From NCBI GenBank assembly GCA_021786845.1, contig JAJYMO010000049.1, positions 1-64,000 of the forward strand: a stretch of 64,000 nt of DNA. Direction: 5' to 3'. The DNA comes from Pseudomonadota bacterium. GTDB taxonomy: Bacteria; Pseudomonadota; Gammaproteobacteria; Burkholderiales; Sulfuriferulaceae. The notes under the pieces are model-generated. The model was not told where the DNA came from and did not search any database. It worked only from the letters and a program-made list of their open reading frames with translations. This document shows, piece after piece, positions 1 to 64,000 of this stretch. Positions within the stretch are counted from its first letter, which is position 1. Each line of letters opens with the position of its first letter. A program made the translations under genes and the position numbers.

Positions 1-126
1 TGCGGCAACGGTGTCCACACATCAAATCGATAGACGACAACTCATTGCTGCACAATGCAGCAATGTACCAAAAAATCAATTTTTAAAGAAGCCGTATTGT
101 CCATCATATCGGCTACAGGTACGCGC

Positions 127-3100
127 ATGAGCACACTGACAGAATTCGATATCGCTCCGCTAAGCTGGATTAGAGAAGAAATTGGTCATGCACTGACGCA
201 GGTCAGTGAAGCGATTTCACAACAGGCTTCCTCGCAAATCGCGCCCTCTGAACTGCGTTTAGCCAGAACTTACCTTCATCAAGTCACAGGCGCATTAGAA
301 ATGGTGGGCCTGCGCGGGACAGCACTCATCTGCCATGAAGCAGAAAATCTGACACATCGCCTTGAACAATCGCCCCAGGAAATCAATCTGGAATTGCTTG
401 ATGTCATCCGTATCACTGGCGAAACCATTGCACGCTATCTGGACGACCTACTGTCAGGCAAACCCAACATTGAACTGCAACTACTCCCGATCTACCACCA
501 GCTACGTGAAGCACAAGGGATCACCCAAACGCGGGACAGCGATTTATTTTTCCCTAATGTGGAAATGCGCCCGGCCTTTCAAACACGTGCTGCGGAGCTC
601 ACGAAAGAATCCCGTATTCGCCAGTACAAAATGGCCCGCGCCCAATTTGAGCGTGGATTGCTGGATTTTTTGCGCCAACAATCTGCTGAACAAGGTCTTA
701 TCAACATGCGGGAAGCTGCCGGCGCCATTGAATCGGCAATGGATTTACCCGCCACCCGCACGTTTTGGTGGGGAGTGACTGCATTGATCGACAGTTTGAT
801 TACCCACTCCATCGAACCCGATTTTGCTGTGAAGCAATTATGTGGGCGTATTGACCTGCAACTTAAACGTCATATCCAGGGTTCCAACAAAATTGCTGAA
901 CGTCTCATGCGCGACATGCTTTATTTTATTGCAAACAGCCGTGATGGCAGTGACCGCATCATCGAGGTCAAAAATACCTTTGAGTTATCCGGCCTGTTAC
1001 CCAAACAACGCTCCAGAACAGAACTTGCACTTTACGAACAACTGGAATCCGGTTTACAGCTGCTCCAACAATCCGAAACCGCCTGGGATGCATACCTTGG
1101 CGGTAATCATGACGTTTTTTCCGAATTCAAGAATCTTCTGCAGACCATACAAACCTTGGTGCCCACGACACAACATAAAAATATTCATGCGCTCATCGAT
1201 GAAATGCATCAGGTTTTGAATGATTTGCCGGGCATTGCAGCGCAGCGCCTTGAAATGCTTTATCTTGAAATCACCACGGTATTGTTTTTGCTTGAAAACT
1301 ATTTTGCGCATTATGAATCCGTTCAAGATGAAATGCGCGATCAAGCCGATTATTTAAGACAACGATTGCATGCTGCGGCGTACTCAGATGTGGCATTAAC
1401 AGATATCAGTGCTGGTCCGAACACATCCATGCTTGACAGCATTGCGCGTCAAGCACAAGAAAAATTACTCGTCGCACAAATCGCTTACGAAATCCAGACC
1501 AATTTGAACAAGATCGAGGAATCACTGGATCATTTTTTCCGCTCACCCGAGCAAGACAGACAAGTGCTAGATGGAGCGATCAAAGCAATCCATGAAATTT
1601 CAGGTGCATTGAACATGATGCAGTGGGATCAGGCCAGCCAGGTACTTCAGGCCGGACAAAGGTTGATCGCAGAAATGGCCGACCCTGTTCAGGCTATTGA
1701 TGAAAAACAATTCCCTTTAGTTGCCGAAATTATCAGCGCAATTGGCCTGTATGTAGATGCCGAACGTTTCCAGCAAACCCAAGCCCTGTCAGTTTTACAT
1801 CCTATTTTAATACGGCTGGGCCTTACTGAAGAAAAAGCCATTGCACATCCGGCAAATGAGCACATTGAAGATGACCTGGCTTCACTGAAAACCGAACTTG
1901 CGCAACAATTGGGCGATTTACAACAGCGCGAGATCAACGACGAATCCAAACAGAAACTCACCGACACGCTCCAGAAAATCAAACAGGATGCCGACCTTGT
2001 GGGTGACATGATACTCAAGTCACAAATAGAACAGGCTTTGCAACAAATTGCCGACCACCCGGTTATTGAACGAATTACCGAACTATTAAGCCCTGTTTGC
2101 AATATGTCGCTGAACACTTCTGCCGACACGAGCATTCCGGTCACAATGAGCACAGAACAAATCGACACCGAGATTTTTGAAACTTTTCTTGAAGAAGCGA
2201 ATGAGGTGCTCTCGAGTATCAAAAATGAGCTGCAACATATTGAAAACTCAACAGAACAACAACACAAATTAAAAGAAATCCGTCGCGGTTTCCACACACT
2301 CAAAGGGGGTGGACGTATGGCTCACCTCCATGAACTGGGTGGGACAGCATGGGCCATCGAGCAATTACTTAATCAGTGGTTACAGCAAGCGCTTAACCCT
2401 ACTGACGAATTGCTCAAATTATTACAACAGGCAACGCGATACATCTCGAACTGGATTGACTCGCTCAGCAATGGCGCGTTAATGGATAACAATTATCATG
2501 ACCTCATCGCGCACGCTGATCAAATCCGGGCAGGCATCGAAAACAAGCTGGCGCAACAACCGTCTTCAATCCCCCCCATAGCATTACCAACAACTTCATT
2601 CATCGACGTGAGTCCTGATCGCACGGTGTTAATCCCCAACCCTACCGAAACGAACCAGACCGCAGAAATTGATACCGAAATTCTGGAGGTTTTCCTCGAA
2701 GAAGCGAGCGAAGTTCTCTTCGATATCGCTCATCATCTGGAGCAGATTGAAGGTTCGACAGAACAGCATCTCGAGTTAAAAGAAATTCGTCGTGGTTTCC
2801 ATACCATAAAAGGTAGCGGGCGCATGGTCCATCTACATGAACTGGGTGAAACCGCGTGGGCCATCGAACAATTACTTAACCAATGGTTACAACACGCACT
2901 CAATCCAACGAATGAACTGCTCAAACTGCTGCAGCAAGCATCCCTGCATATTTCGACCTGGGTTGATTCACTGACTGCCGGAGAACCGATTCATGATGGC
3001 TACCAAAACATCATCGAACGTGCCAATCAACTGCGCACCAAAATAGGCGATGAAATCAAAATTGAGCCACAAGAAATTTCATCACCAACACCCGGTTCGG

Positions 3101-6100
3101 CAACGATGACGCCATCGGAAAGCGATCAAAGTATGGGCATCGTTGAGTTGACGCTCACACCATCAAACATCGTTCCCGATGCAACATCTGTGCAAGAAGC
3201 GACTGAAATTTCATCAGAAATTTTCTTGACCACCGCATCAGACAATGCGGATTTTCATCTTCCTGGTGATGAAACGGAAAGAACCGCTCAGGAAATACCC
3301 CCCAATATCAACCTTGACACACCAACAGAAGTACTTGAACCAGAGTCCGCGAATGCCCTCATCCGCATTGGTCTGAATGAACTCCCATTGTCCCTGTTTG
3401 AGATATACCAACATGAGACCAGCGAACTTTTAAACACCTTGCGCCACCAATTTGGGTTGTGCAGCAATGCCCCCTATCCACCGGTTTCTCCTGACTTTAT
3501 GCGGGCGGCCCATACGCTGGCAGGCATTTCCCGCCTCACTGGATTTCATTCCGTAGGAGACCTTTCTTTCGCCGTAGAAACCTGGTTAACAGGTCTGCTC
3601 AATCACCAGCAATCCTTGCCAGAATACCGGCATGCGCTTGCCAATGCATGTATTGAACGCTTAACAAACATGCTAACGAAGATTAACAGGCACATTCAAC
3701 CTGAACCCGCACCTGATTTGATTGAGGCCTTACAGCAAGCGCACTTCATCGATGAACAACATCAACCGGATACCACACAAGCGCCTCACTCGACCTCCGA
3801 ACCAGAATCGGAAACAGAACTTCCTGCCCCAGTTTCTGACTCAGCCATCACAATGCAACCCGATGACTCAATACTCCCACTTTCCATGCCTCCTTCCGGG
3901 GACGAATTCACGACCGGGGAACGCTCTGCCGGAAAACGCACTACCGGGCAATCACAGACACATGAATCAACGCAGAAAACCTCATCAGCGAACAAAAAAT
4001 CACTGTTAAAAGAAGAGGCTGCACCGCTACCACATTCAAACCGGGCCGTCTTGACAGCGCCCGCAGACGCCTTTGCTGACGATGTGGATGAGCAATTATT
4101 GTCTGTCTTCCTGGAAGAAGCACAGGACCTGATGCCAGATATTGAACGCACATTGCATGAATGGCAACGCACGCCAGGCAGTACTGCGCCAAAATCACAA
4201 CTTTTACGCCTGCTCCATACCCTGAAAGGCAGTGCACGCATGGCTGGCGCCATGCGTCTTGGCGACATGAGCCATGAATTTGAAGCCGACGTACTGATTC
4301 ACAGCGACAACAAACAAGCCAGTGTCAATGATTTTGAAACCTTTGAAAATCACCTTGACCAAATCAACATCATTATTGAGCAATTGCGCCACCCCAAACC
4401 TTCTGCGGCCACCCATCACACAGCAGAAGCCAGTGACAATACTGATCATCCGTCAAAGGTCACTACACATACTGATGCAATCGCCAACAAAGAAGTTTTG
4501 GGGCAAACGCTGCGCATTCCATCCGGCACACTGGATCGCATTGTGAACGAAGTGGGTGAAATCAGTATTACCCGTTCCCGGTTAGAGAGCACTTCCATCG
4601 CATTACGTGCCCACAATCAGGAGTTATTTGAGAACACGGAGCGGTTGCGTGCACAATTACGCGAACTGGATATTCAAGCAGAATCGCAAATGCAATCCAC
4701 CCTGTCGCTCATGCGCAATGAAGACGCCCAATTTGATCCATTAGAATTTGACCGCTTCACCCGCTTGCAAGAACTCACTCGCATGATCGCAGAAAGCGTC
4801 AATGACATTCAGACGGTACAACAAAATTTAGTTGTCAGTCTGAATGAAGCCGATGCCGCCATGACCCAACAGGGCCGTTTGTCCAAGAGTGTACAACAAA
4901 CATTGATGCATATCCGGATGGTGCCTCTGTCCAGTTTGGCAGATCGACTGCATCGGACTGTCCGCGTCGCGGGGAAAGATCTGGGTAAAAGAGTCAGTTT
5001 GCAACTCACAGGCAAACAAATCGAATTCGATGGAAATATGCTCAACAAACTGATTGCCCCGATAGAGCATTTATTGCGGAATGCTGTTGCACACGGCATA
5101 GAATTACCTGAACAACGGTTAGCTGCCAATAAATCCGAATACGGCGAAATTGTCCTGACGGCAAAACAATCCAGTAATGAAATGGTGATTACGGTGCGTG
5201 ATGATGGCCGTGGCCTTGATTTTGAAGCCATTCGTAGCCAAGCCTTAAAAAACGGATTGATTCAAACCAATGACCCACTTTCGGAAGATGATCTGGCACA
5301 GCTCATCTTCACCAGTGGGTTTTCCACTACGGAAAATGTCAGTACTTTGTCTGGACGGGGTGTGGGGATGGATGTCGTCAAGAACGAGATCATCCGAATG
5401 GGCGGAAGAATAGAATTACACTCCACACCAGAAGGCTTACTCACTGCGCTTTACCTGCCCTTAATTCTTGCTGTCACGCAAGCTGTGCTGGTCACCGTGA
5501 ACGAGCGCACCTATGCAATTGATTCGTCCATCATTGATCAGGTACAAGTGTACAAACCAGAAGCACTCAAAATACAAATGGAACAAGGGCAGATCAACTG
5601 GCTAGAGAATACTTACCCCTTGTTTTATCTACCCCATTTGCTTGAAGACTTACAATCACAACCCTTACAGCAATCGCGATCCTCTGTATTGCTGCTGCGT
5701 AACGGGAATAACCGTGTCGCCATTCTGGTTGACAGCATGACGCGCAATCAGGAAATCGTGGTCAAAAACATTGGTTCACAATTGACTTCTGTTCCCGGCA
5801 TTACCGGAGCGACAGTGCTGGGCAATGGACAGGTGGTATTGATTCTTAATCCAGTTCAGCTTGTTGCGCAACAACAAGCCGGCATCCCGTCTGCCACCCT
5901 GATTGGCAACGCGCCATCACTGCGTCGCACCATCATGGTCGTGGATGATTCCTTGACCGTACGTAAAATCACCAGCCGGCTGCTGCAGCGTGAGGGTTAT
6001 GATGTGATCACAGCCAAAGATGGCCTCGACGCACTTCAGATGTTACAACAGCACAAACCCGATTTAATGTTACTGGACATCGAAATGCCACGCATGGATG

Positions 6101-6306
6101 GCTTCGAATTGACAAAAGTCATGCGCAACGATGAGCATATGGCCAATATCCCCATCATCATGATTACCTCACGCACGGCCACTAAACACCGCGAGCTTGC
6201 AGCCAGTCTGGGTGTCAACGCATATATGGGAAAACCATTTCAGGAGGATAGCCTGTTGGCAAAGATTGCAGAACTCATCCAAACCACGAATTCCGGGTTA
6301 ACATGA
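127..6306 (+). CDS. ChpA/PilL-type hybrid chemosensory histidine kinase (multiple Hpt domains, HATPase, CheW-like, C-terminal REC)
   Basis: Provided ORF 55..6306; probable start ATG at 127 (MSTLTEFDIAPLSW). Hpt motifs HTLKGGGRM, HTIKGSGRM, HTLKGSARM; CheA core HLLRNAVAHGIE and GRGVGMDVV; CheW-like region; REC domain IMVVDDSLTVRK...LMLLDIEMPRMDG. Confidence 0.93.
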   Translation: MSTLTEFDIAPLSWIREEIGHALTQVSEAISQQASSQIAPSELRLARTYLHQVTGALEMVGLRGTALICHEAENLTHRLEQSPQEINLELLDVIRITGETIARYLDDLLSGKPNIELQLLPIYHQLREAQGITQTRDSDLFFPNVEMRPAFQTRAAELTKESRIRQYKMARAQFERGLLDFLRQQSAEQGLINMREAAGAIESAMDLPATRTFWWGVTALIDSLITHSIEPDFAVKQLCGRIDLQLKRHIQGSNKIAERLMRDMLYFIANSRDGSDRIIEVKNTFELSGLLPKQRSRTELALYEQLESGLQLLQQSETAWDAYLGGNHDVFSEFKNLLQTIQTLVPTTQHKNIHALIDEMHQVLNDLPGIAAQRLEMLYLEITTVLFLLENYFAHYESVQDEMRDQADYLRQRLHAAAYSDVALTDISAGPNTSMLDSIARQAQEKLLVAQIAYEIQTNLNKIEESLDHFFRSPEQDRQVLDGAIKAIHEISGALNMMQWDQASQVLQAGQRLIAEMADPVQAIDEKQFPLVAEIISAIGLYVDAERFQQTQALSVLHPILIRLGLTEEKAIAHPANEHIEDDLASLKTELAQQLGDLQQREINDESKQKLTDTLQKIKQDADLVGDMILKSQIEQALQQIADHPVIERITELLSPVCNMSLNTSADTSIPVTMSTEQIDTEIFETFLEEANEVLSSIKNELQHIENSTEQQHKLKEIRRGFHTLKGGGRMAHLHELGGTAWAIEQLLNQWLQQALNPTDELLKLLQQATRYISNWIDSLSNGALMDNNYHDLIAHADQIRAGIENKLAQQPSSIPPIALPTTSFIDVSPDRTVLIPNPTETNQTAEIDTEILEVFLEEASEVLFDIAHHLEQIEGSTEQHLELKEIRRGFHTIKGSGRMVHLHELGETAWAIEQLLNQWLQHALNPTNELLKLLQQASLHISTWVDSLTAGEPIHDGYQNIIERANQLRTKIGDEIKIEPQEISSPTPGSATMTPSESDQSMGIVELTLTPSNIVPDATSVQEATEISSEIFLTTASDNADFHLPGDETERTAQEIPPNINLDTPTEVLEPESANALIRIGLNELPLSLFEIYQHETSELLNTLRHQFGLCSNAPYPPVSPDFMRAAHTLAGISRLTGFHSVGDLSFAVETWLTGLLNHQQSLPEYRHALANACIERLTNMLTKINRHIQPEPAPDLIEALQQAHFIDEQHQPDTTQAPHSTSEPESETELPAPVSDSAITMQPDDSILPLSMPPSGDEFTTGERSAGKRTTGQSQTHESTQKTSSANKKSLLKEEAAPLPHSNRAVLTAPADAFADDVDEQLLSVFLEEAQDLMPDIERTLHEWQRTPGSTAPKSQLLRLLHTLKGSARMAGAMRLGDMSHEFEADVLIHSDNKQASVNDFETFENHLDQINIIIEQLRHPKPSAATHHTAEASDNTDHPSKVTTHTDAIANKEVLGQTLRIPSGTLDRIVNEVGEISITRSRLESTSIALRAHNQELFENTERLRAQLRELDIQAESQMQSTLSLMRNEDAQFDPLEFDRFTRLQELTRMIAESVNDIQTVQQNLVVSLNEADAAMTQQGRLSKSVQQTLMHIRMVPLSSLADRLHRTVRVAGKDLGKRVSLQLTGKQIEFDGNMLNKLIAPIEHLLRNAVAHGIELPEQRLAANKSEYGEIVLTAKQSSNEMVITVRDDGRGLDFEAIRSQALKNGLIQTNDPLSEDDLAQLIFTSGFSTTENVSTLSGRGVGMDVVKNEIIRMGGRIELHSTPEGLLTALYLPLILAVTQAVLVTVNERTYAIDSSIIDQVQVYKPEALKIQMEQGQINWLENTYPLFYLPHLLEDLQSQPLQQSRSSVLLLRNGNNRVAILVDSMTRNQEIVVKNIGSQLTSVPGITGATVLGNGQVVLILNPVQLVAQQQAGIPSATLIGNAPSLRRTIMVVDDSLTVRKITSRLLQREGYDVITAKDGLDALQMLQQHKPDLMLLDIEMPRMDGFELTKVMRNDEHMANIPIIMITSRTATKHRELAASLGVNAYMGKPFQEDSLLAKIAELIQTTNSGLT

Positions 6307-6371
6307 CCCCATGTGCCAGACCAGAGAAGAGGGCGAAAATTGTGCCGAAAAACACAGCCCGCGGCAATGAA

Positions 6372-6409
6372 ACCTGACCCACACTGATTCAGGCAGGTCT
6401 GGGTCAGGT
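6372..6409. repeat. Perfect 10-bp inverted repeat (ACCTGACCCA / TGGGTCAGGT, 18-nt loop), possible terminator downstream of the ChpA-like gene
   Basis: Arms 6372-6381 and 6400-6409 read directly; followed by a weak T tract (TTGTTTT). Confidence 0.6.
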
Positions 6410-6534
6410 GACGGATCCTTGTTTTAGCACATCATCGCGCACTCACCCTCCGGGTGAAAAGCAAAACAGTGAAAACATTCTATGATTGCACAATGTTACC
6501 TTAACAAACAAGCGATCAACTGCCGTTGTCAGGT

Positions 6535-7362
6535 TTAACCCACAGACCAGTCAACCAGACCACTCCATGCCGTCGCCAATACGACAAAACCAAACACAAT
6601 GCGATACCATGCAAACACGGTAAAATCATGGTGACTGATGTAACGAAGCAATGCACGCACAGCGAACAGGGCGCTGATGAAGGCGGTTACAAATCCCACC
6701 GCAAACACCAGCATATTCCCATGTGAATGGATAAAAAGGCCTCTATTCTTGTAAATCTCATACCCTGTGGCGGCAAACAAAGTGGGAATTGCCAAAAAGA
6801 AAGAAAACTCAGTGGCCGCCTGCCGTGACAAACCCAGTAACATGCCACCAATAATCGTGGAACCCGAACGTGAAGTGCCTGGAATCAGGGCCAGAGTCTG
6901 CGCAAACCCAACCATCAAGGCATCGTGCCAACGCATATCTTCGACGCGATTCACCCTGACCGTATGTTGCCGTTTTTCCGCCCACAATATCACAAATGCC
7001 CCCAGGATAAAGGCCGAAGCAACAGGAATTGGGCTAAACAGATATTGCTTGATTTTGTGAGCAAACAACAAACCCAATACCGCTGCAGGCACAAAGGCCA
7101 CAAACAGATTAAAAACAAAACGGTTCGCATCGGGCTGCCCTAATCTCTCCGCGACATGCAGCAAACGGACTCTGTACTCCCAGCATACGGCAAGAATTGC
7201 GCCAGCTTGGATAATAATTTCGAAAGCTTTCCCCCGTTCATCATTAAAATGGAGCAAATCACCCGCCAAAATCAAATGACCCGTACTGGATATCGGTAAA
7301 AACTCGGTCAAACCTTCAACGATCCCCAGTATCACTGCTTTAAACAATACGACCAAATCCAT
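6535..7362 (-). CDS. uppP: Undecaprenyl-diphosphate phosphatase
   Basis: [32 protein letters not shown] and [10 protein letters not shown] signature motifs of the BacA/UppP family. Confidence 0.95.
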
Positions 7363-7558
7363 GTAACGCCCTTCTTATTCAACAATTGGCACTCAAAATA
7401 GATATCATGAAATAACCGGGTGATAGCGAGGAGGGGGCATTGTTCGATGTAACAAGCACAGCGCCGAGCAGGTGAAAAACACCCACACCAAAACACACTC
7501 ATTGCGCTGTTCCCAACAGGTTGGCCTACTCATCGAACGAATACCATTCAAGACCCAT

Positions 7559-9475
<1,917 letters not shown>

Positions 9476-9517
9476 TTATTTAGAACTCCCATTAAAAAGT
9501 TAATCGTAGGGAGCACA

Positions 9518-9600
9518 GGCGGCTTTCCTACAGCGGCATGACCCGCATCAGGTTCAAAGGGTATTATCTCACCCTGCTTTCATCTCAAAACAGCACTTGA
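9518..9600 (-). ncRNA. TPP riboswitch (THI element) upstream of thiC
   Basis: Minus strand reads GTGCTG...GCAGGGTGAGATAATACCCTTTGAACCTGATGCGGGTCATGCCGCTGTAGGAAAGC, matching the THI-box core (CTGAGA...ACCCTTTGAACCTGAT...GGGTAATGCC..CGTAGGGA); located just upstream of thiC. Confidence 0.93.
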
Positions 9601-9957
9601 CCGCCAATTTATGAAGGCAATAACATGCAACCAAAAAATATTTGCACTGTTTCACCATTCACCAGATTGGTGAGTACGCTACGCGCAAATTGCACACCCA
9701 TCAATGCGCATGGCAGCAACGTGATCCCTGAACGGAGCAACCATTCAGGGATGTCACAACTTGCCCTGCGCCGCGATGAACATACACTTCAACCCGTTAT
9801 CACTGCCATTTCCAGATTCGACCCGAATAATCCATCGGACAATTCCGTGAATATAATCGATCATTTGAGTTTAATTTAAGCAGAGACCCCTAGCACAGGT
9901 GCCAAAATATCGGATTTATGGAATAATCGCAAGTGGTAGTTAACCACAGGTCACGCC

Positions 9958-10611
9958 ATGAATATCGAACATACCCGTTTCAACATGATTGCACAACAAA
10001 TACGTCCCTGGGATGTGTCTAACCAAAAAGTTTTGGCGCTACTGGAAAAAGTAAAGCGCGAAGAATACGTACCAAGCGCTCTTCGCAGCCTGGCTTTTGT
10101 TGACATGGAAATTCCGATTGGCCATGGCGAATTCATGATGGCTCCAAAAATGGAAGCGCGCATTCTTCAGGAGCTGAACATCCAGCCGAATGATCTCATA
10201 CTGGAAATTGGCACGGGCAGCGGCTACCTCACCGCACTACTTGCCGCATTGGGTCAACATGTGACCAGTGTCGACATCATTCCTGAATTTACCGCCCATG
10301 CACGCGCCAAGCTGTTGGCTCATCATATTGCCAATGTCTCGCTGGAAACCGGTGATGCCGCACTGGGCTGGCCTTCACACGACGCCTATGACGTGATCGT
10401 TTTAACCGGATCCACCCCCATTTTGCCGCAAAGCTTGCTTAACCTTCTGTCCCTGCAAGGGCGCCTGTTTGCTGTCACTGGCGATGCCCCCGCGATGACC
10501 GCACAATGTATTACCCGCGTGGACAGTAAAAACTGGGAGACTCGCAATTTATTTGAAACAGTGATTAAACCGTTGCAACATGCCGCACAGCCTGAGCGAT
10601 TTGTTTTTTAG
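9958..10611 (+). CDS. Protein-L-isoaspartate O-methyltransferase family protein
   Basis: SAM-binding motif LILEIGTGSGYLTALLAALG and PCMT-like N-terminus (NMIAQQIRPWDVSNQKVLALL). Confidence 0.85.
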   Translation: MNIEHTRFNMIAQQIRPWDVSNQKVLALLEKVKREEYVPSALRSLAFVDMEIPIGHGEFMMAPKMEARILQELNIQPNDLILEIGTGSGYLTALLAALGQHVTSVDIIPEFTAHARAKLLAHHIANVSLETGDAALGWPSHDAYDVIVLTGSTPILPQSLLNLLSLQGRLFAVTGDAPAMTAQCITRVDSKNWETRNLFETVIKPLQHAAQPERFVF

Positions 10612-10660
10612 CCCAAAATTTACATCAGTAGCCTGTATCAAGCGTGCAGTGTATACCGTT

Positions 10661-11218
10661 TTACACATCCTCTTCAGCAAGGGCGTTTCGACGTCCGATA
10701 TCAGCCATATGAAACGCATACCCCCCTTTGCGCCGGTCTTCAAAATATTGGCGCAAGGTGTGTTCCACTGCTAAAAAAGCAATCTCCCCCCAGGGGATTT
10801 CGGCTTCTGTGAATAATTTCACTTCCAGGCTTTCAAAACCAGGCGCGAAATTTAAATTGAGCAAACGTGCCCGAAATATGAGATACACCTGATGAATATG
10901 GGGAAGGTTGCATAAAGTAAACAACTGCAAAATTTCTACCTGTGCGCCAGCTTCTTCTTCTGTTTCCCGTAGAGCGCCCTGCAAGGTGCTTTCACTGTTT
11001 TCCATAAACCCTGCAGGCAATGTCCATTTGCCATGCTGTGGCGCTATCGCACGGCGGCACAGCAACACTTTATCTTCCCATTCAGGCAAGGTACCCACCA
11101 CCATTTTTGGGTTTTGGTAATGGACAACCTGACATACTGTGCAGACATCACGTAAACGGTTATCGCCTTCCGGCACAACTTGAATCACCGCACTGCCACA
11201 TTCACCGCAAAACTTCAT
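10661..11218 (-). CDS. NUDIX hydrolase with N-terminal zinc-ribbon-like segment
   Basis: Nudix box GALRETEEEAGAQVEI; N-terminal MKFCGECGS...RDVCTVCQ. Confidence 0.9.
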   Translation of the reverse strand: MKFCGECGSAVIQVVPEGDNRLRDVCTVCQVVHYQNPKMVVGTLPEWEDKVLLCRRAIAPQHGKWTLPAGFMENSESTLQGALRETEEEAGAQVEILQLFTLCNLPHIHQVYLIFRARLLNLNFAPGFESLEVKLFTEAEIPWGEIAFLAVEHTLRQYFEDRRKGGYAFHMADIGRRNALAEEDV

Positions 11219-11388
11219 GTTAGCTGCTCCAATGAGTTGGGCTCACCTCTCAAAATGAACGGGAATACATCACGAGGCAAACGAAACACGAAAACCTGAA
11301 AACGCAGTTCCAGCGCCGGCCTCTCATTCCGTAGCGCATGATCCGCGCATGAAGCGTCATACTGTAGACAACGGAAGCCTCCTTTTCA

Positions 11389-12357
11389 TCATGTGCTGTC
11401 CGGGTGGTGCATTAAACGTCGTGGGACAACCAGTCCCTCAGCAGTACGCTCCACCAAACCCGCAAACTTTTCCCCATCGTATGCACGACATATTCCTGTC
11501 ACAGATGTGGCCAAAGTCGTCATAAATTGGCGTCCGTACGACAAAGCCTGAACGCCTGCCGCATCCACAACCAGTTTTGGCAAATGCGTCACCAGGGCAT
11601 CCATTGGCAACAGCAATGGATCTCGCTCCGCCAGTGTCAATGTTTCCAGCATAGCCAAATCTACCGCATCCTCCAGCTGAAACCCCCCACTGCTTAAACG
11701 GGTTAAACCGGTCAAATGCGCGCCACCGCAACCCAATCTGATTCCGATATCCTCGGCAAGCGTGCGGATATACGTTCCCGCACTACACCGCACTTCAATC
11801 TCAAGCTGAGGACTGTCAAATTTCAGCACCCGTATGCGACGTATGTGTACTTTTCTGGGCTGACGTACAATTTCTTCACCGGCGCGCGCATACGCATACA
11901 ATGGTTTTCCTCGTACCTTCAGGGCAGAATACATGGGCGGAACTTGCATGATCTCACCGACAAAAGCAGCCATCACGTCATGAATGAAGCTGACATTCAC
12001 GGAGACTGGCGAACTGTGCAACACATCGCCTTCAACGTCTCCCGTCGTCGTCGTGACCCCCAAACAAATTTGCGCACGATAACCTTTATCCGCTTCAAGC
12101 TGGTAGGCAGAGAATTTGGTTGCTTCACCGAGACACACCGGCAGCAATCCTTCGGCCAGGGGGTCAAGCGTACCCGTATGGCCTGCTTTTTCAGCCTGAA
12201 ACAGACGTTTAACCTTTTGTAGCACGGCATTGGAAGTAAAACCGCGCGGCTTATTCAATAAGAGAATGCCATGAATCGGGCGCTTGGGACGTTTGATTTG
12301 CGCTTCAGGTCTCATCTTCAGATGAAGATTCTGGTTGTTGCGCCATGGCTTCGTCAA
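11389..12357 (-). CDS. truB: tRNA pseudouridine(55) synthase TruB
   Basis: GILLLNKPRGFTSN, AGHTGTLDPLAEGLLPVCLGEATK, CSAGTYIRTLAEDIG motifs; adjacent to rbfA-infB-nusA. The true start may be internal (MRPEAQIKRPKRPIHG). Confidence 0.95.
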   Translation of the reverse strand: MTKPWRNNQNLHLKMRPEAQIKRPKRPIHGILLLNKPRGFTSNAVLQKVKRLFQAEKAGHTGTLDPLAEGLLPVCLGEATKFSAYQLEADKGYRAQICLGVTTTTGDVEGDVLHSSPVSVNVSFIHDVMAAFVGEIMQVPPMYSALKVRGKPLYAYARAGEEIVRQPRKVHIRRIRVLKFDSPQLEIEVRCSAGTYIRTLAEDIGIRLGCGGAHLTGLTRLSSGGFQLEDAVDLAMLETLTLAERDPLLLPMDALVTHLPKLVVDAAGVQALSYGRQFMTTLATSVTGICRAYDGEKFAGLVERTAEGLVVPRRLMHHPDST

Positions 12358-12685
12358 TTAAATTAGACATATAGGCCCCACGAGCGACTGAGGTGTCATA
12401 CACAAAAGTCAGCTGGGGCACCAAGCGCAAACGCATGCGAGGTCCAAGTTGAGAACGAATGTAACCCGCAGCACGATTGAGCAACGTCATGGTTTGTACG
12501 GCCTCATGCTGAGGGTTAAGTACTGTGAAATAAATTTTTGCAGATTCAAGATCGCGCGTGAGGGCCACTTCTGTGACCGTCACCATCCCCACACGCGGAT
12601 CATTGACGCCAGTACGCAGAATATCAGCCACTTCACGTTGCAATTGTTCCGCAACACGTTGCGAACGGGGATAATCTCTGGCCAT
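12305..12685 (-). CDS. rbfA: 30S ribosome-binding factor A
   Basis: RVAEQLQREVADIL...VTVTEVALTRDLESAKIYFTVL; located between infB and truB. Confidence 0.93.
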   Translation of the reverse strand: MARDYPRSQRVAEQLQREVADILRTGVNDPRVGMVTVTEVALTRDLESAKIYFTVLNPQHEAVQTMTLLNRAAGYIRSQLGPRMRLRLVPQLTFVYDTSVARGAYMSNLIDEAMAQQPESSSEDET

Positions 12686-12687
12686 GG

Positions 12688-12810
12688 TTTATCCTTTTTG
12701 CCTTGCTGGTTTAAAACCCCGGCCTTCAGGCCGGCAGAAGCGCCGAACCCCCACCCAAAGGGAAAGGTTCAAAAGGCGCAGTGAGAAATGCGGAACGCTC
12801 CCTCACTCAG
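12688..12810 (-). repeat. Dispersed structured intergenic repeat, copy A (infB-rbfA spacer)
   Basis: Reverse complement ends GGGGTTTTAAACCAGCAAGGCAAAAAGGATAAA and aligns to copy B (15946-16060) over about 90 bp from GCGCCTTT to ATAAAC. Confidence 0.75.
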
Positions 12811-12941
12811 TGATACACGGGTGAACTGACACCAAAATTTTGCTTTACGCTTTTTTAGCTTCGGTCATGATCCACATAAAGACATGCTGACGCGAGCAAA
12901 ATCTGCCCACCTCATATCCATCATGTGATACAACACCCAAA

Positions 12942-15836
12942 TTACAGGCTGCGGGCAACCTCAACAATTTCATAGGCTTCCAACTTGTCGCCCACTTCCA
13001 GATCATTGAAATTTTTCACCGACAAACCGCAATCGTAACCAAATTTCACTTCTTTCACATCATCCTTGAAACGCTTGAGTGAATCCAGTTCTCCATCGTG
13101 AACCATCGCACCATTGCGTAACACTCGCACCCGTGCACCACGTTTCACCACGCCATCGAGCACATGACAACCCGCTACAGTACCCACTTTAGAGATCACA
13201 TAAACCTCGCGCACTTCCACCATGCCGGTAATATTTTCTTGCAGGTCTGGCGTCAACATACCTGACAGTGCCGCTTTCACCAGATCTACCACTTCATAGA
13301 TAATATTATAATAGCGAATGTCCACATCCAGTGATTCGGCCAATTTACGTGCTGTCGCATCTGCCCGAATATTAAAACCAATCACAACTGCCTTGGACGC
13401 CATGGCCAAATTCACATCTGATTCCGAGATTGTACCGACAGCGCTGTGCAAAATCTCCACGCGTACTTCAGCAGTAGAAATCTTTTGTAAAGAACTGACC
13501 AATGCTTCCACAGAACCCTGTACGTCGGCTTTGATAATCAGCGGAAGTCGTTTTGCTTCGCCCTCGCCCATGGAGTCCATAATACTTTCCAACTTGGCCG
13601 CTTGACGCTTGGCCAATTGGACATCACGGAATTTACCTTGACGGAACAGTGCAATTTCGCGTGCTTTGCGCTCGTCATGCAAGACCATTGCATCTTCGCC
13701 GGCGCGAGGCACATCGGACAAACCCTGGATTTCGACTGGAATTGAAGGGCCAGCTTCCTGCACCGGTTTACCATCTTCATCCAGCATGGCGCGTACGCGC
13801 CCGAATACCGACCCGACCAATAAGACATCGCCGCGCTTCAGCGTGCCTGATTGCACCAACAGTGTTGCAACAGGACCACGTCCTTTGTCCAGCCGGGCTT
13901 CGATAATCACGCCACGCGCAGGTGTCTCACGTGAAGCAGAAAGCTCCAACACCTCGGCTTGCAACAAGATCGCTTCAATCAGTCCATCAATATTCATGCC
14001 TTTTTTGGCGGAAACCTCAACAAATTGGGTGTCGCCACCCCATTCTTCCGGTACCACACCTTGCGCAACCAATTCCTGGCGTATACGCTCCGGATTAGCC
14101 TCGGGTTTATCAATTTTATTCACTGCGACAACCATGGGCACATTGGCTGCCTTGGCATGGTGTATCGCTTCAATGGTCTGCGGCATCACGCCATCATCGG
14201 CTGCCACCACCAACACCACTAAATCGGTGACTTTTGCACCACGCGCACGCATGGCAGTAAACGCCTCGTGACCTGGGGTATCAAGGAAGGTGACCATGCC
14301 TCGCGGCGTTTCCACATGGTAAGCGCCAATATGTTGCGTAATTCCACCGGCCTCACCGCTGGCAACGCGCGCACGACGAATCGCATCCAGCAATGATGTT
14401 TTACCGTGGTCAACGTGACCCATTACCGTCACAACTGGCGCACGCGGTAACAGAACCACTTCATGCTGCTCAGACTCCTCAAGAAATGCTTCAGGGGTAT
14501 CCAAGGGTGCCGGCTTGGCAATGTGCCCCATTTCTTCCACCAGAATCATTGCCGTTTCCTGATCCAGCACCTGATTGATCGTCACCATGGAACCCATCTT
14601 CATCAGGATTTTAATCACTTCAGCCGCCTTGACTGACAACTTGTGAGCCAACTCTGCAACCGTGATGGTTTCAGGTAATAACACCTCCTGCACAACAGGT
14701 TCTGAAGGAAAGTTGAAATTGCTGTCCGCATCAACTTGCGTCTTATGATGACGGGCACCTGATTTGCGATTGCGCCATGTATCCGCTGCCGGCGCAACGC
14801 CGCCCCGCGACTTAATGCCTTTTTTACGCGATTGTGCATCATTCCACGTATTTTCTTTGGCTTTTGCTGGCACATCACGGGGTTTCTTGTCACCAGGCTT
14901 GTCTGTCCGCGCTGCTTCAGCGGTTTTTGCCACTGGTTTGTGTAGCGTATTCTCACCTTTGACGGACTTGGCATCGGCAGCAGGTGCCACTGGGTTCCTG
15001 GCCAGATCAGCTGCTTTTGCAGCGTCAGCGACCGCTTGTTCCTGTACCTGTTTGCGACGTTGTTCGCGCTCTTGTTTGAGACGAATTTCTTCAGCCTGGT
15101 GGGCATGCAGCGCAGCATGCCGTCGGGTTTCTTCTGCCCGGCGCGCCATTTCGTTTTCATCCAGTACGGATCGAATGACTTTACGACGCTGCACAACAGG
15201 CTCTTCTATCACACCCGATTTTCCAGACAAATCAGCTGTGTTTTTAACTTCTGTTATCACCCCAGGTGTGAGACTGGGTTCAAGCACAGGCGCTTGACTG
15301 TCAACGACAGCCCCCTCGTCCGCAACCAGATCGGACACCATGGGTGAACGCTCTTCCAACTTTGCGACCGGTTCCAGGACAGACCCAAGCTCATCTGGAT
15401 GGACCATCTCCAATTCAACCCCAATCGACGGGATTTCGCTCACGGTTTCTACACCAGGAGAGATTCCCATATTTTCAGCTTCGACAGCATCCATATCCAG
15501 CTGCGTAGCAGACAATTCAAGCTTCTCCGGCTCGCTCGCCGCGCCCTCGCGCTTGATCAACACACGTTTTTTGCGCACTTCCACCTGTATTGTTCGTGAT
15601 TTACCCGTTGAACTGTCTGGCCGCCGTATTTCAGTGTTTTCCCGCCGGGTTAAGGTAATTTTTCCCTTGCCCTCTTGCGCACCATGTTTTTTGCTCAAAT
15701 AATCCAGTAGACGCGATTTATCTTGCTCGGTCACGACGTCACCCGCCGTTGATTTGATCACCCCGGCTGAACGCAATTGTTCCAGCAGCAGCTCGATTGG
15801 AAGCTTTAATTCTTTGGCAAACTGTTCTACATTCAT
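12942..15836 (-). CDS. infB: Translation initiation factor IF-2
   Basis: G-domain [49 protein letters not shown]-terminal IF2 domain. Confidence 0.98.
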
Positions 15837-15945
15837 ACTAAGGACTCATTTCTAGACGACTTATCACGCGTTGATGTCGATATTTCGTGCACGGGTGAAG
15901 CATTAAGGTCACCGACCCTTTCAGGTCAGCGGATATTTAGCCAGG

Positions 15946-16060
15946 CAGGGGAGTGCATCCCTCCCTGACCGCGCCTTTAACCTTGCCCGTCAGGGCGGAG
16001 TACGGCGCTCCCACTGACCCAAAGGCCAGGGTTTTAAACCAGCAAGGCAAAAAGATAAAC
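15946..16060 (+). repeat. Dispersed structured intergenic repeat, copy B (nusA-infB spacer)
   Basis: GGGTTTTAAACCAGCAAGGCAAAAAGATAAAC at 16029-16060, with upstream hairpin CAGGGGAGTGCATCCCTCCCTG and GCGCC...GGCGC; inverted relative to copy A. Confidence 0.75.
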
Positions 16061-16086
16061 ATGCATTCATTGATAATGAACAAACC

Positions 16087-17565
16087 CTACACAAACCATG
16101 GCGCACGTGCAGCCATAATCAGACCGGACGCCCGTTCCGCAGCAATTCCGGTCATATCAACCAGCTCATCTACACCCAGCTCTGCCAATGCCTCGGCATC
16201 ATGAATGCCGTGCTCAGCAAGGTTCAATACCAATTCATCATCCATGCCTTCAAGCGTCGCCAAGTCAAGCACATCATGTTCGACTTTTTCTTCATTGACA
16301 ATGGCTTCAGTCAACAAAGCATCGCGCGCACGCGCACGCAACTCGTTCACCAAATCCTCATCAAACCCTTCAATAGTGAGCATCTCACCGATCGGCACAT
16401 AAGCCACTTCTTCTATGCTGCTAAACCCCTCATGCGCCAGAATATCAGCCACTTCCTCATCGACATCCAGCCTGGCGACAAACAGGGCGCGTAAAGCGTG
16501 CGCCTCACCCTCATTTCTCTTTTTGGCTTCTTCGACGGTCATGATATTAAGCTCCCATCCCGTCAATTCTGATGCCAGCCTGACATTCTGCCCGCCGCGC
16601 CCTATCGCCAGGGCCAACTGATCTTCATCTAACACAACATCCATGCTGTGTTTTTCTTCATCTACCACAATACTGCTCACCTCAGCAGGTGCCAGCGCAT
16701 TGATCACAAATTGCGCCGCTTCGGGTGACCACAAAATAATATCCACGCGCTCACCCGCCAACTCTGCCGTCACGGCCTGTACACGCGACCCGCGCATACC
16801 CACACAGGTGCCGATAGGATCAAGACGCTGATCGTTCGATTTTACTGCAATTTTCGCACGGATGCCTGGGTCACGGGCTGCACCCTTAATTTCCAGCAAA
16901 CCTTCTTCAATTTCAGGGACTTCCAGCTCAAATAATTTCGCAATAAAGTCTGGCGCGGTACGTGACAGGATGAGTTGTGGGCCACGTCCACCGCGATCCA
17001 CTCGCCATAGATAAGCCCTGACACGGTCGCCAACTCGCAGATTTTCTTTTGGGATCATCTGCTCACGTGGCAGCAACGCCTCAATACGACCCGATTCAAC
17101 AATCACATTTCCGCGCTCGATACGCTTCACCGTACCGGTCACCAAATAGGCTTCGCGTTCCAGAAAATCATTCAGGATCTGTTCACGTTCCGCATCACGT
17201 ATCCGTTGCAAAATGACTTGTTTGGCCGCCTGAGCGCCAATGCGGCCGAAATCGACCGCTTCCAGTGGTTCACGCACCGTGTCGCCCAATTGCATTCCGG
17301 GATGCGACACTTGCGCATCCGTCCAGGCGATCTGGTTTTCTGGAAACTCATGGTCATCATCCGGCACAATCAACCAGCATCGCCATGCCTGGTATTCGCC
17401 TGTGGCACGATCAATTTCGACACGAATATCCGCGCCATCGTGAAAACTTTTTTTAGTCGCTGAAGCCAAAGCCTGCTCCAGCACACCAAATACAATTTCA
17501 CGATTGACATTTTTTTCTCTGGCCAGAGCATCTGCCAACAGCAAAATTTCGCGGCTCATACCCAA
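16087..17565 (-). CDS. nusA: Transcription termination/antitermination factor NusA
   Basis: Start [19 protein letters not shown]1/KH features ([54 protein letters not shown]). Confidence 0.97.
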
Positions 17566-17587
17566 AAACCTCCAGCTATCTTAGCCA

Positions 17588-18016
17588 TCACAATTCCGGC
17601 ACCAGACGTGATTGATCGATATTGGACATGTCCAATATCATTTCGCGCCCATCTACCATCAACACCAAAGTACGCTCATCCGAGCTCACAATAGTTCCCA
17701 TAAAACGACGTTGCCCGGCCAAAGCCATTCGCAATCGTATTTGCACCTGCCGTCCGATAAAGCGCTGATAGTCAGACCAGCGCTTTATCGGCCTGTCCAT
17801 GCCCGGAGAAGACACCTCAAGACGCTCATAGGACACATTTTCTACCGCCAACCAATTGTCCAGGTGATGACTCACCCGTTCACAGTCTTCCAGAGAAATG
17901 CCTTCGGGCTGATCAATAAACACACGCATCAAGCCGCTTTTAACTGAGTATGAAAAGTCAACCAATTCATAACCCAAACCACCAAGCGTCATTTCCAGCT
18001 TCGACTCCAGCGTCAT
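17588..18016 (-). CDS. rimP: Ribosome maturation factor RimP
   Basis: ORF 17588..18046, likely start MTLESKLEMTLGGLGYELVDFSYS; motifs DCERVSHHLDNWL, ERLEVSSPGMDRPIKR. Confidence 0.92.
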   Translation of the reverse strand: MTLESKLEMTLGGLGYELVDFSYSVKSGLMRVFIDQPEGISLEDCERVSHHLDNWLAVENVSYERLEVSSPGMDRPIKRWSDYQRFIGRQVQIRLRMALAGQRRFMGTIVSSDERTLVLMVDGREMILDMSNIDQSRLVPEL

Positions 18017-18107
18017 GCCCACTCCACAAACAAAAAATGGGCACAATGCCCATACGTATTTTCTAATCTTAATGGCTCATTAAATAAATAACAAGCGCCA
18101 ACCAAAC

Positions 18108-18196
18108 TGGTGCCCGGAGCCGGAATCGAACCGGCACGCCGATTTCTCAGCGAGGGATTTTAAGTCCCTTGTGTCTACCTATTCCACCACCCGGGC
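18108..18196 (-). tRNA. tRNA-Leu (anticodon TAA)
   Basis: Minus strand GCCCGGGTGGTGGAAT...GACTTAAAATCCC...GGTTCGATTCCGGCTCCGGGCACCA; anticodon loop CTTAAAA; encoded CCA. Confidence 0.93.
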
Positions 18197-18198
18197 TT

Positions 18199-18272
18199 TG
18201 GAGGCGGGGGTCGGAATCGAACCGGCGTCCACGGCTTTGCAGGCCGCTGCATAACCACTCTGCCACCCCGCC
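18199..18272 (-). tRNA. tRNA-Cys (anticodon GCA)
   Basis: Minus strand GGCGGGGTGGCAGAGTGG...GGCCTGCAAAGCC...GGTTCGATTCCGACCCCCGCCTCCA; encoded CCA. Confidence 0.93.
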
Positions 18273-18380
18273 TTACTCTCAACGCACGTCGGCGTACGCA
18301 CCAACTAAAAAGGGAAAGCACACCGCTTTCCCTTCTTTTAAGCTTGCTTACAGGACCCCTGCAAACCGCTCACAAAACTT

Positions 18381-18456
18381 TGGAGCGGGAAACGAGATTC
18401 GAACTCGCGACCTATACCTTGGCAAGGTATCGCTCTACCAGCTGAGCTATTCCCGC
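18381..18456 (-). tRNA. tRNA-Gly (anticodon GCC)
   Basis: Minus strand GCGGGAATAGCTCAGCTGGTAGAGCGATACCTTGCCAAGGTATAGGTCGCGAGTTCGAATCTCGTTTCCCGCTCCA. Confidence 0.95.
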
Positions 18457-18471
18457 GTCAATGAGCTGTGC

Positions 18472-18499
18472 ATTCTATCATCACAAGCAAAAATGTCAA
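18472..18499 (-). promoter_or_regulatory. Sigma70-type promoter of the tRNA Gly-Cys-Leu operon
   Basis: Minus strand TTGACA-N16-TAGAAT immediately upstream of tRNA-Gly. Confidence 0.8.
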
Positions 18500-18579
18500 T
18501 CTTTTTTCATGTATACTTGGGCTCAGTTGCAGACATCCAGAAAAAGCTTAGACTAATCCGACTTTGAAAGGATAGAACC

Positions 18580-18829
18580 GTGGGTACCGTTACATTCGAC
18601 ACATTGAAATTTGTTAAAAGGCTTGAAAGAGGCCGGCATGTCACAGAAGGAAGCTGAAGCCATTGCTGCGGCACAAAGCGAAGCATTTGAAGATCTGACC
18701 AAAACTAAAGAGCTTGCAACCAAGACCGATTTACATGAGCTGAAATACGACCTGCTCAAATGGATCGTAGGTTTAGCATTTGCTCAGTTTGCTTTACTTG
18801 TTGGAATCCTGATGAAATTACCGCGTTGA
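18580..18829 (+). pseudogene. Small coiled-coil/TM protein (DUF1640-like) with an apparent +1 frameshift
   Basis: GTG start at 18580 with RBS AAGGA gives VGTVTFDTLKFVKRL in one frame; KEAGMSQKEAEAIAAAQSEAFEDL...LLKWIVGLAFAQFALLVGILMKLPR continues in another frame after one extra base (CTT-G-AAA). The ORF track gives only the downstream frame, 18611..18829. Confidence 0.6.
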
Positions 18830-18972
18830 TCAAATTATAAGGCAAAAGAATAAGCACACGGCTACTCCAAAAATACTTCCAACCAGTTTTTAAGTCCAAA
18901 TATTCAGCATCGAATCACAATCCAGGGACGCCTTGGGGTAAAATACACCATTATTCCCATCTCGGCAAACTC

Positions 18973-19338
18973 ATGGACAGCTTGTACCTGCACGGTTTCG
19001 ACGTGCAACTCATTATTGGTGTGTACGATTGGGAGCGTCAGGCCCCCAGAACGGTGCAACTGGATCTGGACATCGGTTTACCGGATCATCGCGCCTGTTT
19101 ATCGGACAATATTGCCGAAACCATCGACTATGCCAAAGTCGCTGAACGAATACGCCTCTTCGTCACTCAGCGTCAGTTTTATCTGATTGAAGCCTTGGCT
19201 GAGCAGATTTCACAATTGATTTTACAAGAATTTCATGCCACATGGGTCAAAGTCAGCGCCACCAAACCAGGTATCGTGCCGGGTATTGCCCGTGTGGGGG
19301 TGACCATTACACGCGGTGTGCCGCCCCAAGCGGCTTAA
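18973..19338 (+). CDS. folB: Dihydroneopterin aldolase
   Basis: MDSLYLHGFDVQLIIGVYDWERQAPRTVQLDLDI...TIDYAKVAERI...FYLIEALAEQI. Confidence 0.93.
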   Translation: MDSLYLHGFDVQLIIGVYDWERQAPRTVQLDLDIGLPDHRACLSDNIAETIDYAKVAERIRLFVTQRQFYLIEALAEQISQLILQEFHATWVKVSATKPGIVPGIARVGVTITRGVPPQAA

Positions 19339-20219
19339 CCTCGCGGATGATGGTGGGCATGGAGTTGTTTCAGCCGTTCTCGCGCTACATGGGTATAAAT
19401 CTGCGTGGTAGAAATGTCGGCGTGCCCCAACAACAACTGTACCACACGCAAATCTGCACCATGATTCAACAAATGCGTGGCGAAAGCGTGCCGCAGCACA
19501 TGCGGCGAAGGCAAGGCGATTAAACCGGCTTGCAACCCACGACGTTTAATCATATACCAACAGGCTTGCCGGGTGAGCGCGTGCCCGCGCCCGCTGACGA
19601 ATACAAAATCACTTTCCCGCGCTTTCAGCAGCTCGCCTCGCGCACTTTGCAAATAATCCTTCAAAGCTTGCAAAGCCACCTCACCCAAAGGAACCAGTCG
19701 TTCTTTGCCTCCTTTCCCATTTGCTTGCACCACACCCGCATTCGCATCGATCTGGCGCAACCGCAAGCTCACCAGTTCAGATACCCGCAAACCGCTCGCA
19801 TACAAAGTTTCCAGCATGGCTTTATCCCTTTGTGACAAGGCGTCTGTACCGGATGGCGCGGTCAGTAAACGCTCCACATCCGCCTCACTGAGCTGCTTTG
19901 GCAAACTTCTGGGCAAGCGCGGCGCATCCAGTCCCACAATGGGATTCATTGATAACAGCGATTCCCGTAACGCCCAGGCATAAAAACGCCGCAAACTGGA
20001 CACATGACGCGCCGTGCTGCGCGGACTCATCTGTGCCACATACCGCGCCGCCAAATAACGTTCCAGATCCGCGCGCACCACGCCCGTGAGTGCCGCACCT
20101 TCCAGCCAGACTTCAAATTGGTGCAGATCGCGCCGATAACTCTCCAGGGTATTGCGGGCCAAGCCGTGCTCCAGCCACATGGCATCGATAAAACGATCAA
20201 TCATCTCACCGGGTTTCAT
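19335..20219 (-). CDS. xerD: Site-specific tyrosine recombinase XerD
   Basis: Catalytic motifs ASGLRVSEL, HVLRHAFATHLLNHGADLRVVQLLLGHADISTTQIYTHV. Confidence 0.94.
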   Translation of the reverse strand: MKPGEMIDRFIDAMWLEHGLARNTLESYRRDLHQFEVWLEGAALTGVVRADLERYLAARYVAQMSPRSTARHVSSLRRFYAWALRESLLSMNPIVGLDAPRLPRSLPKQLSEADVERLLTAPSGTDALSQRDKAMLETLYASGLRVSELVSLRLRQIDANAGVVQANGKGGKERLVPLGEVALQALKDYLQSARGELLKARESDFVFVSGRGHALTRQACWYMIKRRGLQAGLIALPSPHVLRHAFATHLLNHGADLRVVQLLLGHADISTTQIYTHVARERLKQLHAHHHPRG

Positions 20220-20709
20220 GCGTCAACAACCAGCGTTTATAGTCCAACTCTGCATTGTTTCGTCCACCCATAAAACCGCCCAGGCCTTGACTGGATACCA
20301 CGCGATGACAAGGGATCACTATCGGTAAAGGGTTAGCACCACACGCCTGCCCCACTGCGCGTGGCGCAGAGTTCAATTGCCTTGCCAGGGCACCATAAGT
20401 CATCGTTTCCCCCAATGGAATATCCAGCAACGCTTGCCAAACCCGGCGCTGAAACGGCGTGCCCTCCAGGAGGCACGACCATTCTGTGAACAATGGGGTA
20501 CGCGGGTCCTGCCAATAACGCTGTAAAGTCTGCTCCAGACGCAACACAACCGAATCATTCGGACGGGGGGACCGTAATTCGCCTTCACGTGGCAAAAATT
20601 CGATATGGCGCAATCCCAGTTCGTTCCCCAGCACACCCAATCGGGCAAACGGTGCAGCCAACACCGCATCCCATTCTTCAGCCTTGCGAATCTTGCGCGT
20701 CTTAATCAT
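20206..20709 (-). CDS. ogt: Methylated-DNA--[protein]-cysteine S-methyltransferase
   Basis: Active site PIVIPCHRVVSSQGLGGFMGG; ORF 20206..20748 with likely start MIKTRKIRKAEEW. Confidence 0.9.
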   Translation of the reverse strand: MIKTRKIRKAEEWDAVLAAPFARLGVLGNELGLRHIEFLPREGELRSPRPNDSVVLRLEQTLQRYWQDPRTPLFTEWSCLLEGTPFQRRVWQALLDIPLGETMTYGALARQLNSAPRAVGQACGANPLPIVIPCHRVVSSQGLGGFMGGRNNAELDYKRWLLTHETR

Positions 20710-22390
20710 ATGCCAACGCCTCGCGCGCTTCCGCCTGCAAAGCCGCATCCGGACACTGTGACAAAATCAACTGATCCAAATGTTTCGCATCTTCATGCAA
20801 ACCAGCTTTTGCCAGGCTGGCTGCCGCATCGCGCCGCGCTCGCCAAGCCAGGGCATCCCTTTCATCGCCAACCACGCGTAAATACCATAATGCGGCATCC
20901 TTTGGATCCCCCCCATCTGCCATCTGTGCCAAACGCAAAGCAATCTGGCGCTGCTGGGCGAGATTGGCGGCTGGATACATCGTTAACAACAGTTTCCGCC
21001 CGGCTTGCGCTTGATCAGTGTGTTGACTTAACCGCTCCGCAAGCAGCACCATGCCCCATGAATCTTTACTGTCCATGGCCCGCGGCTGAATTAACCAACT
21101 GCTTAAAGCCTCTGTCACATTCGGCCATTCCTGTACTCGCGCATACAATTGCGCTCTCGCTGCTTGCCAAGCCATCAGGTCAGCACCTGTCGGCAAAATG
21201 CTCACATCCTGCCACAACTGTGCAGCATGGGTATCATCGCCCATATCCAGCGCCAATTGTCCGAGACGAAACCGCACTGGCGGCGCAAAAACCTGCGGCG
21301 GCAAGCCGGGCCAAGTGGCTACAAACAGGCGCAGCGCGGTACGCTGCAAGCCATTGGCGGCAAGCAAATCCAGTAATTGCTGCTGCGCCTGTATCTTCAA
21401 TGCAGGGTCTTTGGCGTCACGCGCCAAATAAGACCATATTGCACGCGCCATCACCGGATTCTGTGCCAGGACGCTTTGCGCCTGCTCAGCCCAACCCGTA
21501 TCCGACCCAAACAGCAACAAACGCACGTTGCCAAAACGCTGGGTCATATTGTGATATAACTTCCAGACCTGCTCTGCACTGACATCCTCTGGCTGCACAG
21601 GAAAATTCAGCAAACGCTCATTCACCGCCGCACTCAGGTCATCCGCATTCATGTCGGTCACGATTTTGCGTATCACCTGCAAGGTTGGCAAATCCAGATT
21701 TTGGTCTTGCAGCAGTATTGCCATGTGCGCATGCGCCGAATCGTCAAACAACTTTCTCTGGTTGGCATCGATCAACACTGCCAAAGGGTCGGTATCGGCC
21801 AAACCGGCACGCAATCCCGATAAATCCGTTTTTTGACCCGACTGCAACACCGCCAGCACATACGCCTTCTGCAAAGCCGGATCAACGCCAAAATCTTGCT
21901 GATCGCGCAGCATTAAACTGGCGGCATCGCTGTCCGGGTGCGGCAACAGATGGCTGCGCACCACCAGGGCACGCATCATGGGTATTTCATCCGGTGCTGG
22001 CGCCCACTGCCAGAACAATCTGGCCAGACTGGCTTGCGCCAACGTCCCATTCCCCAAGGCCAATGCTGCACGGACTTTCAGGATGGCCGCTGCATGCTGT
22101 ACGTCATCGGGCGTGTCAGGTGGAAGTTTCGCAGCGTGATCCACAATCGCTTGTGGCGTACCTGCTTGCGCCAATGCCCGCCATTGCAACCGCAGATAGT
22201 CCGATTCCTGGGGCTGCGTCGTGGGCATGGTCGCATGATCCAATATCGATAAAGCCAATTCTGCCGCACCGGCATTCATGGCAGCGCTGGCGTCTTCATT
22301 CGTATCCGCTTGCGCCATGTGCGCACACATGACCACAGGCAACATCAGCCCCCACAACATACTCAACATGAAAATACGGGCACGGTTCAT
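20702..22390 (-). CDS. Exported TPR-like repeat protein of unknown function
   Basis: ORF 20702..22630; likely start MNRARIFMLSMLWGLMLPVVMCAHMAQA (signal peptide) at 22390; Ala/Leu-rich helical repeats. Confidence 0.7.
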   Translation of the reverse strand: MNRARIFMLSMLWGLMLPVVMCAHMAQADTNEDASAAMNAGAAELALSILDHATMPTTQPQESDYLRLQWRALAQAGTPQAIVDHAAKLPPDTPDDVQHAAAILKVRAALALGNGTLAQASLARLFWQWAPAPDEIPMMRALVVRSHLLPHPDSDAASLMLRDQQDFGVDPALQKAYVLAVLQSGQKTDLSGLRAGLADTDPLAVLIDANQRKLFDDSAHAHMAILLQDQNLDLPTLQVIRKIVTDMNADDLSAAVNERLLNFPVQPEDVSAEQVWKLYHNMTQRFGNVRLLLFGSDTGWAEQAQSVLAQNPVMARAIWSYLARDAKDPALKIQAQQQLLDLLAANGLQRTALRLFVATWPGLPPQVFAPPVRFRLGQLALDMGDDTHAAQLWQDVSILPTGADLMAWQAARAQLYARVQEWPNVTEALSSWLIQPRAMDSKDSWGMVLLAERLSQHTDQAQAGRKLLLTMYPAANLAQQRQIALRLAQMADGGDPKDAALWYLRVVGDERDALAWRARRDAAASLAKAGLHEDAKHLDQLILSQCPDAALQAEAREALAYD

Positions 22391-22444
22391 TTTTTGAGTT
22401 AAAATCAGTTTTTTGACACACATTTGACGTCCAGAACCAGAATA

Positions 22445-23701
22445 ATGGATATTAAAACTTACATGCAGCAAGTGGGGAAAACCGCCAGGGCGGCTGCCCG
22501 TGATATTGCCCGCGCCGATACCCAACACAAAAATCGCGCTTTGTCGGCCATTGCCACGGCAATAGAGCACCACCACGCGGCCCTGCTTGCCGCCAACACG
22601 CTTGACATGGACAATGCGCGCGCTCAACAACTCGACACCGCGCTGCTTGATCGCTTGCTGCTCAATGACAAAACCATTGCGGGCATGGCCGAAGGTTTAC
22701 GCCAAATTGCCGCGCTGCCCGATCCTGTTGGTGAAATCAGCGACCTCAAATTCCGTCCTTCCGGCATACAGGTCGGCAAAATGCGCGTGCCGCTGGGCGT
22801 TATCGGCATTATCTACGAAGCGCGCCCCAATGTCACCGCCGATGCAGCCGGTTTGTGTCTAAAATCCGGCAATGCCGCCATTTTACGTGGCGGATCAGAA
22901 GCACTGCACAGCAACCAGGTCATTGCCAATTGTGTGCGCGAAGGGCTCAAACAAGCCGGATTGCCAGAGAATTGCGTGCAAGTCATCAACACACCCGACC
23001 GCGCTGCGGTGGGCGAACTCATTACCATGCGCGAGTACGTGGATGTGATTGTGCCACGCGGGGGGAAAGGCTTGATAGAACGGCTCATGGCCGATGCACG
23101 CATTCCGGTGATTAAACACTTGCACGGGGTCTGTCATGTTTATATTGATGGCCATGCCAATGTTGAAAAAGCGGTGCGCATTGCCGACAATGCAAAAACC
23201 AGCCGTTATGGCACCTGCAACACCACTGAAACACTGCTGGTGGCTGAATCGATTGCTGCACAGGTGTTACCGGAAATTGCCAGCATCTATCGCAGCAAAG
23301 GCGTGGAGATGCGCGGTTGCGAGCGCTCACTTTATTTTATACCGGATGCGAAACCGGCCAGTGAAGAAGACTGGTTCACCGAATATTTGGCACCGATTAT
23401 TTCCATCCGCGTGGTCAAGGATATGGATGAAGCCATTGTCCACATTGCCCATTATGGTTCACAACACACCGACGCCATCGTGACGGAAGACTATACGCTG
23501 GCGCGCCGTTTCCTGCGTGAGGTGGATTCCAGCAGCGTCATGGTCAATGCATCCACCCGTTTTGCCGATGGCTTTGAATACGGTTTGGGTGCTGAAATCG
23601 GTATTTCGACCGACAAGATTCATGCTCGCGGGCCGGTAGGTTTAGAGGGTTTGACCTCTCAGAAATGGATAGTATTGGGCGATGGGCACGTGCGTGGTTG
23701 A
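22445..23701 (+). CDS. proA: Glutamate-5-semialdehyde dehydrogenase (gamma-glutamyl phosphate reductase)
   Basis: ORF 22424..23701, start [20 protein letters not shown]; motifs [30 protein letters not shown] and [26 protein letters not shown]. Confidence 0.96.
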
Positions 23702-24389
23702 AACGATTGCTCATTCACCCATAGGTATTTTTGGCGGCACTTTTGACCCCATTCATTTTGGTCACCTGCGTTTAGCGGAAGAACTGGCGGAATCTCTGGC
23801 ACTCGAAACGGTGCGGTTTATGCCAACAGGCTGCCCACCCCACCGAAAAACACCGCATACCGATGCAGCGCATCGCTTGGCCATGGTACAACGCGCCACC
23901 CAAAACAACCCTCGTTTTGAGGTCGATACGAGAGAGATTGCCCAGCGAGGCATCTCCTACACGGTCGACACCCTGCATGCACTACGGCAAGAATTAGGCT
24001 CACACCGCCCCATCTGCCTGCTACTCGGTGCCGATGCGTTTTTAGGCTTGCCTCACTGGCACCACTGGGAAGAATTGTTTGATTTGGCGCACATTGCTGT
24101 GGCACACCGTCCAGGGTTCCCGCAAGCCGCCTGGCAAAACGCCATGCCGGCATCACTGCGTAGCGTATTGTCCTCCCGTCAAAGCACGGCCGCTGCGCTA
24201 CAATATGCCCCTGCCGGCAACCTGGTCACACTGGCCATTACGGCATTAGATATCTCAGCAACCCACATCCGGGACACTTTGCAAGCAGGGCGTAACCCGC
24301 GTTACTTGCTGCCGGACACTGTACTCGATTACATTTACGCCCATCAACTTTACCTTTCACCCCACTTTGAAAACACATCCAAATTATGA
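23682..24389 (+). CDS. nadD: Nicotinate-nucleotide adenylyltransferase
   Basis: [58 protein letters not shown]. Confidence 0.95.
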
Positions 24390-24745
24390 ATATTGATCAA
24401 ATTGTAGCCGCCGTTGTTGAAGCCATCGAAGACATTAAAGGCAAAGACATCATCGTGATGGATGTCGCCGCCCAAAGCCCTCTGTTCGAACGTATGGTTG
24501 TGGCAAGTGCTGATTCCACCCGCCAGACCCGCGCCATTGTTGAAAATGTAGAAGAAAAACTGAAGGCTTTGGGCATCAACGGTCGGGGCCTGGAAGGCAA
24601 AACGAACGGAGAATGGGTATTGCTGGACCTGGGTAGCGTGATTGTCCATGTGATGCAACCTGCCGTGCGGCAATATTACAGTCTGGAAACCCTGTGGAGC
24701 ACAGGCGCTACGCCACCCAGCACACCCACCAATCATCAGGCATAA
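24386..24745 (+). CDS. rsfS: Ribosome silencing factor RsfS
   Basis: EDIKGKDIIVMDV...FERMVVASADSTRQTRAIVENVEEKL...GEWVLLDLGSVIVHVM; located between nadD and rlmH. Confidence 0.95.
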   Translation: MNIDQIVAAVVEAIEDIKGKDIIVMDVAAQSPLFERMVVASADSTRQTRAIVENVEEKLKALGINGRGLEGKTNGEWVLLDLGSVIVHVMQPAVRQYYSLETLWSTGATPPSTPTNHQA

Positions 24746-25216
24746 ATGAAGCTTCACCTGCTTGCCATAGGTCAGAAAATGCCTGATTGGGTAAGCCGTG
24801 GCTATCAGGAATACAGCAAACGCATGACGCGTGAAGTGACGTTGAACCTGATTGAACTCAAAGCTGAAAAACGCAGCAGCACGACAAACGTCGAGCACAT
24901 CAAAGCTGCGGAACGTGACCGCATCCTCGCGCATCTTCCGCCCCGCAGCAGTTTATGGGTGCTGGATGAACATGGCGAACAAGTCACGACCCTGACACTG
25001 GCTGAGGGGCTACGCATCGCGATGGCCGAAGGACAGGACATCTGTTGTGTCATCGGCGGTGCCGATGGCCTGCACGATGACATCAAATCCCGCGCCAACC
25101 AACTGATCGCACTCTCACGCCTCACCCTGCCCCACGCGCTGGTGCGTGTCGTACTGGCCGAACAGCTCTACCGCGCACTGAGCATACTCAATCATCATCC
25201 CTATCACCGTGAATAA
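24746..25216 (+). CDS. rlmH: 23S rRNA (pseudouridine1915-N3)-methyltransferase RlmH
   Basis: MKLHLLAIGQKMPDWV...FVIGGADG-like CCVIGGADGLHDD...LPHALVRVVLAEQLYRALSILNHHPYHRE. Confidence 0.96.
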   Translation: MKLHLLAIGQKMPDWVSRGYQEYSKRMTREVTLNLIELKAEKRSSTTNVEHIKAAERDRILAHLPPRSSLWVLDEHGEQVTTLTLAEGLRIAMAEGQDICCVIGGADGLHDDIKSRANQLIALSRLTLPHALVRVVLAEQLYRALSILNHHPYHRE

Positions 25217-25811
25217 ATTCCCTCCCCTGATCTATCTCGCCTCACGCTCACCGCGTCGCCGCGAACTGCTTGATCAAATGGGTGTCGCGCATGACGTTTT
25301 AAATACCGACATCGACGAATCGGCTTTGCCTGATGAAACACCTCACGATTATGTCCTGCGCATCGCCACTGCCAAAGCATACGCCGGCTGGCAAGCCGTG
25401 TTAACACTGGGGTTACCCCGCCTGCCCGTACTGGCTGCGGACACCTGTGTCGCGCTGGACGGGGAAATCTTCGGCAAACCGGGCAACCCACAAGCCGCCT
25501 CGGCCATGTTGCAGCGACTATCTGGACGCAGTCATCAAGTTTTGACTGCCATCGCACTGTACACGGGCTCACACTGTTTCAGCGCAGTCTCCACATCGAC
25601 GGTCAGCTTTCGCCGTCTGGATGAACACGACATCGCACACTACATCGCCAGCGGTGAGTCCATGGATAAAGCGGGCAGCTATGCCATACAAGGGCTCGCC
25701 GCCCAATTTATTTGCCATTTGGACGGCAGTTATTCCGGTGTCATGGGACTACCTGTTTTTGAAACCGCCCAACTTTTGGAGCAGGTTTGGTGCCAACAGC
25801 ATAACAATTAA
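25209..25811 (+). CDS. Maf-family nucleotide pyrophosphatase
   Basis: LIYLASRSPRRRELLDQMG, VLAADTCVALDGEIFGKPGN, GSYAIQGLAAQFICHLDGSYSGVMGLP. Confidence 0.94.
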   Translation: MNKFPPLIYLASRSPRRRELLDQMGVAHDVLNTDIDESALPDETPHDYVLRIATAKAYAGWQAVLTLGLPRLPVLAADTCVALDGEIFGKPGNPQAASAMLQRLSGRSHQVLTAIALYTGSHCFSAVSTSTVSFRRLDEHDIAHYIASGESMDKAGSYAIQGLAAQFICHLDGSYSGVMGLPVFETAQLLEQVWCQQHNN

Positions 25812-25842
25812 AACGCCAGGCTATCGGCCTGGCGTTTTAATT
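25806..25842. terminator. Bidirectional intrinsic terminator between maf and dsrE
   Basis: Perfect 16-bp stem AATTAAAACGCCAGGC / GCCTGGCGTTTTAATT, 5-nt loop TATCG, between convergent genes. Confidence 0.92.
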
Positions 25843-25883
25843 GTGGTCCATGTCCCAAACCGGGGCACAGATGAAACCACGCA

Positions 25884-26372
25884 TTACATCGACGGATCAA
25901 CTACATAATGTTTCCGCGCTTGTAAAAATGCCACTTCGGCAAAACCTGAAGGCACAATATCGCTTTCCTTGACCCCATAAAGGGTATGGTAATCAATACC
26001 CAATTCCATTAATGAATTATTGCACACCATAAATTGTACGCCGTGACTGCGTAAATTATCGAGTTGGGCCTTTTGATCATCAGTAGGCGTTTTCAGCCAG
26101 GCCAACCCCTTGGCATACATCACCACTTTAACATTGAGCTTGCCGCCCCAAGTGTCCATGGCCTTGAGTGAATTAGCGATATTGCGCAGCTTCATGGGCA
26201 ACACCATTTCATTCGTTAAAGCCACCACCACATTCATTTCGCCGTATTGATCATGGGTAATGTGGGGCTTGACATAAGCCGAAGCCGGTGCGGCGTCATC
26301 GGCAAAAACAGGTGCGCTGAAGGCCAATGCGCTGGCGAACAAAGCCAGCGTTAATTTATGTTGAAGTTTCAT
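25884..26372 (-). CDS. Exported DsrE-family protein
   Basis: Signal peptide MKLQHKLTLALFASALAFSAPVFADDA; DsrE-like core KVVMYAKGLAWL...GVQFMVCNNSLMELGI...IVPSGFAEVAFLQARKHYVV. Confidence 0.85.
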   Translation of the reverse strand: MKLQHKLTLALFASALAFSAPVFADDAAPASAYVKPHITHDQYGEMNVVVALTNEMVLPMKLRNIANSLKAMDTWGGKLNVKVVMYAKGLAWLKTPTDDQKAQLDNLRSHGVQFMVCNNSLMELGIDYHTLYGVKESDIVPSGFAEVAFLQARKHYVVDPSM

Positions 26373-26460
26373 GGTTTATTGTTCCTCGTAAATTCAATGG
26401 TTAGGTTAGATTTATTTGCCACATGGCCATGTTTCGCTGTTAACCGGAATTTTGCATAAA

Positions 26461-28179
26461 TTAACAGTGGGTTTCCAGCCCGGGATTGTTGCCCACACCC
26501 AATAATTTTGGTTCATTGATATGGCGCAGGTTGACGGTTTTAATGTCGCGCAGATATTCGGAGACCACATCCCATATGGGCGCGCCGGTGGCGCCTTCGG
26601 CCATGGGTGCCCAGCCTGCCACTTTGTAGGTTTTTGACGGAGATATTGGTTTGCCATGCAAAGTCATACCGCTAATGCGTTGCCCGCTCGCGGCATTGGG
26701 ATTGATGCTGTAGTGCATCCCGCCAACACGGATCATGTCACCGCCTTGTTGCAGATAGGGGTCAGGGTTGAACAAATTGTCGCACACGTCCTCCATGATC
26801 GATTTAATGGTGTCGCCGCGCATTTCAGTCAACGTGGTGGCGGGGTAAGTGATGGCAGTTTGATCCATCAAGTGTTCCATGTTGATGGTGTCACCGGGCA
26901 ATAAACTGGTGCCCCAACGGAATCCGGGCGAGAATGAAATTTCAGCATTTTTGACTTTCATCAGGGCATCCATGATGACCTGGTCGAAGCTACCAATAAA
27001 GTTGTCACGGCGGTAAAGCAGACTCTCAGTCTCGGCAAGTGGTTGACTCAATTGCGAGGCGTAAGGTACGCGCATGGTGTTGATCCATGCCGTCATGTTT
27101 GGATCTGCGGGCAATAAATTAGAAAACACCGGCATGAGTCGATAACGCCAATCCTGCAATTTGCCATTGCGCACATCAAAGTCCATCACACCCAGAAATT
27201 TGCCATTGGATCCCGCATTGGTGACCAAAGTGGTGCCGGACGCATTCTTGACAGGGACAGGACGTGGCACGCCATCGTGGGTGTGTCCACCGAAGATGAC
27301 ATCAATGCCGGTCACGCGAGAGGCCAGTTTCAAATCCACATCCATGCCATTGTGCGACAGCAGCACCACGATTTGCGCACCCTTGGCGCGCACTGTGTTG
27401 ACATGCGTCTGTAAACCTTCCTCCTGAATACCAAACTGCCAGTCCGGCACCAAATAACGGGGGTGTGAAATTGGCACATAGGGGAAAGCCTGACCGATGA
27501 TCGCCACTTGTACGCCATTGATCGATTTAATGACCCAGGGCTTAAATACCGGATCGCCGAAATCTTTGGTGGTCACATTTTGAGCGATAAAATCAATGTG
27601 TCCGGTTAAATCTTTGTTAATGATGTCCATGACACGGTCTGCACCATAGGTAAATTCCCAATGGGCGGTCATCACATCCACCCCCAGCAATTTGCTGGCA
27701 TCCACCATGTCCTGCGCCTTGCTCCACAACGCGGTCGCTGAACCCTGCCAGGTGTCACCGCCATCCAGCAACAGGCTATTGGGACGCGAAGCGCGTACTT
27801 GATCAACCAGTGTCTTCAAGTGGGCAAAACCGCCCACTTTGCCATAGCGCTGGGCTGCAGCACGGAAATCCAGGCAGGTGAGCGCATACGCCTCTTTGGT
27901 GCCAGGACGCAGGCCGTAATAGCGCAGGAAGTGCTCGCCCACCAAATGGGGAGGCTGGCCTTTCGCTGCACCCACGCCGATGTTGATATTGGGTTCACGG
28001 AAATAAATGGGTAATAACTGGGCATGACAATCGGTCATGTGCATCAAGGACACATTACCGAAAGCAGGCAAGTCGTAAAACCCTGTTGCTTCGCCGGCCA
28101 ATGCAGACCGGCTGTTTAATACGGCACCTGAGGCGGCCGCAGTGGCCAATAATTGTATAAATTCGCGACGGTTCATCAT
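26461..28179 (-). CDS. soxB: Thiosulfohydrolase SoxB
   Basis: Tat-like N-terminus MMNRREFIQLL; MTDCHAQLLPIYFREPNINIGVG, LLDGGDTWQGSATALW, VVLLSHNGMDVDLKLASRVTGIDVIFGGHTHDG. Confidence 0.96.
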   Translation of the reverse strand: MMNRREFIQLLATAAASGAVLNSRSALAGEATGFYDLPAFGNVSLMHMTDCHAQLLPIYFREPNINIGVGAAKGQPPHLVGEHFLRYYGLRPGTKEAYALTCLDFRAAAQRYGKVGGFAHLKTLVDQVRASRPNSLLLDGGDTWQGSATALWSKAQDMVDASKLLGVDVMTAHWEFTYGADRVMDIINKDLTGHIDFIAQNVTTKDFGDPVFKPWVIKSINGVQVAIIGQAFPYVPISHPRYLVPDWQFGIQEEGLQTHVNTVRAKGAQIVVLLSHNGMDVDLKLASRVTGIDVIFGGHTHDGVPRPVPVKNASGTTLVTNAGSNGKFLGVMDFDVRNGKLQDWRYRLMPVFSNLLPADPNMTAWINTMRVPYASQLSQPLAETESLLYRRDNFIGSFDQVIMDALMKVKNAEISFSPGFRWGTSLLPGDTINMEHLMDQTAITYPATTLTEMRGDTIKSIMEDVCDNLFNPDPYLQQGGDMIRVGGMHYSINPNAASGQRISGMTLHGKPISPSKTYKVAGWAPMAEGATGAPIWDVVSEYLRDIKTVNLRHINEPKLLGVGNNPGLETHC

Positions 28180-28275
28180 CGGTATATCCTAATGGGCGTT
28201 ATCTGCCCGTTTCTGTTATGCGGAAAAAAGCCGGCAGCGTCCCAGCGATCGACTACTGGGAACAGTGAACCATGG

Positions 28276-28596
28276 TCAGCTGATGGTGGTTTGCAACGTG
28301 TCGCTGTCACCGAGATTGTCTGACCAATGGATAGCGAGCGCGTCACCTGCCTTGGCACCTTTTACCCGAAAATCAAAGAAAGGGTTTTTAGAAATCGCAA
28401 TACCCAAATCTGCGTCGAGCACCGTTTTACCATTTAGGGTAACGGTGAGTTGTTTGATAAAGTGCGCAGGAATCACTTCGCCGGTCTTGGCATTTTTGAT
28501 TAAACCAGTGTCCATAGGGTGCATGATCAATATTTTAATGTCCGCCACGCCACCGGTACTCATCTTTGCCCGCGCTTTAATGCTGTGTTGTGCCAT
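28276..28596 (-). CDS. soxZ: Thiosulfate oxidation carrier complex protein SoxZ
   Basis: 106 aa; KILIMHPMDTGLIKNAKTGEVIPAHFIKQLTVTLNGKTVLDADLGIAISKNPFFDFRVKGAKAGD. Confidence 0.95.
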   Translation of the reverse strand: MAQHSIKARAKMSTGGVADIKILIMHPMDTGLIKNAKTGEVIPAHFIKQLTVTLNGKTVLDADLGIAISKNPFFDFRVKGAKAGDALAIHWSDNLGDSDTLQTTIS

Positions 28597-28695
28597 GTTA
28601 ACTATTCCTTGTTTGTATTGGGTTTAACCGCCATCGTTGTCAGTTACAATGACCACACCGGTCAGGTTATGCCACATTAAATTTCAGTATTGGGT

Positions 28696-29151
28696 TTAAC
28701 CGCCGCAACCGCCAGCAGTCACTTTAATCATTTTTGCTGCTGTCCACGCCTTGCCGTCAGCGATGACGATGGCACGCACATTCGCGGTTTTGCCCATTTT
28801 AATCTTGGTACCAATAAATGGCAGGGCACCATTGCTGAACCTGAAACTGGCAGCCAAAGGATTAGGGTTTTGTTCGGCAATGATATCAATCCGTTGGGTA
28901 TTGGGTATGCTGCTGGTCACTTCAACAGGCACAACTGAACCGTCTTCAGCAATATCCGGCGCCATCAACAGGATATCCGGACTGTCAACAAGCGTCAGAT
29001 TACCCAGGTCTTTGAGCACGGCGGGAACGGTTTTGGCGCCAAATGCACTGGCATTCCAGTCTGCAAAGGCATTGCGGGTTGCAGACAACAAACCCAGCAT
29101 GGCAACCATGCCGCCCGCTTTGCTAAAAAATGTACGACGAGAAATATTCAT
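28696..29151 (-). CDS. soxY: Thiosulfate oxidation carrier protein SoxY
   Basis: Start MNISRRTFFSKAGGMVAMLGLL (Tat-like); C-terminal substrate-carrier motif VTAGGCGG. Confidence 0.96.
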   Translation of the reverse strand: MNISRRTFFSKAGGMVAMLGLLSATRNAFADWNASAFGAKTVPAVLKDLGNLTLVDSPDILLMAPDIAEDGSVVPVEVTSSIPNTQRIDIIAEQNPNPLAASFRFSNGALPFIGTKIKMGKTANVRAIVIADGKAWTAAKMIKVTAGGCGG

Positions 29152-29212
29152 AATGGCCTCAGTAATAATGATAGTGATACTTGGTGTAACAAAAGGGAGG
29201 TTGGACAGATAG

Positions 29213-29740
29213 TTATTGTGCAGGCTTGTCCTGTGGGCTGGGTAAAGCCAAAGCATAACCCAATTGCTCGTAATGGGCGATGGTCGGATAGGCGCCGGGA
29301 TTCACAACAGCGGGCGTACTTTCACTTAATCCGTCCATGTCTTGGGGTTTCAGACCTGCGCCATGCACGGAATTACCGCAGAATTCAACTTGTATGCCCT
29401 TGTTCGCCAAATCCGCCCAGCCATCGACAGCACCCTGATGATCAAGGTAGTTTTTCTTGGCAAACATCGCGACTTCTGGGCCTTCAATCACCACGATCAG
29501 TTTGGTCCCGGGGTATGCTGTAATCCGTTTGGCGACCATCAATCCAAATGAAACATCGCTGATGTAATGCGCCTTTAAATCCATCACAACTTTGAGGTTG
29601 TGAAATTGTTCTGTAGAGTGATCAATAGCGGTACCACCCGGTGCAAAGCTGTCGTCATCACTGGCCAGAGCTGGCGCCTGTGCCAGCAGCAGGGCGCTGG
29701 CAAGAGAAAGTAACATGGTCACTGAACTAATTTTTTTCAT
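29213..29740 (-). CDS. Exported DsrE-family protein
   Basis: Signal peptide MKKISSVTMLLSLASALLLAQAPALA; LKVVMDLKAHYISDVSFGLMVAKRI..LIVVIEGPEVAMF..KGIQVEFCGNSV. Confidence 0.83.
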   Translation of the reverse strand: MKKISSVTMLLSLASALLLAQAPALASDDDSFAPGGTAIDHSTEQFHNLKVVMDLKAHYISDVSFGLMVAKRITAYPGTKLIVVIEGPEVAMFAKKNYLDHQGAVDGWADLANKGIQVEFCGNSVHGAGLKPQDMDGLSESTPAVVNPGAYPTIAHYEQLGYALALPSPQDKPAQ

Positions 29741-29947
29741 TAAAAATTCCTTAAATAGGTTTAAATTTTTCCACTTTAGCTGCGAAATTACCCCAGACTG
29801 AAAACTGGCGGGACAAATGTTGCAAAATTTGGGTTAAAATTTCACATCAGTTTTCATACTGGTTCGAATACAAGCCAATGACCAACCATGCTGGTTGTAC
29901 ACGAATTTGGATGTATGCACTTCGATAAAATAACTATGCCACGGTAG

Positions 29948-29977
29948 TAAGACGGCACAGATGGAAGTTTATTCCAA
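29948..29977 (-). promoter_or_regulatory. Putative ECF-type promoter P2 driving dsrE-soxY-soxZ-soxB-dsrE
   Basis: Minus strand TTGGAATAAACTTCCATCTGTGCCGTCTTA: -35-like GGAATA (29970-29975), 15-nt spacer, -10-like CGTCTTA (29948-29954). Confidence 0.6.
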
Positions 29978-30010
29978 ATTTTTAACTTGCATCACGCCAA
30001 ATAAAATATA

Positions 30011-30040
30011 TGGAATAAGAATACAGCATGCCACGTCTTA
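30011..30040 (+). promoter_or_regulatory. Putative ECF-type promoter P1 driving the sigma/anti-sigma operon
   Basis: TGGAATAAGAATACAGCATGCCACGTCTTA: -35-like GGAATA (30012-30017), 16-nt spacer, -10-like CGTCTTA (30034-30040); same motif as P2 on the opposite strand. Confidence 0.62.
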
Positions 30041-30083
30041 TTCTGTATGTGCGGTTTAAACCCTGTTAGGTGATACGTCAATC

Positions 30084-30644
30084 ATGACCATTTTTTCTCT
30101 GTTTTGCCGGGCGAACGCTTTTGATCAGCAGTTTGCGCAAATCCGTCCGAGGCTCTATCGAACGGCCTATTCATGGTGCCACAATGCAGCGATTGCGGAT
30201 GATTTGGTGCAAGAGGCGCTGACCAAGGGCATCAAGTCTATCGCACAACTGCATGACCCGGCACAATTCAACAGCTGGCTGTTCAGAATCATGACCAATT
30301 GCTGGCGCGACTATTTCCGGCAACACCGGGAAATGGATGATGTGGATGACATGGACGATTGCCTGTGCGTCAACGACATCACACCGGAAGACGAACATGC
30401 TCAATCGCAAATCATCTACCGCGTGCGTGAAGCCGTGATGAAACTGCCAATGGGGCAACGTCAAGTGGTCACGCTGGTCGACCTGGAAGAATTTTCTTAT
30501 GCCGAAGTGGCAGCGATACTGGCGATACCCGTGGGTACAGTGATGAGCCGCCTGTGCCGCGCACGCCAGTCGTTACAAATTTTACTTAAAGCACATGCGC
30601 CGCAAATGGCTGCAAAAAACAACCTCTTGAGGAGGGTCAAGTAA
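30084..30644 (+). CDS. ECF-family RNA polymerase sigma factor
   Basis: Sigma region 2 (LYRTAYSWCHNAAIADDLVQEALTKGIKSI...FNSWLFRIMTNCWRDYFRQ) and region 4 (VREAVMKLPMGQRQVVTLVDLEEFSYAEVAAILAIPVGTVMSRLCRARQSL). Confidence 0.93.
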   Translation: MTIFSLFCRANAFDQQFAQIRPRLYRTAYSWCHNAAIADDLVQEALTKGIKSIAQLHDPAQFNSWLFRIMTNCWRDYFRQHREMDDVDDMDDCLCVNDITPEDEHAQSQIIYRVREAVMKLPMGQRQVVTLVDLEEFSYAEVAAILAIPVGTVMSRLCRARQSLQILLKAHAPQMAAKNNLLRRVK

Positions 30645-31378
30645 TGGAAAATAAAAATGTTTCAGACGAACTGCTCAATGCTTTTCTCGACAATGAATTG
30701 GCAGAGACTGACCGCAGCAAGCTTTTTCAAGCCTTTGAACAGGATGAAACGCTGAAAACACGGGCATGTGAATTGCACAATTTGAAAGAATTAATGCAGC
30801 ATGCTTATCCGGTAGGCCCGGCGGAGGAGCCTCGTCCGGTGAAACACCGACACATTTGGCGCCGCATGTATTTACAGGGCCTTGCCGCGTCGTTGATGCT
30901 GTTGCTGTTTGGTGGATCATCAGGATGGATACTTTCAGCCGACGCCTCAGCAAAATCTTACCCCAAAGTCACGCACCTGATTAACACCATACAAAACGAC
31001 AACTTTGCGGAAGAACCCGACAAAATCATTGTTCAAGTCAGCAATTCCAATCCGGTCAGGTTGAAAGCAGCGCTTGATGAATCAGAAAACCTGCTCGAAA
31101 CATATCGAGTCACCAAACGACCACTTCAAATGGAGATTATCGCCAATGGCGGGGGACTGGATTTATTGCGCGCAGGCGTTTCTCCGTACGAAAAACGTCT
31201 GGCGACCATGCGGGCGAAATACCAGAATTTGCATTTCTACGCGTGCAATCTGACGATCAATTCCCTGAAAAAGAATGGTGTGAAAGTACGGCTTTTGCCT
31301 GGTACCGGAATTGCCACCTCGGCATTTGACGAAATCAATAATCGTGTACGTCAAGGCTGGGACTATGTACGCGTTTAA
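30644..31378 (+). CDS. Putative transmembrane anti-sigma factor with C-terminal DsrE-like domain
   Basis: Overlaps the sigma stop by 1 nt. N-terminal LLNAFLDNELAETDRSKLFQAFEQDETLKTRACELHNLKELM; TM LQGLAASLMLLLFGGSSGWIL; C-terminal DsrE-like LKAALDESENLLETY...QMEIIANGGGLDLL...LHFYACNLTINSLKKNGVKVRLLPGTG...IATSAFDEINNRVRQGWDYVRV. Confidence 0.75.
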   Translation: MENKNVSDELLNAFLDNELAETDRSKLFQAFEQDETLKTRACELHNLKELMQHAYPVGPAEEPRPVKHRHIWRRMYLQGLAASLMLLLFGGSSGWILSADASAKSYPKVTHLINTIQNDNFAEEPDKIIVQVSNSNPVRLKAALDESENLLETYRVTKRPLQMEIIANGGGLDLLRAGVSPYEKRLATMRAKYQNLHFYACNLTINSLKKNGVKVRLLPGTGIATSAFDEINNRVRQGWDYVRV

Positions 31379-31553
31379 TCTGTTTATGTGTTGACAGCGA
31401 CCCTGAGCGGGTAAGGCAACGGGGCCAGATCGTTCTGATGAGCATCGCTCAAAACGGTTTGTTTGCGATGAGATTAATTGACTAAGGGAGGTACTTTAAA
31501 GGAAATTAAACGCATTACTGATATAAAAAATTTAAAAAATTACTGGAGGTTTC

Positions 31554-32987
31554 ATGAAAAAAATAACTGCGATGAAGCTTGCGCTAGGTATGGGCGTAGG
31601 CTTGGGTTTGTGTGTGTGTCAACCGGCCAACGCTGCCAACTGGTTTAATATCCAAACCATTTCTTTACCTGAATGGGGTTCGGGACAATTCATCGGTTTT
31701 CTTCAACCACTTTATACAGATATTGCGGCCAGTCCGGTGGTCGTGAGTGGCTATCCCCATGCCCCGGCAAATGGTCAAACCGCCCACTTTAACCAGGTGG
31801 CGCCCACTTTTGATTCCAGCTCACAACTCTATATGCAACGTGCGCGGTTTTTTATACGCGGCAGCATCGGCGGCAACTCCGATATCTCTTATTATGTGGG
31901 TGCAGAAGCGGGTCAAAACGGCTATGACTACTCCTTTGGCCGGTATGCGCCCAGAATCATCGATGCGAACATGGTGTTCAGCCATTACATCCCGGGTGTA
32001 CGTTTGGAAATCGGTAACATCCGCGCGCCTGGGCCTGAGGGTGCAATGGAAGGTTTTATGGATTTTAATTTCCTCGATGCGTTTGGCTCAGGCTTGCAAC
32101 AGCTGATGCAACCGACATTCTATAACAATGGAATGAGATATAGCCAGGCCCCCGGAGGCGGGGGTCCGAATGGCGGCTACACAGTACCCGGTGGTGATGT
32201 GTCCGGCAACAATGGCTTCCGTTATCCCGGCATTCAGGCAGAAGACTGGTTTATGGTTGCACCAAAAGTTGAAGTGGCCTACGGTGCGATGCTGGCGGAT
32301 TATGGCCGGTTGCTGGATTCTGGCACTTCAAATGGACCCATTGTTGCGGGACGACTTCAGGCCTCTTATTTGCTCGGCAGTGAGCAGGGCCGTTTTTTCC
32401 GCAACGACCTGACAGGCTTCATTTGGGCACAAGCCGCGCATCCTGAAATAGGCGTGATGCCCGGACAACTCAGCCCATCTTCCAGCAACATGACCCGGGA
32501 TGGCTTTGGTATGACCTACCGCAAAGGCTATATGGAACGCGGTGGCCTTGACGTGAAAGCGGAATACTTCGAAGGCAGCGGAAACATTGCAGCGCCAGCG
32601 GTATTCAATCAAGCGCCCGGGATGGCGGCAGCACCTCAGTTGTATGACGAAGTCGTGTATGCGGGCAGCAACAATACGGCCAATGGTTATGATGTGTCAG
32701 CCGGGTATTTCTTGACCAAGCGCATCGAAGCAGTCCTGCGTTATGATTACTATGATCGTTTGCCCAACAATGCCGCAGCAGAACGCATGTTTAAAGACAC
32801 TTCATTAGCGCTCGAATACCATGTCACACCGTTGACCAGGGTGGTGGTGGATTATATTGACCGCTCCATTACCATTCCCAACCCCGGTGCAGTGGGTCCG
32901 GCAGGAAGTTTGGCCTTGACGCAGGCCTCGGCGATTGTCAACTCCATCGGTAATCAAATGGACGTTTGGGCGGTGTATGCGTTTTAA
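31554..32987 (+). CDS. Outer-membrane porin
   Basis: Signal peptide MKKITAMKLALGMGVGLGLCVCQPANA; beta-barrel-like alternation, phosphate-selective-porin-like (MQRARFFIRGSIGGNSDISYYVGAEAGQNG); ends with aromatic residue (VWAVYAF). Confidence 0.8.
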   Translation: MKKITAMKLALGMGVGLGLCVCQPANAANWFNIQTISLPEWGSGQFIGFLQPLYTDIAASPVVVSGYPHAPANGQTAHFNQVAPTFDSSSQLYMQRARFFIRGSIGGNSDISYYVGAEAGQNGYDYSFGRYAPRIIDANMVFSHYIPGVRLEIGNIRAPGPEGAMEGFMDFNFLDAFGSGLQQLMQPTFYNNGMRYSQAPGGGGPNGGYTVPGGDVSGNNGFRYPGIQAEDWFMVAPKVEVAYGAMLADYGRLLDSGTSNGPIVAGRLQASYLLGSEQGRFFRNDLTGFIWAQAAHPEIGVMPGQLSPSSSNMTRDGFGMTYRKGYMERGGLDVKAEYFEGSGNIAAPAVFNQAPGMAAAPQLYDEVVYAGSNNTANGYDVSAGYFLTKRIEAVLRYDYYDRLPNNAAAERMFKDTSLALEYHVTPLTRVVVDYIDRSITIPNPGAVGPAGSLALTQASAIVNSIGNQMDVWAVYAF

Positions 32988-33033
32988 TTGGATGTATGTT
33001 TGACGGTCAGTATCGAACAGTACTGATGATGAT

Positions 33034-33067
33034 GGCGGGAGAGTCGAAAGGCTGTCCCGCCTTTTTT
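33034..33067 (+). terminator. Intrinsic terminator downstream of the porin
   Basis: GGCGGGA-N14-TCCCGCC followed by TTTTTT. Confidence 0.9.
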
Positions 33068-33095
33068 ATGCGATACAACGGTACAGGAAGCCAGT

Positions 33096-34250
33096 TTAAT
33101 GTAAATGAGGAACCGCCGCGTCACCGTCCGGCAATTCCGGGTGTTGTAATTCGCCTTCGGCATTCGGAAAAAGCGGGGTGCCGCAGTCATCGCAATATTC
33201 CAGCGGCAAGCTGTTGCTGAGCACGGTGACCTTTCCCAAACCAACCAGTTCCTGTTCAATTTGTGTCAGGATATCCGTGTCTTCCTGCTCATTGTCAACC
33301 AGAGGCCACACCACACCGTGCAGGATATTCTGTTTGTTGAGCAGGGAAAAACCGATACGGTATTCCTCCAGAGTTTGATCGTAGCAAGGTGCCACGACCG
33401 CACGCAGTTCGGCAGGCGAAATCGCCAGTGTTTCACACAGATAACTGATGGCAGCACGCAATGAAAAAGGGCGTGCTTCCTGTTCCAGTTTGCGCCAGGC
33501 GCTAAAAAATGCATTCGGTAACAATGGACTGACATGGCAACCGGGCAAGAGTTGACTGAACCATGTGCGTGTATGGAGTTCCCACGCCTGCAAGACTTCA
33601 TTGGCGGTGATGTCGGTTTGTTGCCAGCGAAAAATGGGGGCGCCTTTATTGACCAATACGGCAGCAAAGATGTAACGCACATCGGCAACATATTCACCGG
33701 CCTGGGCCAGCGTGTTGACATCGACTTGCAGGTCATCCTCCGTTTGTGCCGCAGCGGCCAATTGTTGCAACAACGCACGTGTTTCAATAAATCCTCGTGG
33801 CAATTGATCCGGGCTGTACATCACATCACACAATGCCAACTTCACATCACTGGCTAAAATCTGCTGGCGCAGATGCCCGCGTAATTCACCCAGACGCTGT
33901 GATTTAATGCGTCCGCTGGGAATGGTGTAACGCGACCAGGCCAAAATCGGCACTACCAGCAATACGGCATTGTGATCTTTGGATTCGGTGAGTGTTTCGG
34001 CATGACTTTCTATCATCAGCGCAAGCACATCACAGGCAGCGGGGTTATCAACCCACAGCGCATCCAGCGCCTGTTCCAGTGTTTCATTCATCTTCTTCTG
34101 GAACAGTCCGGTGATAAGCGTCACTGCCTGCGGTTGCCATGTATCGCGCTCAATTTGGCTGCCCGACTCAGTGATCGCAGTCGCCAAACGTACCAGTCTC
34201 GCGGCTTCCCTGCTTAATTTTATTGTGCCCGCAGCTTGTTTCATCATCAT
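33096..34250 (-). CDS. DUF2863-like protein
   Basis: N-terminus LSREAARLVRLATAITESGSQIERDTWQ and overall layout recalled as typical of betaproteobacterial DUF2863; not verified by search. Confidence 0.6.
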   Translation of the reverse strand: MMMKQAAGTIKLSREAARLVRLATAITESGSQIERDTWQPQAVTLITGLFQKKMNETLEQALDALWVDNPAACDVLALMIESHAETLTESKDHNAVLLVVPILAWSRYTIPSGRIKSQRLGELRGHLRQQILASDVKLALCDVMYSPDQLPRGFIETRALLQQLAAAAQTEDDLQVDVNTLAQAGEYVADVRYIFAAVLVNKGAPIFRWQQTDITANEVLQAWELHTRTWFSQLLPGCHVSPLLPNAFFSAWRKLEQEARPFSLRAAISYLCETLAISPAELRAVVAPCYDQTLEEYRIGFSLLNKQNILHGVVWPLVDNEQEDTDILTQIEQELVGLGKVTVLSNSLPLEYCDDCGTPLFPNAEGELQHPELPDGDAAVPHLH

Positions 34251-34353
34251 CCCTTACTGATTTGCACACCGGGTGTTCTCACCTTGCATGCAGTAGTCGC
34301 TGGTAGGTGTATTACGCTTGGCTTGGCACAGGCAGGGATAAAGCGAAACAGGC

Positions 34354-37080
34354 TCAATCCAGCTTTCCATGACAGTGTTTGTATTTCTTCCCCGATTGAC
34401 ATGGACAAGGTTCATTTCGTCCCGGTGTGGGTGCTGCAATAGCATTGGAGACAGGGGCTGACACAGACACGGCGCTGACAGCAAGATTTTCATTCAGTGC
34501 GCTTGCGTAGTCGGCATGCTGAAACTGGACATTACTCAGCGCCTCAGGTTCATCCGGTATGTCGGCATCGTGTTCCGAATGTAATTCTACCGTCATCAAG
34601 GTTTGTGTCACTTCCTGACGAATGACATCCAGCATACCCGTAAACAACTCAAAGGCTTCGCGTTTGTATTCCTGTTTTGGGTTTTGCTGTGCATAGCCTC
34701 GCAAATGGATTCCTTGACGCAGGTGATCCAGCGCTGACAGGTGTTCGCGCCAATGGGTGTCAATATTTTGCAACAAAATAGCACGTTCAAAATGGTGCAA
34801 TGATTCCGCATTGCTGGCGCTAAAACGTGCTGAAGCCTGTTCATCTGCGCTGGCGATGATTTTGGCATGCAAACCCGCCTGATCAAGCTTGCTGTCCTGA
34901 TCTAACCACTGCTGAACCGGTAAAGGCAAATGATATTCCAGATCCAGCGCGCGCTCCAGGCCCGACACATCCCAATCCTCTTCCATACTGCCCTGCGCGA
35001 TATGTGCAGCAATCAGCTCATGCAGCACATCCGCACGCATGACAGTAATGGTTTCTGTGACATCCTGACTGTCAAGCAACTCATTGCGCTGCTGGTAAAT
35101 CACTTTGCGTTGCTCATTTGAAACATCATCATATTCGAGCAATTGTTTGCGCATATCGAAATTGCGTGCCTCAACTTTGCGTTGCGCATTTTCAATGGCT
35201 CTCGTTACCCAACTGTGCTCAATCGGTTCGCCTTCAGGCATTTTGAGCTTGTCCATGATGGCACCCACGCGGTCTGCCGCAAAGATACGCAACAAAGAAT
35301 CTTCCAGCGACAAATAAAACCGGCTTGAACCAGGATCACCTTGCCGACCGGAGCGCCCACGTAACTGATTATCAACACGCCGCGATTCGTGACGCTCGGT
35401 ACCGATAATGTGTAGCCCCCCTGCTGCCAGCACCGCATCGTGCTGGATTTGCCAGGATTTTTTTAGCTCATCGATTTGTAATTGTTTGCTTTCCTCTGAG
35501 GCGTCAGGCTGGTTACGGATGATCTCTATCATCCGCTCAATGCTACCGCCCAGCACAATATCGGTACCACGACCTGCCATGTTGGTGGCAATGGTGATGG
35601 CACTGGTTTTTCCCGCTTGCGCAATAATCTCTGCTTCGCGTTCATGCTGCTTGGCATTTAGCACCTCGTGCGGCAACTTGGCCTGATGCAACATACCAGA
35701 CAGATATTCATTGTTTTCAATGGATGTTGTACCCACCAAAACAGGTTGTCCACGCCGATAACAGTCGCTGATATCATTTAAAACAGCTTGATATTTTTCG
35801 CGCGCGCTGCGAAACACCTGATCCATTTTATCGATGCGAATCATGGGCCGGTGTGTGGGGATCACCACCGTCTCCAGACTATAAATCTGCTGGAATTCGT
35901 AAGCTTCAGTGTCCGCCGTACCGGTCATGCCGGACAGTTTTCCGTACATGCGAAAAAAATTCTGGAAAGTAATCGTTGCCAGCGTTTGATTCTCTTTTTG
36001 AATACTGACGTTTTCTTTGGCCTCTACCGCTTGATGCAAGCCCTCAGACCAGCGCCGGCCGGACATTAAGCGGCCAGTAAACTCATCCACAATCACCACT
36101 TCATTGTTTTGCACCACATAATGCTGGTCGCGGTGGTACAGTGCATGAGCCCGCAATGCTGAGTGCACATGATGCATCAGCACAATATTGGACGGTTCAT
36201 ACAGGCTTGACCCCTCAGCCAGCAAGCCGGCCTCGCTTAATAACTGTTCTGCGCGTTCATGCCCCTGCTCAGACAACGTGACACTGTGTGCTTTTTCATC
36301 TACCCAGTAATCGCCATCGGTGTCTTCAGTGGTCTGACGTTTTAAATGAGGAATGATTGTATTCATCTGTTGATAGAGCTCGGTGCTGCTTTCAGCCTGC
36401 CCGGAAATAATAAGCGGTGTGCGGGCTTCATCAATAAGGATGGAATCCACTTCATCCACAATGGCGAAATTCAGCGTGCGCTGAACTGTCTCTTCGCGCT
36501 GATACACCATGTTATCGCGCAAATAATCAAAACCAAATTCATTGTTGGTGCCGTAAGTGATGTCTGCGGCGTAGGCGGCCTGTTTTTCTTCCTGCGAAAT
36601 TTGCGCCATGTTCACGCCGACCCGCAAACCCAGAAAATGATGCAAGCGCCCCATGGCTGCGGCATCCCGACTGGCGAGATAATCGTTGACAGTCACCACA
36701 TGCACGCCCTTGCCTGATAAGGCATTCAGGTAGGCGGGCAAACTGGCCATCAAGGTTTTACCCTCACCGGTACGCATTTCCGCTATGCGCCCATCGTGCA
36801 GCACCATGCCGCCGATCAATTGCACATCATAATGACGCTGCCCCAACACACGAAGACCTGCTTCACGAACGGTGGCAAAAGCTTCGGGCAATAGTTGATC
36901 CAGGGTTTCACCGCGCGCATACCGTAATTTGTATTCCCCGGTCTTGTCACGCAATTGCTCATCCGAGAGCGCCTGCATGGCAGGCTCCAGCGCATTGATG
37001 GCTTGCACTTTGGATCGATACTGCTTGATCAGCCGCTCATTGCGGCTGCCCAATATCTTTTTTAACAATGATGAAATCAT
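34354..37080 (-). CDS. secA: Preprotein translocase ATPase SecA
   Basis: ORF 34354..37137, start [57 protein letters not shown]-terminal zinc motif [18 protein letters not shown]. Confidence 0.97.
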
Positions 37081-37154
37081 GAGGTTCGGCCAATTGGCAT
37101 ATGTTGCAACATAACGCGGTATGTTACCATATTCCACCCTTGCTTCCGTAGCCT

Positions 37155-37610
37155 TTGATGAGAAAGTTTACTTCCGGCGCCCAGCAGTTAGCGCGATTTT
37201 TAGATATCGACGACGGCCTGAATACGCTGTTGTGTCGGGTAACGGCCATACAGCGTATTGAACGAATTTGGCAAGGCATTGTGCCCGCGCCCTTGCTGTC
37301 CGGCACACACTTGGGGCAAGTCAGGGCAGGTGTACTGCATGCTTATTGTTCAAATGCTGCCACAGCGGGGAAATTGCGTCAATTGGCACCCAAACTGGTT
37401 CAGGCACTGGCTGTCGAACACATTTGCGTTGAATTGATCATTAAAGTACGCATCGTTTCCGGCGTTGTGCGTCCGCCACCGGCTGTGCAGCGCAGTTTGT
37501 CGACGACAGCATTAAAAGAATTAACGGGACTGCACGCAGATTTGCCGGAAGGCACGCTGAAACACGCGCTGGAGGACTTGCTCAAGCATGCTGCCAAACC
37601 AGCACATTAA
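37155..37610 (+). CDS. DUF721/DciA-like protein
   Basis: Location between lpxC and secA; segment [36 protein letters not shown] resembles the DUF721 core. Confidence 0.6.
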
Positions 37611-37673
37611 CCCGGGAACGATCGGGGGACAGCACGCAGGGCCGGATTCGCACTTCACACCCTTCGCGATACC

Positions 37674-38588
37674 TCAGGCGAGCGCACACTGCAACCGCCT
37701 CACGCCCTCCGGTGCGCTGGCTTCGTCAGCAAACTCCACATATTCCCACGCACTTTGGTCGTGCAGCAAGGTGCGCAGCAAGCGATTATTCAAAGCATGT
37801 CCTGACTTGTGCGCAGAGAATGCGCCGATAATTGGGTGACCAATCAGATACAAATCACCGATGGCATCGAGCACTTTGTGTTTGACGAACTCATCGGTAT
37901 AACGTAAACCGTCACCATTTAAAACACGAAATTCATCCATGACGATGGCATTATCGAGGCTACCGCCCAAAGCCAGACCATTGGCACGCAACCATTCCAC
38001 TTCCTGCATAAAGCCAAAAGTACGTGCGCGACTGATTTCTTTGACATAAGAAGTGTGGGCAAAATCCAGGCTAATCGCCTGACTGGATTTATCAAACACA
38101 GGGTGACGAAAATCAATGGTAAAATCAACCTTGAAGCCTTCATAAGGTTCGAATTTTACCCGTTTATCACCTTCGACCACTTCAACGGGGTGTTTGATAC
38201 GAATAAATTTGCGGGCCACATTTTGTTCAACGATACCCGCTGATTGCAATAAAAAAACAAAGGACGAGGCCGATCCATCCATAATCGGCACTTCCGGACC
38301 ATCCAGATCAACCCAGACATTGTCCACCGCAAGACCCGCCAATGCCGACATGAGGTGTTCTACCGTGGCCACACTGACCGAACCGTTCATCAGTGTTGAG
38401 CACAGACGGGTGTCCCCCACCTGCTCCGGATTCACTGCAATGTCAACCACCTGCGGCAAATCCATGCGACGAAAAACCACCCCCGTGTTGGGGGCTGCAG
38501 GACGCAGCGTCATACCGACCTTTGCACCGGTATGCAAACCAACACCTGTGGTATGAATGCTGTTTTTTAACGTGCGTTGCCGTATCAT
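37674..38588 (-). CDS. lpxC: UDP-3-O-acyl-N-acetylglucosamine deacetylase
   Basis: [78 protein letters not shown]. Confidence 0.96.
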
Positions 38589-38748
38589 TTTAATACCCAT
38601 TTTTGCGACGCGTAGAACTGTGCGTCGACGCACCACCCACGACACCCGAAATAGTGCCGTCTGTTGTGATTATAACGCGAAAACGGTTGATTCGTTGATG
38701 CGTGCAGTTTATCTCCAATGTTGTGCAACCCAAGGGTTAAGTCGATAC

Positions 38749-39900
38749 TTAATCAGCCTGTTGACGTAAAAAAGCAGGGATATCCAAATATTCCATGCCC
38801 GACTGTTTTAACGCTTCCAGTTGGGCTTCGCGCCGGTTTCTGCGGAACACGGTCGGCTCACCCTCGTTCATACTGTGCTCACTGTGGGCGCCCGTGTAGT
38901 CATCAGTACCTGTTTTGACAATCATCGGTTTCGCTTGCTGGCGTGCCACTGGACTACCCAACCCTGTGGCCACAATGGTCACACGCAACTCATCGCCAAT
39001 ATTTTCGTCAATGACCGTCCCGGCAATCACGGTTGCCTCTTCAGCAACGAAACCCTTCACCGCGCTCATGACTTCCATGTACTCACGCATTTTGAGACTT
39101 GAAGAAGCTGTCACATTCACCAATACCCCGCGTGCGCCGGCTAAATTAATGTCCTCCAGCAACGGACTGGCCACAGCCTGTTGCGCAGCGATGCGGGCAC
39201 GGTCTACGCCACTGGCCACGGCTGAACCCATCATCGCCATACCCATTTCCGACATCACGGTGCGTACGTCGGCAAAGTCCACATTCACCATGCCGGGGCA
39301 GTTAATCACTTCGGCAATACCCGCCACAGCACCATATAACACATTATTGGCAGCACGGAAGGCATCCAGCATGGACACGTCATCACCCAATACCTGCATT
39401 AATTTTTCGTTGGGAATGACAATCAGCGAATCGACATGACGGGTCAATGCTTCGATACCCGCATTGGCCAGTTTGACGCGCTTACCCTCAAACTGAAACG
39501 GTTTGGTCACCACGGCCACGGTCAAAATGCCCATTTCCTTGGCCACTTCAGCCACCACAGGCGCTGCGCCTGTACCCGTACCGCCACCCATACCCGCCGC
39601 GATAAACAGCATGTCTGCCCCATCGATCAGTTCAGCGATCCGCTCGCGGTCTTCCAAAGCCGCTTCACGGCCCACTTCAGGGTTGGCGCCGGCACCAAGC
39701 CCACGCGTGACAGAGCTGCCCAATTGCAGCTGGATTTTTGTCTTGTTACGCTGCAGTGCCTGTGCATCGGTGTTGATGCTGATAAATTCCACCCCATCAA
39801 CGCCACAATCAATCATGTGGTCGACTGCGTTGCCGCCGCAACCGCCAACACCGATCACCTTGATCACTGCTTCCTGTTTTGTATCCATCATTTCAAACAT
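38749..39900 (-). CDS. ftsZ: Cell division protein FtsZ
   Basis: [38 protein letters not shown]-terminal [13 protein letters not shown]. Probable start [12 protein letters not shown]. Confidence 0.98.
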
Positions 39901-39942
39901 GGTCTTCTCCTCGTGATTTGTAAAACTGTCCATTCATTTGGT

Positions 39943-41178
39943 TCAAAAATTTTTGAACCATCCTTTCATACGCTCGAACACCTGCTGTACAGACATCCCT
40001 GATAATTTCCCGCTTTGCCGCTTGTTGGGTCCTTCCATATCCGATAACAACAATCCGACTCCCGTTGCATAACGCGGATTACGCATCATTTCTGATAATC
40101 CGCCTGTGTAATGGGGTACACCTAGCCTCACGGGCATGTGAAGTATTTCTTCACCCAGCTCCACCATCCCTTGCATGCTGGCTGAACCCCCTGTAATCAC
40201 AATGCCGGAACGCATCAACTCTTCAAATCCACTGCGGCGCAATTCTTCCTGTACCATTTCATACAATTCCAGTACCCGGGGTTCGATCACCTCTGCCAAC
40301 AGTTGACGTGACATCTGCCGTGGCCCACGTTCTCCCACACTGGGTATTTCCAGCATGTCGTGTACGCCAGCCATTTGACGTAAAGCACAGCCGTATGCGA
40401 TTTTGATGTCTTCGGCATCTTTAAGCGGGGTACGCAAGGCCAAAGCAATGTCATTGGTGATTTGATCCCCGGCAATGGGAATCACTGCGGTGTGACGAAT
40501 GGCACCTTGCGTAAATACCGCAATGTCCGTGGTGCCGCCGCCGATATCGACCACAGCGACGCCCAAATCTTTTTCGTCTTCCGTGAGCACCGCCATGGCA
40601 GAGGCCAGCGGTTGCAATACCAGTTCGCGCACATCCAAACCGCAGCGGCGCACGCATTTAATGATATTTTGTGCCGCAGAAACTGCGCCCGTGACGATAT
40701 GGACTTTTACCTCCAGCCGTACACCACTCATCCCCAGAGGTTCACGTACATCTTCCTGACCATCAATCAGGTACTCCTGCGGCAAAACATGCAAAATTTG
40801 CTGATCCGTGGGGATATTGACCGCCTTGGCCGTTTCCAGTACTTTGTTAATGTCCAGTTCGGAAACTTCTTTATCACGAATGGGTACCATGCCATGGGAA
40901 TTGAAGCTCCTGATGTGACTGCCCGCGATACCTGTATAGACCTCGGTAATTTTGCAATCGGCCATCAACTCGGCTTCTTCCAGCGCTCTTTGAATCGCGT
41001 TGACAGTGGATTCAATGTTCACCACCACCCCCTTTTTTAAGCCGCGCGAAGGATGCGTACCGATACCCACCACATCCAGACGACCATCATCTGTCCACTG
41101 CCCGACCATCGCAATGACCTTGGAAGTGCCGATATCCAACCCAACGACCAAATTACGGTGATCTCTTTGTTTACTCAT
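39943..41178 (-). CDS. ftsA: Cell division protein FtsA
   Basis: LVVGLDIGTSKVIAMVG; VVDIGGGTTDIAVFTQGAIRHTAVIPIAGDQITNDIA. Confidence 0.97.
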   Translation of the reverse strand: MSKQRDHRNLVVGLDIGTSKVIAMVGQWTDDGRLDVVGIGTHPSRGLKKGVVVNIESTVNAIQRALEEAELMADCKITEVYTGIAGSHIRSFNSHGMVPIRDKEVSELDINKVLETAKAVNIPTDQQILHVLPQEYLIDGQEDVREPLGMSGVRLEVKVHIVTGAVSAAQNIIKCVRRCGLDVRELVLQPLASAMAVLTEDEKDLGVAVVDIGGGTTDIAVFTQGAIRHTAVIPIAGDQITNDIALALRTPLKDAEDIKIAYGCALRQMAGVHDMLEIPSVGERGPRQMSRQLLAEVIEPRVLELYEMVQEELRRSGFEELMRSGIVITGGSASMQGMVELGEEILHMPVRLGVPHYTGGLSEMMRNPRYATGVGLLLSDMEGPNKRQSGKLSGMSVQQVFERMKGWFKNF

Positions 41179-41894
41179 GACGTTTTTCCCTGTTTGTGCC
41201 CGTCAGTCGTGCTGACAGGCATCAATTGCACTGCAAAACCTTGTGGGTAACGCAGGTCCACACCGGCCAACGGACTCTGCAACTGTGCTTGCATCGCCGG
41301 ATATAAACTTACCCAGCGCGCCAACCTGCTCATGGCTTGATCGTCCCGTCCAAGCGCGATCACGACACCATTGTCCAATTGCGCCGTCCAACTTCCCCGG
41401 TCATTTAAAGTCACCTCAACAGGTTGCCGGCCCAAAGGCATCAGGATGCGTGTCATGTCAGACCAAACTTGCATGACCTGCTCACTGCTGCCAGACGGCC
41501 CATAAAAATGGGGTAAATTAGCGTTAGTGGCCGCCATAAATACCTCCCCTTGTGTATCAACCAAACCCGCCTTATTCCAGTGCGCCAAAGCGTGGTGTTC
41601 CGTTAAGCGAACATCTAGTTCATTCGGCCATTTACGTCGTACATCCACGCTACGCACCCAGGGTAACTTTTCAAATCCATCACGCACCTGTGTCAAACTC
41701 ACATGGAATAAATCGCCATGCACATACTCATGGATGACCCATTGCGTTTGTTGAGGGCTAACATGCTGGGTACCCAGCACACGCACCTGATCTAATTGAA
41801 ACATCGGCAGTCGGGTAACCGCTGCAACCCCAAACCACAGCAATCCGGCCAGCACCAAACCCAATCCAAAAAGGAGGCCGGATTTAATCGACAC
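41175..41894 (-). CDS. ftsQ: Cell division protein FtsQ
   Basis: POTRA-like [48 protein letters not shown]; located between ddl and ftsA. Confidence 0.93.
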
Positions 41895-42795
41895 AAGCCT
41901 GCTCCAATATTTTTAACAGCAGGTCGTCAAAAGCCAGCCCCGCAGCTTTGGCTGCCATGGGAACCAAACTGTGATCGGTCATGCCGGGGGAGGTATTTGC
42001 CTCCAGGAAATAGGGTTGTCCCTGCGGGTCCAGCATCACATCCAAACGCCCCCAGCCCCGGCAACCCAGCACATCAAAAGCCTGCTGTGCCAAGGCCTGA
42101 ATGCGTTGCTCTTCTGCTGCCGCCAAACCGCAAGGCACACAGTATTCCGTGTCGTCGCGGATGTATTTGGCTTCGTAGTCGTAGTACCCTTTTGCGGGCC
42201 GCAAACGAATCATTGGTAATGTACTGCCGCCCAAAATGGCACAGGTGTATTCGGCATGGTCAATGCACTGCTCCGCCAACACCAGCGCATCGCATGCGGC
42301 TGCCCTGCACCAGGCATCAGGCAAATCAGCCAGTTGCGTCACGCGCGTCATTCCTATGCTTGACCCCTCGCGAGCCGGTTTGACAAACAGAGGCAAACCC
42401 AGCCTTTCCACGACAGCGGCCCAGTGGCTGTTCTCGTCCAGCAATACAAAATCGGGGGTAGGAATTCCTGCCGTTTGCCAAATTAATTTCGTACGCCATT
42501 TGTCCATTGCCAAAGCCGATGCCATCACGCCGCTACCGGTGTAAGGGATGTTTAACCAGTTCAATACCCCCTGTATCGTGCCATCCTCACCAAAACGCCC
42601 ATGCAGCGCGATCATTACCCTGTCAAATTTTGCCGCTTCAAGCGCGACAATATCCTGTTCAGCCGGATCAAACGGATGTGCATCGATACCCATATGCAGC
42701 AAACCAGCCAGCACGCGCGCGCCACTGACCAGTGAAATGGCACGCTCTGCCGATTTTCCACCCATTAATACACCCACTTTGCCGTAAAGTTTCAT
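41884..42795 (-). CDS. ddl: D-alanine--D-alanine ligase
   Basis: [61 protein letters not shown]. Confidence 0.96.
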
Positions 42796-43745
42796 ACGGA
42801 AACCCCTGTTCGTTCGCCAATAATGCGTACTTCATGCACCAAATGTATGCCCGTTTGCTGCGCCACAGTTTCTTTGACTTGCGCCATGAGATCTTCTATT
42901 TCACTGGCCGTTGCCTGCCCAATATTCACAATAAAATTGGCATGTTTCATCGAGACTTGCGCCCCACCCAGCTGCTTGCCTTTCAAGCCACACGCCTCAA
43001 TTAAACGCGCGGCATGATCACCTTCCGGGTTACGAAATACCGATCCGGCGTTGGCTTGCCCCAAAGGTTGACTGGCAATCCGGCTTCGTAACAGCTCAGT
43101 AATTTTGGCGCGCGAAATCCGTCCATCTCCAACAGGCAGCGAAAAATACGCGCCCAGAAACCATTCTTGTTGTTCGCGACATTTCGCTTCGACTTCCCGA
43201 TATCCAATATGAAACTCGCTCTGTTTGCGCATGCGCACCCGCCCAGTTTTATCCACCGTCACCACCTGTGCCGTCACTCGCCAGGTTTCCCCGCCATAAC
43301 ATCCCGCATTCATTGCCAAAGCGCCGCCCACTGTTCCGGGTATGCCCGCCATGAATTCCGCTCCGGTTAAATCATGATTGGCGCAATAACGTGCCACCTT
43401 GGGTAAAGCCACACCAGCTCCGGCATACACACTGCCTTGCCCATCTTTCATCTGTTCCAGACGTAATTCGCGTAGTGCGCCATGCGTCCGAATCACCACA
43501 CCCCTTAAACCACCATCTCGCACCAAAAGATTACTGCCCAGCCCTAACCAGTACACCGACGTTTCCGGTGGCAGCTGCTTAAGGAAAAAAACCAAATCCT
43601 CACTGTCAGCCGGTTCGTACATCATTTCTACCCGTCCGCCCGCCCGCCAGGACACATATTCCGCCATGGACACGTCATGGCGCAGACGCCCTCGCAGCCC
43701 CTGTGTTGATGGGATATTGGGCATCAAGTCAGCTAACGCGTTCAT
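42792..43745 (-). CDS. murB: UDP-N-acetylmuramate dehydrogenase
   Basis: [78 protein letters not shown]. Start choice uncertain (ORF extends to 43781). Confidence 0.95.
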
Positions 43746-45132
43746 GCGCCATCGCCACAATTTCGGCGGGCACAGCGCCAATAGAGCCAGCGCCCATAAT
43801 CAGTACCACATCGCCATCGCGCGCGTTGGCCAGCAGGGTGGCGGCCAAATTGTCAATGTGTGCGACAAACACCGGCTCAACCTTACCTGCCACCCGCACT
43901 GCGCGAGACAGCGCACGCCCATCTGCTGCCACGACAGGCGCCTCACCCGCCGCATAAACTTCAGCCAGCAGTAACGCATCCACGCTGGACAGCACCGCAA
44001 CAAAATCTTCAAACAAATCCCGGGTACGGGTATAACGGTGGGGCTGAAACCCCAACACCAAACGGCGTCCCGGGTAGGCGGCGCGTGCAGCAGCAATGGT
44101 TGCACCAATTTCCGCCGGATGATGGCCGTAGTCATCAATCAAGTTGAATTGCCCACCATCAGGCAGGCTGATTGCCCCATAGCGCTGAAAACGGCGGCCT
44201 ACACCTGAAAATTCAGCCAGTGCGGCAAGGATGTCGGCGTGCGGCACATTGATTTCCAATGCAATGGCAATGGCTGCCAGGGCATTCAACACATTATGTT
44301 CGCCTGACAAGTTCAACTCGACATCGAAGACATGCACACCCCCACCATTGCTCACGCTGAAACACATGCGCTCACCTTCAGCCCGTACCTGGGTGGCACG
44401 AAGGTCTGCGGGTTGATGAATCGCATAGCTGGTGACAGGTTTACTGATTTTCGGCATGATGGCGCGCACATTGGCGTCGTCCGCACACAAGACAGCGCGT
44501 CCATAAAAAGGGATGTGTTCGACAAACTCGACAAAAGCCTGTTTCAGCCGTTCAAAGTCATGGCCGTAGGTTTCCATGTGGTCAGCATCAATATTGGTCA
44601 CCACGGCCAGGATCGGCATCAGATGTAAAAATGAAGCGTCGGATTCGTCGGCCTCTGCGACCAGATAGTCGCCTTGCCCTAAACGCGCATTGGCGCCAGC
44701 CGCCAGCAAGCGACCGCCGATCACAAAGGTAGGGTCCATGCCTGCGCGGGCCAGAATACTGGCAATCAACGAAGTGGTGGTGGTTTTGCCGTGAGCGCCG
44801 GCAATCGCAATACCTTGCCGCAAACGCATCAATTCTGCCAGCATGATGGCGCGTGGTACTACGGGGATCGAACGTTCGCGCGCCGCAATCACTTCCGGGT
44901 TGTCTGCCTGTACTGCTGTCGAGACCACAATGGCATCGGCTGCGCCGACGTGTACGGCATCGTGGCCCAAAAACACTTGCACGCCCAATTGCGCCAAACG
45001 GCGCGTGTTGGCATTATCTGCCAAATCTGAACCCGTGATGACATACCCCTGGTTGTGCAACACTTCTGCGATACCACTCATGCCCGCACCACCCAGACCA
45101 ACAAAATGGAGTCGTTTAATTTTATGCTTCAT
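43729..45132 (-). CDS. murC: UDP-N-acetylmuramate--L-alanine ligase
   Basis: [62 protein letters not shown]. Confidence 0.96.
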
Positions 45133-46220
45133 TTTGCGGCCTCCCGGCATTGTTGTGCGACGGCAACCGTTGCATCCGGCTTGGCCACCTGTCGTGCGCG
45201 TTGCGCCATGTGGCGTAATTCGTGACGATCCAAGGCCATGAGGTGATCAGCCAGCATCTTGTCCTCCAATTCCGGCTGGGGAAGCAATTTGGCAGCGCCC
45301 TGCCCCACCAAAAACTGCGCATTCAGCGTTTGATGATCATCCACCGCATGAGGATAGGGCACCAGAAAAGCAGGCACCCCCGCGGCAGCCAGCTCGGCCA
45401 AAGTCAGCGCCCCTGCGCGTGTAATCGCCACATCACACCAGCCATACATGTCCGCCATGTCGGTAATGAAATCACGCACATCCGCGACCACGCCCACTTC
45501 GGCATAAAGCGCACGCAAACCTTCGACGTGCCGGCTCCCCGCTTGATGGATGACTTCAGGCCGCACAGCAACCGGAATACGTGCCAGTGCGCGAGGCACC
45601 ACTGCATTTAATGCGGCTGCGCCCAGACTTCCGCCCACCACCAGCAAGCGCAGGGGGCCTGAGCGACCTGTTTTGTCGATGCTTGCCGCAGCTGAAATTT
45701 CTTTGCGCACCGGATTACCGAGCCACTGTGTGGGCTTGTTCTTGCACAGCAAAGGGGCATCATTGGGGTGCGTAAACGCTGAGGGAAAGCCAGTCAACAC
45801 TTTCTGGGCCAGGCAAGCCAGGACCCGATTGCTTAATCCGGCAACAGCGTTTTGTTCATGGATCACCAAAGGAATACGCAACAGGGCAGAAACCAGCCCG
45901 CCGGGAAAACTGGGGTAGCCCCCCATTCCTAACACCACATCGGGCTTGAAATGCCGGATTGCACGCAACGCTTGAACCGTCGCACGTACCAATATCCCGG
46001 CGAACACCACTTTACGCAACACCCCTTTTCCACGCAAACCACCGATGCTTAAACGCACCATGTCATAGCCGAAAGGCGGCACAATGCGGGTTTCCATGCC
46101 ATGATGCCCGCCCAGCCACACCACCTTCCAACCTTGTTGCGCCATCTCGCCCGCCACAGCCAACCCTGGGTAAATGTGCCCGCCGGTTCCTCCTGCCATC
46201 ACCATCACAGTACGTGCCAT
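45129..46220 (-). CDS. murG: UDP-GlcNAc:undecaprenyl-PP-MurNAc-pentapeptide GlcNAc transferase
   Basis: [98 protein letters not shown]. Confidence 0.97.
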
Positions 46221-46222
46221 CG

Positions 46223-47389
46223 CTATGCCCTTTTCCTGCCGAGTTTGAGGGCACGCGTTTCATAATCCACACGCAACAATATTCCCATCGCCACGCAATT
46301 GGTGACAATTCCACTGCCGCCAAATGACAACAGCGGCAGAGTTAACCCCTTGGTGGGCAATAAACCGACATTCACCCCGATGTTAATGCCTGCTTGGGCA
46401 CCTATCCATACCCCTATGCCCATCGCGGTTAATGCGCTGAAATGACGTTCCAGCACAGCAGCTTCACGGCCAATCTGAAAAGCGCGGATGATCAACCAGG
46501 CAAATAATCCAATGACGACTGCCACCCCAACAAAGCCCAACTCTTCCGCAATGACGGCAAGCAGAAAATCGGTATGGGCTTCAGGTAAATAAAATAATTT
46601 TTCTATGCTGCCGCCCAGTCCCAGCCCCCACACTCGCCCGCGACCAAAAGCAATTAATGCATGCGACAACTGATAACCTTTACCGAAAGGATCCGCCCAG
46701 GGGTCCATAAAGCCCACAATACGTTGTAAACGATAAGGCGAACTCCAGATCAGGCCGACAAAACCAATAACGGACATCACCAACAACCCGATAAAAATAC
46801 GCAGATTTAATCCGCCCAAAAAGAGTGTCGTCATGGCAATCGCAATAATGACCACAAAAGCGCCGAAATCAGGTTCGCGTAACAACAAAAACCCGGTGAA
46901 AAGGATGGCCACTAACATCGGTAAAAAACCCTGTTTGAGGTTGTGCATCAAAGCGGCCTTGCGCACAGCGTAATCAGCCGCATAGAGCGCCGTAAACAGT
47001 TTCATTAATTCAGAAGGTTGCAAATTAAATACCAGCAATGGCAACCAGCGTTGGCTGCCATTCACATTTCGTCCTATTTTCGGCACCAGCACCAGCGTGA
47101 GCAAGACCAGGCCCGCCACAAATAGCCAGGGGGCAAGCCGTTGCCATTGCAGCATGGTCACCATTCGAAAAGCCATAAAACCGGCCATCAAACCTGCGGC
47201 GACATAGCCCGCTTGCCGAATCAGGAAAAAATTGGCGTGATAGCCCGTTGCCTTACTGGCCTCTGCGGTATCAATGGAGGCGGAATACACCATCACCAGA
47301 CCAAAGGACAGCATGGTAATCACCAACCAAATCAACACATTGTCATAATGCGTTTCGTGATGTTTTAAATTGTTTGCCATGCTCATCAC
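46223..47389 (-). CDS. ftsW: Lipid II polymerase/SEDS protein FtsW
   Basis: Multi-[82 protein letters not shown]. Confidence 0.96.
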
Positions 47390-48747
47390 ACATGCTCCTG
47401 TGCGAGATGTTTGACAGCGGCAATAAATACTTGTGCACGGTGCGCATAATTGTCGAACATGTCAAAACTGGCGCAGGCGGGTGACAGCAGCACGGCATCA
47501 CCCGGTTTGGCTTGTGCATAGGCCAAAGCCACTGCGTCTTCCATATTTTCAGCGCGTAATATGGGTACGCCAGTACTGGCCAGTGCTTGCGCAATCAATC
47601 CGCCATCCCGCCCAATTTGCACCAGGCCCGTGCAGGTGTTCATGGCTTCAGCCAGCGGTGAAAAATCCTGCCCCTTGCCTTCGCCGCCCGCGATGAGCAC
47701 CAAAGGTCTGTTCATTCCTTTTAAAGCAGCGACGGTCGCGCCCACATTGGTGCCTTTAGAATCGTCATAAAAATCGACATCCGCAACATTTGCTACCCAT
47801 TCCACACGGTGGGCCAAGCCACCAAATTCGCGCAAGGCTTGCGCCAAAGGGGCATCCGGCAGACCTATGGCATGGCACAGCGCCCAGGCAGCCAGTGCGT
47901 TGGCCACATTGTGTTGGCCTGCCACGCGCAAATCTGCTGCGGGCATTAAGTGCTGGCTACCACGGCATAAATAACCTTCCTGCAAACCAAATTCATCTTC
48001 ATTTTTGGCTGGTGATAAACCGAAACTCATCTGACGGTGATCTGAATGAGCCCACTGAACGCTGAACGCATCATCGCGGTTAATGACCTGCACCCCGGCC
48101 CCCGCATAAATACGCGCCTTGGCTGCCGCATAAGCATGCATTCCGGGGTAACGATCCAAATGATCCTCACTGACATTCAGCACCGTTGCTGCTGCGCTGT
48201 GCAGGCTGTACACCGATTCCAGCTGAAAGCTGGATAATTCCAGCACGAACACGTCTGTTTGGGGATCCTTGTCCAGCGCTTCCAAAACGGGAATACCGAT
48301 ATTGCCGGCCATCTGGGTGCGCAAACCTGCCGCTTCGCACATACTGGCCACCATGGTGGTGACTGTACTCTTGCCATTTGACCCGCTGATGGCAATCACC
48401 CGTGCCGTACTGGGCAAAGCCCGTGCAAACACTTCCACATCGCTCCACACCGGCTTACCCGTTGCGATGGCTGTCTGAATCAGGGGGTGAGAAAGGGGGA
48501 CACCGGGGCTGACCACAATGTATTGTGCCCAAGCCAGGTCTTCGACTTGCCATGCACCCAAATGGACGACAACTTCCGGACACTGTTCGCGCAAGGCAGG
48601 CAAAGCCGAAGGCGTTGCAGACTGGTCTGCAACGCACACTTCTGCGCCGCGCCGAACCAACCAGCGCGCAGCAGCCAACCCGCTCGCACCCAGGCCAAGT
48701 ATCAGTACCTGCTTTGCATTCCAGTTCATTGCTTGTCCGGTATCCAT
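47386..48747 (-). CDS. murD: UDP-N-acetylmuramoyl-L-alanine--D-glutamate ligase
   Basis: [73 protein letters not shown]. Confidence 0.96.
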
Positions 48748-48751
48748 ATCG

Positions 48752-49837
48752 TCATCTCAGTTTCAGGGTGGATAAACCAATCAGCACCAGCATCATGGTA
48801 ATAATCCAGAATCGAACCACCACCTGAGTTTCTTTCCAGCCTTTTAATTCAAAATGATGATGCAGGGGTGCCATACGAAACACCCGCTTTCCCGTTAATT
48901 TGAATGAGGCCACCTGTATCACCACGGACAGGGTTTCAATGACAAACACCCCTCCCATAATGAACAGCACAATTTCCTGGCGCACAATCACCGCCACCAC
49001 GCCCAAAGCGGCGCCCAGTGCCAATGCGCCCACGTCGCCCATAAATACCTCGGCAGGGTAAGCGTTAAACCACAGGAAAGCCAACCCTGAACCGGAAACT
49101 GCCGCACAAAAGACCCCCAATTCACCTGCGCCGGGGATATGAGGTTCTCCCAAATAATGGGAAAACACGGCATTCCCGGCCACGTAGGCGAACACGGCCA
49201 GCGATGAGGCCACCATCACGGTTGGAAGGATAGCCAAGCCATCAAGGCCATCGGTTAAATTCACGGCATTGCTGGAACCGACAATGACAAAATAGGTCAA
49301 TGTGACAAAACCGACTGTTCCCAACGGGATGGCAATGTGCTTGAAAAACGGTACAATCAGCTCGGTTTGTGCTGGCAATTGAGTTGAATAGGCGATATAT
49401 AATGCGGCGCCGAGCCCCAATGCCGATTGCCAAAAAAATTTGCTGCGCGCTGAAAGGCCTTTGGGGTTGCGGTGGACTACCTTGCGGTAATCGTCCACCC
49501 ATCCGATGACACCAAATCCCAGCGTGGTCAACAGCACCACCCAGACATAGTGATTGGACAGATCGCTCCACAACAGCGTGGAGATCGTAATCGAGACCAA
49601 AATGAGGGCACCACCCATAGTTGGGGTACCTGCCTTGATTAAGTGTGTTTGTGGGCCATCATTGCGCACCGATTGACCAATTTTCATTGCCGTCAGGTAA
49701 CGAATAACGCCGGGGCCAACCAGAAAAGAAATTCCCAGGGAAGTCAAAGAGGCCAACACCGCACGCAGGGTAATGTAATTAAAGACATTGAATGCGCGGA
49801 CTTGGCCTGACAAGGATTGAAACAACCAGAGCAACAT
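48752..49837 (-). CDS. mraY: Phospho-N-acetylmuramoyl-pentapeptide transferase
   Basis: [78 protein letters not shown]. Confidence 0.97.
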
Positions 49838-51207
49838 CAGATCACCTCCTCTAGCTGTTCGACCACGCGTTCCATATGCATGAAACGGGAACCCTTTACC
49901 AACAGCGTCACGTTGTCGCCGAGGTGTGCTGACAAAGCTTGTACCAGCGCATCCGCATCATTGAAATGTTGGGCAGACGCACCAAATTGCGTGACGGCCG
50001 CCTGGCTGGCCTCGCCCAGCGCGTACAAACTGTCCACATGACAGGCTTTGGCATAGCGGCCTATGTCGGCGTGCGCCGTGACACCGGCCTCACCTAATTC
50101 ACCCATATCGCCCATCACCAATATTCGTATGCCCGGTGATGACGCCAGCACATCAATCGCGGCACGCATGGATTCCGGATTGGCATTGTAGGTGTCATCG
50201 AACAGGCGCGTACCCTGTTTTCCCGTTTTGAACTGCAAGCGCCCTTTGGGTGCGTGAAACCCTTCTAATCCTGTGCGCATGGCGTGTATTGAGATACCAA
50301 GCACTTGTGCTGCGGCCAGTGCTGCCAGCGCATTCATCACATTGTGCCGCCCAGGAACCGGCAAACAAATCGCTAACTCCGTATCGAACAGGCGAATTTT
50401 TATGTCACTGCGGTCTTCATGCAGAAGACAAGCCACGGCGTGAACCTGTGCTGTTTTACCTGAATCTTCGCGTATTGAAAAAGCCACAACCTGACGCTGG
50501 CCGGCAAAATCCCGCCACAGTTGGGTGTAACGATCATCTGCATTGAGCACGACGATGGCTTGTGCTGGCGCGCCGAGGATAATTTCCCCTTTCGCTCTGG
50601 CCACAGCTTCTGGCGAACCCAATATGCCGATGTGTGCGCTGCCCGCATTGTTAATCAGCACGACTTCTGGTTGCGCCAAACCCACCAAATAGGCCAATTC
50701 ACCAGCATGATTCATACCCATTTCAATCACGCCAAATTGGTGGTGCGGGCATAATCCCAATAAAGTTAATGGCATACCGATGTCATTATTGAAATTTCCT
50801 TGCGTGGCCCATACCTGATTTTCACCGACGGCCGCACTTAATATAGCGGACAGCATGTCTTTCACGGTGGTTTTTCCGCTGCTGCCCGTGATCGCGATCA
50901 GTCGTGCGGGCATCCGTTTACGCCAATACGCAGCTAACTGACCGAGGGCCAAACGGGTATCTTCTACCACCACCGCAGGACCGGTGACCGGCGCACTGCG
51001 CGCATCCACCATCACAGCTGCCGCGCCGGCATCCAATGCAGCCTGCGAAAACTGGTGTCCATCGAACCTGTCGCCGCGCAATGCGACATACAGATCACCC
51101 GTTTGAAGTGTTCGACTGTCTGTGCAGACCCGATGACATCCAGTTTCGGCACCGCGCAGTACACCGCCCGTAGCTTCTGCAATTTGGCTGGTGGTTAATC
51201 TGTTCAT
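49837..51207 (-). CDS. murF: UDP-N-acetylmuramoyl-tripeptide--D-alanyl-D-alanine ligase
   Basis: [48 protein letters not shown]; likely start [15 protein letters not shown]. Confidence 0.95.
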
Positions 51208-52679
51208 GAGTAGATCTCCAGGGCACGTTGCGCGTGCGCATAATCCCAAAAGGGATGTTTTATCCCGGCAATTTCCTGATAACGCTCGTGCCCTTTGCCC
51301 GCAATTAACACCACATCACCCGCTTGCGCTTGTGCAATACTTTGCGCGATAGCACTGGCTCTGTTCACTTCCACCCACTCATTTCCCGACATCCGTGTAC
51401 GCATCGCGGCGATAATGGCATTGGGGTCTTCGCTTCGCGGATTGTCCGAAGTCAGGATGACATGGTCAGCCCCATACGCCGCTATGGCACCCATTTCAGG
51501 GCGTTTTCCTGCATCACGATCACCGCCACAACCGACAACGCAATAGAGATGTCCTGAGCCCGACACCAATTCACGCAAAGTCTGCAAGACGTTCTCAAGC
51601 GCATCGGGGGTGTGCGCATAATCAATGACCACCCAAGGCTGATTTTCACCCCCCAAGATTTGCATACGGCCCTCAGGCGCAACCACATTAGCCAGATGTT
51701 CGACCGCCTGATCCAGGTTCACACCGCTGACCAACAATGCGCTCAGTACGGCCAGCAAGTTACTGGCGTTGAAACGTCCCAGCACCGGCGCGCGCAGTTG
51801 AGCGGCGCCCCAGGGCGTGTCGACTCGCAAGCTTAAACCTTCCGCCGACAGATGTAATTCGCTGCCGCGCACAGTGGCTTGACCAAAACCGTAGCTCAGT
51901 ATTTCGGCAGCACCCTGTGGCTTGTGCATCAAGCTTCGGCCAAATTCATCGTCCTGGTTGATGACCGCATAACGCAGGCCGGACCAATGAAACAATTTGG
52001 CTTTTACCGCGGCGTAATGCGCCATATCGCCATGGTAATCAAGGTGATCACGACTTAAGTTAGTCAGAACGGCCACATCAAAATGCACTGCATTGACGCG
52101 CCCCTGGTCCAAGCCTTCTGAAGACACCTCCATCGCGAGCGTTTGAACACCTGCCTGACGATAGGCGGCCAGGGTGGCTTGCAGCACTGCGGCATCCGCC
52201 GTGGTGTTTTTGCTGTCTGTTAAATTGGGATAAATTCCGTTACCCAGCGTGCCCAGTACCGCCGTGCGGCGCCCCAATTTATTTAAACTCTGCGCAATCC
52301 AATGCGTACAGGACGTCTTGCCATTGGTACCCGTCACCCCGATGTTCCATAAATGGCGCGATGGTGCGCCATAAATTTGTGCAGCGATCGCACTGATGTG
52401 CAGTTTCAGTTGGTGCACCGGCACATTGGGTACTTGAGCCAGAGCGCTGTCCCAAACGTAACCTTCTGCATCCCACAACACGGCTTCCGCCCCTGCTTGC
52501 ACTGCAGCGGCGATATGCTGCCGACCATCCTGTTTGCCGCCTTGATAAGCGGCAAACGCCATACCTGGCCTGATTTGCCGGCTGTCGGTGCTCAAACCGT
52601 GAATGACCGCGCCCTGATGCGTCAAAGCAGCCAAGATGGCTGCTGCATCGGGGGGATTTGTGATGTGGGTTGCGTTCAT
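51204..52679 (-). CDS. murE: UDP-N-acetylmuramoyl-L-alanyl-D-glutamate--2,6-diaminopimelate ligase
   Basis: IGVTGTNGKTSCTHWIAQ; MEVSSEGLDQGRVNAVHFDVAVLTNLSRDHLDYHGDM; DNPRSEDPNAIIA (mDAP-specific DNPR). Confidence 0.96.
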   Translation of the reverse strand: MNATHITNPPDAAAILAALTHQGAVIHGLSTDSRQIRPGMAFAAYQGGKQDGRQHIAAAVQAGAEAVLWDAEGYVWDSALAQVPNVPVHQLKLHISAIAAQIYGAPSRHLWNIGVTGTNGKTSCTHWIAQSLNKLGRRTAVLGTLGNGIYPNLTDSKNTTADAAVLQATLAAYRQAGVQTLAMEVSSEGLDQGRVNAVHFDVAVLTNLSRDHLDYHGDMAHYAAVKAKLFHWSGLRYAVINQDDEFGRSLMHKPQGAAEILSYGFGQATVRGSELHLSAEGLSLRVDTPWGAAQLRAPVLGRFNASNLLAVLSALLVSGVNLDQAVEHLANVVAPEGRMQILGGENQPWVVIDYAHTPDALENVLQTLRELVSGSGHLYCVVGCGGDRDAGKRPEMGAIAAYGADHVILTSDNPRSEDPNAIIAAMRTRMSGNEWVEVNRASAIAQSIAQAQAGDVVLIAGKGHERYQEIAGIKHPFWDYAHAQRALEIYS

Positions 52680-54421
52680 CTCGCCCCCACCGCAACAGTC
52701 ACACCTGTTTTTGTACTTTCAGGCGGCGCCAATGCTTTGTCAGGCGGCACATGAAGCAAGTGCAAACTGTCTTCCATCACCGAATGAAACAGAGGTCCGG
52801 CTACGACGCCACCATAATATTGACCTGCACTGGGTTCGTCGATCATGATGGCGACAATTAATTTGGGGTCGCTGACTGGAGCAAAACCAACAAATGAGGC
52901 AATGTAACGGTTTGACGCATAACCGCCATGATCGGGTTTATGCGCGGTACCCGTTTTCCCCGCCGTACTGTAATCATCCAGATTCGCCAGGGGTGCAGTG
53001 CCATCTGCCGTCACCACATTCGTCAACATGGTTTTCATCTCATCGGCACTTTGCGCAGAAAATACCTGGTCACCGGCAGGTATGCCAGTGGATTTGACAA
53101 AACTGATGGGCTTTAACAGGCCATGATTGGTGAACACGGTGTATGCGCGGGCCATTTGTAACAAACTGACAGACACCCCGTTACCATACGACATGGTTGC
53201 CTGATCAATGGGTTCCCAGTGTTGCCAGGGGCGTAGCGTGCCTCTGGCTGAACCTGGAAATACATTTTCCGGCGGCACACCAAATCCGGCATCATGTAAT
53301 TTTTGCCAAAAGTATGGGGGTGCTAAAGTCAAAATAATTTTTGATGCGCCCACATTGCTGGATTTTTCAATGATCTGGGAGACCGTTAATACCCCTTCCG
53401 GGTGAGCATCATGAATCCAGTATTTGCCCACCTGCCATTTCCCGCCTGTCGTGTCGATGGTGCTGTCAGGCCGATACTTCCCCGTATCCAATGCGGCGGT
53501 CAGCGCAACCGGCTTCATAACGGAACCGGGCTCATAAGCGTCGGTGACTGCACGATTACGCATTTGCGCTGGTTTGAGTCCAGTCAGGTTGTTTGGGTTG
53601 TATGACGGGGCATTGACCATGGCCAATACTTCGCCCGTTTTTGCATCCAGCATAACGAGTGCACCGGCTCGCGCTTTATTGGCAATCACTGCCGCCTTCA
53701 ATGCACGGTATGCGATGTATTGCAAACGCATATCAATGGATAGCTGCACATCCTGTCCGGGCTTGGGCGTTTGAATACTCTGCACATCTTCAATGATATT
53801 GCCATGCCGATCCAGCAGAACCCGCTGGCTACCTGGTCGACCGGCCAGCGAATTGTCCAGACCCAGTTCCAGTCCTTCCTGACCATTGTCATCGGCACCG
53901 GTGAAGCCCAACACAGCACCCAAAGATTCGCCAGAGGGATAATAGCGACGGTATTCGCGCTGTAAAGACAAACCCGGGATATTGAGTTTGGTGACATCTT
54001 CAGCCTGATCAGGTGGAAGATGTCGTTTGATAAAGACAAATTCATGTTCCGTGTCTGCCAGCCTGGCACTCACCTGCCGCGGTGTCATTTGCAAAACGCT
54101 TGCCAGCTGGTCGCGTTGCGCCGTTGTCATCTGGATATTGGAGGGATTGCACCACACGGACTCTACAGGCGTGCTGACAGCGAGTATCTCCCCATTGCGA
54201 TCACTCACCATGCCGCGATGCGCGGGCAAAGGCACCACACGACTGGTGAGCGCGTCGCCCTTGCGTTGCAGAAATGTCTGATGTAATACCTGTAAATACA
54301 CCGCTCGTCCCGCCATCATGATTAACCACAACAGAATCAGCACCAGGATCAATGTGCTGCGCCACTGTTTCAGATGCAATGACAATAAATGCCCAGAGGG
54401 GTGCTCTATGCGCTGCATCAC
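52676..54421 (-). CDS. ftsI: Peptidoglycan D,D-transpeptidase FtsI (PBP3)
   Basis: AYEPGSVMKPVALTAAL, SSNVGASKI, AGKTGTAHKP catalytic motifs. Confidence 0.97.
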   Translation of the reverse strand: MMQRIEHPSGHLLSLHLKQWRSTLILVLILLWLIMMAGRAVYLQVLHQTFLQRKGDALTSRVVPLPAHRGMVSDRNGEILAVSTPVESVWCNPSNIQMTTAQRDQLASVLQMTPRQVSARLADTEHEFVFIKRHLPPDQAEDVTKLNIPGLSLQREYRRYYPSGESLGAVLGFTGADDNGQEGLELGLDNSLAGRPGSQRVLLDRHGNIIEDVQSIQTPKPGQDVQLSIDMRLQYIAYRALKAAVIANKARAGALVMLDAKTGEVLAMVNAPSYNPNNLTGLKPAQMRNRAVTDAYEPGSVMKPVALTAALDTGKYRPDSTIDTTGGKWQVGKYWIHDAHPEGVLTVSQIIEKSSNVGASKIILTLAPPYFWQKLHDAGFGVPPENVFPGSARGTLRPWQHWEPIDQATMSYGNGVSVSLLQMARAYTVFTNHGLLKPISFVKSTGIPAGDQVFSAQSADEMKTMLTNVVTADGTAPLANLDDYSTAGKTGTAHKPDHGGYASNRYIASFVGFAPVSDPKLIVAIMIDEPSAGQYYGGVVAGPLFHSVMEDSLHLLHVPPDKALAPPESTKTGVTVAVGAR

Positions 54422-54705
54422 GGATGAAATGCGTGCAGCTGTGCCGCCGTCACCACCCGCATTTGGCGCGCATCAGGTAATTGCATTTGCAACTGCTCGC
54501 TGGCTATTTTCCCAACCCGCGCATGCATCGCCCAAGTGCTTTGTTCCAATTGCAGCCGACCCCATTCTTCATCCAGCTGAATTTGTTGGGACTGCGCCTG
54601 TTGCAAGCTGATAAACGCCTTCCGCGCCTGATGCTGACTTTTAATGAGTGACAAGGCGCACAGCACCACCGTTATCAACAAAACAAGCTGCCAGCGCATC
54701 AACAT
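54418..54705 (-). CDS. ftsL: Cell division protein FtsL
   Basis: Small bitopic protein between rsmH and ftsI; LLITVVLCALSLIKSQHQARKAFISLQQAQSQQIQLDEEWGRLQLEQSTWA. Confidence 0.88.
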   Translation of the reverse strand: MLMRWQLVLLITVVLCALSLIKSQHQARKAFISLQQAQSQQIQLDEEWGRLQLEQSTWAMHARVGKIASEQLQMQLPDARQMRVVTAAQLHAFHP

Positions 54706-54724
54706 GCCATCCCCATGATATGTC

Positions 54725-55657
54725 TCATGACTTCACCATTTCTATCGTACGCATCACGGCACTGCGAGCACGCGGATTCCTGGCAACCTCTGCTTCCGAT
54801 GGGCGCACAGCCCGCCCGATCAATCTCATGCCAGGCGAGGGGATCTGGTCAGCGCGTAACGGCAATTTCGCGGGCATCAGCGGGGGGTTGCTGCGCTGGC
54901 GCATAAACCGCTTCACCAACCGGTCCTCCAGCGAATGAAACGCAATTACCACCAATCTTCCTCCTGTAGCCAAACGATCCGCTACCAATGGCAAAGTTAA
55001 CGATAACTCCTCAAGCTCGCGGTTGATGTGAATCCGTATAGCTTGAAAGGTGCGTGTGGCCGGGTTTTGTCCGGTATCACGCCCCGGCATGACAGCCGCG
55101 ACCAAGTGCGCAAGCTGCTGCGTGTGTGTAATTGGCACACGCGCTTGTTGTGCAACAATCGCTGCTGCAATGCGCCTAGCATTCCGCTCTTCGCCATAAG
55201 CCCAAAGTACCTCTCTTAATTCGGTTTCAGTGACCTGTGCCAACCATTCCGCTGCCGTCAACCCGGATGTGGTATTCATGCGCATATCCAGTGGCGCATC
55301 GAAGCGGAAACTGAATCCGCGACTTGCCTCATCCAGCTGCGGGGAAGACACCCCTAAATCCATCAGAACACCATCCAGCGTGCCCACACCCAAGCGATCA
55401 AGCTGCGCACTCACCTGGTCAAACCCACTGTGACAGATGCTAAATCGTGGGTCTTGCCATTGCTGGCCCACCGCCACGGCTTGAGGGTCTTTATCCAGCG
55501 CAATCAAACGACCCGCCGATCCTAACCGCTGCAAAATTTCCTTGCTGTGTCCGCCTCGCCCAAAGGTTAAATCGGCATATACCCCGTCTGGACGTATATT
55601 GAGCGCATCGACTGCGGCATCTCGCAGTACGGTTTCATGGTTATTTTCGCCACTCAC
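54725..55657 (-). CDS. rsmH: 16S rRNA (cytosine1402-N4)-methyltransferase
   Basis: [67 protein letters not shown]. Confidence 0.96.
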
Positions 55658-56103
55658 AAACTAAAGCCGGCCAGTTCTGCAGGCATCTCCGCATCTTTAA
55701 AACTCAAGGCCAAATCCATTTGGTCTTGCCAACGCTGCTCGTTCCATAATTCAAACTTCACACCCTGCCCGACCAACACTGCATTTTTGTCCAGACCGGC
55801 AAATTCCCGCAACATGGCGGGTAACAGAATTCGGCCTGTGGCATCCAGCTCCAAATCAGCTGCATTTCCGACCAATAAGCGTTGCAGACTGCGTGTTTGG
55901 GTATTGAAACTGGAAAGGCTATTGAGCTTTTTTTCAATCGGTTCCCATTCAACCAATGGAAACATCAGCAAACATTTACTGGGGTCTGCTGTCACCACCA
56001 CACGGCCATCGCCTTGCGCGAGCAGCGCGTCACGGTACCGGGCCGGCACCATCAGCCTCCCTTTGGTATCCAAATTCAACGTGCTCACGCCACGAAACAT
56101 CAT
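55654..56103 (-). CDS. mraZ: Transcriptional regulator MraZ
   Basis: [26 protein letters not shown]; second AbrB-like repeat [25 protein letters not shown]. Confidence 0.95.
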
Positions 56104-56128
56104 TCACCCCTTACGTTGTTACCATTTT

Positions 56129-56163
56129 CCCACTTTTTACCACAAAACACCACTTATCACCAC
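56129..56163 (-). promoter_or_regulatory. MraZ-type operator: four 5-bp direct repeats at 10-bp spacing
   Basis: Minus strand GTGGTGATAAGTGGTGTTTTGTGGTAAAAAGTGGG: GTGGT x3 plus GTGGG, starts exactly 10 bp apart, between mraZ and its promoter. Confidence 0.88.
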
Positions 56164-56190
56164 TATAGTGAATTACTTTGTGTTGGTCAA
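56162..56190 (-). promoter_or_regulatory. Sigma70-type promoter of the dcw cluster
   Basis: Minus strand TTGACC-N17-TATAGT, with the MraZ repeats immediately downstream. Confidence 0.82.
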
Positions 56191-56468
56191 GCAAGTGTTA
56201 TTTTTTATGCGTGCTGCGAAAATAGGCGAAGTACAGGATTAAGCAGTGATATTTATTCCCCGGCATGGCGTAAAAAACGCTATGTGAATTGGGTGATTAG
56301 CGTGAAACTCGCGTCGCGAGACTTCGTTTGTCTGGCTCTCCCCTGTAGGGAGAGCAAGGAGTAAGGGGAAACGGGCATGGCGACCGTGCTGTTTCATCAT
56401 TTGGGGCGGTAATTTGCCATGACCGTCAGGACGGGAATGTGTATAGCATGGGGATGCAGAAACAGCGT

Positions 56469-56500
56469 GGAGTTTTAAACCAGCAAAGCAAAAAGATAAG
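56469..56500 (+). repeat. Dispersed intergenic repeat, copy C (conserved 3' module)
   Basis: GGAGTTTTAAACCAGCAAAGCAAAAAGATAAG, matching copies A and B except for 1-3 positions; upstream CCGTCAGGACGG resembles copy B CCGTCAGGGCGG. Confidence 0.65.
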
Positions 56501-56514
56501 CCTCACGCCGCATT

Positions 56515-56808
56515 TTATTGTTGCGGAGCAGCATTTAAAGCTTTTTTCTGTTGCTGGTAACGATCAAAATCATTTCCCTTTGGGCAATCGGCTGTGGGAT
56601 TTTTTTTGCATTGTAACTGACTATAACCCTGAACTGCCTGATAGATCGTGCGTTGTATCGTGTCAATACTGCATCCCAATGTGAGGCTCAAACCTATGCC
56701 ACTCAGCAAGTTGGCACAATACTGCAATTTAAATATGCGCAATTGTTCTCTCCCTGCAGCGGATGATTTAAAGTTTTTTGGCGCACGCAACCCCGCAAAA
56801 ACAACCAC
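56515..56808 (-). CDS. Small hypothetical protein (weak support)
   Basis: 97-aa ORF with a hydrophobic segment (YCANLLSGIGLSLTLGCS) in an otherwise empty spacer; no recognised family. Confidence 0.3.
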   Translation of the reverse strand: MVVFAGLRAPKNFKSSAAGREQLRIFKLQYCANLLSGIGLSLTLGCSIDTIQRTIYQAVQGYSQLQCKKNPTADCPKGNDFDRYQQQKKALNAAPQQ

Positions 56809-56841
56809 ATGACTCCGACAAATTGATCAACTGTCGCACTA

Positions 56842-57642
56842 CTATTGTTTTTGATATTGCCGCACTGAACCACCACCAGTCTGACGTACACGTTCAAAGA
56901 GACAAATGGCCAGCGCAGCCGCTGCGTTAAGCGATTCCATGCGCCCTGGCATAGGAATGCGCACAGCCTGGTGGGTAGCGGCACGAAGGTCTGAAGACAG
57001 GCCCGCGCCTTCGTTGCCGAAAGCAAATGCCACATGGCCGGTCAAATTACACTCGTACAGGCTGTGGTGCGCATTCAGGGCGGTGCTGTACACCGTTCCG
57101 GAAAATTCCGCCGCGATGACGGCGAGGTCGGCGCGCTCCACCAGATGAAGCGAAAAATGCGCGCCCATTCCGCCACGCAGCACTTTGGGTGACCAGACAT
57201 CGGCACAACCTTCGGACAAATAAACGGTGTTCACACCTGCTGCAGCGGCACTGCGTAACATCGCACCCAGATTACCAGGGTCCTGGATGTGTTCAAGCAA
57301 TACTGAAAAATGCGGTGCAGGCAAATGAATGCCTGTGGGAATAGCGATCAGTGCCATGACCCCGCTGGGTGTTTTGACCGGGGAGAGCGCCGACAGCAAT
57401 TGAGGCGTCAAGACACTGATGGGCACTTGCGGGCAACGGGTTTGCCAGTGCATCAAGGCTTGATTGTCGGTCACCAGCAAGTGGATGGGACAACTCCCGC
57501 CGGCCAAATAAGCCTCGATTAAATGTTCGCCGTCGAGCAAAGTTTGTCCTTTTTCGCGGCGCCGCTGCACCGAATCGGCCAAGTGTTTCAACGTCTTGAA
57601 AAAAGCATTTTGACTGGACTCAATGGAAATTGTCGTGGTCAT
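56842..57642 (-). CDS. TrmH/SpoU-family RNA methyltransferase
   Basis: Start MTTTISIESSQNAFFKTLKHLADSVQRRREKGQTLLDGEHLIEAYLA; FSVLLEHIQDPGNLGAMLRSAAAAGV; FAFGNEGAGLS. Confidence 0.9.
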   Translation of the reverse strand: MTTTISIESSQNAFFKTLKHLADSVQRRREKGQTLLDGEHLIEAYLAGGSCPIHLLVTDNQALMHWQTRCPQVPISVLTPQLLSALSPVKTPSGVMALIAIPTGIHLPAPHFSVLLEHIQDPGNLGAMLRSAAAAGVNTVYLSEGCADVWSPKVLRGGMGAHFSLHLVERADLAVIAAEFSGTVYSTALNAHHSLYECNLTGHVAFAFGNEGAGLSSDLRAATHQAVRIPMPGRMESLNAAAALAICLFERVRQTGGGSVRQYQKQ

Positions 57643-58295
57643 GCCAAACCCGGTAATAACGCACGCAAACCATCGGCAAGAAATTGTATTGCCATGGCAG
57701 CCAGTATCAGCCCCATGACACGGGTGGCGATATTGAGCCCGGTCGTGCCAAGTCGGGCACCGATCGGTTCGGCCAACCGCAACACGCCCCAAACCACCAC
57801 CCCCACCAACACACAAGACAGGCTGAACAGAATTTTATCCAGCAGGCTCGCTGCCTGATGTGCCTCCACAATGACCAAACTGATCGCGCCTGGTCCGGCA
57901 AGCAGCGGGATAGCCAGGGGCACCACAGAAATATCCGCTTTGAACTCAGCTTCCGTTTCCTCCGCGTCGGTATGACGTGCCGGGCTGGTTTTGGCATGAA
58001 ACATGGCAATTGCGATCAGCAAGACCAACAACCCGCCCGCAACACGAAAAGCCGGGATGCCAATACCAAAAAATCCCAACACATGATCCCCCGCCCAGAT
58101 CGACAACAGCAAAATCACCACCACCGCAAATGCGGCTTTGCGCGCCGTGCGACGCATTTCCTTGCTGGGTCGGTCGGCACTCAGGCTGAGAAAAACAGGA
58201 ATAGCCCCCAGGGGATTCAGGATGGCGAACAACCCCACCAAAAACTGGATTTGCCCGATAAAATAAGGGCTGAGAGACGGCAATGCAGTATTCAT
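57639..58295 (-). CDS. MarC-family integral membrane protein
   Basis: FLVGLFAILNPLGAIPVFLSLSADRP; FRVAGGLLVLLIAIAMFHAK; PLAIPLLAGPGAISLVIV. Confidence 0.93.
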   Translation of the reverse strand: MNTALPSLSPYFIGQIQFLVGLFAILNPLGAIPVFLSLSADRPSKEMRRTARKAAFAVVVILLLSIWAGDHVLGFFGIGIPAFRVAGGLLVLLIAIAMFHAKTSPARHTDAEETEAEFKADISVVPLAIPLLAGPGAISLVIVEAHQAASLLDKILFSLSCVLVGVVVWGVLRLAEPIGARLGTTGLNIATRVMGLILAAMAIQFLADGLRALLPGLA

Positions 58296-58309
58296 AAACC
58301 CCCCGCTAT

Positions 58310-59677
58310 CTAACTGCGCCGCCAGGTGGTGCCTTGCGGGCTGTCTTCCAGAATGATGCCTGCGGCCAACAACTGCTGCCGTATTCGGTCGCCTTCCCCG
58401 TAATCTTTGGTCTGCCGTGCCAGTTGCCGTTGCGCAATCAGACCCACAATATCCTGCTCACCCATGGCGCACCCATTGAGTTGCTGCAAGTGTTGCAAGG
58501 GTGGGCTCTGTAACAAACCCAGTACTGCGCCCAAGCCCTTAAGCAGATTGGCGGCACGCGCAGAACGCGTTTTATTGATCTCGCCCGCCAATTCGAACAA
58601 CACGGCCAGTGCCTGCGGGGTATTGAAATCATCATCCATCGCCGCTTTAAACCGCACGGCTTGAGGCGCTTCCCAGTCGATATTCTCTGTTTGGGGTGAC
58701 ACCTCTCGCAAGGCTGTGTACAAACGATTCAATGCCTGGCGCGCATCTTCCAGATGAATGTCGGCGTAGTTGAGCGCACTGCGATAATGGGCGCGCAAGA
58801 TGAAGAAACGCAACGTTTCTTCATCAAAATTTTGCAACACTTCGCGCACGGTGAAAAAATTCCCCAGGGATTTGGACATTTTTTCATTGTCTACCCGCAC
58901 AAAACCGTTGTGTAACCAATAATTGGCCAGTGTACAGCCGTGCGCACCCTCGGATTGAGCGATCTCATTTTCATGATGCGGGAATTGTAAATCCTGGCCA
59001 CCGCCGTGCAAGTCAAAATGCGGCGACAAATAATATTCGCTCATTGCCGAGCATTCGATATGCCAACCGGGGCGACCTTCACCCCAAGGTGATGGCCAGG
59101 ACGGCTCACCGGGTTTCGCCGCTTTCCATAACACAAAATCCAGCGGGTCGCGTTTATAGCGGTCGATTTCTACCCGTTCGCCCGCGCGCAATTCATCCAG
59201 CGATTTGCCTGACAGCTTTCCGTAACCAGCAAAGGCGTGAACGGCATAATAAACATCGCCGTTCTCTGCCGCATAAGCCAGACCTTTTTCGATCAAATCC
59301 TCAATAAGCCGAATCATGCCGGGGATAAAATCAGTCGCCCGAGGCTCGTGAGTGGGTGGCAATACATTTAACGCCGAAGCGTCGGCTTGCATGGCAGCGA
59401 TATAACGCGCTGTCAATGTGGCAATCGATTCGTTATTTTGCGCGGCGCGATGAATGATTTTATCATCAATATCTGTTATATTTCGCACATAATCAACATG
59501 ATAACCAGACTCTCCCAGCCAGCGCACAATCATGTCAAATACCACCATTACCCGAGCATGACCAATATGGCAATGGTCGTAAACTGTCATGCCACACACG
59601 TACAAACGCACCTGCCCCGGAACGATGGGCACAAAAATCTGCTTTTCGCGCCCCAGCGAATTGTATATTGCTAACAT
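58310..59677 (-). CDS. cysS: Cysteinyl-tRNA synthetase
   Basis: [18 protein letters not shown]-like signature, [19 protein letters not shown] (KMSKS). Confidence 0.97.
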
Positions 59678-59765
59678 AAACACACCAAATTAAGCATTTC
59701 GGTTTGAATCAAGCCGATATTCTTGTTAGAATCGACAGGGAAATTTATCGGCCAAGTATATCACA

Positions 59766-60428
59766 GTGAAAAAAATCTTCTTTTACGCCACCATGCTGGC
59801 AACGGTCCTGGTGTGGGTGCCTATAGCACGCGCTGCCCCAACACCCGGGCTGCAAGCCATCAACGCGCTGTTTAAGCAAGGTCAATATACGCAGGCACTT
59901 GAACAGGACGATGCTTATATCAAGCAAAATCCCAAAGATGCTCAAGCCCGCTTTGTAAAAGGCTTGATCCTTGCGCAGCAGAATAAAACCAGCGACGCCA
60001 TTGCAGTATTTACGGGTTTAACGGAAGATTTTCCCGAACTGCCTGAGCCCTATAATAATTTGGCCGTGCTTTATGCGGGCCAGGGTGATTATGACAAGGC
60101 GCGTAATACGCTTGAAATGGCTGTGCATATTCAGCCCGGCTATGCGGTTGCGCACGCCAACCTGGGTGATTTATATGCAAAAATGGCAGCTATCGCTTAT
60201 CACGAAGCGATGCAACTTGATCCCAGCAATCCCCATTTGCACATGAAACTTTCGTTAATTGATGAAATATTCAAGCCGAATGCAAACCTTTGCCCGGGAA
60301 ACACCGGCCGAAGCACGCCTGTTAACAACATGATGCCGACCACGAAACCCGCATCAATGCCCACTGTGATGCCAGCAACCCAACCCATCACAACACCGGT
60401 GAAACCTGTTCAGAACACAACTTTCTGA
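59766..60428 (+). CDS. Exported TPR protein with Thr/Pro/Met-rich C-terminal tail
   Basis: GTG start; signal peptide MKKIFFYATMLATVLVWVPIARA; TPR units (PYNNLAVLYAGQGDYDKARNTLEMAVHIQPGYAVAHANLGDLYAKMA). Confidence 0.85.
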   Translation: MKKIFFYATMLATVLVWVPIARAAPTPGLQAINALFKQGQYTQALEQDDAYIKQNPKDAQARFVKGLILAQQNKTSDAIAVFTGLTEDFPELPEPYNNLAVLYAGQGDYDKARNTLEMAVHIQPGYAVAHANLGDLYAKMAAIAYHEAMQLDPSNPHLHMKLSLIDEIFKPNANLCPGNTGRSTPVNNMMPTTKPASMPTVMPATQPITTPVKPVQNTTF

Positions 60429-60505
60429 TTTCTGACAGAAATTCTTTTTAACCCGAATGTTGCATGAATTTCACTTCCCAATTTAAACCTTAAGGAGCTG
60501 CTCAA

Positions 60506-61003
60506 ATGATTAAACTGCACACCAATTACGGTGACATCACCCTGCAACTCGACGCGGCCAAGGCCCCCAAAACGGTCGCCAATTTTTTAGCTTACGCCAA
60601 CAGCGGTTTTTTTGAAAACACGATTTTTCATCGGGTAATCGATGGTTTTATGATTCAGGGTGGCGGTTTTGAACCCGGGATGAAACAAAAAGACGTTGTG
60701 GCAGCGATAGAAAATGAAGCGGCGAACGGATTACGTAATGATTGCTATACCATTGCGATGGCACGCACTTCAGATCCCCACTCGGCAACAGCACAGTTCT
60801 TTATCAATACAAAAGACAATGGTTTCCTTAACTTCACCGCGCCCAGCGCTCAGGGATATGGCTACTGCGTGTTTGGCAAAGTGACTGAAGGCCAGGAAGT
60901 GATTGATAAAATCTCCAAAGTAAAAACCGGAAGCCGCGCCGGACACCAGGATGTACCTGTTGAGGATGTGGTGATTGAGCGTGTCGAAGTCATTGCTGAT
61001 TAG
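60506..61003 (+). CDS. ppiB: Peptidyl-prolyl cis-trans isomerase (cyclophilin type B)
   Basis: [59 protein letters not shown]. Confidence 0.95.
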
Positions 61004-61161
61004 CACGCATTCATACATCACCTGGACAAGCGATTGATCACCCCCCCCTGTCAACATAAAACCATGCACTGTGTGGCTGAAGGGGCACCCCATTCTGGCG
61101 AAATCCGGAATTCACATAACGAGGTGGGGAAGTGGATGCCTGCCCCTTCCAGACTGACTGC

Positions 61162-61183
61162 CCCCAGGTCAATTGACCTGGGG
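61162..61183. repeat. 22-bp perfect palindrome CCCCAGGTCAATTGACCTGGGG upstream of lpxH
   Basis: Read directly; self-complementary over its full length. Confidence 0.9.
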
Positions 61184-61187
61184 CCTT

Positions 61188-61937
61188 ATGAATGAGCCGC
61201 TCATGTCACACAGCTTGCTGATTTCAGATTTACATTTAAATAATCAGGAAGCCGGATTAACCCGATTATTTGAGCATTTTCTCACCCATATTGCGCCGAA
61301 TGCCGAAGCGCTTTACATCTTGGGCGATTTGTTTGAATACTGGCTGGGAGATGACACGCTGGATTTGCCCTTGCACCAGCAAGTATGTTGTGCCTTGCGC
61401 CAACTCAGCGACTCTGGTGTGAAGTTGTTCTTCCTGCACGGTAACAGGGATTTTTTGCTTGGCGCGCGTTTTGCTGAAACCTGTGGTGCCAGCTTTTTGC
61501 CCGACCCCAATTTAATCAATCTTCACGGCGCAACCAGTTTACTGATGCATGGGGACACCCTGTGCACCGATGATGTGGATTATCAAGCTTTTCGCCAGCA
61601 GGTGCACCAACCGGCCTGGCAGCAACAGTTCCTTGCGCAAACGCTATCGACACGGGTGGCCCTGGCGCAAACGGCGCGCGAACAAAGCACCGCGGCAAAA
61701 CTGAACAAATCGGCCAGCATTATGGATGTAAACCCGGATGCTGTGATCAATATCTTTCGGCAATATGGCTATCCGCGTCTGATCCACGGTCACACGCATC
61801 GACCTGCCCACCACCGCCTGACGGTGGATGGGCACGCATGTGAGCGTTGGGTGTTACATGATTGGCATGGTACTCAGGGCGGCTATTTGCGTTGTGATGA
61901 GCAGGGTTGCCAACTCATCGCATTGCATACACCCTAA
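61188..61937 (+). CDS. lpxH: UDP-2,3-diacylglucosamine diphosphatase
   Basis: LLISDLHLNNQEAGLTRLFEHFL, ILGDLFEYWLGDD, FLHGNRDFLLG, LIHGHTHRPAHH metallophosphatase motifs. The start may be 61188 or 61203. Confidence 0.95.
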   Translation: MNEPLMSHSLLISDLHLNNQEAGLTRLFEHFLTHIAPNAEALYILGDLFEYWLGDDTLDLPLHQQVCCALRQLSDSGVKLFFLHGNRDFLLGARFAETCGASFLPDPNLINLHGATSLLMHGDTLCTDDVDYQAFRQQVHQPAWQQQFLAQTLSTRVALAQTAREQSTAAKLNKSASIMDVNPDAVINIFRQYGYPRLIHGHTHRPAHHRLTVDGHACERWVLHDWHGTQGGYLRCDEQGCQLIALHTP

Positions 61938-63145
61938 CTGATATTCAGACCTCTTTCCAAATCCTGACGAATATCCCGTACAGATTCCAGACCAACCGCC
62001 AGGCGCAATAAACCTTCACCCACGCCTGCTTCGGCCCGCTGTTCAGCACTCAAGCGGCCATGCGTGGTCGTGGCGGGATGGGTGATCGTGGTTTTGGTAT
62101 CGCCCAAGTTGGCCGTAATGGAAACAAGACGGGTGGCATCGATCACTCGCCAGGCGGTTTCTCGTCCGCCGCGTACCGAAAAAGCAATGATAGCACCCCC
62201 AGCGGACTGTTGTGCGGCCGCCAACGCATGCTGTGGATGCGACGTCAAACCGGGATACCACACTTGCTCAATCAGTGGGTGGGATGCCAACCACTGCGCC
62301 AACACCAGGGCGTTCGCTGAATGAGCAGCCATGCGTAAAGCGAGCGTTTCCATGCCTTTCAGCAGGACCCAAGCGTTGAATGGACTTAAAGCAGGTCCGG
62401 CAGTACGCAAAAAACTGTGTATGGGATCAAGTAATTTGGCATTGCCAAGCACCGCGCCGCCCAGCACACGGCCTTGCCCATCCAGATATTTGGTGGCCGA
62501 GTGCACCACGATGTCTGCACCCAACCTGAGTGGCCGTTGCAAAGCTGGAGAACAAAAACTGTTGTCCACCACCAGCCGGATATTCGCATCGCGTGCCAAC
62601 GCGGACAAGGCCATGATGTCACTGATTTCGGTTAACGGGTTGGACGGTGACTCAACAAAAAACAGGCGCGTATTGGTCTGTATTGCTGCGTGCCATTGGG
62701 CAACATCCACCGCTGAAACAAAGCTGATTGTGACACCAAAACGGGCAATGACGTTGGTCAGCAATTGCATCGTCGAGCCAAAGAGTGAACGCGAAGCGAC
62801 CACATGATCGCCCGCAGACAACAAACCCATCAGCGTTGCCAAAATGGCCGACATACCTGATGCAGTGGCCAAACAGCGTTCCGCCCCTTCTAACGCAGCC
62901 AGACGTTCTTCAAACATGGTTACGGTAGGGTTATTGACCCGCGAGTAAATATACCCGCCTGGTGCACCAGCAAAGCGATCAGCGGCCTCTTGTGCGTTGG
63001 CAAACACAAAGCTGGATGTCAAAAACAGCGCCTCACTGTGTTCATTGAAACCACTGCGGGAAATCCCCGCCCGCACCGCCAGTGTTTCCATGTCGTAATC
63101 GGGCAGATTACGCTCTTCAACGAAATTGTTGATGTTTTTTGTCAT
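61934..63145 (-). CDS. metZ: O-succinylhomoserine sulfhydrylase / Cys-Met metabolism PLP enzyme
   Basis: ETLAVRAGISRSGFNEHSEALFLTSSFVFANAQEAADRF; PLP motif VVHSATKYLDGQGRVLGGAVLG. Confidence 0.92.
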   Translation of the reverse strand: MTKNINNFVEERNLPDYDMETLAVRAGISRSGFNEHSEALFLTSSFVFANAQEAADRFAGAPGGYIYSRVNNPTVTMFEERLAALEGAERCLATASGMSAILATLMGLLSAGDHVVASRSLFGSTMQLLTNVIARFGVTISFVSAVDVAQWHAAIQTNTRLFFVESPSNPLTEISDIMALSALARDANIRLVVDNSFCSPALQRPLRLGADIVVHSATKYLDGQGRVLGGAVLGNAKLLDPIHSFLRTAGPALSPFNAWVLLKGMETLALRMAAHSANALVLAQWLASHPLIEQVWYPGLTSHPQHALAAAQQSAGGAIIAFSVRGGRETAWRVIDATRLVSITANLGDTKTTITHPATTTHGRLSAEQRAEAGVGEGLLRLAVGLESVRDIRQDLERGLNIS

Positions 63146-63224
63146 GCTCGTTCCTTGCTGTTCCAATTTTTTGCGATGAGGTTGCAACGTGACATCTGAC
63201 CCGCTCTGGCCAGAATACCAGGAA

Positions 63225-63266
63225 GCCTGCCGGACTGAAAAGAATCCAGCTGCAAGTCCGGCAGGC
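63225..63266. repeat. Perfect 12-bp inverted repeat (GCCTGCCGGACT / AGTCCGGCAGGC, 18-nt loop) in the metZ-regulator spacer
   Basis: Arms 63225-63236 and 63255-63266 read directly; no T tract on the minus-strand 3' side. Confidence 0.85.
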
Positions 63267-63268
63267 CC

Positions 63269-63955
63269 CTAAGGCTTTACTTTTCCGGGGAATTTTGGCA
63301 CCGGCACACCCAGTTGCTTCAATTTTCGATAAAGATGGGTGCGCTCAAGACCTGCCAATTCAGCGGCTCGATGGACGTTCCCCCCTGTTTGCGCAATCAG
63401 GCGCGCGAAGTATTGTCGCTCAAACAAATCTCGCGCCTCACGTAAAGGCAAATCAATGGTCGCACCCAAGGACACCCCCGACGCGTCCATGATTGCAGTT
63501 TCCGAAAGGGCAGAGGCAAGGTACTTGTGATCAGGGTTAAGTGCTCTGACCAGGTGTTCTGGTTGATGCAACATAACAGGATGTGCCTGAGCATGTTGTA
63601 AGCATTTACTCACACTCTCAAGCAGTTTTTTCAAAGCAATGGGTTTTTCCAAAAACCCCACCGCACCGATTTTGACTGCCTCAACTGCCGTATCAATTGT
63701 GCCATGTCCAGACATCATCAGCACTGGCATGGTTAATTGGCCACCGTCTTTCCATTCCTTGAGCAAGCTGATGCCATCCATGTCCGGCATCCAGATGTCA
63801 AGCAATACCAGGCGCGGACGTAACTGGTGCTGTATTGCCCTCGCCTGGATTGCACCGTCTGCCGACACAACCTCATACCCTTCGTCCATTAAAATTTCGG
63901 ACAACAGCTCGCGGATACCAATTTCATCGTCAACAATCAAAATTTCTTGGGCCAT
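63269..63955 (-). CDS. NtrX-like response regulator (REC plus Fis-type HTH, no AAA+ domain)
   Basis: REC ILIVDDEIGIRELLSEIL...VLLDIWMPDMDG...GFLEKPIALKKLL; C-terminal Fis-like GGNVHRAAELAGLERTHLYRKLKQLGV; no Walker/GAFTGA motifs between them. Confidence 0.88.
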   Translation of the reverse strand: MAQEILIVDDEIGIRELLSEILMDEGYEVVSADGAIQARAIQHQLRPRLVLLDIWMPDMDGISLLKEWKDGGQLTMPVLMMSGHGTIDTAVEAVKIGAVGFLEKPIALKKLLESVSKCLQHAQAHPVMLHQPEHLVRALNPDHKYLASALSETAIMDASGVSLGATIDLPLREARDLFERQYFARLIAQTGGNVHRAAELAGLERTHLYRKLKQLGVPVPKFPGKVKP

Positions 63956-64000
63956 TGCGTCACCTGCTTATTGATTAACTTGCCAACCCATCATCCACCA

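Follow-up and report, generated by a model that had tools for sequence, protein, structure and literature searches.

The analyzed sequence, hereafter the window, is a 64,000 nt stretch (positions 1 to 64,000 of contig JAJYMO010000049.1, assembly GCA_021786845.1) from a member of the Sulfuriferulaceae. It contains two divergent gene clusters with a pair of predicted promoters between them, in the following order:

25884..26372, minus strand: dsrE2, exported DsrE-family protein (signal peptide; conserved Cys); PF02635
26461..28179, minus strand: soxB, thiosulfohydrolase; TIGR04486, 879 bits, above cut-off
28276..28596, minus strand: soxZ, carrier partner; TIGR04490 above cut-off, PF08770
28696..29151, minus strand: soxY, thiosulfate-oxidation carrier protein; TIGR04488 above cut-off, PF13501
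29213..29740, minus strand: dsrE1, exported DsrE-like protein (signal peptide; cysteine in VEFCGNS); homology
29948..29976, minus strand: predicted divergent ECF-type promoter of dsrE1-soxY-soxZ-soxB-dsrE2; motif, found in 46/61 and 15/29 loci
30011..30040, plus strand: predicted ECF-type promoter of the sigma/anti-sigma operon; motif, kept in 60/61 and 24/29 orthologous loci
30084..30644, plus strand: ECF sigma factor, 186 aa; PF04542 and PF08281, TIGR02937 above cut-off
30644..31378, plus strand: predicted membrane anti-sigma factor, 244 aa; ATG overlapping the sigma stop codon, family alignment, profiles and fold
31554..32987, plus strand: porin-like outer-membrane protein; ca. 31 % identical to a Sulfuricella-type porin that matches PF07396

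An earlier note, made from the sequence alone, had described a sigma factor gene facing a dsrE-soxYZB-dsrE cluster, and this gene content was borne out by Pfam and NCBIfam, with the first dsrE assigned by homology alone. The product of dsrE1 had no Pfam match by itself, showing 29–37 % homology to DsrE-like proteins and a conserved cysteine at the equivalent place. The sigma gene codes for a short protein with regions 2 and 4, as expected for the ECF (group IV) branch of the sigma-70 family, and soxY, soxZ and soxB of the Sox thiosulfate-oxidation operon were identified by NCBIfam cut-offs. Gene soxA is absent from the cluster, and its best match in the genome (37 bits) is below the SoxA cut-off. 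Since DsrA was above its cut-off in the same genome and SoxA was not, the host genome fits a Sox-plus-Dsr sulfur oxidizer; judging by the sigma protein, several relatives are records of Sulfuricella, Thiobacillus, Sulfurisoma, Sulfurimicrobium and Sulfuriferula. The porin-like gene, without a Pfam match of its own, is probably the third gene of the sigma operon or another member of the regulon, and in a relative lacking the sigma gene (locus L136) the porin gene is situated directly behind the same promoter.

The plus-strand site, TGGAATAA-N15-CGTCTTA (30011–30040), corresponds to GGAATA-N16-CGTC and its last base is 43 nt 5′ of the sigma ATG (30084); the minus-strand site, TGGAATAA-N14-CGTCTTA (29948–29976), corresponds to GGAATA-N15-CGTC and its last base is 207 nt 5′ of the dsrE1 ATG (29740). 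Re-checking the window sequence showed that the coordinates, strands and spacers of both sites, as well as the 43-nt distance to the sigma start, had been noted exactly. Each site thus combines a GGAA-type −35 with a CGTC-type −10 element at a distance within the 15–17 nt of ECF promoters, the plus-strand site lying 5′ of the sigma gene itself, and both sequence and conservation agree with an ECF promoter. The promoter pattern had 0 matches in dinucleotide-preserving shuffles of the window, and GGAATA-N14..17-CGTCTTA occurs only twice in the whole 2.19-Mb genome, both times at this locus (reversed pattern, 0 matches). The genome-wide scan proposed in the earlier note for defining a regulon therefore singled out the strict pair as unique, but a wider regulon was not evident: the looser GGAATA-N14..16-CGTC was found at nine places vs. 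eight for the reversed control, and six of the seven places outside the divergon are inside ORFs. Because the loose motif is at background and the extra matches are mostly internal to ORFs, we limit the claim in this genome to the divergon. A loose motif is situated 194 nt 5′ of an RND-transporter gene (L080, C48:14191–14216 of the same genome), and a similar motif lies 134 nt 5′ of an RND-transporter gene in genome G010 (L107), possibly reflecting an extra target or chance. The dsrE1 leader (29741–29947) is partially conserved in the two nearest relatives; at 207 nt it is longer than in most relatives (typically 50–110 nt), and another promoter could for this reason lie inside it.

Conservation of the promoters was examined in a first set (set A) of sigma orthologs from whole genomes and GTDB contigs, comprising 61 loci with enough upstream sequence, in which we scanned up to 200 nt 5′ of the sigma gene on the sense strand and up to 300 nt on the opposite strand. 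The motif GGAATA-N15/16-CGTC was present in the sense orientation in 60 of these 61 loci, with a divergent copy in 46, although the loci include close relatives and are not all independent. For a held-out set, 369 genomes of the class were searched with the anti-sigma alignment and the best 29 new, more distant loci were scanned, yielding a sense site in 24 and a divergent site in 15. Reversed and complemented control patterns gave 0 matches in both sets, and the expectation from random windows of the same loci was ca. 0.15–0.21 in all. The footprinting in relatives that the earlier note had called for thus strongly favored its promoters, and over both sets together 84 of 90 loci had a sense site no more than 200 nt from the ECF sigma gene. 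The divergent site is missing in about a quarter of the loci, some of which carry sox genes inside the sigma operon. At the genome level, GGAATAW-N15-CGTCW was found at 74 places in 23 genomes with a sigma ortholog vs. 16 in 23 without it. Likewise, among 100 relatives SoxB was above cut-off in all 23 genomes with a sigma ortholog vs. 35 of the 77 without (Fisher p 4e-7, uncorrected for kinship). Two loci (L157 and L166) contain two ecf-anti-sigma pairs in tandem, with GGAATA-N16-CGTC before each. In Thiobacillus-type loci (L054–L056 and L068) the −10 element ends ca. 9 nt 5′ of the sigma ATG, and this points either to transcripts without a leader or to a wrongly assigned start codon.

Several exceptions to the pattern were informative. 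Of the five held-out loci in which no sense CGTC site was present, four (L151, L164, L165 and L171) have GGAATA-N15/16-CATC instead, and in three of them, L151, L164 and L165, which carry two family labels, the change from CGTC to CATC affects both divergent promoters, as predicted if a single sigma factor reads both. We sought a single sigma residue behind this switch, and none was found. In the close relative G005, one locus (L136; G005:C19, 8593–8915) retains only a remnant of the sigma gene, with in-frame stops, and has lost the anti-sigma gene. Its remaining genes are highly similar to those of the window (dsrE1, 90 %; dsrE2, 89 %; porin, 87 % identity), and both divergent promoters are intact before dsrE and the porin gene, with the N15 spacing of the minus-strand copy unchanged. 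Another contig of this genome contains an intact ecf-anti-soxYZB operon with the same promoter. The simplest reading is that the sigma-less locus is controlled in trans by the second copy. The only ortholog of the first set with no site 5′ of the sigma gene is that of genome G006 (L122); a site is located ca. 335 nt 5′ of a porin gene on a different contig of G006 (L135).

Gene order at these loci is variable, yet the site stays before sox or secreted-DsrE genes. In five genomes (G002, G004, G005, G010 and G015) ecf, the anti-sigma gene and soxYZB form a single operon, whereas the divergent genes are soxYZ-soxB in G097, soxYZ-soxA-soxB in L042 and yeeE-soxYZ-soxB in G083. Most other loci have a divergent gene for a secreted DsrE protein, with or without a porin gene. 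Judging from gene order, the divergent target in this family is typically the secreted DsrE protein, in many cases with a porin gene behind it, and sox genes take this position in a subset that includes the window; the earlier note had overlooked the more usual target. Putative regulon members also include a YeeE-type sulfur transporter, under the promoter in L022/L137, and, in L068 and L111, a thioredoxin of the DsbH type. In G007 (L095) and G059 (L111), sites outside the sigma locus precede genes for a secreted DsrE protein and a thioredoxin-like protein, the latter resembling the DsbH-type gene 3′ of the anti-sigma gene in Thiobacillus-type loci. Loci L103 and L104 have an extra site ca. 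1 kb 5′ of ecf, before a gene for a predicted exported protein of ca. 250 aa.

The product of 30644..31378 comprises a putative RseA/MucA-like N-terminal domain, one transmembrane helix (residues ca. 72–97) and a DsrE-like domain containing Cys201. Its ATG is situated at the sigma stop codon (30644), and this overlap, together with the single transmembrane helix, is what is expected of a membrane anti-sigma factor. The protein had no Pfam or NCBIfam match by itself, and no named family of either database fits its full length; the DsrE domain became visible only with a family-level profile, fold comparison and hhalign. Among 62 orthologs, Pfam recognized DsrE in 15 and zf-HC2 in 11. A zinc-binding anti-sigma type was considered and discarded, as its HxxxCxxC motif was not seen in the window protein. 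Profile matches in PDB were 1l1s, 2pd2, 6in7 and 8z6g, with MTH1491 at E 2.4e-14 and ST0148 also matching. AlphaFold2 modeled the DsrE-like part with high confidence, and the N-terminal part as three helices; Foldseek retrieved MTH1491 (1l1s) with a target-normalized TM-score of 0.88, and also YchN and DsrEFH. Alignment by hhalign with the secreted DsrE proteins had a probability of 99 % and superimposed the invariant cysteines, and Cys201 also aligned with the cysteine of MTH1491. This residue is invariant in 62/62 aligned anti-sigma sequences and in 29/29 held-out proteins. The C-terminal domain hence has both the fold and the conserved cysteine of the DsrE/DsrF family (PF02635; MTH1491, YchN, DsrEFH), although here a transmembrane helix links it to a putative anti-sigma domain and, because one hydrophobic helix separates it from the N-terminal domain, it is predicted to be extracytoplasmic, in the periplasm. 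The N-terminal part gave weak profile matches to MucA/RseA domains (6in7 and 8z6g; E 0.02–0.03). As in anti-sigma factors of the RseA/MucA type, the gene overlaps that of the sigma factor and encodes a single transmembrane helix, together with a putative N-terminal anti-sigma domain and a predicted extracytoplasmic sensor, but the sensor part here is DsrE-like and carries the invariant cysteine. The earlier note, supported as to promoters and targets, had overlooked this DsrE-domain anti-sigma factor.

The closest described system is that of the sulfite-responsive ECF sigma factors RpoE4 of Sinorhizobium meliloti and SigE of Starkeya novella, which are discussed as ECF26 (PMC6527743, PMC3511301); the likeness is one of promoter consensus and gene context. 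In both cases an ECF sigma/anti-sigma pair adjoins genes for the oxidation of sulfur oxyanions and the sigma factor controls, or here would control, the neighboring operon, and the consensus reported for the known system is −35 GGAAT and −10 CGTC, with 1-bp spacer differences (PMC6527743). Nevertheless, the targets of RpoE4 and SigE in the passages drawn on here are sulfite oxidases (sorT, sorAB) instead of soxYZB and secreted DsrE genes, and those passages mention neither a divergent promoter pair nor a DsrE-domain anti-sigma factor (PMC6527743, PMC3511301). A linked sulfite-oxidase gene, as in the ECF26 systems, is not among the genes adjoining the sites in the window, which are sox, dsrE and porin genes. 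Control of sox genes by sulfur compounds is also known from the SoxR/SoxT1B signaling of Hyphomicrobium, in which the repressor SoxR acts in the cytoplasm and is supplied by a transporter in the membrane (PMC10451225, PMC11582611). A YeeE-like protein can be involved in both systems, but at the present locus there is a sigma/anti-sigma pair and the sensor domain lies outside the cytoplasm. Full-text searches of open-access papers revealed neither an anti-sigma factor with a DsrE domain nor sox genes under the control of an ECF sigma factor.

Divergent, near-symmetric pairs of sites are common for operators in divergent regulator-target pairs, and the half-sites might accordingly bind a repressor or an activator, their likeness to ECF promoters being coincidental. 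This is hardly credible, because the two elements are directional, have a spacer of 15–16 nt, point at the gene start and, in 84 of 90 loci, lie close to an ECF sigma gene; furthermore, elements and spacing match the mapped −35 GGAAT and −10 CGTC of a sulfite-responsive sigma factor (PMC6527743). A repressor operator was rejected on the same grounds, orientation, spacing and linkage all fitting an ECF promoter. It is also improbable, if somewhat less so, that the sigma factor is autoregulated but the minus site is weak or silent, with sox genes driven mainly from another promoter. Compared with nearly all loci of set A, the minus site lacks one base in its spacer, 1-bp spacer differences could alter promoter strength (PMC6527743), and the leader exceeds that of most relatives. 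Against this, the two nearest relatives, one of which lacks a sigma gene at the locus, have precisely the same N15 spacing, divergent sites of unrelated families (L144, L147 and L149) show it again, and no sigma-70-type promoter scored above shuffles in the region.

A more serious contender, which we nonetheless consider unlikely, accepts the circuit and differs in the signal, which would be envelope or thiol stress (e.g., sulfite, polysulfide or disulfide) instead of sulfur availability. The DsrE domain would then be a structural or redox module, and the DsrE, porin and thioredoxin-like genes would serve detoxification. Consistent with this, sulfite acts as a stress signal for RpoE4 of S. meliloti and SigE of S. 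novella, whose promoter consensus, GGAAT/CGTC, is nearly identical (PMC6527743); putative regulon members include thiol-related genes, such as the DsbH-type thioredoxin, and many divergent operons consist of DsrE and porin genes only, without sox. However, soxYZ(A)B is directly under the promoter in the window and in several relatives, as is the YeeE-type transporter in L022/L137, and no sulfite-oxidase gene was recognized among the examined genes adjoining the sites.

We therefore favor the reading that the locus is a self-contained ECF sigma signaling unit for dissimilatory sulfur oxidation, to which we assign a probability of ca. 0.87 on the strength of comparative sequence data. Footprinting, linkage and the paired −10 changes support the proposal of an autoregulated ECF sigma factor that would also control the divergent sox/dsrE operon, and we infer with high confidence that the sigma factor transcribes from both promoters, including that of its own gene. 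In the proposed circuit, the ECF sigma factor (30084–30644) would recognize GGAATA-N15/16-CGTC and start transcription at both divergent promoters, its targets being its own operon (sigma, anti-sigma and probably porin) and dsrE1-soxYZB-dsrE2. Without signal, it would be held by the membrane anti-sigma factor (30644–31378), whose RseA/MucA-like N-terminal domain would face the cytoplasm. Periplasmic reduced sulfur (sulfane sulfur or thiosulfate) would change the DsrE domain, reaching Cys201 either directly, as a modification, or through the secreted DsrE/SoxYZ carriers of the same regulon, and the sigma factor would be freed through a conformational change or regulated proteolysis. That the anti-sigma factor holds the sigma factor until the DsrE domain responds to periplasmic reduced sulfur through Cys201 is proposed with moderate confidence; the nature and chemistry of the signal, like the mode of sigma release, have less support than the link between sigma factor and promoters. 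At about even odds, the system would represent a class of sulfur sensor not described before, in which the periplasmic DsrE domain of a transmembrane anti-sigma factor accepts sulfane sulfur at its invariant cysteine, either directly or by transfer from those secreted DsrE/SoxYZ carriers that are under its control, so that carrier loading would lead to sigma release and Sox/DsrE expression in beta- and gammaproteobacterial sulfur oxidizers.

The sensing of external reduced sulfur by sulfur oxidizers has been described as poorly understood, and the systems studied in that work are alphaproteobacterial repressors (PMC11582611). In chemolithotrophs of the beta- and gammaproteobacteria (Thiobacillus, Sulfuricella, Sulfuriferula, Sulfurisoma and relatives), the locus offers a concrete and testable answer, namely an ECF sigma factor that would activate its own gene from a defined promoter, paired with an anti-sigma factor in which a sulfur-carrier fold serves as building block. 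What would be new with respect to known ECF and anti-sigma systems is the sensor domain and the regulon, and the promoter motif provides a tool for regulon prediction in organisms known mostly from metagenomes. The data as a whole point to a putative ECF system that senses sulfur, regulates itself and governs Sox/DsrE genes in sulfur oxidizers of the beta- and gammaproteobacteria.

Follow-up and report, generated by a model that had tools for sequence, protein, structure and literature searches.

P0001, a transmembrane protein encoded directly after an ECF sigma factor gene, belongs to a family of predicted anti-sigma factors that carry a C-terminal DsrE domain. The gene pair lies in a 64,000-nucleotide stretch of DNA (the window; all coordinates refer to it) and probably signals to the cell that reduced sulfur is available. 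We consider it reasonably likely that the pair is a switch dedicated to periplasmic sulfur oxidation, a model for which there are no expression or biochemical data. What we observe is the domain architecture, the strict pairing of the two genes, the invariance of one cysteine (Cys201) in the DsrE domain, co-occurrence with SoxB and a common promoter pattern at both operons of the locus. Features are listed in Table 1.

Table 1. Features of the sigma/anti-sigma locus and the divergent sulfur gene cluster
Feature	Position	Strand	Evidence or remark
Second exported DsrE protein (dsrE2)	25884..26372	-	PF02635, 1.7e-8; aligned to anti-sigma DsrE profile, Cys matched
soxB	26461..28179	-	TIGR04486, 1.3e-264
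soxZ	28276..28596	-	TIGR04490, 1.8e-35
soxY, start set at MNISRRTFF	28696..29151	-	TIGR04488, 3.5e-43
Exported DsrE-fold protein (dsrE1), first gene of divergent cluster	29213..29740	-	MTH1491 fold match, TM 0.84; Pfam DsrE E 0.0014, below cut-off
Predicted divergent promoter, GGAATA-N15-CGTC(TT), 208 nt before dsrE1	29949..29975	-	
Predicted sigma/anti-sigma promoter, GGAATA-N16-CGTC(TT), 44 nt before sigma ATG	30012..30039	+	
ECF sigma factor, predicted cognate partner	30084..30644	+	Pfam Sigma70_r2 2e-14, r4_2 6.8e-16; regions 2 and 4 only
P0001, predicted transmembrane anti-sigma factor with C-terminal DsrE domain, 244 aa	30644..31378	+	ORF, profile, AlphaFold2, Foldseek; 66-member alignment
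Predicted anti-sigma domain of P0001, residues 1-57, RseA/MucA-like	30644..30814	+	Profile matches, RseA_N matches, three modelled helices
Cys42 codon, cytoplasmic anti-sigma domain	30767..30769	+	58/66 members
Predicted transmembrane helix of P0001, residues about 78-98	30875..30937	+	Hydropathy, flanking charge, conserved G-x3-GW
DsrE domain of P0001, residues 125-244, predicted periplasmic	31016..31375	+	Profile, AlphaFold2, Foldseek
Cys201 codon, invariant DsrE Cys, end of third strand	31244..31246	+	66/66 anti-sigmas
Outer-membrane porin	31554..32987	+	Relatives match Porin_O_P; operon membership not shown

Domain architecture of P0001

The ATG of P0001 overlaps the stop codon of the sigma gene by 1 nt (AAGTAATGG), as a preliminary description of this DNA had stated and the coordinates confirm, and is preceded by a ribosome site, GAGGAGG. 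Taken alone, the P0001 sequence has no significant match in Pfam or NCBIfam, and its best sequence match in the PDB is MTH1491, at E = 0.01. Over its C-terminal 117 positions, a family profile built from 37 members matches MTH1491 (1L1S, E = 8.8e-20) and ST0148 (2PD2, 5e-10); over its first 51 it matches MucA (6IN7, 0.009) and RseA (8Z6G, 0.019). The MucA and RseA scores are modest; both alignments run N-terminus to N-terminus. Among the 37 members, PF03872 (RseA_N) is found in five (best E = 1.1e-4) and PF02635 (DsrE) in 12, P0001 not being one of the 12.

AlphaFold2 models three N-terminal helices (residues 8-54), a long membrane-crossing helix and a confident alpha/beta domain, with pLDDT >90 at residues 11-50 and 131-244. 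When the C-terminal domain was submitted to Foldseek, MTH1491 came first (TM 0.89 on target), then ST0148 and YchN, with DsrEFH next at slightly above E = 0.001. The profile and fold matches rule out a chance likeness to DsrE. P0001 has one hydrophobic segment, whose best 19-residue window begins at residue 79, with five lysines or arginines before it and two after. Because the hydrophobic stretch is single and its flanking charge follows the positive-inside pattern, the topology is predicted, on these grounds only, to be N-in/C-out.

As far as profiles and models can tell, P0001 is an RseA/MucA-like (non-zinc) anti-sigma domain followed by one transmembrane helix and a DsrE domain; sigma binding is inferred. 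The preliminary description had proposed this layout in outline. Its anti-sigma-like N-terminus is borne out by the MucA/RseA and RseA_N matches and the modelled helices, its single transmembrane helix with an extracytoplasmic DsrE domain agrees with the predicted topology, and its DsrE-like fold is upheld by the profile, the AlphaFold2 model and Foldseek. The DsrE region itself stands, with its start moved from residue 110 to about 125. Absent from that description were the family nature of P0001 and the conserved Cys42 on the cytoplasmic side.

The only cysteines of P0001 are Cys42, in its anti-sigma domain, and Cys201, in its DsrE domain. A zinc anti-sigma (ZAS) identity was rejected: Hx3Cx2C is absent, and the N-terminal part has a single cysteine and no CxxC. 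Matches to zf-HC2 in the family are weak (best 0.004).

Family distribution and residue conservation

The family occurs in 37 of 300 Burkholderiales genomes, spread over 17 genera (E <= 1e-12). In the gammaproteobacterial sample, 74 of 369 genomes match the profile (E <= 1e-25), 66 being counted as full-length. Carriers make up about 12% of the sampled Burkholderiales genomes and 18% of the sampled gammaproteobacterial genomes. Full-length homologues of P0001 are found within the same genus and beyond, and the 66 members in many families rule out a one-off fusion or an assembly error.

Across 399 Pseudomonadota genomes, matches outside the Burkholderiales and gammaproteobacterial groups cover the DsrE part only, and no comparable sigma gene lies within 1.5 kb of those that were fetched. 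A plasmid search returned only Azospirillum matches, to the DsrE half, and a PHROGs search returned no match. Outside the class, the DsrE-type proteins of two loci (L118, L119) adjoin soxB without a sigma pair, which suggests a Sox-linked role of their own.

Cys201 and Asp16 are present in all 66 aligned anti-sigmas and Cys42 in 58. All 46 exported DsrE relatives encoded nearby also have the equivalent of Cys201; what its invariance shows is therefore use of the cysteine, not sensing. The preliminary description had aligned Cys201 with a cysteine in each of the two exported DsrE proteins of the window. For dsrE2 the profile alignment does place Cys201 on the cysteine of VCNNS. For dsrE1 the profile gave no match; support comes from its model (Table 1), in which Cys121 ends the equivalent strand.

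Four anti-sigmas from one genus (family f50; L091, L092, L093 and L094) have DsrE domains nested among the exported DsrE proteins (SH-aLRT 98 and 97), and all four lack Cys42. These domains possibly reflect domain exchange or a second fusion, judged from sequence relationships that the AU test leaves undecided: a single clade of anti-sigma DsrE domains is not rejected in either of two trees (p = 0.45 and 0.39). In the tree with added sequences, the AU p value for a single origin was 0.002 with row E_L024, an anti-sigma fragment, and 0.39 without it; two putative origins are only suggested.

Sigma partner, gene neighborhood and co-occurrence with SoxB

A sigma homologue lies directly upstream of the anti-sigma gene in all 65 loci read. 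This strict linkage, with the profile and the structure prediction, supports pairing of P0001 with the adjacent ECF sigma factor, as the preliminary description had supposed. The divergent cluster of the window has the order dsrE1-soxY-soxZ-soxB-dsrE2. A separate exported DsrE-type protein is encoded near 44 of the 65 loci, divergently from sigma at 41, and is missing from the vicinity of the other 21. Porin homologues occur at 36 loci and sox genes at 15; at least one of DsrE, porin and sox is found at 55, and none of the three at 10.

At two loci (L050, L083), soxY-soxZ copies flank the sigma/anti-sigma pair on both sides and are almost equally identical to those of the window, an arrangement that looks like a duplication around the pair. 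At three gammaproteobacterial loci (L155, L166, L170), the pair has its own promoter site, lacks a sulfur gene in its vicinity and sits beside glnE- and ilvE-like genes, identified as such from sequence reading only.

SoxB is present in all 37 Burkholderiales carriers, compared with 141 of 300 genomes overall (47%). At the genus level this becomes 17 of 17 carrier genera versus 62 of 134 (p = 5e-7). In the gammaproteobacterial sample, 65 of 66 carriers have SoxB versus 150 of 369 genomes overall (41%; Fisher 5e-29). The carrier and SoxB lists of the Burkholderiales sample were matched by eye, and the p values are inflated by common ancestry. This near-perfect co-occurrence and the common promoter tie the pair to sulfur oxidation more strongly than the preliminary description knew. 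One genome of the same genus (G017) has soxB and no anti-sigma match; the switch is therefore not essential to Sox use.

Promoter and predicted regulon core

When the sigma upstream regions are set side by side, the usual promoter form is ATGGAATAA, with CGTCTTA on the -10 side. The pattern GGAATA-N16-CGTC was found in 60 of 64 sigma upstream regions, against 0.065 expected under a Markov model. The two predicted promoters in Table 1 are the sole pattern matches in the 64 kb window. An opposite-strand copy is present in 38 sigma upstream regions: among the 43 loci where an exported DsrE protein or a porin is encoded divergently, 35 have it, versus three of the 21 others (p = 3e-7; loci were assigned to these groups by hand). 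Genome-wide there are five strict sites (three for a reversed-pattern control), two of them in this intergenic region. The conserved core of the regulon therefore appears to be local, comprising sigma/anti-sigma and the divergent sulfur genes.

These neighborhood and promoter data bear on two other readings of P0001. It could act mainly as a membrane-anchored sulfur carrier or sulfurtransferase for the Sox pathway, its anti-sigma part being vestigial; DsrE members are known as sulfur carriers, and the gene is beside soxYZB. We regard this as highly improbable given the strong conservation of the anti-sigma part (Asp16 in 66/66), a sigma gene that is always adjacent and a promoter predicted to be autoregulatory. 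Alternatively, the pair could be a generic envelope or redox stress switch of the RseA/MucA type, in which cytoplasmic Cys42 or proteolysis senses and the DsrE domain is a mere scaffold. The RseA/MucA-like N-terminus and the presence of Cys42 in 58 of 66 members would suit such a switch; a predicted core regulon that is local and sulfur-related, the SoxB co-occurrence and the lower conservation of Cys42 relative to Cys201 would not, and we judge it unlikely.

Proposed mechanism

RseA-type anti-sigma factors retain sigma at the membrane and give it up on a periplasmic signal, and DsrE family members are sulfur carriers that hold sulfur on a conserved cysteine. In the sulfur oxidation switch that we propose, the RseA-like N-terminal domain would keep sigma at the membrane when no reduced sulfur is available. 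The periplasmic DsrE domain would then load a sulfur group on Cys201, either sulfane sulfur or a thiosulfonate from tetrathionate or thiosulfate, directly or by transfer from the similar exported DsrE proteins. Loaded Cys201 would alter the membrane protein, whether in conformation, oligomer state or protease sensitivity, and sigma would be freed. Once free, sigma would act at GGAATA-N16-CGTC promoters to transcribe two sets of genes, its own operon and the divergent genes for exported DsrE, Sox and/or porin. Sigma binding, the ligand, the cysteine chemistry and the release step are inferred, and so is the direct sensing of sulfane sulfur or thiosulfate, coupled to sigma release, that the preliminary description had suggested.

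Cys201 loading is favored as the signal because DsrE relatives carry sulfur on that never-varying cysteine and because there is a precedent in Metallosphaera. There, the cysteines of DsrE3A take thiosulfate from tetrathionate, and no reaction with thiosulfate, sulfide or polysulfide was seen in vitro (PMC4175335). Since the Metallosphaera protein reacts with tetrathionate and not with thiosulfate, tetrathionate or a protein-bound sulfur group is a better candidate than free thiosulfate. DsrE3A is cytoplasmic and of another subfamily, whereas the anti-sigma DsrE domain is predicted to be periplasmic.

It is also conceivable, if doubtful, that the DsrE domain has no reaction of its own with small sulfur compounds and serves as a docking site, reading the sulfur load or the amount of exported DsrE through mixed oligomers and releasing sigma. 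DsrE, DsrF and DsrH do form mixed oligomers, and exported DsrE genes are near 44 of 65 loci, 41 of them divergent to sigma with the same promoter type. The nesting of the four f50 domains among exported DsrE (SH-aLRT 98 and 97) points the same way and would fit interchange between the two, although one origin remains compatible with the AU test (p = 0.45 and 0.39). Docking leaves the 21 loci without a nearby exported DsrE to be explained, and docking alone does not require an invariant Cys201. In a bolder reading, the periplasmic DsrE domain would itself receive, directly, a sulfur group that the Sox/exported-DsrE machinery delivers, and persulfide or thiosulfonate chemistry on one cysteine would be relayed across the membrane to the sigma factor that runs the Sox genes. 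ECF signalling in Gammaproteobacteria would thereby gain a new class; on present evidence the claim could go either way.

Relation to known systems

P0001 resembles RseA-RpoE of E. coli and MucA-AlgU of Pseudomonas in having an N-terminal non-zinc anti-sigma domain, one transmembrane helix and a periplasmic C-terminal domain, encoded directly after sigma. In RseA and MucA the periplasmic part is an RseB-binding or protease-controlled region, whereas in P0001 it is a DsrE domain with an invariant cysteine; the regulon is envelope stress for those systems and is predicted to be Sox/exported DsrE here. MTH1491 (1L1S), ST0148 (2PD2), E. coli YchN and DsrEFH/TusBCD (DsrE/DsrF family, PF02635) have the same fold and the same cysteine position. 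Known DsrE/DsrF proteins are free-standing, in contrast to the P0001 domain, which is fused through a transmembrane helix to an anti-sigma domain and predicted to be periplasmic. DsrEFH/TusBCD is a cytoplasmic hexamer of three different DsrE-type subunits, whereas P0001 has a single DsrE domain on the predicted periplasmic side.

Regulatory parallels include ECF/anti-sigma pairs of group ECF26. RpoE1/RpoE4 of Sinorhizobium meliloti and SigE/RpoE1 of Starkeya novella control sulfite oxidation; they are activated by sulfur compounds and control sulfur-oxidizing enzymes (PMC3511301, PMC6527743). These pairs are alphaproteobacterial and target sorT and sorAB, whereas the predicted targets here are sox, exported DsrE and porin genes (PMC3511301, PMC6527743). 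A DsrE anti-sigma domain is not mentioned for ECF26 pairs in PMC3511301 and was not found in the accessible portion of PMC6527743. In Arcobacter butzleri, ECF sigma2 and sigma7 act on soxCDXYZAB, likewise ECF control of sox; their regulons are broad and overlapping, and DsrE is not mentioned (PMC3445524). Hyphomicrobium denitrificans has sulfur-responsive sox control with a membrane component, SoxR with SoxT1B (PMC10451225, PMC11582611). Unlike the P0001 system, this is a repressor with a YeeE-like transporter and no sigma factor.

A full-text literature search found no paper joining DsrE and an anti-sigma factor; many journals and the curated ECF classification were outside its reach. The ECF/anti-sigma principle is known, and as far as could be checked the DsrE sensor domain and the sulfur-oxidation role are not. 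The sensing of external sulfur by the regulators of sulfur oxidizers has been described as poorly understood (PMC11582611). The P0001 family is a concrete candidate for such a sensor: its cysteine and its promoter can be specified, and the regulon predicted for it is small.

Promoter sites away from the locus

A wider regulon was not supported: the 12 genomes scanned do not share the same strict sites outside the locus, and in the window's own genome such sites are near the reversed-pattern control. There are exceptions. In G014 the promoter pattern occurs 111 nt upstream of another exported DsrE gene of the MTH1491 type, distant from the sigma locus (L187, G014:C20:281106). A strict GGAATA-N16-CGTCTT site also lies 173-192 nt before an RND-type transporter gene at L184 (G000:C48:14189-14217) and L185 (G008:C3:81333-81361); with the site kept in two species, this gene may be a distant regulon member.
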